From: an uncultured Clostridia bacterium
GTDB taxonomy: Bacteria; Bacillota; Clostridia; Oscillospirales; Acutalibacteraceae
Assembly: GCA_947176035.1 (NCBI GenBank)
Contig: CAMWPJ010000002.1
Location: 1 to 47,744, forward strand
Reading direction: 5' to 3'
DNA length: 47,744 nt
Shown here piece after piece: positions 1 through 47,744 of the stretch. The notes beneath the pieces were generated by a model. That model saw nothing but the letters and a program-made list of their open reading frames with translations, did not search any database and had not been told where the DNA came from. How positions within the stretch are numbered: the stretch's first letter is position 1; each line of letters opens with the position of its first letter. The position numbers and the translations under genes are program-made.

Positions 1-2
1 GT

Positions 3-260
3 TCACGTTGTGACTACAACGATGTTCAGACTAAGGTTCTTGAGAAGCTTGGTCATGACCTCACAACAAACACTGTAACAACTCCTGCTACATGTGAAGC
101 TGACGGTTCAGAAGTAACAACAACAACATGCTCACGTTGTGACTACAATGATGTTCAGACTAAGGTTCTTGAGAAGCTTGGTCACGATCTCACAACAAAC
201 ACTGTAACAGTTGAAGCAACATATGATGCTGATGGTTCTGTTACAACAACAACAACATGC
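3..260 (+). repeat. Two tandem 129-bp coding repeats
   Basis: Units 3-131 and 132-260 are almost identical over the first ~75 bp and diverge towards their 3' ends; a third partial unit begins at 261. The period is exactly 43 codons and carries one CxxC motif per unit. The array runs off the left edge, so the copy number is unknown. Near identity suggests recent duplication or gene conversion. Confidence 0.9.
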
Positions 261-1337
261 TCACGTTGTGATTACCTTGACGAGGATGTTCAGGTACTTC
301 CAATGCTTGTTGGTATTCAGGTAACAGTTGCTAATGCAGCTCTTGGTACAGCAACAGTTAACGGCAAGGCAGTAGAGGATGAGGCTGTAACAGCTAACTG
401 TGCTCCTAACTCAGACGTTGTTCTTACAGCAACACCTGTAGATGGTGCTGTATTCGTTGGTTGGAACGTAGATGGCAAGCTTATATCAACAGCTGCTACC
501 GTAACAGTTAAGGCTCTCGCTGATATCACATATGTTCCTGTATTCCAGAACGCTGCTGATACATTCACAGTTGTATTTGTTGACAGATATGGCAACATCT
601 TTGCTACTCAGAATGTAACAAGTGGTGCTGAGATTGATCTTGATGCAGTTCAGGCTCCTGCAATTGCAGGTTATACCTTTGTTGGTTGGTCAGTAGAAGA
701 TGTAACAACTATTACTGGTGCAACAACAATTCAGGCAGTATATGAGAAGAACGAGACAGCTGGCTACACAGTAACAGCTGCTGGTTGCTCAATCACTGCT
801 GGTTCAGAGGCAGTTGCTGATGTACTTACAGGTGTTGAATACGATACACTTGTAACAGTAACAGCTGAGGGTGCAAAGGCTTGGACAATCAACGGCGCTA
901 CAGTTGCTTACGGTGAGTCTTACACATTCTATGTAGGTTCAGACGTAACAGTAGTTCCTGTATTTGATGACGTAACAACAGTTAAACCTCAGGTTGCAGC
1001 TGTAGACGTATCAAAGGTAGTTGTAGGCGATAAGACAAAGGCTTCATTCCTTGCAACTCGTACAATGACAGCTGATTGCACATATGTAAATGCTGGTTTC
1101 GTATATGGTAAGAACCTTGCTGATAACAACATCACTCTTGCTGATGTTAAGGCTGGTTCAGCTGTTAAGGCTTACTATTGCGCAACAAATGCTGAGCAGT
1201 TTGCACTTACAGTAGGTAGTGCAGATGGCACAGGCGTATTAACTGCAAGAGCATTCCTTGCTTATGTTGACGCTAACGGTGCAACTCAGGTTGTTTATGC
1301 TGAGCCTCAGACATTCGATTATGCTACTATGGCTTAA
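3..1337 (+). CDS. C-terminal part of a large repeat-containing surface protein (5'-truncated by the window edge)
   Basis: The reading frame is open from base 3, so the start lies outside the window; 444 residues are visible. The first 86 residues are two nearly identical 43-residue repeats, each with a Ser-Arg-Cys-Asp-Tyr (CxxC) motif and a Leu-Gly-His motif, followed by the start of a third. Residues ~106-265 contain three beta-rich modules with GWxxxG or GYTFVGW-type motifs. The middle one resembles the Listeria-Bacteroides B-repeat (Flg_new) family of secreted adhesins. A C-terminal domain with an NAGFVYGKN motif ends in a plain tail without LPXTG anchor or transmembrane helix. Secretion is inferred, since the signal peptide is off-window. 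Thr codons are strikingly biased to ACA. A 38-aa gene follows after 21 bp and probably shares the transcript. Ligand or function unknown. Confidence 0.85.
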   Translation, partial: SRCDYNDVQTKVLEKLGHDLTTNTVTTPATCEADGSEVTTTTCSRCDYNDVQTKVLEKLGHDLTTNTVTVEATYDADGSVTTTTTCSRCDYLDEDVQVLPMLVGIQVTVANAALGTATVNGKAVEDEAVTANCAPNSDVVLTATPVDGAVFVGWNVDGKLISTAATVTVKALADITYVPVFQNAADTFTVVFVDRYGNIFATQNVTSGAEIDLDAVQAPAIAGYTFVGWSVEDVTTITGATTIQAVYEKNETAGYTVTAAGCSITAGSEAVADVLTGVEYDTLVTVTAEGAKAWTINGATVAYGESYTFYVGSDVTVVPVFDDVTTVKPQVAAVDVSKVVVGDKTKASFLATRTMTADCTYVNAGFVYGKNLADNNITLADVKAGSAVKAYYCATNAEQFALTVGSADGTGVLTARAFLAYVDANGATQVVYAEPQTFDYATMA

Positions 1338-1358
1338 TCTATAAAGGAGGACTAAGTA

Positions 1359-1475
1359 ATGAAAGAAATGTATACAAAGCCTGTTTCACAGGTTGAAGAG
1401 TTCCAGGCAATGGATGTTATGACAACATCTGGCTGGACCGGCGGCATCGAACAAGGCGATGGCGGCGAGCTCTAA
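1359..1475 (+). CDS. 38-aa peptide with KPxxxxxEFxxxDVMTTSG motif, unknown function
   Basis: An ATG at 1359 follows a strong AAAGGAGG ribosome site (1343-1350) with 8 bp spacing, and the frame ends in TAA just before a terminator. The peptide has a charged N-terminal half (YTKPVSQVEEF), a middle DVMTTSG motif and a Gly-rich acidic tail (GWTGG, GDGGEL). It has no hydrophobic segment. From memory, short proteins of the form KPxxEVxEFxxxDVITTSG recur in gut Clostridia genomes, often near exported proteins, but I know no assigned function. A leader-plus-core layout resembling a ribosomally made peptide precursor is possible, yet no modification enzyme is visible. The gene appears cotranscribed with the surface protein. 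Confidence 0.75.
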   Translation: MKEMYTKPVSQVEEFQAMDVMTTSGWTGGIEQGDGGEL

Positions 1476-1485
1476 AAAATAAGGG

Positions 1486-1516
1486 GAGAGGCAGTCGAAA
1501 GACTGCCTCTCTTTTT
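1486..1516 (+). terminator. Rho-independent terminator after the 38-aa gene
   Basis: An 11-bp perfect stem (1486-1496 with 1501-1511) with a GAAA loop is followed by five T. It closes the surface protein/small peptide transcript. Confidence 0.93.
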
Positions 1517-1542
1517 GTATTTACTAATTTATCTGATAAATC

Positions 1543-1589
1543 AAAACAATAAACCTCCGCTATAATTCATAGCGGAGGTTTATTGTTTT
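1543..1589. terminator. Bidirectional terminator, 21-bp perfect inverted repeat
   Basis: Bases 1543-1563 and 1569-1589 are perfect reverse complements around an AATTC loop, with A- and T-rich outer ends. It overlaps the stop codon of the leftward LCP gene and probably terminates it. Confidence 0.9.
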
Positions 1590-2946
1590 ATTCTGCTGTA
1601 TCGTCTGCCTTTATATCTGACGAGCTTTTGTTATAAATATAATCTATCAGCATATCCTTATTTTCCTGTGTGTCAATGCTGATTACACTGTTACCCTTGA
1701 TTGTTGCGTAGCTCCATGTTCCCTCAAACGGCACTTTTGCTTGGTGAAAATCACCTGTTATACAAGTCGCTGCCTGCATTGCTAATTTAACAAGCTCACC
1801 CTTGCCCAAATCTGTTTCAATATATGGTGCAGAGTTGAAAGCCATTTTATATAGCTTGAACGGATTAGAATGCTTTGCACTTGTCAGTATAGCGTTCATA
1901 ACGGTTCTTTGTCTCTCGGTTCTTACAAAGTCAGTATCAATCTTTCTTATCCTGCAATATGCGAGTGCCTGTTCACCTGATAGCTTATATTTTCCTGATT
2001 CCAGTGTTACATAGTCATATCGATACGGGTTATTCGTAACCTCATTCGCCTCTGCTTCAGTTACATCAACCTCAACACCGCCAAGACTGTCAACAAGCAC
2101 CTTGAACATTTCAAAATCAACCACAGCATAGCCGTCAATATCTATTCCGAAATTGTACTCGATTGCATCCACAACACCGCTGTAACCGCCTGATGAGCAG
2201 GCTGCATTCAGTCGCTGTTCATAGCCGAGGGAGGGGATATATACCCATGTGTCACGCAAAAACGATATCATCTTTATGCAGTGATGCTTCATATCAAGTG
2301 ATATCAGCATCATTGTGTCAGAACGTGTTTGGTCGCCTTCCTCACCGGCACGTGCATCAACACCGAGCAGCAAAATATTTTTAACCATTCCACTGCTTTG
2401 CAGTGAGCCGGCAGAGACAGACGTGTTTTCGCTTTTATCATTATAATTGACTCTGCCCATAACCACCGACACACTGCCCACTATTATGAGTATAAGCACT
2501 AATATAAACAGCAGTATTTGCTTGCCAATGGATATTTTAGGCATCTTGCCTTTTACAGATTTTTTACCGTTATCAGACTGACTGCTATTTCGGCTTCTTT
2601 GAGGCTTGTCCGATTTTGTTGTCTGCCTTTTAGGCGGTTTGCTTGGTGTTCTGTCAAAATCGTTTGCACTCTCACTTACAAAATGCTGCGGAATATTATT
2701 GCTTCTTGGTTGGGTGTAATAATTATTCGGTATTGGATTATAATTATCATTATCATCAAAATCATTACACGGATTTATTCCACCCTGATTATCCTTCATA
2801 GGGCTATTATTGCGCTGTCGGTCATTGAAGTTTAAATCAATAGGACTGTAGCCGTAATAATTTTCGTTAATCGGTACTGTTCTGTCGAGATCATTATTTC
2901 TATTTCGTTTTTCAGGGTTAAAGCCATTGTTTTCAAAACGCGGCAT
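1588..2946 (-). CDS. LytR-CpsA-Psr (LCP) family cell-wall glycopolymer ligase
   Basis: A 452-aa protein that likely transfers lipid-linked teichoic acid or polysaccharide to peptidoglycan on the outer membrane face. Residues 1-140 are a cytoplasmic, Asn/Gln- and charge-rich low-complexity region, followed by one transmembrane helix at ~143-163. The LCP domain (~185-420) shows NILLLGVDAR, RSDTMMLIS, SFLRDTWVYIP, a conserved GGVEVDV and RTERQR, including the Arg/Asp residues expected to bind pyrophosphate. I chose the ATG at 2946 over one 30 bp upstream because GAAGGTG lies 6 bp before it. The gene is divergent from rnpB and has its own promoter. The long N-terminal tail is unusual, since most LCP proteins have a short cytoplasmic part. 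Confidence 0.9.
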   Translation of the reverse strand: MPRFENNGFNPEKRNRNNDLDRTVPINENYYGYSPIDLNFNDRQRNNSPMKDNQGGINPCNDFDDNDNYNPIPNNYYTQPRSNNIPQHFVSESANDFDRTPSKPPKRQTTKSDKPQRSRNSSQSDNGKKSVKGKMPKISIGKQILLFILVLILIIVGSVSVVMGRVNYNDKSENTSVSAGSLQSSGMVKNILLLGVDARAGEEGDQTRSDTMMLISLDMKHHCIKMISFLRDTWVYIPSLGYEQRLNAACSSGGYSGVVDAIEYNFGIDIDGYAVVDFEMFKVLVDSLGGVEVDVTEAEANEVTNNPYRYDYVTLESGKYKLSGEQALAYCRIRKIDTDFVRTERQRTVMNAILTSAKHSNPFKLYKMAFNSAPYIETDLGKGELVKLAMQAATCITGDFHQAKVPFEGTWSYATIKGNSVISIDTQENKDMLIDYIYNKSSSDIKADDTAE

Positions 2947-3008
2947 ATTATCACCTTCAGTTATTAGTATTGCCATACCTGAAAAATTTTTTCTCAGGTT
3001 TCTAACCT

Positions 3009-3037
3009 ATCTTACCTCATATTATTATGAATTTCAA
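3009..3037 (-). promoter_or_regulatory. Sigma-A-type promoter of the LCP gene
   Basis: On the minus strand TTGAAA (3037-3032) and TAAGAT (3014-3009) are 17 bp apart, about 60 bp before the LCP start codon. Confidence 0.6.
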
Positions 3038-3057
3038 CTAACAATTTGTAAATTATG

Positions 3058-3086
3058 TTGACATTGAAAGTTAAGTTTAATAAAAT
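3058..3086 (+). promoter_or_regulatory. rnpB promoter
   Basis: A perfect TTGACA (3058-3063) is separated by 17 bp from TAAAAT (3081-3086). The predicted start, 7 bp downstream, coincides with the first base of the P1 helix of RNase P RNA at 3093. Confidence 0.85.
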
Positions 3087-3092
3087 ATATAT

Positions 3093-3426
3093 GCGAGTTG
3101 ACTTGGCAATCGCGTGCTGCATTTGCAGTATGAGGAAAGTCCGAGCAGCACAGAGCAGGATGACGGCTAACGGCCGCCGAGGGTGACCTTAGGGAAAGTG
3201 CAACAGAAATAAACCGCCTTGCTTGCAAGGTAAGGATGGAAAGGCGAGGTAAGAGCTCACCGAGCGGGTGGAGACATCCGCTGCCATGTAAACCCCATCC
3301 GCTGCAACATCGACTAAAGGGTTGTTTGCTCGACACATAACTTTGAAGGATGGCTGGAGCGTAAAAGCAATTTTACGTCGAGATAGATGATTGTCCACGA
3401 CAGAACTCGGCTTACTGTCAACTCGC
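3093..3426 (+). ncRNA. rnpB: RNase P RNA, bacterial class A type
   Basis: Catalytic RNA that removes 5' leaders from pre-tRNAs with protein RnpA. The P1 helix is seen as complementary 10-mers at 3093-3102 (GCGAGTTGAC) and 3417-3426. Hallmark conserved stretches are present: GAGGAAAGTCCGAGC near 3131, CACAGAGCAGGATG, GAGGGTGACC, GGGAAAGTGCAACAGAAA near 3193, AAACCGCC and, near the end, the ACAGAACTCGGCTTA block. About 334 nt is normal for the family. P1 plus TTTT at 3427 probably terminates it. Confidence 0.96.
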
Positions 3427-3431
3427 TTTTA

Positions 3432-3657
3432 GAGTGCGATAAATCACTTATAACCGCACACAAGACAATAAACGCAAATAATCTGTCGCAATAAAATTTA
3501 CAGATAATTTGTGAATTGCCCGTATGAACTATTTAGAACATTTACAGGCATTGAGCCTGCAAATGTTTTGTGTGCTTTTCGCTTTTTGTTCGGGGGCAGT
3601 ACCATTGTACAGCTCCCGCTCACAAAAAACAAAATTTTGAGTAATTTCTCACCCTCT
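3432..3657 (+). ncRNA. Candidate structured RNA element, copy A
   Basis: This fills most of the gap between rnpB and the aldolase gene. Copies B and C share its architecture. (1) Stem GTGCG/CGCAC (3434-3438, 3455-3459) closes a loop containing ATAAAT and AACC. (2) After an A/T-rich stretch, hairpin 3537-3567 has loop ATTGA. (3) A GTGTGCTTTTC linker follows. (4) A long stem-loop at 3583-3628 is built from TTTTTGT/ACAAAAA, CGGGGGC/GCTCCCG and GTAC-CATT-GTAC. (5) A 3' tail contains TAATTTCTCACCCTCT. No ORF is supported inside. It starts 5 nt after rnpB. Function unknown; RNA versus palindromic DNA repeat is not settled. Confidence 0.6.
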
Positions 3658-3690
3658 AAATATATTTTTCAATTTTAAAGGGGTATAAAA

Positions 3691-4533
3691 ATGCTTGTTA
3701 ATATGCGTGACCTTCTTGCAGATGCGCAGGAGGGCAATTATGCGGTCGGCTCTTTTTCCGTTGCTAATATGGAAATGGTTTTGGGTGTACTCAAGGCAGC
3801 TAAGGAACTGAAAGCACCCGTTATTTTGCAGATTGCCGAGGTCAGATTAAAACAAAGTCCGCTTGAGATAATCGGTCCGTTAATGGTTGCTGCGGCCGAG
3901 GCTGCAGACACACCTGTTGCCGTTCATTTTGACCACGGAAAAACTTTGGAAAAAATCGGTCAGGCTCTTGATTTGGGTTTCACATCTGTTATGTTTGATG
4001 GTTCACACCTTGAGCTTGATGAAAATATTGCTATGACCAAAAAGGTTATGGAAATGGCACAGGATTACGATGCGGCTGTTGAGGCTGAAATCGGCTGTGT
4101 CGGCGGGTCAGAGGATGGCTCAGAGGATATTGCAATAAACTGCACCAAGCTTGAGGATGCGGTTCGTTTTGAGACTGAGACAAATGTGGATGCACTTGCA
4201 ATCGCAATCGGTAATGCACACGGGAATTATAAGAGCACACCAAAGCTCAGATTTGATATTCTTGAAGAGGTTGAAAAAAATACCGATGTACCGCTTGTTC
4301 TTCACGGCGGGACAGGCATTACTCCTGATGATTTTGTTAAGTGTTCACACACCGGAATAAAGAAAATAAATATTGCTACAGCTACCTTTGATATGGTTGA
4401 AAACACGGTTCATAAGTGCTATAATGATGGCGGTATTAATGGTTATTATGACCTTCAGGCTGCTGAGGTTGAGGGTGCTTATCAGAATGCGAAAAAGCAC
4501 ATTTTAATTTTCGGTACAGACAACAAGGCATAA
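3691..4533 (+). CDS. iolJ: Class II ketose-bisphosphate aldolase, likely IolJ type
   Basis: A 280-aa zinc-dependent aldolase. Zinc-site and substrate motifs are visible: AVHFDHG (~80), EAEIGCVGG (~132), GNAHGNY (~177), VLHGGTG (~205) and NIATATFD (~229). Family members cleave fructose-1,6-bisphosphate, tagatose-bisphosphate or 6-phospho-5-dehydro-2-deoxygluconate. The choice of IolJ rests on the next gene, an IolC-type kinase that would make the latter substrate. If that pairing is misleading the gene is simply fba. The start has AAAGGGG 6 bp upstream. No clear promoter is seen between element copy A and the start. Confidence 0.85.
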   Translation: MLVNMRDLLADAQEGNYAVGSFSVANMEMVLGVLKAAKELKAPVILQIAEVRLKQSPLEIIGPLMVAAAEAADTPVAVHFDHGKTLEKIGQALDLGFTSVMFDGSHLELDENIAMTKKVMEMAQDYDAAVEAEIGCVGGSEDGSEDIAINCTKLEDAVRFETETNVDALAIAIGNAHGNYKSTPKLRFDILEEVEKNTDVPLVLHGGTGITPDDFVKCSHTGIKKINIATATFDMVENTVHKCYNDGGINGYYDLQAAEVEGAYQNAKKHILIFGTDNKA

Positions 4534-4602
4534 GCGAGAAAGATGAAAATTATTTTAGCTTTCAATCAGTAATCACATAAATATATTTAAGAGGTAAAAA
4601 TT

Positions 4603-5619
4603 ATGAAGTATGTAGAATTTGATATGTCAAAGCCGCTTGATTTTATTCCAATCGGCAGAATTGCGATTGACTTTAACCCCACAGATATGTATATGCCGCT
4701 TAGTCAGTCATCAAATTTCAATAAATATGTAGGCGGCTCACCTGCAAATATTGCTGTTGGTCTTGCAAGACTTGGCTGCAAGGTTGGATTCTGCGGCTGT
4801 GTGAGCAATGACCAGTTCGGTGATTTCGTTGTTGACTATTTTGATAAAGAGGGAATTGACACAAGCCAGATTACAAGGGCTAAAAATGGTGAATGCTTAG
4901 GTCTTACATTTACTGAGATTCTTTCAAAGGAAAAGTCATCAATTCTTATGTATCGTGACAATGTTGCAGATTTCTGCATGGCTCCTGAAGATATTAAGGA
5001 GGAATATATTGCATCTGCTAAGGCAATTGTTATCAGTGGTACAGCACTTGCAAAGTCTCCTTCACGTGAGGCTTGTCTTAAGGCAATGATGCTTGCTAAA
5101 AAGAATAATGTAAGAATTATTTTTGATATTGATTACCGTGAATATACATGGACCTCAAAGGATGAAATTGCTGTTTACTACAGCCTTGTTGCTCAGAATG
5201 CAGATATCATTATGGGTTCAAGAGAGGAATTTGACCTTACAGAAGGTATTGTAGGTGTTAAGGCGTCTGATCCTGAGTCTGCAAAGTATTGGCAGTCCTT
5301 TGGTGCTGCAATTTGTGTAATTAAGCACGGCAAAGAGGGTTCAACTGCCTATACAAATGATGGTAAGTTCTATTCAATCAAGCCTTTCCCTGCTGTAAAG
5401 CTTAAGGGCTTTGGCGGCGGCGACGGCTATGGCTCATCCTTCCTTTACAGCCTTTTACAGGGTAAGGAGATTATTGAGTGCCTTGAGTTCGGCTCAGCAT
5501 CAGCATCAATCCTTATTTCTGCGCATTCCTGTTCAGATGCAATGCCGTCTGCAAAGCAGGTTGAAGAATTTATCCGTAAGAGCAAGGAAGAATACGGCGA
5601 AATGGTAGCACGTGTTTAA
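4603..5619 (+). CDS. iolC: PfkB-family sugar kinase, probable 5-dehydro-2-deoxygluconokinase
   Basis: A 338-aa ribokinase-fold kinase expected to phosphorylate 5-dehydro-2-deoxygluconate in myo-inositol breakdown. It opens with the IolC-like FIPIGRIAIDFNP, then KYVGGSPANIAVGLARLG (PfkB signature 1, ~42-59). The C-terminal signature GFGGGDGYGSSF (~270) keeps the catalytic Asp of the GxGD motif. It follows the aldolase by 69 bp and is closed by a strong terminator, so the two form an operon. The remaining iol genes (iolB, iolD, iolE, iolG) are not in the window. Confidence 0.82.
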   Translation: MKYVEFDMSKPLDFIPIGRIAIDFNPTDMYMPLSQSSNFNKYVGGSPANIAVGLARLGCKVGFCGCVSNDQFGDFVVDYFDKEGIDTSQITRAKNGECLGLTFTEILSKEKSSILMYRDNVADFCMAPEDIKEEYIASAKAIVISGTALAKSPSREACLKAMMLAKKNNVRIIFDIDYREYTWTSKDEIAVYYSLVAQNADIIMGSREEFDLTEGIVGVKASDPESAKYWQSFGAAICVIKHGKEGSTAYTNDGKFYSIKPFPAVKLKGFGGGDGYGSSFLYSLLQGKEIIECLEFGSASASILISAHSCSDAMPSAKQVEEFIRKSKEEYGEMVARV

Positions 5620-5643
5620 GTGCGTTGTGAATGTGAATAAATA

Positions 5644-5684
5644 AAAAAAGGTCTGTTTCAAGCTTATTGAAACAGACCTTTTTT
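5644..5684 (+). terminator. Terminator after iolC
   Basis: An A-tract/GGTCTGTTTCA stem pairs with TGAAACAGACC plus T6 around a 7-nt loop. Its symmetric A/T tracts could stop transcription both ways. Confidence 0.92.
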
Positions 5685-5722
5685 GCGGCGATAATGGAAC
5701 TGTGCGATTACAGAAAAATTAT

Positions 5723-5774
5723 AGCATTCAAACGAATGCTCGGCAAGCACTTCTTTGAATGCTTAGTGTATAAT
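5723..5774 (+). promoter_or_regulatory. Promoter with repeated AGCATTC/GAATGCT operator-like sites
   Basis: An inverted repeat AGCATTC (5723-5729) / GAATGCT (5734-5740) and a third GAATGCT (5757-5763) lie just before a TATAAT (5769-5774). The third copy falls between the -35 and -10 positions, as expected for repression. The nearby XRE protein is the obvious candidate binder (inference). Confidence 0.5.
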
Positions 5775-5794
5775 CTGTATAAGGTGGGATATAT

Positions 5795-6019
5795 ATGTAT
5801 TATATAAACAGACTGAAGGATTTGAGAGAAGATAAGGATTTAAAGCAGGCTGAAATTGCAGTTGTGCTGAATAGGACCAGACAGCAATACCAATTGTATG
5901 AAAGCGGAAAAAGAAAATTACCTATAGAAAAATTAATTATTTTATGCAAATTTTATAATGTGTCTGCTGACTATATTTTAGGATTAATCACTGAGCCAAG
6001 GGAATTATGTGAAAAATAA
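5795..6019 (+). CDS. Small XRE-family HTH regulator
   Basis: A 74-aa protein consisting of one Cro/CI-type helix-turn-helix domain. Helices 2-3 are read as KQAEIAVVLNRTRQQYQLYESGKRKLP (~19-45 region), followed by KLIILCKFYNVSADYILGL, typical of the family. No effector domain is present. AAGGTGG lies 7-8 bp before the ATG. It is a single-gene unit between the iolC terminator and the riboswitch-controlled ATPase. Autoregulation through the repeats upstream is likely but inferred. Confidence 0.85.
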   Translation: MYYINRLKDLREDKDLKQAEIAVVLNRTRQQYQLYESGKRKLPIEKLIILCKFYNVSADYILGLITEPRELCEK

Positions 6020-6045
6020 TAGACGATTGCCTATTTGTTTGTTCG

Positions 6046-6074
6046 TTGACTTTTTTACCAAAATGTGGTATAAT
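6046..6074 (+). promoter_or_regulatory. Promoter of the riboswitch-ATPase transcript
   Basis: TTGACT (6046-6051), a 17-bp spacer and a perfect TATAAT (6069-6074) preceded by TGG (extended -10). The predicted start is about 6081, right at the riboswitch 5' end. Confidence 0.85.
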
Positions 6075-6080
6075 ACAGGC

Positions 6081-6208
6081 AGTTCGAGGGAGTAGTTCCA
6101 CGCAGATATTACATAGCGTGAATTAAATCAACAGCATGCTGATTTCAGCTGGTTTAATTTTTAAAGAATGAGACTCGTACATAGTGGGAAAACTATGTAC
6201 GGGTTTTT
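6081..6208 (+). promoter_or_regulatory. yybP-ykoY-type (Mn2+) riboswitch with terminator expression platform
   Basis: The leader has the family hallmarks GGGAGTAG (6088-6095), an ATCAACAGC...GCTG central hairpin and AATGAGAC (~6167-6174). P1 is CGAG (6085-6088) with CTCG (6174-6177). The same CTCG is the foot of a 12-bp terminator stem (6174-6185 with 6192-6203) followed by T5. P1 and terminator are therefore mutually exclusive. Metal-stabilised P1 would allow read-through into the ATPase gene, the ON logic known for Lactococcus members of this family. The family often precedes P-type ATPase genes. Family assignment is by eye. Confidence 0.75.
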
Positions 6209-6279
6209 ATTTTTTATAACGCATATATATTGAGCAAAAGAATACTCTTGGTTTAATTATTCTTAAAAGGAGAATTGCG

Positions 6280-8940
6280 ATGAAAGAATATTTAAAAAAT
6301 GTCACGCTGGTTTATGATGAAATCGGTTCGGGTGAGAATGGCTTAATCTCTTCCGAAGCAAAAAAAAGACTTGAGAAAAACGGCAAAAATAAGCTTGCAG
6401 AGGGTAAAAAGGAATCTCTTATTATCAAATTTTTAAAGCAGTTTGCCGATCCTATGATTATTATTCTTATTGTTGCAGCCGTGATTTCAGCCGTTACAGC
6501 AGCAATCGGCGGTGAGGGCTTTGCAGATGTCTTTATTATTATGTTTGTTGTTATCCTCAACGCTATACTTGGTGTTTGGCAGGAGGATAAGGCTGAAAAG
6601 GCTATTGAGGCACTGCAGGAGATAGCCGCCGCTACCTCAAAGGTTATCCGTGATGGTAAACTCACAGATATCAAGTCAGAGGATTTGGTTATCGGTGATG
6701 TTATTGTGCTTGAGGCGGGCGACAGTGTTCCTGCCGACTGTCGAATTATCAGCTGTGCATCAATGAAAATTGAAGAGGCTGCGCTCACAGGTGAATCGGT
6801 TCCTGTTAATAAGCAGGTTGAAGAAATTGATCCGCTTGGCAGTGATGACGTATCGCTCGGTGACAGAAAAAATATGTGCTATATGGGCTCTAATGTTGTT
6901 TACGGTCACGGCAAGGCTGTGGTTGTTGCGACAGGTATGGATACCGAAATGGGTAAAATTGCAGATGCACTGGCAACTGCTGAGAAGGGTGAGACCCCGC
7001 TACAGATTAAGCTCAACCAGCTTTCAAAAATCCTTTCCATTTTAGTTCTTGGTATCTGTGTATTTATTTTTGCATTCGATGTTATTCGTTCAATTGTTGT
7101 AGGCGGTACGGATGCGATAACCTTTAATTCCGTGCTTGATACATTTATGGTTGCTGTATCACTTGCAGTTGCTGCTATTCCTGAGGGACTTGCAGCTGTT
7201 GTTACAATCGTGCTTTCAATCGGTGTAACCAAAATGAGCAAGCGCAATGCAGTTATCAGAAATATGACATCCGTTGAGACTCTCGGATGTACTCAGATTA
7301 TCTGTTCGGATAAAACAGGTACACTTACACAGAATAAGATGACTGTTGTTGAGTATAGGGGCAGTGAGGAAAAGCTTCTTGCCTCTGCTATGGCACTTTG
7401 CTGTGATGCTGAATTACAGGATGACGGTACGATTAAAGGTGAGCCTACCGAGGCTGCTTTGGTAGCATATGCAAATAAGCTTGAAATGCCGAAGTATGAT
7501 TTGGAAAAATCTTTTCCAAGAGTTATGGAGGCACCATTTGACTCTATGAGAAAGATGATGTCTACTGTTCATAAGACAGATAATGGTTTTGTTCAGTATA
7601 CAAAGGGTGCTCCTGATGTTGTTCTTTCACGCTGTACAACCTATTTTGATAATGGCAAGCAGCTGCCGATGACTGATGAAAAAAGACAGGAAATCACAGC
7701 GTCTAATAAAGAAATGGCAGATAAAGCTCTTCGTGTTCTCTGCTGTGCTATGAGAATTTATAAGGATAAGCCTGAAAGTGAAGAGGCCGATGCTCTTGAA
7801 AAGGAGCTTTGCTATATTGGTCTTACAGGTATGATTGACCCTGTACGTCCTGAGGTTGTGGATGCAATCAAGGAATGCCGTGCGGCAGGTATAAGACCTA
7901 TTATGATTACAGGTGATCATAAGGATACAGCTGTCGCAATTGCTAAGGACCTTGGTATTATTAAGGATGAAAGCGGTGCGATCACAGGAGCTGAGCTTAA
8001 CAAAATCAGCGATGAGGACCTTATGACCGAAATTGAAAAATATTCTGTTTATGCTCGCGTTCAGCCCGAGCATAAGGTGCGAATTGTTAAAACATGGAAG
8101 GCGAAGGGCAAAATCACTGCTATGACGGGTGATGGTGTAAATGATGCTCCATCAATCAAAAATGCCGATATTGGTGTTGGTATGGGTATTACAGGTACTG
8201 ATGTAACAAAGAATGTCGCAGATATGGTGCTTGCTGACGATAACTTTGCAACAATTGTTTCAGCAGTTGCTGAGGGCAGACGAATTTATGATAATATCAG
8301 AAATTCAATTCAGTTCCTGCTCTCTTCAAACCTTTCAGAGGTTGTTTCAATTTTCGTAGCAACACTTATGGGCTTCACAATTTTTGAGCCTGTTCATCTT
8401 CTTTGGATTAACCTTATTACAGACTGTCTTCCTGCACTCGCACTTGGTCTTGAAAAAGGCGAAAAGGATATTATGAACCGTGCTCCGCGTAATTCTAAAG
8501 ATGGTATCTTTGCAGGCGGTATGGGTTTTGATGTTGTATATCAGGGCTTAATGGTAACCGTATTAACCTTACTTGCATATTTCTTCGGCACAAATCAGCT
8601 TGGTGTAACTTTGGCAACCGGTACAGATGAGATTATTCACCAGAACGGTATGACAATGGCATTCTTAACTCTCGCTATGGCAGAGATTTTCCATTCCTTC
8701 AATATGCGTTCACGCCGTCAGTCAATTATAAAAATGGGCAGCACTAACTGGTATCTTATAGGTGCTATGGTGCTCAGTCTTGTGCTTTCAACCGGAGTTA
8801 TTTATGTTCCGTTGTTTGCAGAATGGTTTGATTTTGCTCATATCAGCTTGCTTGAGTATGGTATTTCACTTCTCCTTGCAGTTTGCGTAATACCGATTGT
8901 TGAGATTGTAAAGGCAATTCAAAGAGCATTGAAAAAATAA
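6280..8940 (+). CDS. P-type ATPase of the Ca2+/PMCA-like (P2) class, metal exporter
   Basis: An 886-aa membrane pump of typical P2-ATPase length. Visible are the N-terminal cation ATPase domain (1-60), TM1-2 (~50-105), the actuator motif LTGESVPV (~168), the TM4 motif PEGLAAVVTIVL (~300), the phosphorylation site SDKTGTLTQNKMT (Asp ~344), nucleotide-domain KGAPDVVL, hinge TGDGVNDAPS (~617) and six C-terminal helices. The TM4 PEGL signature suggests Ca2+ or Mn2+ transport rather than Na+/K+. Control by a Mn2+-type riboswitch suggests manganese efflux, or calcium efflux coupled to manganese status (inference). AAAAGGAG precedes the ATG. Confidence 0.93.
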   Translation: MKEYLKNVTLVYDEIGSGENGLISSEAKKRLEKNGKNKLAEGKKESLIIKFLKQFADPMIIILIVAAVISAVTAAIGGEGFADVFIIMFVVILNAILGVWQEDKAEKAIEALQEIAAATSKVIRDGKLTDIKSEDLVIGDVIVLEAGDSVPADCRIISCASMKIEEAALTGESVPVNKQVEEIDPLGSDDVSLGDRKNMCYMGSNVVYGHGKAVVVATGMDTEMGKIADALATAEKGETPLQIKLNQLSKILSILVLGICVFIFAFDVIRSIVVGGTDAITFNSVLDTFMVAVSLAVAAIPEGLAAVVTIVLSIGVTKMSKRNAVIRNMTSVETLGCTQIICSDKTGTLTQNKMTVVEYRGSEEKLLASAMALCCDAELQDDGTIKGEPTEAALVAYANKLEMPKYDLEKSFPRVMEAPFDSMRKMMSTVHKTDNGFVQYTKGAPDVVLSRCTTYFDNGKQLPMTDEKRQEITASNKEMADKALRVLCCAMRIYKDKPESEEADALEKELCYIGLTGMIDPVRPEVVDAIKECRAAGIRPIMITGDHKDTAVAIAKDLGIIKDESGAITGAELNKISDEDLMTEIEKYSVYARVQPEHKVRIVKTWKAKGKITAMTGDGVNDAPSIKNADIGVGMGITGTDVTKNVADMVLADDNFATIVSAVAEGRRIYDNIRNSIQFLLSSNLSEVVSIFVATLMGFTIFEPVHLLWINLITDCLPALALGLEKGEKDIMNRAPRNSKDGIFAGGMGFDVVYQGLMVTVLTLLAYFFGTNQLGVTLATGTDEIIHQNGMTMAFLTLAMAEIFHSFNMRSRRQSIIKMGSTNWYLIGAMVLSLVLSTGVIYVPLFAEWFDFAHISLLEYGISLLLAVCVIPIVEIVKAIQRALKK

Positions 8941-8960
8941 TTTAAATAAATGATATAAAA

Positions 8961-8998
8961 AAGCTACCCCGCTGATTTCAGCGGGGTAGTGCTTTTGT
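8961..8998. terminator. Convergent terminator between the P-ATPase and SIS genes
   Basis: A 12-bp perfect stem CTACCCCGCTGA / TCAGCGGGGTAG (8964-8975, 8978-8989) with a 2-nt loop, flanked by AAAAAAG and GCTTTTG. It can serve both converging genes. Confidence 0.88.
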
Positions 8999-9016
8999 TC
9001 AGGAAATGAACAGAAT

Positions 9017-10090
9017 TTATTGTTTGTCTGTAATAATTTTGTTGTCTATTGCAATATTGTATGCCATAAGCTGGGTTACAACTGCACCTAAAACAGGATT
9101 CAAAAGAGGAATCGTATCGTCATAATCGATAAAATCAACAGTGTTTGTTTTTATATTTTTTGGTATTATTTGTAAACAGTCATTTGCTGATTTTACAAGT
9201 ATATCATAGAAGCTTTCGTTAGATGCGTAGCCGATAATATTGCCGCTTTTTCTTTTTAGATTTTTCAGCTCACTTGCAGGAATAGCGTAAATGTCTTTGC
9301 TGTAAGCAAAAGACAGAAGATGTGCACCATAAATTGCTGATGCAAAATCAACGTTAGTTCCTGTAAGCAGCAGGCGATTTTCATCTGTTTTTTGCAGTAT
9401 ATGTTTAATTAGGTACTCACTTTCCAGCACATATTTAATTTTGTCGCCGAGTGACCGCAGCATTTTTGTTGCAATTTTTATATAAAGCTCTGTTACTACC
9501 TGATTTTTTTCTCCAAAATAAAGTGCCAGCAGAGATATAGTGATATATTTTAAGCTGTATCCTGCTGTCGATACTGCACCCTTTTCGTTAAAATCAAGAC
9601 TGATTGCATATCCGTTTTCAGTATCAAAATCAAAAACCGCTATAATTCGTGCTCCGCCGGTATTTGCACGATTAATTACTGCATTGCAGTGCTCGTTGGT
9701 CTTATTGCCTATAACTATAACAAGTGTACTTTTATCAAGTATTGGGTTTGAATAGATGAATTCCGACATCAAAACCGGAATAGCAGGAATATCAACAAGC
9801 ACTTCAAAATTATATGCCCCTGCAAGCACGCAGCCATAATCTTCACTGCTTCCGACAATATATATTCGTTTTATTTTATCAATCTTTATTTTAAGAAAAT
9901 CAAAATCTATTTTGTCTGCACGTATATATCTTTCTAATAATCCATCTATCAGCTGTGGCTGAGTAAAAATTTCCTTGCGCATATAATTGGGAAAGCTGCC
10001 CTTTTCGTTTGCAGGTGCAATGGGCTTTGCAGTTTTTTTTCTTTTGATAAAAAATTTCCCCTTGCTTTTTATGCTTTGTCGATTTTGCAT
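9017..10090 (-). CDS. Double-SIS protein derived from the GlmS isomerase half, catalytic motifs lost
   Basis: 357 aa. After a basic N-terminal tail (1-35), NYMRKEIFTQPQLID matches the linker that opens the isomerase half of GlmS. Two SIS folds follow (~70-190 and ~225-345), and the order of segments matches GlmS throughout (SEFIYSNPILDKSTLVIVI; LNPVLGAVVTQLMAYNIAID). The GlmS functional motifs are changed: CGTS reads GSSEDYG, SQSGET reads GNKTNEH, and the C-terminal LAKSVTVE is missing. There is no glutaminase domain. It probably binds a sugar phosphate or nothing, and may be regulatory (inference). It lies 50 bp downstream of spoIIE on the same strand, with AAAGGGG before its ATG. Confidence 0.7.
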   Translation of the reverse strand: MQNRQSIKSKGKFFIKRKKTAKPIAPANEKGSFPNYMRKEIFTQPQLIDGLLERYIRADKIDFDFLKIKIDKIKRIYIVGSSEDYGCVLAGAYNFEVLVDIPAIPVLMSEFIYSNPILDKSTLVIVIGNKTNEHCNAVINRANTGGARIIAVFDFDTENGYAISLDFNEKGAVSTAGYSLKYITISLLALYFGEKNQVVTELYIKIATKMLRSLGDKIKYVLESEYLIKHILQKTDENRLLLTGTNVDFASAIYGAHLLSFAYSKDIYAIPASELKNLKRKSGNIIGYASNESFYDILVKSANDCLQIIPKNIKTNTVDFIDYDDTIPLLNPVLGAVVTQLMAYNIAIDNKIITDKQ

Positions 10091-10140
10091 ATGTTACTGC
10101 CCCTTTGAAAACAGATAATACTAATTTTGCTAAACTAAAT

Positions 10141-12198
10141 TTATTTTCCCGGTATCAGCTTTGCAACGATTACCGACATGTCATCCCTGTGACGCGTATC
10201 ACTGTGAGCAACTGCGAAATTGAGTATTTCCTTTGCACGGTCGTTGGGACTGTCACTGTCGTCAAAGCGCAGGAATTCATCAAGCAGCTCCTCGCCGATA
10301 TCCGTTATGCCGTCACTCATCATAATGATTTCATCATCAACATTTAAAACAGTTGTCCGCTTTGCAAATTCAATTCCTCTCAGTATTCCTGCAGGCATTG
10401 AAGACAGCTCGCATTTTGTAACGGAATGGTTTTTAACTATATACGACCTTGGTGCACCGGCTTTGAAAAATTCGCATTTGCCTGTAAATAAATCGACACA
10501 GGCACAGTCGAGTGTTGCGAGGCTTTCCTCGCTGCTTTTTACAAGCAATGCACTGTTTACTACCTTGAGCGATGAGTCGAATCCGAAGCCTGCTGACAGC
10601 AGCTTGGATAGAAGACCGGCACCCATTGCACCGTCAAGTGCCGCACGGCTGCCTTTTCCCATTCCGTCGCTGATAATAAAAATCATATGACCTCTTGAAT
10701 CGTTGATTGTTTTGATTGTATCGCCGCATAAATTACCCTCTGCGCAGTATTGTGCAAAACCAAAGCTCATCTTGAAGTTTGGTTTTTCAATAATAGTAAG
10801 CATAAGATTTGAGCCTGAATAGTTGGTTCTGCTTTTTTCAAAATCACGGCCGCATATTTTTGTGATTTCATTTTTTATTCGCGGACTTTCAAGTCCTTTT
10901 GTTTTTGAAGATGCCAAAATTTCTATTCTCATACGGTCATACTTGTCCACGATGACGGAAATATTTTCAGGATAAATATCATATTCGCCAAGCATTCGTC
11001 TTATTTTACCTGCTGATTTAAAATCAAACATTTCTGCATCATCAAATTCAAACGCAAGGTCACCAAGCATATCAGATATCGAAAAGAACTGATCGGCTGC
11101 AACCATTCTCAGCTCACTTTCCATAGGCTCAAAACTGCCAAGCTCGTTGATTTTTTCGCGCACATCACGCACACTTTCACTAACCTGTGCAAGTGCCGAT
11201 GCGGCAAAACGCAGTCTTACAACAAGGCTTTGCCTCAGACTGCCGTCGGGTGCAATGTCAGCACCGCTTTCAAAAAAATCGGATATTCTTTCTGTCAGAA
11301 CTTCAGGAAGAAGCACCATAATTATTGATGCCAGAACACTTTCGATAACGCAGCATACGGAAAAGCTTCCCATATTTGCTGCAGCCGCGAAAAATACCAT
11401 AGAAAGTGAGAATCCAATGCCTATCCCGAGGCTTGATATGGAAGTAAAAAGTCCTGCCACCAGAGCAGAAAAGGCATATGCGCCGAGCAGGAACATACTG
11501 TTTTCTCTGCTTATTCCGAGTGCAAAGCCCAAACAAAGTGAAATAATAAGTCCCCAACTTTGAGAACCGAAGCGTATTGCTATCAGGATAACTGCAACGG
11601 CAATGATTCTTGCGGGTGATACGCCCAGTATTTCAATAAATGAAAGACCCGAAAGTATGACTGCAACAAAAACCATCAGACAGGTCGTATCTGTGACGGG
11701 TAATGCTTTATACTTCAGTCTTTTTAGGTTGCAGTGAACCGCTCTGAAAAAGAAGAAGGATGCACCAAGTGAAAGTACGGCTTCTCCGAATGTCAGTGCA
11801 TATGCACCTATCACCTCGGAATCCTTGATATTCATTACAAGTCCTGTTGACAGCACTGATAAAAAGGATACGAGCATCGGCAGATAAACTTCTTTTCTGG
11901 CATTAAACATATTTATTGCCAAAGTACCAAGTGTAGAAATAATAACTGCACTGAAATATCTTATAGCATCTGAACTGTCGCAAAAAATTATGTATCCTAT
12001 TCCTGCACCTACTGCCGAGAATAAAAAATTTTTTTTACTGGATACTGTTATTAATGATATTGCAAACGGACAGCTACCGCCGACTACTGATGAAAAGCTT
12101 AATATAAAGGAAAGTATAAGCCAGACTAACCGGCCTGCTGTGTCCTTTACTATATGTTTGTATGAATTGTTGATTTTTAATTTTTCTTTGACCTGCAT
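10141..12198 (-). CDS. spoIIE: Stage II sporulation protein E, membrane PP2C phosphatase
   Basis: In sporulating Firmicutes, SpoIIE localises to the polar septum and dephosphorylates SpoIIAA to activate sigma-F in the forespore. The N-terminal ~300 residues contain about ten hydrophobic helices, then a linker (~320-470) and a PP2C/SpoIIE domain. Metal-binding motifs visible are SDGMGKGSRAALDGAMGAG (~508), MMSDGITDIGEE and RHRDDMSVIVAKL near the C-terminus. I place the start at 12198 (685 aa) because AAAGGG lies 6 bp upstream; an in-frame ATG 36 bp earlier (12234) has no ribosome site. It is divergent from hrcA. No convincing Spo0A box was found. Confidence 0.93.
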   Translation of the reverse strand: MQVKEKLKINNSYKHIVKDTAGRLVWLILSFILSFSSVVGGSCPFAISLITVSSKKNFLFSAVGAGIGYIIFCDSSDAIRYFSAVIISTLGTLAINMFNARKEVYLPMLVSFLSVLSTGLVMNIKDSEVIGAYALTFGEAVLSLGASFFFFRAVHCNLKRLKYKALPVTDTTCLMVFVAVILSGLSFIEILGVSPARIIAVAVILIAIRFGSQSWGLIISLCLGFALGISRENSMFLLGAYAFSALVAGLFTSISSLGIGIGFSLSMVFFAAAANMGSFSVCCVIESVLASIIMVLLPEVLTERISDFFESGADIAPDGSLRQSLVVRLRFAASALAQVSESVRDVREKINELGSFEPMESELRMVAADQFFSISDMLGDLAFEFDDAEMFDFKSAGKIRRMLGEYDIYPENISVIVDKYDRMRIEILASSKTKGLESPRIKNEITKICGRDFEKSRTNYSGSNLMLTIIEKPNFKMSFGFAQYCAEGNLCGDTIKTINDSRGHMIFIISDGMGKGSRAALDGAMGAGLLSKLLSAGFGFDSSLKVVNSALLVKSSEESLATLDCACVDLFTGKCEFFKAGAPRSYIVKNHSVTKCELSSMPAGILRGIEFAKRTTVLNVDDEIIMMSDGITDIGEELLDEFLRFDDSDSPNDRAKEILNFAVAHSDTRHRDDMSVIVAKLIPGK

Positions 12199-12350
12199 CG
12201 TTAACCCTTTCACACTAACACCTTTCATCACCAAACATTATTATATTTAAATGTAAATGCAAAATATGTAAAAAAAGGACAAGCTGTCAGAATATAAACA
12301 AATAATTTATTTCCAAAAAATGAATTTTTTGTGTTTTTAGGAAAAAACTA

Positions 12351-12382
12351 TTGACAAATCAGCAAAATGGTTATACTATTAT
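12351..12382 (+). promoter_or_regulatory. Sigma-A promoter of the hrcA operon
   Basis: A perfect TTGACA at 12351-12356 is followed by AT-rich -10 candidates (TATACT at 12372, TACTAT at 12374, TATTAT at 12377). Which hexamer is used is uncertain. The CIRCE operator starts a few bases downstream. Confidence 0.75.
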
Positions 12383-12389
12383 AACAGAG

Positions 12390-12416
12390 TTAGCACTCGT
12401 TGATTGAGAGTGCTAA
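12390..12416 (+). promoter_or_regulatory. CIRCE operator (HrcA binding site)
   Basis: The exact consensus TTAGCACTC-N9-GAGTGCTAA is present. It overlaps the transcription start region and lies 32 bp before the hrcA ATG. HrcA should bind it and repress the whole operon until heat stress titrates GroEL. Confidence 0.98.
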
Positions 12417-12448
12417 TGCGTAACAAGCGCAAAAGAGGTGTGAAAGGG

Positions 12449-13474
12449 ATGATTAGCGAAAGACGTTTGGCAATACTCAATCTGATTATTGAGCATTACC
12501 TTCGCACAGGTGAGCCTATGGGCTCAAAAACGCTGTGTCAGCTGCTTCCTTATTCGGTTTCAAGTGCTACAATCAGAAATGAAATGGCACACCTTTCAGA
12601 GCTTGGGTATCTTGAACAGCGTCACACCAGCGGCGGTCGTGTGCCAAGCAAGGCGTCATACAGATATTATGTTGACAGATTGATGGAGCCGTGCTCGCTT
12701 TCAAATTATAACAAACAAAGAATTGACGAGGTGTTATCTGTCAATTCAGGCGATCCTGAAAGATTGTTTGCTGATGCCGCAAGGCTGATTGCACAGTATA
12801 CACATTGCACAGGCTTTTGCTGTGCTATTGAGGATTCGCTTGACTGTATACAGGGTGTTGATCTTATCCCGGCCGGCAATTCAAAGGCAATGCTTGTCAT
12901 GCTGACAGTCGGAAGCAAAATAAAATCATCACTTATTAATATATCCTGTCCGCTTGATGATGATTTCAGATTTCTTTTTTATGAGGTAATGAACAGGCTG
13001 TTTATCGGCACACCGCTTACAGAAGTTAACCTTTCGCTGATTCAGCGTTCGGTGCTGATAGCTAAGGAAAGAGTATTTGATCTTCTGCCGATACTTACTT
13101 CGCTGTGTTCACTGTGCAGCGAGGCATCGCAAAGCAAGCTGACACTTGAGGGCGAGACAAATCTTCTCTCCCATGAGGAATTAGGCAACGAAGTTTATAA
13201 AATTCTTTCATTCCTTGCCGATAAAGAAAAGATGATTGATTTTTCAAAGCTTTTTGCAGCGGCAAATGCAAAGCGTGCAATGTTTATCGGTGATGAAAAT
13301 CCGCTTTATGAAATGAAAAATACATCAACTATCATTTCAAAATTCACTTATGGCAATAATCAGACAGCTACTTTGGGTATGATTGGCTCAACAAGAATTG
13401 ATTATAAGCACATCATCCCATGTGTGGAATATATATTTAATACAGTTGACCGCCTGCTTGCAGGCAATCACTGA
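12449..13474 (+). CDS. hrcA: Heat-inducible transcription repressor HrcA
   Basis: A 341-aa repressor of CIRCE-controlled chaperone genes. The N-terminal winged helix (ISERRLAILNLIIEHYLRTGEPMGSKTL, split here as ISERRLAILNLI and GEPMGSKTL; then VSSATIRNEMAHLSELGYL) is canonical, followed by HTSGGRVPS and a C-terminal dimerisation domain ending SFLIGSTRIDYK-like (GMIGSTRIDYKHIIPCVEYI). The ATG at 12449 has GAGGTG 8 bp upstream. Upstream in-frame starts would begin inside the CIRCE site and are rejected. First gene of hrcA-grpE-dnaK-dnaJ and autoregulated. Confidence 0.96.
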   Translation: MISERRLAILNLIIEHYLRTGEPMGSKTLCQLLPYSVSSATIRNEMAHLSELGYLEQRHTSGGRVPSKASYRYYVDRLMEPCSLSNYNKQRIDEVLSVNSGDPERLFADAARLIAQYTHCTGFCCAIEDSLDCIQGVDLIPAGNSKAMLVMLTVGSKIKSSLINISCPLDDDFRFLFYEVMNRLFIGTPLTEVNLSLIQRSVLIAKERVFDLLPILTSLCSLCSEASQSKLTLEGETNLLSHEELGNEVYKILSFLADKEKMIDFSKLFAAANAKRAMFIGDENPLYEMKNTSTIISKFTYGNNQTATLGMIGSTRIDYKHIIPCVEYIFNTVDRLLAGNH

Positions 13475-13490
13475 TTAAAGGAGGCATAAA

Positions 13491-15882
<2,392 letters not shown>

Positions 15883-15890
15883 TAAATTCA

Positions 15891-16085
15891 GACCGTGATA
15901 AATGGGCTGAACCACGCACAATAAATTTTTAATTTGAAAAGGTTAAAGTAATTATAAAATCTAACCAACTTGTGAATATCGAATTCACAAGTTGGTTGTG
16001 CGTTTTTCATTTTTTGCGATAAAGCAGTACACTTGTACAGCAATTATCGCAAAAAATGAAATTCATCTCCATTTCTCGCAGTCTG
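15891..16085 (+). ncRNA. Candidate structured RNA element, copy B (dnaK-dnaJ spacer)
   Basis: Same order of parts as copies A and C, with different stem sequences. Stem CGTG/CACG (15894-15897, 15913-15916) encloses ATAAAT...AAC. A 15-bp hairpin (15963-15977 with 15983-15997) has loop ATCGA. The linker is GTGCGTTTTTC. A 13-14 bp outer stem (16008-16021 with 16045-16058) then encloses GC-A-GTAC-ACTT-GTAC-A-GC. The tail is CCATTTCTCGCAGTCTG. The first hairpin plus T5 (16003-16007) looks like an intrinsic terminator that could lower dnaJ expression relative to dnaK. Confidence 0.6.
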
Positions 16086-16093
16086 TAATATAT

Positions 16094-16131
16094 AAAAACA
16101 AATCAGAGTCAGAATTCTGAATTTGTTTTTT
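16094..16131 (+). terminator. Terminator-like hairpin just upstream of dnaJ
   Basis: AAAAACAAATCAGA (16094-16107) pairs with TCTGAATTTGTTTTT (16116-16130) with one bulged base, followed by T6. It is AU-rich and weak. It may act as an attenuator between dnaK and dnaJ. Confidence 0.5.
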
Positions 16132-16158
16132 CATTTTACTTAGATTGGGGGCAAATAA

Positions 16159-17304
16159 ATGCCTGAGGATAAAAGAGATTATTACGAGGTGCTTGGCGTC
16201 AGCAAGGGCGCAAGCGACGATGAGATAAAAAAAGCGTATAGAAAAACAGCTAAGAAATATCACCCCGACCTTAACCCCGATAATGCGGAGGCTGAGGCTA
16301 AATTCAAGGAGTGTAACGAGGCTTATGAGGTTTTATCAGACCCTCAGAAAAAGGCTCGTTATGATCAGTTCGGCTTTGCCGGTGTTGACCCGAATTATGG
16401 TGCAGGTCAGGGCGGAGCAGGCTTCGGCGGTGGCTTTGGTTTTGATGGTGCTGATATAGATTTGGGGGATATATTCTCATCTTTTTTCGGCGGTGGTTTT
16501 GGCGGCGGAAGAAATCCGAATGCACCTCAGCGCGGCCGTGATTTGCAGGCGTCTGTCAGCCTCACCTTTGAAGAGGCGGCAAAGGGCTGCAAAAAGACGA
16601 TTGAGGTTATGCGTGTGATGGACTGCAGCGATTGCGGCGGTTCAGGTGCGGCAAAGGGTACATCACCTGCAACCTGTCCCGAATGTCAGGGCAGGGGTGT
16701 AATCAATGTTCAGCAGAGAAGTCCGTTTGGTGTTATGACAACTCAGAGAACCTGTACACGTTGTGGCGGATCGGGAAAGATTATCACAACACCATGTCAG
16801 AAGTGTAACGGCAAGGGTAAGGTGCGTGCTAAAAAGAAGATTGATATTAATATACCTGCCGGTATTGATAATAATCAGGTTGTTAATGTTCGCGGCTTTG
16901 GTAATGCAGGCTCAAATGGCGGACCGGCAGGTGACCTTAAGGTTGTTGTGAATATAAAAAAGCATCCTTATTTTAACCGTGATGGTTATGATGTTTGGGT
17001 TGACAGACATATTTCCATTGTGCAGGCAACTCTTGGCTGTGAGATTCAAGTGCCTACTCTTGATGGTGATGTTAAGCTGAATATCCCTGCGGGTACACAG
17101 CCCGGTGAAGTATTTACGCTCAAGGGTGGAAAGGGTATTCAAAGGCTCAATGGTATCGGTAAGGGCGAGGAATATGTACGCGTGGTTGTGGATATTCCGA
17201 AGAGTGTTACTGATGAGCAGAGAGAGCTTTTAAAGCAGTTTGATAAATCCTATACACCGCCTAAAAATAAAGAGGGATTTTTTGATAAATTTAAGAAAAA
17301 GTAA
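16159..17304 (+). CDS. dnaJ: Chaperone DnaJ (Hsp40)
   Basis: A 381-aa type I J-protein that stimulates DnaK ATPase. J domain 1-70 with the essential HPD (YHPDLNP, ~35), Gly/Phe-rich region ~75-120, four zinc-binding CxxCxGxG repeats ([32 protein letters not shown] at ~155-225), and two C-terminal beta domains. Its ribosome site GGGGG is 8 bp before the ATG. It is separated from dnaK by 276 bp of structured sequence, much longer than the gaps between the operon's other genes. Confidence 0.98.
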
Positions 17305-17310
17305 GAATAA

Positions 17311-17341
17311 GCAGGATTGAATTTATCAATCCTGCATTTTT
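17311..17341 (+). terminator. Terminator of the heat-shock operon
   Basis: A 10-bp stem GCAGGATTGA / TCAATCCTGC around ATTTA, followed by ATTTTTG. Confidence 0.92.
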
Positions 17342-17430
17342 GTGTTTAAAACCTGTCCTGAAATAGCATAAAATATCAGGAATACGAAAATCATCAATGC
17401 TATAATTGAGTCACAGAAAGGGATGAAGCA

Positions 17431-18300
17431 ATGAATTATATTCAGGGTTTGCAAAATGCAATTGATTATATTGAAGAGCATCTGACTGAAGAGCTGGAGA
17501 TTGAAGCGATTGCTGCACAATCAGGTCTTTCAACATTTTATTTTCAGCGGATTTTCAATATTCTGTGCAGTGTTTCACTTGGTGAATATATTCGTAACCG
17601 CAGGCTGACTCTCGCCGGCAATGAGCTCAGCAGTACGGATGCAAGGGTTATTGATATTGCATTAAAATATGGATATGACACACCTGAGAGCTTTGCAAGA
17701 GCGTTTTCAAAGTTCCACGGCATAACACCCTCACAGGCAAAGAAAAACAGTTCAACTCTGAAATCATTTTCACGTCTTTCTGTCGAAATCAATCTAAAAG
17801 GCGGTAGTATTATGAATTACAGAATTGTAAAAAAAGAAGCATTCAAGGTGCTTGAAAAGGTCAGCAAGCAGAGCATTGATGATGAACAAAACAAAAATAC
17901 GATACCTGATTTCTGGACCCAGTCACATCAGGACGGCACTGTTAATAAACTGCTTGAGCTGACGAACGACGAAACAAATATATTTGGTGTCTGCTATGGT
18001 AATACACCAAATAATAAGAAAACCTTTGATTATTCCATAGCGGCATTATATGAAGATGATACACCGGTGCCCGATGGTTTCAAGGTGAATGAAATACCTG
18101 CACGCACCTGGGCGGTATTTGAGTGTATCGGTCCTATGCCTGATGCTATTCAGCAGACCTGGCATAAAATTTGTGCAGAATTTTTCCCCACAGCCAAGTA
18201 TAAACCGACATATGAGATGGATATCGAGGCATACCCTGCAGGTGTTATGACATCACCTGACTATAAATGTGAAATATGGGTAACGGTTGAAGAAAAGTAA
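17431..18300 (+). CDS. AraC-family regulator with C-terminal GyrI-like ligand domain
   Basis: 289 aa. Two HTH motifs of the AraC type occupy ~10-105 (IAAQSGLSTFYFQRIF; IDIALKYGYDTPESFARAFSKFHGITPSQAKK). Residues ~128-288 form a GyrI/SOUL-like effector-binding domain beginning MNYRIVKKEAFKVLEK and ending EIWVTVEEK. This layout matches Rob/BmrR-like multidrug or antimicrobial-responsive activators; the ligand is unknown. A TATAAT at 17401 and AAAGGGATG support the start. An internal ATG at 17812 with GGCGG upstream could give a separate ligand-domain product, but I see no proof. No obvious target gene is adjacent. Confidence 0.87.
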   Translation: MNYIQGLQNAIDYIEEHLTEELEIEAIAAQSGLSTFYFQRIFNILCSVSLGEYIRNRRLTLAGNELSSTDARVIDIALKYGYDTPESFARAFSKFHGITPSQAKKNSSTLKSFSRLSVEINLKGGSIMNYRIVKKEAFKVLEKVSKQSIDDEQNKNTIPDFWTQSHQDGTVNKLLELTNDETNIFGVCYGNTPNNKKTFDYSIAALYEDDTPVPDGFKVNEIPARTWAVFECIGPMPDAIQQTWHKICAEFFPTAKYKPTYEMDIEAYPAGVMTSPDYKCEIWVTVEEK

Positions 18301-18348
18301 GTCAAGTTATTGTTTATTGTAGTACACAAAAACGAGGAAATGTGTATT

Positions 18349-18560
18349 CAGAGGGTGAGAAATTACCCCAAATTTTGTATTTTGCGAGCGGGAGCTGTAC
18401 GATGGTACTGCACCCGAGCAAAAGACGAAAAGCACGCAAAACATACGCAGGTTCGATACCTGCGTATGTTTTAGAGTTATTTATACGGGTTATTTGTAAA
18501 TTGCTCTATATTGTTTGTGTTTTTATCCCATGTGCGGTTATGGGTGATTTATTGCACTCT
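18349..18560 (-). ncRNA. Candidate structured RNA element, copy C (minus strand)
   Basis: Read on the minus strand: stem GTGC/GCAC (18557-18554, 18535-18532) enclosing ATAAAT...AACC; a perfect 15-bp hairpin (18472-18458 with 18452-18438) with loop ATCGA; linker GCGTGCTTTTC; then a long stem (18423-18381) containing CGGG/CCCG and GTAC-CATC-GTAC; and tail TAATTTCTCACCCTCTG. The sequence is close to copy A in loops, linkers and tail. It begins 11 bp after the stop of the leftward amidase gene and lies antisense just beyond the AraC-family gene. Confidence 0.6.
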
Positions 18561-18570
18561 AAGCAATAAT

Positions 18571-19053
18571 TTACCAACTATTTGCGCCTATAATATGAAT
18601 TCCCTGAGCGGAATTATAGTGATATGTATCAAGCCTTCGCATATACGAATCATCCGTATGTGCGGCAACCAGCGGAATACTCCCCGAAAACCCCGTTACA
18701 ACAAGCGTGTGATAATACACAGTTCCGTTACTAAGGCTGATAAAATCTCCGACATCAAGACGGTTTACTGACAGCGTGGCAGCAAAGGGTCCTGCATCTT
18801 TATTGCTTAGCATAAATTTTATGAAGTATTCTGCTCCCGACCATGCGGCGGCTCTGTCATTCGGTGAATTATAATACCAGCCTATATCCTTTGTATAATT
18901 CATGACGCCTGTACCTGCATACAGGCATTGTGATGCAAAGCTTGTGCAGTCACCGCCCATTCCGTCAAAATTAAGGTATTTGCTGTTTCGCTTAAAGGCC
19001 CATTCCTTTGCATAGGAATGGGCTTTTTCACGGTTGTACTGAATAAATCGCAT
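18571..19053 (-). CDS. Putative amidase-domain protein (Amidase_6 / CHAP-like fold)
   Basis: 160 aa, almost wholly one domain of the putative amidase family seen in Firmicutes. It starts with YNREKAHSYAKEWAFKRN and has the GGDCTSFASQCLYAG motif (probable nucleophile Cys ~36), NYTKDIGWYY and a C-terminal YYHTLVVTG segment that may supply the catalytic His (~115). These resemble cysteine peptidases that cut peptidoglycan stems. No signal peptide or wall-binding domain is present, so export and substrate are unclear. TTAAGGAG precedes the ATG. Element copy C follows its stop. Confidence 0.75.
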   Translation of the reverse strand: MRFIQYNREKAHSYAKEWAFKRNSKYLNFDGMGGDCTSFASQCLYAGTGVMNYTKDIGWYYNSPNDRAAAWSGAEYFIKFMLSNKDAGPFAATLSVNRLDVGDFISLSNGTVYYHTLVVTGFSGSIPLVAAHTDDSYMRRLDTYHYNSAQGIHIIGANSW

Positions 19054-19131
19054 CTCAATTCTCCTTAATTGTTTTACTATATCATAATATGCAGCTTAAG
19101 CATAGATATCTGCATCCTATGTATGTGAGTA

Positions 19132-19159
19132 TTGTATCTTTATTTTTACATATTATAAT
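19132..19159 (+). promoter_or_regulatory. Promoter of the LytTR-DUF3021 pair
   Basis: TTGTAT (19132-19137), 16-bp spacer, TATAAT (19154-19159). Partly repeated ATATGCAG/ATATCTGCA words lie upstream at ~19087-19114, a position where LytTR proteins could bind; this is a suggestion only. Confidence 0.55.
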
Positions 19160-19191
19160 AAAAACAAAGGATGAAGAGAAAGGAGGGCAAG

Positions 19192-19647
19192 ATGAGAATA
19201 AATATAATTGAAAATTCTGAAGTGACGGAAACTGAAATAACAATTGAATGCTGCAAAGCAGATGATAAAATTTTGCAATTGCTGAATTTAATCAAAAAAT
19301 ATGAATGCAGTGATAGAAGAATTATAGGAATATCAAATGGGGAAACCTATTGCATAGATAAAAAGGATATTTTATATTTTGAATCTGTAGACAGAAAAAC
19401 ATTTTGCTATACGTCAGACGGAATTTATGAAATCTCAATGAAGCTTTATGAAATCGAGGAGCAGTTTGAAAACGATGATTATATAAGAATATCCAAATCA
19501 GCAATCGTTAATTTAAATAAGATTAAGTCTATAAGACCTGATTTCGGCAGCAAAATTTTAGCAACGATGGAAAATGGTGAAAAAATATATATTTCAAGGC
19601 AATATGTGCCGGTATTGAAGAAAAAACTGGGAATAGGGGATAAATAG
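19192..19647 (+). CDS. LytTR-domain DNA-binding regulator
   Basis: 151 aa with no receiver domain. Residues ~50-145 match the LytTR beta-fold (DKKDILYFESVDRKTFCYT, FIRISKSAIVNLNKI-like as YIRISKSAIVNLNKIKSI, ENGEKIYISRQYV). The start at 19192 has AAAGGAGGG 5-6 bp upstream; the ATG 21 bp before has none. It is followed after 2 bp by a DUF3021 membrane protein. Such pairs are known in Firmicutes as LytTR regulatory systems (HdrRM, BrsRM) in which the membrane partner restrains the regulator. Confidence 0.88.
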   Translation: MRINIIENSEVTETEITIECCKADDKILQLLNLIKKYECSDRRIIGISNGETYCIDKKDILYFESVDRKTFCYTSDGIYEISMKLYEIEEQFENDDYIRISKSAIVNLNKIKSIRPDFGSKILATMENGEKIYISRQYVPVLKKKLGIGDK

Positions 19648-19649
19648 TT

Positions 19650-20096
19650 ATGAAAAATGTTATTAAAATAATCGGTCAGCTTCCAAAATATACAGCATAT
19701 TCTTTTTCAATTAGTATGTTTGTGTTTACGGTAATAGGACTTATTGCAGAAGCAAAAACAATATCAATTAATATGCTTATTCAGCTTTTTGTCTTATGTT
19801 TTGTGGCTGCTGTGCTGCAAATGATTGCATTTAGTGAAATTTGTATTAAAAAAATGATTTATATAAAAAGGCTGGCATTATTTATGTTTCCGTTTTTAGC
19901 CGTGATAACAGCTTTTGCGTTAGGATTTAATTGGTTCCCGAAGGAGAATATATTAGCATGGCTTATATTTATAGGTGTATTTGTATTATGTTTTATCGTG
20001 AGTACAATTTTATTTGAAATACATTTTAAAATAACAGGTGATAAGTATACAGGTATACTTAATGAGTATAAAAATAAAAACAATAAAAAGGATTAA
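19650..20096 (+). CDS. DUF3021 membrane protein, likely partner of the LytTR regulator
   Basis: 148 aa with four predicted transmembrane helices (~15-35, 40-60, 72-92, 100-122) and a Lys/Asn-rich cytoplasmic tail. Size, topology and position right behind a LytTR gene match DUF3021. By analogy to HdrM/BrsM it may hold the regulator inactive at the membrane. Closed by a strong terminator, so the pair is a two-gene unit; the regulated target is not in the immediate neighbourhood. Confidence 0.8.
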   Translation: MKNVIKIIGQLPKYTAYSFSISMFVFTVIGLIAEAKTISINMLIQLFVLCFVAAVLQMIAFSEICIKKMIYIKRLALFMFPFLAVITAFALGFNWFPKENILAWLIFIGVFVLCFIVSTILFEIHFKITGDKYTGILNEYKNKNNKKD

Positions 20097-20114
20097 CATA
20101 TTATCAAAAATAAG

Positions 20115-20164
20115 AAGGCATCTGCTACGTTTTTTCATTCTGCCGTAGTAGATGCCTTTATTTT
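20115..20164 (+). terminator. Terminator after the DUF3021 gene
   Basis: A 15-bp stem (20115-20129 with 20144-20158, one G-T pair) followed by TTATTTT. Confidence 0.85.
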
Positions 20165-20201
20165 CGTTATATGTCCGATTTATTTTTTCAGACCTTTTTA
20201 G

Positions 20202-20348
20202 TTATGAATATTTTTTATAAATATCGCAGTTTTGATAATTCGTACCATTCCAATCGGTGCAGTAATTATCGTGCTTAGCTTCATTAACGGTATTTTTGCA
20301 TAAATCGCATTTGTATTCACCATCTTTGTAATATGGACACCATGACAT
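20202..20348 (-). CDS. 48-aa cysteine-rich small protein
   Basis: An ATG at 20348 directly abuts the TAA of the upstream gene (TAAATG), and GGGAGG lies 6-7 bp before it, inside that gene. The peptide begins MSWCPYYKDGEYKCDLCKN and has five Cys in a C-x9-C-x2-C pattern followed by YC and NCDIYKK, suggestive of a small zinc- or disulfide-stabilised fold. No membrane segment. Function unknown. Translational coupling to the two-helix membrane protein upstream suggests a joint role. Confidence 0.7.
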   Translation of the reverse strand: MSWCPYYKDGEYKCDLCKNTVNEAKHDNYCTDWNGTNYQNCDIYKKYS

Positions 20349-20642
20349 TTATTCCACCTCCCATTTGTTATTTAATTTTTGTAATTCCTCTAAATATGAA
20401 GAAGATTTATGATTTTTACGTTCTCTGTGTTCTACAATTTTATTGTTGATTTTTCTGACAACAAGATCGACTATTAGAATTACAAGAAGAATATAAAATA
20501 ATACCGGCTCATCCATAATTATGCATAATATGCCGCCTATTACAAGCAGCACGGCAATAATAGCAAGCGGAGCAGACAGTTTATGTTTAACGTCATATTT
20601 ATGTGATAACGCTAATGATTCTTTTTTATATTCATCTGACAA
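20349..20642 (-). CDS. 97-aa protein with two transmembrane helices, unknown function
   Basis: Charged N-terminus (1-22), two hydrophobic helices (~24-41 and ~46-62) and a basic, Lys/Glu-rich C-terminal tail. I do not recognise a family. It is divergent from an XRE regulator (44 bp between starts) and followed without a gap by a 48-aa Cys-rich gene. The arrangement looks like a small regulated module, but no toxin or immunity motif is evident. Confidence 0.7.
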   Translation of the reverse strand: MSDEYKKESLALSHKYDVKHKLSAPLAIIAVLLVIGGILCIIMDEPVLFYILLVILIVDLVVRKINNKIVEHRERKNHKSSSYLEELQKLNNKWEVE

Positions 20643-20695
20643 TTACATTATATCTCAATTGAACGATAAAATATAATATAAGGAGGATGGCATTT

Positions 20696-21004
20696 ATGGA
20701 TACTATTGAACGAATAAAATATCATATGCAATTGCGTGGTTGGTCTGAGTATCGCTTAGCAAAAGAATCCGGTTTGTCCCAATCAACAATTTCCAATATT
20801 TTCAGGCGTAATACATTACCTCCCATTCCAACTTTAGAAATAATTTGTAATGCATTCGGAATAAATTTGAGTCAATTTTTCTCGGATGACAGTAATATAT
20901 CGTCTCTCTCTGATGAACAAAAGGAGCTCCTCAATAATTGGAGCAAATTGTCAGTTAAAAAGCGTACTGCATTACTGAATTTAATGAATGAGATTTTGGA
21001 ATAA
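20696..21004 (+). CDS. XRE-family HTH regulator
   Basis: 102 aa. The HTH (SEYRLAKESGLSQSTISNIF, ~19-38) is followed by TLEIICNAFGINLSQFFSD, a classic Cro/CI fold, and a short C-terminal helix. The track-like start 9 bp upstream sits directly on AGGAGG, so the ATG at 20696 with normal spacing is chosen. Divergent from the small membrane/Cys-rich gene pair and probably their regulator. Confidence 0.85.
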   Translation: MDTIERIKYHMQLRGWSEYRLAKESGLSQSTISNIFRRNTLPPIPTLEIICNAFGINLSQFFSDDSNISSLSDEQKELLNNWSKLSVKKRTALLNLMNEILE

Positions 21005-21007
21005 ATA

Positions 21008-21043
21008 AAAAAGCGGTTTGGTGTAGTCCAAACCGCTTTTTGT
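21008..21043. terminator. Convergent terminator
   Basis: An 11-bp stem AAGCGGTTTGG / CCAAACCGCTT (21011-21021, 21028-21038) with flanking A and T runs, between the XRE gene and leftward yfbR. Confidence 0.9.
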
Positions 21044-21630
21044 TATCTTTTTGTATGTTCGTCGAGGGTGAGGTAATAGCCGTTGAGGAAATTTTCTTTG
21101 AAATATTTAACCTCATCAAGCTGAATTTCATCAATCAGCTTTTCCTGAGCCTGCAATGCCTTTTCAAACTCAAGGTTGCCCATTCTGTGCTCCTCAATAC
21201 ATTTGATAAGTGCACTGATTTTATCTGCAGCCTTAACAAGTACCCAAAGCTCCTTATCCTCCTCCTGCTTTTCAAACAGGGGGATATAGTCACTTTTGAA
21301 TTCATCGGGCAGCATTTCAAGCAATCGTTCACCTGCAATGTGTTCAATATCTTTGTAAACATCCTTGATATTATCGTTGTAATATTTAACAGGTGTTGGC
21401 ATATCGCCTGTGATTACCTCGGTTGTATCATGGTAAAGTGCAAGCAGACAGGCTCTTTCAGCATGATAGTCTTTGCCGAATTTTTTGTTGCCGATTAATG
21501 CAAGTGCATGGGCTATTACTGCGACACAATGGCTGTGCTCTGCAATGTTTTCTTTTGAGGTGTTACGCATCAGTGCCCAGCGGTCAATCAGCTTCATTCG
21601 GTTAACCATTGCAAAAAAGTTGCTGTCCAT
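21043..21630 (-). CDS. yfbR: HD-domain 5'-deoxynucleotidase, YfbR type
   Basis: 195 aa. The metal-binding HD pattern is clear: ENIAEHSHCVAVIAHAL (His ~33), ALYHDTTEVITGDMPTPVKY (His-Asp ~67) and a later VKAADKISALIKC (Asp ~135). E. coli YfbR hydrolyses deoxynucleoside monophosphates; the substrate here is inferred from similarity. The ATG overlaps the aspS stop (TAATG) with GGAGGAG inside aspS, so it is translationally coupled as last gene of hisS-aspS-yfbR. Confidence 0.85.
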   Translation of the reverse strand: MDSNFFAMVNRMKLIDRWALMRNTSKENIAEHSHCVAVIAHALALIGNKKFGKDYHAERACLLALYHDTTEVITGDMPTPVKYYNDNIKDVYKDIEHIAGERLLEMLPDEFKSDYIPLFEKQEEDKELWVLVKAADKISALIKCIEEHRMGNLEFEKALQAQEKLIDEIQLDEVKYFKENFLNGYYLTLDEHTKR

Positions 21631-23417
21631 TACTGCTCCTCCGCTTTTGCAATATTTATACCTAATTCGTCAAGCTGAATCTCATCAATTGTGCTTGGGG
21701 CGCCGCTCATAAGCTCGCTTGCATTCTGTACCTTAGGGAATGCAGTAACATCCCTAAGACTGTCTGCACCGCAGATAATCATTGCGAGTCGGTCAAGGCC
21801 GATACCCATACCACCGTGAGGCGGTGATGCGTAGTGGTATGCTTCAACAAGGAATCCGAATTTAGCGTCAATCTCTTCCTGTTCCATTCCGAGCAATTCA
21901 AACATTTTGTTCTGGAGTGTACAATCGGTAATTCTCATAGAGCCTGAAGAAAGCTCTGTGCCGTTCAATACAAGGTCAAATGCTTTTGCTCTTACCTTGC
22001 CCTTGTCGGTATCAAGGTATTCAATACACTCTTCCATAGGCATTGTGAACGGATGGTGCATGGCTACCCATTCTCCCGTTTCCTCGTCTTGTTCAAAGAA
22101 TGGCATTTCGGTAATCCAGAGGTAATTCCACTTGCCCTCGGGGATTATGCCAAGCTCCTTGGCAACAACAAGGCGGAGTGAACCAAGAATGGAAAGAGCG
22201 GCTGAGGTTTTGTCAGATATAATAAATACACAGTCACCCTGCTCTGCGCCAAGCTCACTGATCAGTGCATCCAGCTCACCATCCTTTAAGAATTTGTTAA
22301 AGGAGCAGGCAGGTGCCTCGTCAGCCCAGCGGATATATGCAAGTCCTTTTGCGCCGATACCTTTTGCGTGCTCGGTTAATTTGTCAATTTTCTTTCTTGT
22401 ATATGCTGCTGCTGAATTCTTAGCAACGATTGCTTTTACTGAACCGCCGTTTGCAATTGCATTTTTAAATACAACAAAATCAGTTTTGTCAGCCCAATCG
22501 GTGATATCGTTAATCAGCATATCAAAGCGTGTGTCAGGCTTGTCTGAGCCGTATTTTGCCATAGCTTCGGCAAAAGTCATACGCGGAAGCGGCATTGGGA
22601 TATCAACACCAACTGTTTCCTTCATCAGCTTTGTGATAAAGCCCTCAGCCATTTCCATAATATCGTCTGTATCAACAAATGACATTTCAAGGTCAATCTG
22701 TGTGAATTCCGGCTGTCTGTCTGCTCTTAAGTCCTCATCTCTGAAGCAGCGTGCAAGCTGAATGTAGCGGTCAAAGCCTGCTACCATACAAAGCTGCTTG
22801 TAAATCTGCGGTGACTGCGGCAGAGCATAGAACTTGCCGTTGTGAATACGTGAGGGTACAACATAGTCTCTTGCACCCTCAGGTGTGGATTTAATCATCA
22901 TCGGTGTTTCAATCTCGATGAAATCGTTGTCATAAAAATAGTCTCGTGCAATTTTTGCAATTCTGTGACGCATTAAAATATTTTGAGTAAGCTTTTGATT
23001 TCTGAGGTTAAGGTAACGGTATTTGAGTGTAGTCTCATCGCCGACCTTTTCAGAATTAACAATTTCAAAAGGCGGTGTTTCAGCCTTTGAAATGATACGG
23101 AATTCTTTTACATTAATCTCAATTTCACCTGTTGGAATTTCCTTGTTCTTGCTTTCACGCTCGCATACTGTACCAACTGCTGCAACAACATATTCGGACC
23201 TTACAGCCTGTGCCTTTGCAAAAATTTCTCTGTCGGTTGTATCATTGAATGAAAGCTGAATAATACCTGTTCTGTCTCTCAAATCAATGAAAATGAGGTT
23301 GCCAAGATCACGCTGTCTCTGACACCATCCAAATAATGTAACCTCTTTTCCTGCATCTGCAAGTCTCAGCTCGCCGCAGTAATTTGTTCTTTTCAAGCCT
23401 TTTATTGTTTCTGCCAT
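21630..23417 (-). CDS. aspS: Aspartyl-tRNA synthetase
   Basis: A 595-aa bacterial-type class II synthetase. N-terminal OB fold (GWCQRQRDLGNLIFIDLRDRTG), motif 2 QLARCFRDEDLRADRQPEFTQID, GAD insertion (~280-420), and motif 3 GGMGIGLDRLAMI near the end. The start at 23417 has GAGGAG 7 bp upstream; the longer TTG-start reading is rejected. Follows hisS by 73 bp. The bacterial subtype with GAD domain may be discriminating or non-discriminating for tRNA-Asn; this cannot be settled here. Confidence 0.97.
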   Translation of the reverse strand: MAETIKGLKRTNYCGELRLADAGKEVTLFGWCQRQRDLGNLIFIDLRDRTGIIQLSFNDTTDREIFAKAQAVRSEYVVAAVGTVCERESKNKEIPTGEIEINVKEFRIISKAETPPFEIVNSEKVGDETTLKYRYLNLRNQKLTQNILMRHRIAKIARDYFYDNDFIEIETPMMIKSTPEGARDYVVPSRIHNGKFYALPQSPQIYKQLCMVAGFDRYIQLARCFRDEDLRADRQPEFTQIDLEMSFVDTDDIMEMAEGFITKLMKETVGVDIPMPLPRMTFAEAMAKYGSDKPDTRFDMLINDITDWADKTDFVVFKNAIANGGSVKAIVAKNSAAAYTRKKIDKLTEHAKGIGAKGLAYIRWADEAPACSFNKFLKDGELDALISELGAEQGDCVFIISDKTSAALSILGSLRLVVAKELGIIPEGKWNYLWITEMPFFEQDEETGEWVAMHHPFTMPMEECIEYLDTDKGKVRAKAFDLVLNGTELSSGSMRITDCTLQNKMFELLGMEQEEIDAKFGFLVEAYHYASPPHGGMGIGLDRLAMIICGADSLRDVTAFPKVQNASELMSGAPSTIDEIQLDELGINIAKAEEQ

Positions 23418-23490
23418 TTCAGTTCTCCTCGTTATTAACAAACAATGTGCATAATTATCTGTCTGTTTTATTAAGGTAATGTTACTTCTC

Positions 23491-24837
23491 TTATTCCTGA
23501 TTTCCTACTCCGAATAATGAGCCGAAATCAAATTCCTCGCCGTTAATTTCCAAATCAGCGAGCTGCTCAGCAAGGGATATGTTGTAAAAACCGCTTACAA
23601 AGGTATCCAATGCAATTTCAGTTTCTTCGCCGCTTGTCATATTTTTCAGCTTGGCAACGCCTGTTTCAACCTCGTTATCACCGATAACAATATTGAATTT
23701 TGCACCAAGCTTGTCTGCATATTTCATCTGTGCACGTACGGAACGCTGATTTAAATCCATAAGTGCTCCAAAGCCCTCTGCACGCATATCCTTGACGATT
23801 TCAACAGCTTTTAGTGTTGCTTTGTCCCCGAGTGCAACAACAAAAAGATCAGGCACATTTGCCTCAGGAAATGGAGTATTCTGTGCTTCCATTAAGAGCA
23901 TAAGTCTTTCCAGCCCCATTGCAAAGCCGAGTGACGGGGTTTTCTGTCCGCCGAGCTCGTCAACAAGTCCGTCATATCTTCCGCCACCTGCAACCGTGCC
24001 CTGTGAACCGATTGAGTTTGAAATGAATTCGAAAACAGTTTTGGTATAGTAATCAAGGCCTCTTACGATTTTAGGGTTGATAGTAAAATCAATATTCATT
24101 GCCTTGAGATATTGCTGAACCTTTTCAAAATGCTCTTTGCATTCGTCGCAAAGGTAATCAATAACAACAGGGGCATCCTTTGCAATCTCAGAGCATACGG
24201 GGCTTTTGCAGTCTAAAATACGCATCGGATTTCTGTCAAGTCTGTCACGGCAGGTGTCACAAAGCTCATCCATTCTTGATGAAAAGTATTCCTTGAGTGC
24301 CTTGTGGTATTCTGCACGGCAGGTCGGACAGCCGATTGAATTGATTTCAAGGCTCAAATCCTTAACCTCAAGTGTGTCAAAAATAGATTTGCCAAGTGCA
24401 ATAAGTTCAGCGTCTGCAAGCGGTGATGCCGTGCCGAAGCACTCAACACCGAATTGGTGGAACTCTCTGAGTCTGCCTGCCTGTGGCTTTTCGTATCTGA
24501 AGCAGGGACCTACATAGCATACTTTTTGAGGAAGAGCCTCATTGCAAAGTCCGTTTTCAAGATATGAGCGCACTGCACCTGCTGTACCCTCAGGTCTGAG
24601 TGTTATTGAACGGCCGCCTTTGTCATCGAATGTGTACATTTCCTTTTGAACAACGTCTGTTGTGTCGCCGACACCGCGCTGGAATAATTCTGTATGTTCA
24701 AACACCGGCGTGCGTATTTCTTTATATCCGAATTTTTCTGCAACATCAAGTGCAGTTGCCTCAATGTACTGGTTTTTGTGTACGTCCTTCGGCAAAACGT
24801 CCTTTGTGCCTTTAATGGCTTTTGTAACAAGTGCCAT
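23491..24837 (-). CDS. hisS: Histidyl-tRNA synthetase
   Basis: A 448-aa class II synthetase. KGTKDVLP at the N-terminus, motif 1 region RTPVFEHTELFQRGVG, motif 2 LRPEGTAGAVRSYLENG, CFRYEKPQAGRLREFHQFG, the HisA signature GLDYYTKTVFEF, and a C-terminal anticodon domain. A Cys-rich segment (CPTCRAEY, CDTCRDRL, CKSPVC, CDEC; ~165-235) resembles the zinc-binding insertion of many Clostridia HisS. GGAGG precedes the ATG. First gene of hisS-aspS-yfbR. Confidence 0.97.
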   Translation of the reverse strand: MALVTKAIKGTKDVLPKDVHKNQYIEATALDVAEKFGYKEIRTPVFEHTELFQRGVGDTTDVVQKEMYTFDDKGGRSITLRPEGTAGAVRSYLENGLCNEALPQKVCYVGPCFRYEKPQAGRLREFHQFGVECFGTASPLADAELIALGKSIFDTLEVKDLSLEINSIGCPTCRAEYHKALKEYFSSRMDELCDTCRDRLDRNPMRILDCKSPVCSEIAKDAPVVIDYLCDECKEHFEKVQQYLKAMNIDFTINPKIVRGLDYYTKTVFEFISNSIGSQGTVAGGGRYDGLVDELGGQKTPSLGFAMGLERLMLLMEAQNTPFPEANVPDLFVVALGDKATLKAVEIVKDMRAEGFGALMDLNQRSVRAQMKYADKLGAKFNIVIGDNEVETGVAKLKNMTSGEETEIALDTFVSGFYNISLAEQLADLEINGEEFDFGSLFGVGNQE

Positions 24838-24865
24838 AATGTGCCTCCGATAATTATAGAATTAA

Positions 24866-24895
24866 GAAAAACAGGGTGAGTTCTTAGGCTCACCC
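24866..24895 (-). terminator. Terminator of mgsA
   Basis: On the minus strand GGGTGAG CCTAAGAA CTCACCC is followed by TGTTTTT, 13 bp after the mgsA stop. Confidence 0.85.
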
Positions 24896-24907
24896 ATAAT
24901 TTATTTG

Positions 24908-25324
24908 TTACCTTGATGGGTTGTATCTTGGATTAACAATCTCTCTCCATTCAAAGTCGCCTCGTTCAACACCTCTGATAAGTGCCTCTGCCGTTGCAAT
25001 ATTTGTTGCATAGGGGATGTTGTGTACATCACATAATCTAAGCAAATCACTGTCGCTTGGTTCGTGCGGTTTTGGTGAGAGGGGATCACGGAAAAAAATC
25101 AGCAAATCAATTTCATTACAAGCAATTCTGCTTGCAATCTGCTGTCCTCCGCCCTGACTGCCTGCAAGGAAACAATTTATTCTAAGGCCTGTTGCTTCTG
25201 ATACGAGCTTTCCTGTTGTTCCTGTTGCGCATACATCGTGACGGCTGATTATACCGCAGTATGCAATACAAAACTGAACAAGAAGTTCTTTTTTTGCGTC
25301 ATGAGCGATAAGTGCAATATTCAT
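24908..25324 (-). CDS. mgsA: Methylglyoxal synthase
   Basis: A 138-aa enzyme converting dihydroxyacetone phosphate to methylglyoxal and phosphate. Motifs: [23 protein letters not shown] (phosphate loop), [19 protein letters not shown] (catalytic Asp) and [17 protein letters not shown]. Own promoter and terminator, GGAGG before the ATG. In many Clostridia mgsA lies downstream of mrdA and minCD. Here it follows mrdA directly with no min genes between. Confidence 0.95.
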
Positions 25325-25380
25325 AAATTACCTCCATATATATTTTATATCAAAATAGATTAATATTTATTTGCTTTAGT

Positions 25381-25409
25381 ATATTAACATAAATTTGACA
25401 TGTGTTCAA
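25381..25409 (-). promoter_or_regulatory. mgsA promoter
   Basis: On the minus strand TTGAAC (25409-25404) and TAATAT (25386-25381) are 17 bp apart, 56 bp before the ATG. A TTGA-N7-TCAA inverted repeat covers the -35 box. Confidence 0.65.
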
Positions 25410-25498
25410 CTATATTATTAAAAATTGTTTGTTATATACTATCAAATCTTGTTATATAGAGAGTGATAAGTCGTTGCTGTAAAGCGGAAATTTATATA

Positions 25499-27526
25499 TC
25501 ACAGCAATGAGCCAACACTCTGATTTGGTTTTGCATCTGTGTTGTTTTGATACCAATAATCAATGATTTCTGATGTGATTTCTGCTGTTTCACTACCCGA
25601 GCCGGCAAGCTCAATTGCAGATGATACTACAATTTCAGGTCTTTCATAGGGTGCATAGGTAATCATAAAACCATTGTTTCTGTCAACACCGTTTACTTTA
25701 ACCTCAGATGTACCTGTTTTGCAGGCAACATTTGTATCAAGCTGATCAAATATAAAGCTTGGACCGCCGCTTGTTGCAACCATTCTCATACCCTGATATA
25801 CAGTGTCAAGCGTGCTTTGGCTGAGATCTAAGGTGTCGGCAACGGTTTTGCTTTTTTCGTTAACAATTCCGCTTGAGGTCTGGATAATTGATTTAACGAG
25901 ATGTACCTCGTAGCGTGTGCCGCCGTTTGCGAGTGTAGCACAGTAGTTTGCAAGCTGAAGAGGCGTGAATAAGTTATCACTCAGACCGATAGCGGTTGTC
26001 ATTGTGTCACCGATTCGCCAGATACCGCCGGCATTCTCTTTGTTATCAGGAGATGAAAGAATGCCCGATGATTCGGCAATTTCAATTCCTGTTTTCTGAC
26101 CTAAACCAAAGGCAGATGCGTATTCATCAATTTTATCAATGCCTGTGTCAAGTGCTACGTTATAAAAGAACATGTTACACGAATCCTTAAGGGCAAGTGT
26201 TACATTTTCCGTTCCGTGTGCATTGCCGTGTAAACATTTGAATGGCTGACCGAAGAATTCCTGCTGGCCGACACATAGGTGTGTAGTACTTGAATTGATA
26301 ACGCCTTCTTCAAGTGCCGCACAAGCAGTTATAGGTTTAAAGGTTGAACCGGGAGCGTATGTACCGAGTGCAAATCTGCTCCAAAGAGGATTTCTGGGAT
26401 TTTTTGACAGCTCATCATATTTGTCATAATAATCATTTAAATCAAATGTGGGGTAGGATGCAGCAGCAAGTATTTCACCGCTGTTGCAGTCCTCAACAAC
26501 AACTGCACCTGCCGAGCCGAGTGAATCAACCTTGTCGCAGACCTCTTTAAGCTTGTTTTGTGCAAGTATCTGCAAATCACGGTCGATTGTGAGAACAACA
26601 GTGTTGCCCTGAATTGGTTTTTTTGTAACTTCCTCGGTGATATTTCCGTCCTTATCGACGGTTATAGTCAGTTCACCCGGTGTGCCCTTAAGCTCGCTTT
26701 CCATAGCCTGCTCAATACCTGATTCACCAATCTGGTCAGTGATATTGTAACCGTCATCCTTTTTGTTCTTATATTCCTCAGCGTTGATTTTTCGCACTGT
26801 GCCGAGAATATGCGGTGCAATTGTGGAATCAGCATATTCTCTGTATGCTACAACCTCAACATCTGCACCAAGATAGGTAGACTTGTCCTCCTTGATTTTG
26901 GCAACTGTCTCGTCGCTTACATCATCTGCAATCGTAACAGGATTTTCGTATGAAAACAGGAGTCTTGTGAGCTCATATCTGATGTTGGCTATTTTCAGAG
27001 TGAGTGTTTTGTCATAACCCTCAATTTCATATTTTTCGACAACAGCATCATAGCAGTTCTGTGCCGTTGCATATGGCTGAAGATTAAGCATATCGGCACT
27101 CTTCATTGTGGTTATATCCTGCTCAACATTTTCCCCCTCTGTTTTAAATCTTATATTGCCGTTACGGTCAAGCTCAAGCGGGAGATTTTGGGCATATTCC
27201 TCATCATTTGATTCAAACAGAGTTATTAGATTATATATGATTTTATTTCTTTCCTTATTGTTTTGTGCAGAAGGGAAATAAACAGCATTTAAAATTATTG
27301 AGTTGCCCTGTCTGTTTGTAACAAGAGAGTTACCGTTCCTATCGACAATTTCACCTCGTGCTGCCTCAATAGGAACAATATATGTATCAACAGTATTATT
27401 TTGTTTTGTATAGTATTCGTTATCACGAATCTGTATTTTATAAAGATTAACTGCAAAGCCGAAAACTGTTGCAATAATCAGCACAAGCGCAATTGTACTC
27501 CTTGTGCTTTTATATCTGATTTTCAC
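25499..27526 (-). CDS. mrdA: Penicillin-binding protein 2, elongasome transpeptidase
   Basis: A 675-aa class B PBP that cross-links peptidoglycan during elongation. One N-terminal TM helix (~10-28), dimerisation domain with RGEIVDRNG (~57), and transpeptidase domain with GSTFKP (SxxK, ~395), SCN (KDSCNMFF, ~455) and CKTGTSE (KTG, ~600). Last gene of mreB-mreC-mreD-mrdA, 31 bp after mreD, with AAGGAGG before the ATG. Confidence 0.95.
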   Translation of the reverse strand: MKIRYKSTRSTIALVLIIATVFGFAVNLYKIQIRDNEYYTKQNNTVDTYIVPIEAARGEIVDRNGNSLVTNRQGNSIILNAVYFPSAQNNKERNKIIYNLITLFESNDEEYAQNLPLELDRNGNIRFKTEGENVEQDITTMKSADMLNLQPYATAQNCYDAVVEKYEIEGYDKTLTLKIANIRYELTRLLFSYENPVTIADDVSDETVAKIKEDKSTYLGADVEVVAYREYADSTIAPHILGTVRKINAEEYKNKKDDGYNITDQIGESGIEQAMESELKGTPGELTITVDKDGNITEEVTKKPIQGNTVVLTIDRDLQILAQNKLKEVCDKVDSLGSAGAVVVEDCNSGEILAAASYPTFDLNDYYDKYDELSKNPRNPLWSRFALGTYAPGSTFKPITACAALEEGVINSSTTHLCVGQQEFFGQPFKCLHGNAHGTENVTLALKDSCNMFFYNVALDTGIDKIDEYASAFGLGQKTGIEIAESSGILSSPDNKENAGGIWRIGDTMTTAIGLSDNLFTPLQLANYCATLANGGTRYEVHLVKSIIQTSSGIVNEKSKTVADTLDLSQSTLDTVYQGMRMVATSGGPSFIFDQLDTNVACKTGTSEVKVNGVDRNNGFMITYAPYERPEIVVSSAIELAGSGSETAEITSEIIDYWYQNNTDAKPNQSVGSLL

Positions 27527-27557
27527 TTTGCAAGCCTCCTTGAATTATTTTTACTTG

Positions 27558-28088
27558 TTAAAAATCCTGTTTCTGCTCGTGGTTGAGCCTTGCCTTTATC
27601 GGTTTCAGAATAAACCACAAAACAGGAGTTAATATTCCTGTGTATATTGCACAGGGAATGTAGAATGTAAAGATTGTCATTTCGCCGCCGTCAACACCCT
27701 TGATGATTATAAACATCAGCCAATAAAGTATGCAGTAAAATATTATTGTTACTGCTGATGAAATCATATTGGTGATAAATGTATCACGCGCTATATAGGA
27801 TACAAGTGCTGATGATATCATACAAAAAATTGTAATATAAATACAATTGAAGCCTAAATGCACAGCGGCTGTTAAATCCCACAGCAGTCCTGAAAAAAGA
27901 CCGATTAAAGCACCTGCAAGTATGTCCTCACCCATAGCTAATATAATTGCTATCGGCAAGAGCAAAAAGCATCTTGCTCCGAATATCTGCGGGAACAGTC
28001 CTGCTGTATTCTGCAATAAATCGGCAAGCATAATAATCAGACAATAGCAAAAATATTTAGTTGTTTTTTGCTTTTTTGTCAGTTCCAT
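27558..28088 (-). CDS. mreD: Rod shape-determining protein MreD
   Basis: A 176-aa membrane protein with five or six hydrophobic helices and the family pattern GLFSGLLWDLTAAVHLGFNCIY. Its ATG overlaps the mreC stop (TAATG). Part of the elongasome scaffold with MreB, MreC and PBP2. Sequence is weakly conserved in the family, and position supports the call. Confidence 0.9.
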   Translation of the reverse strand: MELTKKQKTTKYFCYCLIIMLADLLQNTAGLFPQIFGARCFLLLPIAIILAMGEDILAGALIGLFSGLLWDLTAAVHLGFNCIYITIFCMISSALVSYIARDTFITNMISSAVTIIFYCILYWLMFIIIKGVDGGEMTIFTFYIPCAIYTGILTPVLWFILKPIKARLNHEQKQDF

Positions 28089-28936
28089 TAATTTGCCTCG
28101 CTTTCAGCTGAAAAGCCGATTAAAATCAAGCATTCATCAAGCCTTGTGATATCTGTTCCGGGCTCAATAAGTGCATAGGTTGATATGTTTGTGGCCTCAT
28201 CGTTAATATCTCTTACAGTACCGATTATAATGCCTTTTGGCATAGCAGAGCTTATGCCTGCAGTTGCGATAATTGAACCATAAGCAATTTTTGTTGTTGA
28301 GTCAAGATTTTCAAATTTACAGTAGCCGTCCTTGGCAATTTCCGCATCGCCTGTAACATAGCTTAATTCTTTGGTGTTTATATCATATGCAGATACACTG
28401 AAATCAGGGTCGATAATCGAGCTTACAACGCTGTATGTAGGGTAAGCCTTTTTGATAACCCCGACAAGATATTTGCCGTAAAGCACGGCATCACCGTCTT
28501 TAACACCGTTTAAACTGCCCTTGCTGATTGTAAATGAGCAATACGGATTTGCACTGTCACGACCGATAACTGATGCACTGAGGTATTTGAAGTCAGGATT
28601 ATCCTCCTTCAGTTCAAGTGCATCCTTATAAAGTTCATTTTGTGATTTTAAATTATTATAGTCTGCAAGCTGATTCTGCAGCTCACCAAGTTCTTTCTGC
28701 AGTTCATCTATTTTTTGCTCATACTGTGCATCGCCCTTGGCATTCGATGTGATTTTGTCAAGTCCGTCGGAAAGCTTGCCTGCTACCCAATGTGCAGGAG
28801 TGAATATTGTGCCGACAATGCTTGATTGTGCTGATTCACCGTGACCGTTTGCAGCACATATAAGCATGCCTGCAAGCAGTAGGGCAATGATTGCAACTAT
28901 TAACTTAAAACGACTGCTTTTCAAAAGATTTTTCAT
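28088..28936 (-). CDS. mreC: Rod shape-determining protein MreC
   Basis: A 282-aa bitopic protein: N-terminal TM (~12-28), coiled coil (~68-110, QKIDELQKELGELQNQLADY) and two beta-barrel domains with SASVIGRDSANPYCSFTISKGSLNGVKDGDAVL. Links MreB to periplasm-facing PBP2. Starts 3 bp after mreB ends. Confidence 0.94.
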   Translation of the reverse strand: MKNLLKSSRFKLIVAIIALLLAGMLICAANGHGESAQSSIVGTIFTPAHWVAGKLSDGLDKITSNAKGDAQYEQKIDELQKELGELQNQLADYNNLKSQNELYKDALELKEDNPDFKYLSASVIGRDSANPYCSFTISKGSLNGVKDGDAVLYGKYLVGVIKKAYPTYSVVSSIIDPDFSVSAYDINTKELSYVTGDAEIAKDGYCKFENLDSTTKIAYGSIIATAGISSAMPKGIIIGTVRDINDEATNISTYALIEPGTDITRLDECLILIGFSAESEAN

Positions 28937-28939
28937 CTC

Positions 28940-29920
28940 TTATAATGCCCTTCTGAGTTTGATTGATGTTCCGGTTGCAACGCAGTTCATCGGATTTTCG
29001 GGAATATGTACTGCGATTTTGGTTTCCTGTGAGATTAAGTCTGCAAGTCCTCTGAGCTGACTTGAGCCGCCTGTAAGATAAATACCCTTATCAATAATAT
29101 CGGCAGCAAGCTCGGGTAATGTAACCTCAAGTGTTTCCTTGATTGCTGCAATGATTTTTGAAACAGGCTCAGATAAAATTTCACGCACCTCTGCTGAGGT
29201 GATTTCCGTGCTTTTCGGCAGACCGTTAATTGTATTTCTGCCTCGCACCTCCATAGCACCCTCGCCGTCATAGCTTGCGGCTGAGCCGATTTTCAGTTTT
29301 ATATCCTCGGCTGTATTTGTGCCGATAAGTAAATCATGTTCTCTTTTTAAGTGATTTACAATTGCTTCATCGAGTGCATCGCCGCCGACCTTTATGCTTT
29401 TGCACGCTGCAATTCCGCCGAGGCTGATAACTGCAACATCACAGGTGCCTCCGCCAATGTCAACAACCATTGAGCCTGTTGCATCATATACAGGAAGACC
29501 CACACCTAAAGCAGCCGCCATAGGCTCTTCAATAAGCTCAACATCCTGTGCGCCGGCCGAACGTACGGCATCCTCAACTGCTCTTCTTTCAACTTCTGTT
29601 ACATCACTTGGTATGCTTATAACAACTCTTGTTCTTGTAAAAAGACTTCTTTTGCTTGAGCGGTAAATAAAGCTTCTGAGCATATCAGAGGTCATATCGA
29701 AATCAGCAATAACACCCTCCTGCAAAGGGCGTACTGCGATGATTGAGCCGGGAGTTCTGCCAATCATAGCTTTTGCCTCATCACCGGTTGCAAGCACTCT
29801 TTTTGTTTTAACGTCAACAGCAACGACGCTCGGCTCACGTATAATTACACGGCCTTTTTTGTCACAAATCAAAGTGTTTGATGTGCCAAGGTCAATGCCG
29901 ATATCCCTTGAAAATAACAT
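28940..29920 (-). CDS. mreB: Rod shape-determining protein MreB
   Basis: A 326-aa actin-like ATPase. Phosphate-1 DIGIDLGTSNTLI, VISIPSDVTEVERRAVEDA, ELIEEPMAAALGVGLPV, phosphate-2 MVVDIGGGTCDVAVIS, adenosine motif GIYLTGGSSQLRGLADL. Polymerises under the membrane and guides wall synthesis. First gene of the mre operon. Its promoter should lie in 29921-30157, but no near-consensus pair stands out. TATAAT-like words occur at ~29975-30005 (minus). Confidence 0.97.
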   Translation of the reverse strand: MLFSRDIGIDLGTSNTLICDKKGRVIIREPSVVAVDVKTKRVLATGDEAKAMIGRTPGSIIAVRPLQEGVIADFDMTSDMLRSFIYRSSKRSLFTRTRVVISIPSDVTEVERRAVEDAVRSAGAQDVELIEEPMAAALGVGLPVYDATGSMVVDIGGGTCDVAVISLGGIAACKSIKVGGDALDEAIVNHLKREHDLLIGTNTAEDIKLKIGSAASYDGEGAMEVRGRNTINGLPKSTEITSAEVREILSEPVSKIIAAIKETLEVTLPELAADIIDKGIYLTGGSSQLRGLADLISQETKIAVHIPENPMNCVATGTSIKLRRAL

Positions 29921-30157
29921 ATATTTCTCTCACTTTCAAAATGGTAATTTTATCAAATCTATATAAAATCCATTATAGTTTATTTTTAATGGTTATATTA
30001 TATAATAGTGAGTTATTTATAACAATATGTAATTTGAAATAATTTCAAAATTTACAAAATTGTAAAATATAAGCAGAATAAATTATTATTTAGCGTAGAG
30101 TGTGTTGGTCAAATAATCGTAGGCATCGTAGTCTACGAAAGTGTAGATTGCGTGATT

Positions 30158-30230
30158 TGTAGAGGCGCACAGTGTGCGCCCGCCAACATTATCGTTGTGC
30201 CCACGGGCGAACATTGTTCGCCCTCCTACA
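30158..30230. repeat. Palindromic GTAG-GGGCG-type dispersed repeat
   Basis: The 322-bp space between mreB and pdaA holds no gene. It contains a 73-bp element with imperfect terminal repeats (TGTAGAGG and CCTCCTACA). Each half has its own small palindrome: GGCGCACAGTGTGCGCC and GGGCGAACATTGTTCGCCC. Similar GTAGGGGCG...CGCCCCTAC palindromes are, from memory, common intergenic repeats in gut Clostridia. On the minus strand it lies 13 bp after the pdaA stop and could end that transcript. A shorter GTAGTCTAC palindrome is at ~30129-30139. Confidence 0.75.
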
Positions 30231-30242
30231 ATAAACACTAAT

Positions 30243-31097
30243 TTAAATTTCTACTGTAAACTGATAACCCTGCTTAATTGCTTCATCAATTACATCGCCA
30301 AGAATTTCGGCATTTGTTGCACTTACGGCATGTAGCAGCATGATTTCGCCATTGTGCAGATTATCGGTAATTGTTTTGAGTGATTCTGTAGGATCACCCG
30401 GGTTTTGCGTATCCCAGTCTGCATATGCAAAGGACCAGAAAATACTGTTGTATCCCAGACTGTCTGCAAGTGCCAATGTTTTTTCACTGAACTCACCCTT
30501 AGGGAAGCGGAAGAGCGTCATTCTGTATTTGAAGTTTTCTTTCATATAATTGTCAAGAAAAACAATTTCCTCAGTTGCTTCCTCTTCACTTACTTCATCA
30601 AGTGTATAATGACGGTAGGTATGGTTGCCGATTATGTGTCCTTCATCTATCATACGCTCAATAAGCTGCGGATTATCCTTAACAAAATCGTATGTTACAA
30701 AGAAAATCGCTTTTATATTTTTTTCCTTAAGCGTATCAAGAATTGCCGGTGTATATCCGTTTTCATAGCCTTCATCAAAGGTCAGACAAATGAATTTTTC
30801 GTCACTCATAATAAAACGGGCATCAAAGCTGCCGTATTTTTCCTGCAGTGACACAGGATCAGCTGGACGTGAGTGATTTTCACCTCTTCCGGGACCCCAG
30901 ATAATCTTTTCATTGCTGTAATTGCTTACGTTTACACCTGTTGCCTCGAGTGTGGTTTGTGCTGTATTTGTTGTGTTTTTTGTTGTCTCGGTTGTGTCGC
31001 TTGTTGTTGTGTTTTCTTTACCTGCCGAACAGCCTGCAAGAACAGCTACACATAGCAGTGGCAGAATGATTTTTTTGATGTTTTTATTAATGTTCAT
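30243..31097 (-). CDS. pdaA: PdaA-like polysaccharide deacetylase lipoprotein
   Basis: 284 aa with a lipoprotein signal (LLCVAVLAGC, lipidated Cys ~22), a Thr-rich linker and a NodB-type domain from ~90. Motifs match the delta-lactam-forming PdaA branch rather than chitin deacetylases: LTFDEGYENGYTP (TFDNGYENG in Bacillus), GNHTYRH, RFPKGEFSEKTL, FWSFAYADWD and MLLHAVSATNAE. PdaA removes acetyl groups from muramic acid in spore cortex synthesis. The function is inferred from these motifs; a vegetative wall deacetylase is the alternative. The start at 31097 is preferred for signal-peptide shape, and an ATG 12 bp upstream is also possible. Confidence 0.82.
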   Translation of the reverse strand: MNINKNIKKIILPLLCVAVLAGCSAGKENTTTSDTTETTKNTTNTAQTTLEATGVNVSNYSNEKIIWGPGRGENHSRPADPVSLQEKYGSFDARFIMSDEKFICLTFDEGYENGYTPAILDTLKEKNIKAIFFVTYDFVKDNPQLIERMIDEGHIIGNHTYRHYTLDEVSEEEATEEIVFLDNYMKENFKYRMTLFRFPKGEFSEKTLALADSLGYNSIFWSFAYADWDTQNPGDPTESLKTITDNLHNGEIMLLHAVSATNAEILGDVIDEAIKQGYQFTVEI

Positions 31098-31177
31098 AAT
31101 AATTCCCATAGCCTTTCTGGCTACAAATAGTTTATAAAATTATCATACGCTTCGTAGTAGCCGGACAAGGCGTATAG

Positions 31178-31266
31178 TGGGAATTTAGCCATCTCAAAAT
31201 TATGCCATAGGCAAATTTTGAGGGCAATATAATTTTTTAGTGTGTTTTTTCACACTAAAATTCCCC
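31178..31266. repeat. Palindromic intergenic element with nested hairpins
   Basis: GGGAATTTAG on the left and CTAAAATTCCC on the right form short terminal inverted repeats. Between them are two perfect or near-perfect hairpins: CTCAAAATT-A-TGCC / GGCA-AATTTTGAG (~31194-31222) and AGTGTG-TTTTTT-CACACT (~31239-31256). An outer ATACGC/GCGTAT pair flanks the left side. The structure suggests a small non-autonomous repeat; no ORF is present. Confidence 0.55.
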
Positions 31267-31291
31267 CTTGACTTATTTTTGTCAAAGGGGG
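31263..31291 (-). terminator. Terminator of prfB-mgtC transcript
   Basis: CCCCCTTGAC (31263-31272) pairs with GTCAAAGGGGG (31281-31291, one bulge). It is followed on the minus strand by AATTTTAG, 19 bp after the mgtC-like stop. Confidence 0.75.
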
Positions 31292-31309
31292 ATTTAATAT
31301 TTGTGGTAA

Positions 31310-32041
31310 TTAATTGTCTAATTTCCAACCGGCTGATATGATGCCTTTATCTTTTCCTATATGAATCAAAAGATTTTCCACTATTTCATCATTTTTCTTG
31401 TCAGTAGTAATATAAGCTCTTATTTTAATATTGCTGTCATCTGTGTTATTGCTTTCAAGATTATGCAGCAGAACACCGTTTTGATTTCGGATTGTTTTAA
31501 TAAGATGTGAGCGGATGTCAATTTCGCTTTCCTCTGTGCATCTTATTGAAATTTTGTACAGACATTCAGCACGGCTTTCTTTTTCTTTATTATAATGATT
31601 TTTTTTATTAATATATGCTGAAATCGGATGTAAAATCAAATGCAAAAATACAATTGCAAATGCAACGATTATTGGAAATAAAATGTTTGGCGTTGTGCAC
31701 AAAATGCCTATAGCGGCAGTAGTCCATATAGTGGCAGCGGTTGAAAGTCCCGTAATATTTGTTCCGTCACGCAGAATAAGTCCCGCACCTAAAAAGCCTA
31801 TGCCGCACACAACCTGTGCGGCAATACGTGTTATATCTATATTACTGTCATTTGCTATATATGAAAATGCACAGTATGCATATGCGCCGACACACACGAT
31901 TACATTGGTTAATATTCCGGCACGATGTTTTGTCCATTGCCGTTCAAAGCCTACGATAAAGCCTAAAATAATGGCAATAATAAGTCTGAGCAAAAAGCCG
32001 ATAACAGTTGTTATATCCAATAGGTTGTTTATATCAGTCAT
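31310..32041 (-). CDS. MgtC/SapB-family membrane protein
   Basis: 243 aa. Four or five N-terminal helices carry the family signatures GFIVGFERQWTKHRAGILTN, GIGFLGAGLIL and GLSTAATIWTTAAIGI. The C-terminal ~90 residues form a soluble ACT-like domain seen in longer MgtC proteins. MgtC supports growth in low Mg2+ and acts on ATP synthase in Salmonella; in Gram-positive commensals the role is uncertain. Its ATG overlaps the prfB stop by 1 nt (TAATG), so the two are coupled. Confidence 0.88.
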   Translation of the reverse strand: MTDINNLLDITTVIGFLLRLIIAIILGFIVGFERQWTKHRAGILTNVIVCVGAYAYCAFSYIANDSNIDITRIAAQVVCGIGFLGAGLILRDGTNITGLSTAATIWTTAAIGILCTTPNILFPIIVAFAIVFLHLILHPISAYINKKNHYNKEKESRAECLYKISIRCTEESEIDIRSHLIKTIRNQNGVLLHNLESNNTDDSNIKIRAYITTDKKNDEIVENLLIHIGKDKGIISAGWKLDN

Positions 32042-33162
32042 TACTGATTTTCAGCTCCCTCAACAGATTTCATTTTTAAATAAGAATTTATAAATCCGTC
32101 GATTTCTCCGTCCATTACTGCGTTTATATTGCCCATTTCAAAGCCTGTTCTGTGATCTTTTGCCATTGTGTACGGCATAAAGACATATGAACGAATCTGG
32201 CTGCCCCAGGCAATTTCTTTTTGGTCGCCCTTGATATCTTCGATTCTTTCAAGGTTTTCTCTTTCCTTAATTTCAACAAGCTTTGATTTGAGCATACGCA
32301 TTGCAACCTCACGATTCTGATGCTGACTGCGCTCAATTTGGCATGAAACCACAATGCCTGTCGGAATATGTGTAAGTCTTACTGCTGATGAGGTTTTGTT
32401 AACTTTTTGTCCGCCTGCACCTGATGCACGATAAACATCCATTTTGATGTCCTCTTCGCGGATTTCAACCTCAACATCATCGTCAATTTCCGGCATAACC
32501 TCGAGTGAGGCGAATGATGTATGGCGTCTGCCTGATGAATCGAACGGCGAAACGCGTACAAGTCTGTGAATACCCATTTCACCTTTTAGATAGCCGTATG
32601 CGTTTTCACCCTCAACAAGTATGGTGGCACTTTTTACACCTGCGACATCACCATCAAGATAGTCAAGTGTTGATACCTTGTAGCCGTGTCTTTCACCCCA
32701 GCGGTTATACATTCTGAAAAGCATTTCTGCCCAGTCCTGTGCTTCTGTTCCGCCTGCACCTGCGTGGAAGGTGAGCAGTGCATTGTTGTTGTCAAATTCA
32801 CCGCTTAAAAGGGTGGAAAGTGTAAGTGCCTCGAGTCTTTTTTCAATGTCCTCAACAGATTTGGTGCAGTCATCAAGTAAATTGATATCGCCCTCTTCGT
32901 CTGCAAGCTCAATCATAACAAGAGCATCATCATAATCGTTTTTAACATTTTCATATGATGCAACCTTTGCTTTTAGTGAGCCAATTTTTTGCATTGTTTT
33001 TTGGCTGTTTTCCATATCATCCCAGAAATCAGGGGCGGCACTCAGCTCCTCAAGCTCGGCAATTTCCTTTGTTAACAGGTCAATTGCAAGTGCCTCTTTT
33101 AAGTTGGTAACTGTTTTTTCAGATTCAAGCAATCTGAATCTGAGCTCTTCATATTCAATCAT
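32041..33162 (-). CDS. prfB: Peptide chain release factor 2, without programmed frameshift
   Basis: A 373-aa factor that ends translation at UGA and UAA. It has the SPF tripeptide (RVSPFDSSGRRHTSFASL), the catalytic GGQ (RASGAGGQKVNKTSSAVRLTH region) and typical N-terminal helices. Most bacterial prfB genes carry an in-frame UGA near codon 26 that needs +1 frameshifting. Here the corresponding stretch (EALAIDLLTKEIAELEE) is read through without any stop, so this autoregulation is absent. GGAG is 9 bp before the ATG. Confidence 0.96.
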   Translation of the reverse strand: MIEYEELRFRLLESEKTVTNLKEALAIDLLTKEIAELEELSAAPDFWDDMENSQKTMQKIGSLKAKVASYENVKNDYDDALVMIELADEEGDINLLDDCTKSVEDIEKRLEALTLSTLLSGEFDNNNALLTFHAGAGGTEAQDWAEMLFRMYNRWGERHGYKVSTLDYLDGDVAGVKSATILVEGENAYGYLKGEMGIHRLVRVSPFDSSGRRHTSFASLEVMPEIDDDVEVEIREEDIKMDVYRASGAGGQKVNKTSSAVRLTHIPTGIVVSCQIERSQHQNREVAMRMLKSKLVEIKERENLERIEDIKGDQKEIAWGSQIRSYVFMPYTMAKDHRTGFEMGNINAVMDGEIDGFINSYLKMKSVEGAENQ

Positions 33163-33272
33163 AAATATTTCTCCATAATGAATTCATATGCAATTTATAT
33201 TCATAATATTATATACAAATTGCACATATATTTCAAGGTTAAAAAACAGTTAATAATATTTTAATTAAAATG

Positions 33273-33302
33273 TTGATTTATTATGCTAATGTAATGTATA
33301 AT
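33273..33302 (+). promoter_or_regulatory. Promoter of the RING/zinc-ribbon gene and galU
   Basis: TTGATT (33273-33278), 18-bp spacer, TATAAT (33297-33302), 30 bp before the ATG. Confidence 0.7.
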
Positions 33303-33332
33303 AAAAAAGACTAGGCAAGGAAGGATTAACCA

Positions 33333-34445
33333 ATGATTATTAATTCAAACGAAAAATGTCCTGTTTGTAATAATAACTTTGCTCAGGAGGATGATGTAGT
33401 AGTATGCCCCAAGTGCGGAACCCCGCATCACAGAGCTTGCTATAATTCACTCGGTCACTGTGCAAACTCCGATAAACACAGCTCAGGCTTTGAATATATT
33501 TCAAATGCAGATAATAACGAACTTAACAATGAAGAGGATAAAGTGTCATCTGAACCTGATTATTCTGACACAGATAATCAGAATTATTATAACCCTCAAA
33601 GCAGCGAGTATTATAATCGCAGCACAGCACAGGATGCTTATGGCAATAAAACGAAATGCACGCAGTGCAATGCTGAGATAAGTAAGGATGTACCATTTTG
33701 CAGTCATTGCGGCGCAAGGCAGAATAATGCACAGTATGGTGACTATAATCCGATAAATAATTTCGGACTTGGAAATACCGAGCAACAACAGTATGAAAAC
33801 GATACGCAGATGATTAACGGAAAAAGTGTTGCTGATGTAGCCAATGTTGTAAGAACAAATACACACAGATTTATCCCTAAGTTTTTACAGAACAAAAAGA
33901 TTTCGTGGAATTGGGGCGCTTTTTTCTTCGGTGCGTATTATCTTTTCTTTAGAAAAATGTATAAGCAGGGTGCAATTTTTCTTTCGATAAATCTTATCGT
34001 GCAGTTCTTTATAAATGGGATTTATTCTAAGGAAATTTCTGATTTTATGTCATTTTTCTATGCCAATTATCAGACATTATATAGTAACCCTTCATCTTCA
34101 CTTGCAAGCGAAATGACGGCTTTGTCAAATGCTGTTATGCCTGCGATGTATTTAATTTTAGGTTCAACACTGATAATAAGTGTAATCATAGCACTTTTTG
34201 CAGATTCGTTTTATAAAACCAGGGTTATAGAGGTTCTTGACAAGGTTGATCATAATTTGCAGGAGGGTGCAAGCTTTAATGTATTAAATCCTATGATGAA
34301 CGACGCAGCACCTCTTTCACAGGCAGACATGAGGAAGCTTTATTTAGGTAAAATGGGTGGAACAAGCATACTGTCCCCGATAGCTGCTTATTGCATCCTT
34401 AATATAGTTACAAGAATTGTGTCACAAATTATTTCACTATTCTAA
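33333..34445 (+). CDS. RING-like/zinc-ribbon protein with DUF2628-type membrane domain
   Basis: 370 aa. Residues 9-43 form a prokaryotic RING-like zinc module (CPVCNNNF, CPKCGTPHHRACY, GHC). A long Asn/Gln/Tyr-rich linker (50-105) follows, then a second zinc ribbon CTQCNAEI...CSHCGARQ (~108-128). From ~175 a DUF2628-like membrane domain begins KKISWNWGAFFFGAYYLFFRKMYKQG, with about four helices (NWGAFFFG is the family hallmark). Function unknown. It sits 14 bp before galU, whose product feeds envelope glycans. Prokaryotic RING-like domains have been linked to ubiquitin-like systems, but no such partner genes are visible here. Confidence 0.8.
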   Translation: MIINSNEKCPVCNNNFAQEDDVVVCPKCGTPHHRACYNSLGHCANSDKHSSGFEYISNADNNELNNEEDKVSSEPDYSDTDNQNYYNPQSSEYYNRSTAQDAYGNKTKCTQCNAEISKDVPFCSHCGARQNNAQYGDYNPINNFGLGNTEQQQYENDTQMINGKSVADVANVVRTNTHRFIPKFLQNKKISWNWGAFFFGAYYLFFRKMYKQGAIFLSINLIVQFFINGIYSKEISDFMSFFYANYQTLYSNPSSSLASEMTALSNAVMPAMYLILGSTLIISVIIALFADSFYKTRVIEVLDKVDHNLQEGASFNVLNPMMNDAAPLSQADMRKLYLGKMGGTSILSPIAAYCILNIVTRIVSQIISLF

Positions 34446-34458
34446 GGAGGATTTTATT

Positions 34459-42966: not shown

Positions 42967-44031
42967 TTATTTTCTTGACTTTTCGACAGCCTCCCAGAGA
43001 CCGTTAAGATAGCTTACACCAAGTGCTCTGTCAAAAAGTCCGTATCCGGGTCGAGCAACCTCGCCCCAAATCATTCTGCCGTGGTCGGGGCGGATATAGC
43101 CTTCAAATCCGACCTCCTGCAGGGCCTTAACAATTTCATACATATCAAGTGAACCTGCAGAACTCTCATGTGCAGTCTCATTAAACCACTGATTGTTGAT
43201 TGAAACATTGCGAAGGTGAGCAAAATAAATTCTGTCACCGGCTGCTTTGATGATTTCAACCATATCATTATCAGGACTTGCACCGAGTGAACCTGTGCAG
43301 AGTGTAATACCGTTGTATTTGCTCGGTACCATATCAAGCAGTTTTTCTATAGCGTCCTTGCCTGTAATAATTCTTGGCAGACCGAAAATAGGCCATGGCG
43401 GATCATCCGGATGAATCGCCATTTTAACATCACATTCCTCACAAACAGGCATAATTGCCTCAAGAAAATATTTTAGATTTGCCCACAAATCATCTGCTGT
43501 GATACCCTTGTATTTTTCAAAGAGTTCCTTGATTTCACCCATTCGCTCGGTTTCCCAGCCGGGCATCGCATAGCCGTTTGAGTTATCATCAATCTCTTTG
43601 AACATATCCTCAGGTGATTTGCCTTCAACCTGCTTGCCGTCATAGCAAAGGCATGTTGAGCCATCTGGCAATGGCATATAGAGGTCTGTTCTTGTCCAGT
43701 CAAAAACAGGCATAAAGTTGTAGCAAATTACCTTTACTCCAACTTTTGAAAGATTGCGTATTGATGTTTTATAATTTTCAATCAATTTTTCACGTGTAGG
43801 CAAGCCAAGCTTGATATCCTCGTGAACATTAACACTTTCGATACATTCCATTGTAAGGCCTGCAGCAGTAATTTCATCATACATTTTCTGCACGTCCTCC
43901 ATTTTCCAAGCCTCGCCGGCAGGGAGATAATGGAGCGCCGGTACAACACCGACTACACCGGGAATCTGCTTGATTTGGTCAAGAGTGACGGTGTCTTTCT
44001 CTGCACCAAACCAGCGGAAAGTCATCTGCAT
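42967..44031 (-). CDS. uxuA: Mannonate dehydratase
   Basis: A 354-aa TIM-barrel enzyme converting D-mannonate to 2-keto-3-deoxygluconate in hexuronate catabolism. MQMTFRWFGAEKDTVTLDQIKQIPGV at the start is canonical; MAIHPDDPPWPIFGLPRI, CTGSLGASPDND and the metal-ligand RPDHGRMIW are clear. First gene of uxuA-uxuB, with AAGGAGG before the ATG and its own promoter. Kinase and aldolase steps (kdgK, kdgA) are not in the window. Confidence 0.96.
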   Translation of the reverse strand: MQMTFRWFGAEKDTVTLDQIKQIPGVVGVVPALHYLPAGEAWKMEDVQKMYDEITAAGLTMECIESVNVHEDIKLGLPTREKLIENYKTSIRNLSKVGVKVICYNFMPVFDWTRTDLYMPLPDGSTCLCYDGKQVEGKSPEDMFKEIDDNSNGYAMPGWETERMGEIKELFEKYKGITADDLWANLKYFLEAIMPVCEECDVKMAIHPDDPPWPIFGLPRIITGKDAIEKLLDMVPSKYNGITLCTGSLGASPDNDMVEIIKAAGDRIYFAHLRNVSINNQWFNETAHESSAGSLDMYEIVKALQEVGFEGYIRPDHGRMIWGEVARPGYGLFDRALGVSYLNGLWEAVEKSRK

Positions 44032-44068
44032 ATTTATACCTCCTTAAATTTCTTTAATTATCGGCTAT

Positions 44069-44097
44069 ATTCTACCACATCAATCTATGCCTTTCAA
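44069..44097 (-). promoter_or_regulatory. uxuA promoter
   Basis: Minus strand TTGAAA (44097-44092), 17-bp spacer, TAGAAT (44074-44069). The -35 lies 9 bp after the yqfD stop, so uxuAB is separable from yqfCD. Confidence 0.75.
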
Positions 44098-44106
44098 GTT
44101 AAAATA

Positions 44107-45078
44107 TCATTTTCTTCTCACAATATAAGCGGCACTTATCACACATTTATCATCATCAAGCTGATGCTCCTGTGATTTGTTGATTATCTCATAGCCGTCA
44201 AGCTCTTTCTCTTCTAAAAAAGTAAGCTTTTTTTCAGCAAGAGCGAGTAACTCATCATCACTGAGAACTTTCGGCACTGAGGATAAAAAACATTCTTCAT
44301 TTTCGATTATTCCGATAGGCAGAACCGTGTTTTTTATTGTGAGATAGCTTTCGCTCTGATTTGAAATATCACCCTGCTGCATATCAAAATAAAGAGGGAT
44401 ATCGGCAAAGAAAAATTTAATCTGCTTGTAGCTTCTGCGTTCACTGATGGTCATATCTTTTTGTTCTCTGTAAGCAACTGTTTGCAGTTCCTTTCTCATT
44501 ACATTGATTCCCTTGAGCTTATTCTCGTCTCCGTCTTTATCAGCAAGCTTAGTTTCGTTAATTTCAATTCTTGCTGTAGTGCCTGTCTTGTTTATATGCA
44601 CCCAAGAGATATCCTCAAATTCGCTCATAATATCCCAGCAAAGCAAATCCCTGTCTATACTGCTCCACATAACACCTGATTTAAAATTATGATTTTCAAG
44701 ATACGATTCAAGCATGGTGTCACTTATGCGGTCATTGCCGACAATTTCAACATTCCAAATAAAACAGCTGAGAAAAGAAATTATAACTATAAATGCAAGC
44801 ATACCCACAAAAAAGCCTAAACGGTTTTTTAGCGGTAAAAGTATAAAAGGCAGTCCGTTTTTTTTGATTACTTTAACTTTTCCGCCATGCCTGAAGGCAT
44901 AGTGATGTAATTTTTTATAAACCTTTAAATTGCAATAGGCGACAAAGCCATTTTCTATCTGTCTTACATTCCGCAGCTCGATACCGTCAGCAAAGCACTC
45001 GGTCAAAAAATTTTCGGCAAATCCACCTGTAAAAGTAAATTTGACATAACCGAACATCCATCTGAATAACCCGATCAA
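44107..45078 (-). CDS. yqfD: Sporulation protein YqfD
   Basis: 323 aa. Short N-terminal domain, TM helix at ~90-108 (FFVGMLAFIVIISFLSCFIW) and an extracellular part beginning VEIVGNDRISDTMLESYLE, typical of YqfD (POTRA-like), with EINETKLADKD. Expressed under sigma-E in Bacillus; exact role in the mother cell is unclear. Starts at TTG (45078), overlapping the yqfC stop (TTGA), with GGAG 8 bp upstream, so it is translationally coupled. Confidence 0.9.
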   Translation of the reverse strand: MIGLFRWMFGYVKFTFTGGFAENFLTECFADGIELRNVRQIENGFVAYCNLKVYKKLHHYAFRHGGKVKVIKKNGLPFILLPLKNRLGFFVGMLAFIVIISFLSCFIWNVEIVGNDRISDTMLESYLENHNFKSGVMWSSIDRDLLCWDIMSEFEDISWVHINKTGTTARIEINETKLADKDGDENKLKGINVMRKELQTVAYREQKDMTISERRSYKQIKFFFADIPLYFDMQQGDISNQSESYLTIKNTVLPIGIIENEECFLSSVPKVLSDDELLALAEKKLTFLEEKELDGYEIINKSQEHQLDDDKCVISAAYIVRRK

Positions 45079-45335
45079 GATGTAAACTCCATTGAAATAA
45101 TATTGCCCTCGACAACTGCACCCTCACGAGTAAAGGAATTAATGCGCAAATCGTAGCCTGAAAATGTTATTATCTGTGTGCCGAGACTAACGACAATTTT
45201 CTCATTTGAATATTCGACAATGCTTTGAAGACCATCAACAAGACATTCTCTGCCTGTCATTTCAATACGTGGTTTTCCGAAATAGTAATCATATTCCTGC
45301 GGTTTGATTTTTTCCTTTAGTTTGAGCTTTTTCAT
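45075..45335 (-). CDS. yqfC: Sporulation protein YqfC
   Basis: 86 aa, matching the small YqfC family: GKPRIEMTGRECLVDGLQSIVEYS and ITFSGYDLRINSFTREGAVVEG. The ATG at 45335 has GGTGAT upstream and avoids an in-frame start 27 bp earlier. It precedes yqfD as in most endospore formers. A sigma-E promoter is expected, but I could not fit one with correct spacing. Confidence 0.9.
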   Translation of the reverse strand: MKKLKLKEKIKPQEYDYYFGKPRIEMTGRECLVDGLQSIVEYSNEKIVVSLGTQIITFSGYDLRINSFTREGAVVEGNIISMEFTS

Positions 45336-45411
45336 TTTATCACCAATAATGTTTATGCACAAAAAGCTTATGAAAGAATATTTAATTAAATAAACAATAA
45401 TTTATTGTTAC

Positions 45412-45459
45412 AACAAAACAACGGATGTCTTAAAATTCTAAGACATCCGTTGTTTTGTT
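45412..45459. terminator. Bidirectional terminator, 21-bp perfect stem
   Basis: 45412-45432 and 45439-45459 are perfect reverse complements with an AAATTC loop and A/T-rich outer ends, 11 bp after the nadC stop. A second palindrome AACAATAA/TTATTGTT lies at 45393-45409. Confidence 0.9.
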
Positions 45460-45469
45460 ATATTTTAGT

Positions 45470-46309
45470 TCACTCAATTGGTGTAAGATTTTTTAGGCTT
45501 ACATCCATAATCGGTGCTGAATGGGTGAGTGCCCCGCATGATACAAAGTCAACTCCGATTTCTGCGATTTCCTTAAGTCTTGCTTTGGTAACATTGCCCG
45601 AACACTCAGTCTGTGCCTTGCCGTTAATCATTTCAACAGCCTTTTTCATAGTGTCATTATCCATATTGTCAAGCATAATGATATCTGCACCGGCATCGAG
45701 TGCTTCTTTGACCTGCTCAAGTGTTTCTGTTTCTATTTCAATTTTGCGTACAAACGGTGCATATGCCTTTGCCATTTGAATTGCTTTTGTGATTGAACCG
45801 GCTGCACCGATATGATTATCCTTGAGCAATACACCATCTGACAGATTGTATCTGTGGTTTGTTGCACCACCGACGGTTACTGCATATTTTTCAAATGGAC
45901 GCATATTCGGTGTAGTTTTTCTGGTGTCAAGCAGAGTGGTTGAATAACCCTCGAGCTCATCCATATATTCTCTTGTAAGCGTTGCAATGCCGCTCATTCT
46001 CTGGAGATAGTTGAGTCCTGTTCTCTCACCGCTTAAAATAGCTTTTATGTCGCCGTAAATAACACCGAGCAAATCACCTTTGCTTACTCTGTCACCATCC
46101 TTGAAATTTGCCTCAAAGCGGCTTGTGTTGTCAATCAGTTCAAAGGTGCGTTTAAAAATATCAAGTCCGCAGATAATACCGTCCTGCTTGCAGATAAGCT
46201 CAGCCTTGCCCTGCTTGTCCTCGGGCATAACTGCATTTGTTGATACATCCTCAGATGTTATATCTTCCTTAAGCGTGTTGAGAATATAATCATCAACATT
46301 AATTTTCAT
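45470..46309 (-). CDS. nadC: Nicotinate-nucleotide pyrophosphorylase (quinolinate phosphoribosyltransferase)
   Basis: 279 aa converting quinolinate and PRPP to nicotinate mononucleotide. ILNTLKEDITSEDVST at the N-terminus, SGERTGLNYLQRMSGIAT, LDTRKTTPNMRPFEKYAV, GGATNHRYNLSDGVLLKDNH and IMLDNM are all diagnostic. The ATG at 46309 lies inside the 3' end of nadB with GGTG before it. An in-frame ATG at 46327 is possible. Confidence 0.96.
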   Translation of the reverse strand: MKINVDDYILNTLKEDITSEDVSTNAVMPEDKQGKAELICKQDGIICGLDIFKRTFELIDNTSRFEANFKDGDRVSKGDLLGVIYGDIKAILSGERTGLNYLQRMSGIATLTREYMDELEGYSTTLLDTRKTTPNMRPFEKYAVTVGGATNHRYNLSDGVLLKDNHIGAAGSITKAIQMAKAYAPFVRKIEIETETLEQVKEALDAGADIIMLDNMDNDTMKKAVEMINGKAQTECSGNVTKARLKEIAEIGVDFVSCGALTHSAPIMDVSLKNLTPIE

Positions 46310-47624
46310 TGTTACACCATTTATCATAGAATTTCTGGTCCTTTCCTCTTATTTCATCCATAATGAGCTTTTTGAATTCCTTTTCACGGATTTCCTTTTT
46401 GGGATAATTTTTTAAATCAAGCTCCGGCAAATCAACAGTTTTTTCATCTGCATCATTTGCAATAAGTATTGCGGCACGCTTAGCAAAAACGAGACTTTCA
46501 AGCAGTGAGTTTGATGCAAGTCTGTTTTTACCGTGAACACCATTGCAGGCAGTTTCTCCGACAGCATAAAGGTGTTCCATTGAGGTTTTGCCGTTGATAT
46601 CGGTTTTTACACCGCCCATCATATAATGCTGTGCAGGAGTTACTGGTACTCTATCCTTTGTGATATCGTAGCCTTCTTCCATACAGGCGTCATAGATGTT
46701 CGGGAATCTTTCGGCCGCCTCTTCACTGCTCATAGTGGGCAGTGTTATGTAAACATGATCGGTGCCGAATTTTGTCATTTCTTCAACAATTGCGTTTGTA
46801 ACAACATCGCGCGGCTGCAGCTCGTCGGTAAATCTTTCGCCGTTTTCGTTTAGGAGTATCGCGCCCTCACCGCGTACGCTCTCGCTGATTAAAAAGCGTC
46901 TTCCGCTTTGCTTGCTGTAAAGTGTTGTTGGATGAATCTGGATATAGTTCATATCCTGCAGTTCAACATTGTGCTTTAACGCGAGCGCAAAGGAATCGCC
47001 TGTTATGTGAGGGTAATTGGTGGAATTCAGGAATAGTCCGCCGATACCGCCTGTGGCAAGAATAATGTCCTTTGCGATTATTGCACCCATTTCGCCATAC
47101 TCATCTTCACATACAATACCCTGACAGATATTGCTTTTTTCAATAAAGTCAATCATTGTTGTCTGTTCAACAAAGGTAATATTTTCTCTTTTTTTAGCAA
47201 TTCTAAGAAGGGTGGCTGTGATTTCCTTGCCTGTTTCGTCTTTATGGTGAAGAATTCGGCTTCTTCTGTGAGCACCCTCACGTGTATAGTCGAAATCGCC
47301 CTCTTCATCCGTATCAAACTTAACACCTAAATCAACCAGTGTTCCTATTACATTAGTGGATGATTCTATCATAACTTTTACTGATTCGGGATTGTTTTCG
47401 TAATGACCTGCTTTCATCGTATCTTCAAAATAGCAGTTAAAGTCATTAATATCCTTTAATACACATACACCGCCCTGTGCAAGATAAGAGTCACACTCTT
47501 TTAGGTTTTCTTTTGTGATAACGAGTATGTCCTTATCTTTGGGCAGACACAGTGCTGCAAACAGTCCCGCAACACCACTGCCGACAATTACAACATCTGT
47601 TTTGATAAATTCTTTAATATTCAT
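46299..47624 (-). CDS. nadB: L-aspartate oxidase, short form
   Basis: 441 aa oxidising L-aspartate to iminoaspartate with FAD, the first step of de novo NAD synthesis. FAD-binding VVIVGSGVAGLFAALCL, SYLAQGGVCVL, DILATGGIGGLF-like (IILATGGIGGLFL), catalytic region GARRRSRILHHKD-like (GAHRRSRILHHKD), HPTTLYS and AVGETACNGVHGKNRLASNSLLE are present. About 90 residues shorter than E. coli NadB, lacking most of the C-terminal helical domain, as in many Clostridia. nadA is not adjacent on the visible side. Confidence 0.95.
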   Translation of the reverse strand: MNIKEFIKTDVVIVGSGVAGLFAALCLPKDKDILVITKENLKECDSYLAQGGVCVLKDINDFNCYFEDTMKAGHYENNPESVKVMIESSTNVIGTLVDLGVKFDTDEEGDFDYTREGAHRRSRILHHKDETGKEITATLLRIAKKRENITFVEQTTMIDFIEKSNICQGIVCEDEYGEMGAIIAKDIILATGGIGGLFLNSTNYPHITGDSFALALKHNVELQDMNYIQIHPTTLYSKQSGRRFLISESVRGEGAILLNENGERFTDELQPRDVVTNAIVEEMTKFGTDHVYITLPTMSSEEAAERFPNIYDACMEEGYDITKDRVPVTPAQHYMMGGVKTDINGKTSMEHLYAVGETACNGVHGKNRLASNSLLESLVFAKRAAILIANDADEKTVDLPELDLKNYPKKEIREKEFKKLIMDEIRGKDQKFYDKWCNNEN

Positions 47625-47699
47625 AGTTCCTTGTAATAAGCCGAGAGGCTTTCTCCTGAGTGTATCTACGAGTAATCTATTTTAAGTTATACTTATTCC

Positions 47700-47728
47700 A
47701 TTATATTATTTGCATAAAAGATTGTCAA
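47700..47728 (-). promoter_or_regulatory. nadB-nadC promoter
   Basis: Perfect consensus on the minus strand: TTGACA (47728-47723), 17-bp spacer, TATAAT (47705-47700). It shows nadB is the first gene of its operon. A TAAGT-TATACTTA near-palindrome at ~47683-47695, just downstream, could be an operator; the NAD repressor in this organism is unknown. Confidence 0.85.
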
Positions 47729-47744
47729 GATTTGATAATGAATT

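Follow-up and report, generated by a model that had tools for sequence, protein, structure and literature searches.

The window, by which we mean the whole 47,744-nt stretch of Clostridia DNA analyzed here, contains three intergenic copies of one structured element (Table 1). Copy 1 follows the RNase P RNA gene (3094-3429, +) and precedes an ORF (3691-4533, +) that we take to be fba. Copy 2 sits between the HSP70 gene dnaK (14035-15882, +) and a dnaJ-like gene (16159-17304, +). Copy 3 is the core of a longer unit (L428) that occupies the whole gap between two convergent ORFs, and the TAA stop codon of one of these ORFs (18571-19053, -) falls within an outer repeat of this unit. The original prediction described three intergenic elements of one architecture at these places; all three were found with a shared fold, and the boundaries of the closing stem lie within 2 bases of those predicted. 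Perfect matches to the conserved hairpin tip of the element occur exactly three times in the window. When up to three mismatches are allowed, there are nine matches compared with 2.15 expected, and six of these nine are the same three places with both strands counted.

Table 1. Element copies and their parts in the window, numbered from its first base.
Feature	Position	Strand	Sequence or pairing
Copy 1, whole element (P1 to P1')	3431-3657	+	
Copy 1, P1, 5' arm	3431-3453	+	AGAGTGCGATAAATCACTTATAA; partner 3635-3657
Copy 1, P1, 3' arm	3635-3657	+	
Copy 1, P3, 5' arm	3456-3461	+	GCACAC; partner GTGTGC 3570-3575
Copy 1, P4 hairpin	3537-3567	+	loop ATTGA
Copy 1, P5 hairpin	3576-3634	+	
Copy 1, tip	3596-3613	+	GCAGTACCATTGTACAGC
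Copy 2, whole element	15889-16085	+	CAGACCG...GCAGTCTG
Copy 2, P4, terminator-like on both strands	15963-15997	+	
Copy 2, P5 hairpin	16005-16061	+	
Copy 2, tip	16024-16041	+	GCAGTACACTTGTACAGC
Copy 3, core element (P1 to P1')	18350-18560	-	
Copy 3, full 271-nt unit	18303-18573	-	outer inverted repeats TAAATTATTGCTTA / TAAACAATAACTTG
Copy 3, P4, terminator-like on both strands	18437-18473	-	
Copy 3, tip	18394-18411	-	GCAGTACCATCGTACAGC

The shared fold consists of a closing stem (P1), an inner stem (P3), a hypervariable hairpin (P4), and a long hairpin (P5) that is tipped by GC-A-GTAC-N4-GTAC-A-GC. P3 (e.g., ACGCC/GGCGT) leads into a variable stretch, which is followed by P4. All four parts appear together in the minimum-energy fold of copies 1 and 2 on either strand; for copy 3, the minimum-energy fold contains P4 and P5, and the full P1 was not obtained. 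The stem changes with retained pairing that had been listed for these copies are real and extend to P1, which reads AGAGTG/CACCCTCT in copies 1 and 3 and CAGAC/GTCTG in copy 2. Two details of the predicted architecture have to be revised. The motif ATAAAT, taken to be a free conserved strand, lies largely inside P1 and faces ATTTCTC, and the hairpin loop ATYGA, taken to be fixed, is common rather than fixed. The stretch between P3 and P4 often carries a module of its own (L254, L256, and others; e.g., TGTAGGGGCGG..CCGCCCG), and similar modules occur in unrelated small repeats of the window's genome. A core copy in L409 (G000:C19) keeps P1, P3, and P4 and is without the entire P5 hairpin, and minimal forms of about 105-110 nt (L378, L379, and L386) consist of P1 and P5.

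The compensatory changes were evaluated with copies from the genus. Of 92 distinct copies, anchoring succeeded for 82, the filters of the arm-swap test left 77, and 37 were non-redundant and entered the alignment, for which a structure of 62 pairs was obtained by a column vote over the single-sequence folds of these 37 copies. In this alignment, 85.4% of the pair cells are paired (73.1% when shuffled) and 308 cells are changed on both sides (111 when shuffled). The covariation score is 0.351, compared with 0.143 +/- 0.007 for 500 shuffles, none of which scored as high, a control that ignores the relatedness of the copies, as does that of the arm-swap test. Two-sided change is found in 35 pairs (28.9 when shuffled; 1 of 500 as high), and the number of further pair types is unexceptional (89 versus 87.1; 160 of 500 as high). 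The second helix of the alignment, which corresponds to P3, has 95.1% of its cells paired. Shifting the partners by one to three columns lowers pairing to 39.5-46.1%, a comparison in which the alignment structure is favored because it was built from the same sequences. The arm-swap test, a simple home-made script, is independent of this structure. The arms of P1 score 34.5 with their own partners and 26.1 when swapped between copies (0 of 10,000 permutations), and the same preference is found for lower P5 (20.2 versus 16.7; 0 of 10,000) and upper P5 (17.1 versus 16.4; 1 of 10,000). The P5 arms also prefer their own partners in 25 non-redundant copies from remote Clostridia (23.6 versus 18.5; 0 of 10,000). 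A structured family with strong compensatory change is therefore present as predicted. Its reading as a selected RNA fold goes further than such change can carry by itself; covarying palindrome arms can also arise by DNA-level copying or by selection on DNA hairpins.

The exact tip GCAGTACNNNNGTACAGC occurs eight times in the window's genome (2.16 Mb, 186 contigs) and the reversed pattern not once, in agreement with the earlier expectation of many genomic copies. Counted by exact tips, a measure that misses altered ones, the family is present in 24 of 60 genus genomes (1 to 15 copies each) and in 19 of 393 genomes of the class (at least 90% complete), representing 13 of 220 genera with up to 21 copies; the reversed control gave none in either survey. 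The exact tip is absent from the 8 genomes surveyed in other genera of the same family and from the 13 in the rest of the order. Twelve of the 19 class carriers have a single match, and some of these are probably chance matches. This patchy, multi-copy distribution is the pattern of a mobile element moving between lineages.

Both window sites tested, which hold copies 1 and 2, show insertion polymorphism between relatives. For the first site, a match to RNase P was obtained in 47 genomes, of which 38 were read, including the window's own; the tip (up to two mismatches) is absent from all 37 others. In the close relative G047, CTCGCTTTTTGTATATATTT corresponds to CTCGCTTTT, the element, and AAATATATTT of the window's genome. 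In the spacer upstream of dnaJ, the tip is likewise absent from all 29 other genomes read (30 of the 56 with a dnaJ match, the window's own included). Neither copy 1 nor copy 2 has a clear target-site duplication, and no ends beyond P1 were seen in either. We also considered that the outer P1 arms may be a host hairpin split by the insertion; no such hairpin is seen at the empty sites of these two copies. Other relatives have different extra sequence downstream of RNase P RNA (L442, L463, and L498), suggesting that small elements may have landed in this spacer repeatedly. Elsewhere, a minimal element of about 110 nt (L378 and L379) is found at the same site in two genomes, where it overlaps a stop codon upstream of a gene beginning MRVELLAHTPNP; at least one copy has thus been kept between species.

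The location of the element at gene 3' ends is clear. Of the 78 genus copies for which both neighbors were called, 73 adjoin a gene 3' end. The 82 anchored genus copies comprise 39 between convergent genes, 22 between codirectional genes on the element strand, 12 between codirectional genes on the opposite strand, 5 between divergent genes, and 4 without a called neighbor; the corresponding numbers for 41 remote copies are 16, 11, 3, 5, and 6. Codirectional sites thus lean to the gene strand by 22 to 12 in the genus (p 0.12), 11 to 3 among remote copies (p 0.06), and 33 to 15 when pooled (two-sided sign test, 0.013), with the provision that individual strand calls, made with a simple home-made ORF caller, may be wrong. 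For instance, copy 1 was scored with a minus-strand left neighbor, the caller having picked an ORF antisense to the RNase P gene.

Many occupied sites retain a trace of insertion. Of 80 testable genus copies, 28 have one and the same sequence of 16-32 bases on either side; among 5,858 non-cognate flank pairs, whose members come from different genomes, this is the case for 3. In this branch, a stem of at least 6 can be formed by 26 of the 28 doubled flanks; of the remaining two, L273 is a tandem second element, and two other flanks have stems of only 6. The next 8 nt contain on average 5.2 T after the right flank copy and 2.3 after the left. These patterns suggest that a terminator-like hairpin was doubled and that the right one kept the T-run. 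The copies with doubled flanks end in CAGACTGTCGATAAAG and, reversed, CAGCGTGTAGAAAAAG.

A second type of terminal inverted repeat, TAAATTATTGTTTA ... TAAACAATAATTTA or near variants, encloses copy 3 as well as those of L004 and L006 in the window's genome. Units with TAAATTATTGTTTA-like ends and different interiors also exist. A 167-nt unit in the window (30079-30245) has ends resembling those of copy 3 (TAAATTATTATTTA / TAAACACTAATTTA) and no tip, and its interior is unrelated to that of copy 3 and rich in CGCCC/GGGCG hairpins. A lone exact TAAATTATTGTTTA end repeat at 45391-45404 (-), with no partner in the locus, is possibly a remnant. In other families, P1 itself differs (GGGGATGT../..ATCCCC in L528, GGGAATGT../..ATTCCC in L527, and AAGCGTTTATTTAAG/CTTAACTAAACGCTT in L503). 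The core is found with differing ends across branches and families and is thus not tied to one end set. Taken together, insertions unshared by relatives (copies 1 and 2), a patchy multi-copy family, and terminal inverted repeats of at least two types argue against compensatory change being by itself a mark of RNA here.

The branch with doubled flanks may belong with the IS1182 family. TnSha1 and IS1272, two members of this family, are reported to insert into hairpins, several of which are terminators (PMC4923244). The published insertions delete or replace the hairpin, partly or wholly, and some older IS1272 targets are not inverted repeats (PMC4923244, PMC5678879); a model that permits duplication of the whole stem-loop is presented as well (PMC5678879). 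Among 17 tip-bearing genomes searched with NF033551 (cut-off 270), an IS1182-family transposase was obtained in one, G023, where the frame scores 407.8 bits, and not in G022, which holds the most doubled flanks (9 of 28). The IS1182 element of G023 has its left end (CAGCTTGTCGAAAAAG) directly behind a hairpin and its right end (TTTTTCTACAGACTG) at the contig end, and these ends share the asymmetry of TGTCGA (left) versus TGTAGA (right) with the tip-element branch. From these ends and the hairpin target, we propose that the CAGACTGTCGATAAAG/CAGCGTGTAGAAAAAG branch may be related to this family.

Accounting for these patterns, we consider it fairly probable that each of the three stretches arose by insertion of a small, non-autonomous, MITE-like mobile element (about 105-320 nt) of a kind that settles at gene 3' ends. 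The folded core of P1, P3, P4, and P5 would define the family, with P1 doubling as the inverted-repeat end in several branches. In the CAGACTGTCGATAAAG/CAGCGTGTAGAAAAAG branch, an IS1182-type DDE transposase would insert the element at intrinsic-terminator hairpins and thereby duplicate the whole hairpin, of which the right copy would keep the T-run and still terminate. In the window's genome, a unit with different ends (TAAATTATTGTTTA) encloses the core. Given its likeness to a two-way terminator, P4 may render insertion at gene ends harmless. The conserved tip most likely serves as the site at which an enzyme that moves or keeps the element recognizes it, and the fold under selection may be DNA in transposition or RNA. 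Several observations sit uneasily with this explanation. No doubled flank is found in 52 of the 80 testable copies, relatives show no hairpin where copy 2 is inserted, and copies in other families have other end sequences. Moreover, the pooled gene-strand lean is unexpected from a strand-blind inserter, and a plain MITE needs no stems with jointly changing letters. The original prediction had set a simple DNA transposon with identical stems against an RNA; what we find is a mobile element whose stems differ.

The tip extends beyond Clostridia. Since the exact tip was used to collect the copies, part of its constancy follows from the sampling. In loci reached via the left end, the tip varies: it reads GCGGTAC in L361, L362, L363, L365, and L369, is disrupted in L366, and shows a compensated GTAT/ATAC in L373. 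Six genomes (five Alistipes and one Rikenellaceae), chosen because the tip had already matched them, contain 2, 11, 3, 37, 2, and 13 tips, with none in the control. Among 27 distinct copies from these genomes, ATGA or ATGG precedes the tip element in 22 and CCAT follows it in 22. The outer arms prefer their own partners (55.1 versus 41.5; 0 of 10,000; 17 non-redundant copies). Some tips in an Alistipes genome are in tandem, 121-143 nt apart. In the Alistipes genome G455, two loci with tandem tip elements 142-143 nt apart (L562 and L564) share flanking genes and have three and two units, respectively; with L564 ending at a contig end, these may be an assembly duplicate or reflect a recent change in unit number. 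Among tip matches on viral contigs (at least 120 stretches), the flanks read lie in unrelated contexts, and these matches were put down to chance. In a further tip scan (at least 116 stretches), flanks were read for 62 stretches picked by title, the other 54 listed being dropped, and several of the 62 (e.g., L131, L154, L166, and L175) are likely chance matches in coding sequence. What the two phyla have in common is the tip and the style of the element. As a tentative extension, it is possible that a folded module with the tip GC-A-GTA(C/T)-N4-(G/A)TAC-A-GC rides unrelated transposon ends and is shared by Clostridia and Bacteroidota, with a hitherto undescribed trans-acting factor reading it as a single strand and driving its spread to terminators; that strand may be RNA or DNA, perhaps of the strand opposite to the one first read.

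An alternative that keeps more of the original prediction is a functional structured RNA, either a small RNA or an element of 3' UTRs, which several mobile units have spread as their cargo, with the tip binding a protein and the RNA regulating or protecting transcripts. The strong covariation of P1, P3, P4, and lower P5, its recurrence in the Alistipes arms, the retention of the core where ends differ, and the presence of the tip in two phyla (in a sample chosen by tip) are consistent with this, as is the copy kept at one site in two genomes (L378/L379). We nevertheless find it doubtful. Neither window site tested is conserved between species, and the hints about the strand disagree. The pooled lean of codirectional sites favors an RNA on the plus strand, as first proposed, whereas in the genus by itself the lean is not significant, and the mismatches do not favor that strand. 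G.T and A.C mismatches are equal over all alignment cells (GT 109, CA 107), and in well-paired columns they number GT 30 and CA 73. Where neighboring pairs are intact, A.C exceeds G.T by 37 to 15 genome-column events in P1 (p 0.003) and by 15 to 5 in lower P5 (p 0.04), with no excess in P4 (8 to 7) and a near-constant G.T in upper P5. RNAfold gives the minus strand as more stable in 25 of 37 copies. An RNA from the minus strand was also considered; the mismatch excess that would point to it reaches significance when genome-column events are counted, whereas a count of distinct columns does not reach it (23 to 13 for P1 and lower P5 together; p 0.13).

The position of the element relative to genes could also reflect a domesticated two-way transcription terminator that spreads by replacing lost terminators. 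P4 has an A-tract, a GC stem, and a T-tract and is flagged as a terminator on both strands in copies 2 and 3, and nearly half of the anchored genus copies (39 of 82) lie between convergent genes. We regard this as unlikely, since P1, P3, and the tip are left unexplained, the flag in copy 1 is weak and on one strand only, and a doubled flanking hairpin is already present in about one third of the copies that could be tested for it. Still less likely is a single-stranded DNA hairpin system similar to REP/RAYT, IS200-type elements, or attC, in which an enzyme recognizes the folded strand at the tip. The mismatched tip, the tandem copies in an Alistipes genome, and the lean of mismatch types to one strand would be expected from such a system. 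Searched for such an enzyme in the form of a Y1 transposase (PF01797), however, only 8 of 22 tip-bearing genomes have one, including none of the six Alistipes/Rikenellaceae genomes and none of three from family f50. The sole Y1 transposase gene in the window's genome (L274; G000:C65:11323-11679, -) has the look of IS200, and its locus is without a tip. Least probable is that the covariation is mutational, with palindrome arms copied onto each other by template switching and no selection on the fold: the elements are palindromic DNA, and P4 is both the most variable and nearly perfectly paired, but the P1 arms covary at a distance of about 150 nt or more (which bears on P1 and not on P4) and an internal P1 mismatch persists uncorrected across many copies.

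With the MITE-like family as the preferred explanation, the element can be compared with known structured RNAs and repeats. No Rfam family reaches its gathering threshold on the elements of the window, of 18 Clostridia loci, or of 8 further loci, which bears out the earlier impression that the element matches no named RNA. At a loose threshold, copy 1 gives the end of RNase P RNA and seven matches far below family cut-offs. Rfam structured RNAs of gut Clostridia are comparable in size and in the number of covarying helices, and the elements differ from them in that no such family reaches the gathering score. REP elements are extragenic mismatched hairpins with high copy numbers that occur in tandem groups. 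The tip elements resemble them in all of these respects, whereas several of the genomes richest in tips are without the Y1 transposase that characterizes REP with RAYT. An omega-RNA of TnpB or a HEARO-type RNA finds no support either: a TnpB-type nuclease (PF07282) is absent from the window's genome, the one genome searched for it, and Rfam gives no match. No description of the tip-element family was found in the incomplete set of literature searched, and the family may be among the 3,161 candidate RNAs of PMC8040213.

If the preferred explanation is correct, a large class of small, elaborately folded mobile elements that seek out terminators is common to gut Clostridia and Alistipes, and there is a mode of insertion that doubles an entire terminator hairpin. 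It would also point to a factor that reads a hairpin tip common to two phyla, and would caution against relying on compensatory change alone, by which mobile DNA can be mistaken for RNA.

Among small repeats, the pneumococcal BOX, RUP, and SPRITE elements are likewise short, dispersed, and structured, and SPRITE is mostly located at gene 3' ends and is terminator-like (PMC3049150). In the available part of that description, compensatory stems and a shared tip are not mentioned, and by this account the tip elements would differ from all three. In mode of insertion, there is a likeness to IS1182-family elements such as IS1272 and TnSha1, which are reported to insert at hairpins, often terminators (PMC4923244, PMC5678879), and the terminal inverted repeats of the IS1182 element in G023 are similar in sequence and asymmetry. 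The tip elements differ from this family in that the hairpin is doubled and not deleted, the published removal of the target stem-loop not being seen here, and in that the tip core also has unrelated ends and the transposase is found in one of 17 carriers searched. Unlike the IS1182 family and IS-derived MITEs, they are non-coding and have a folded core with changing stems.
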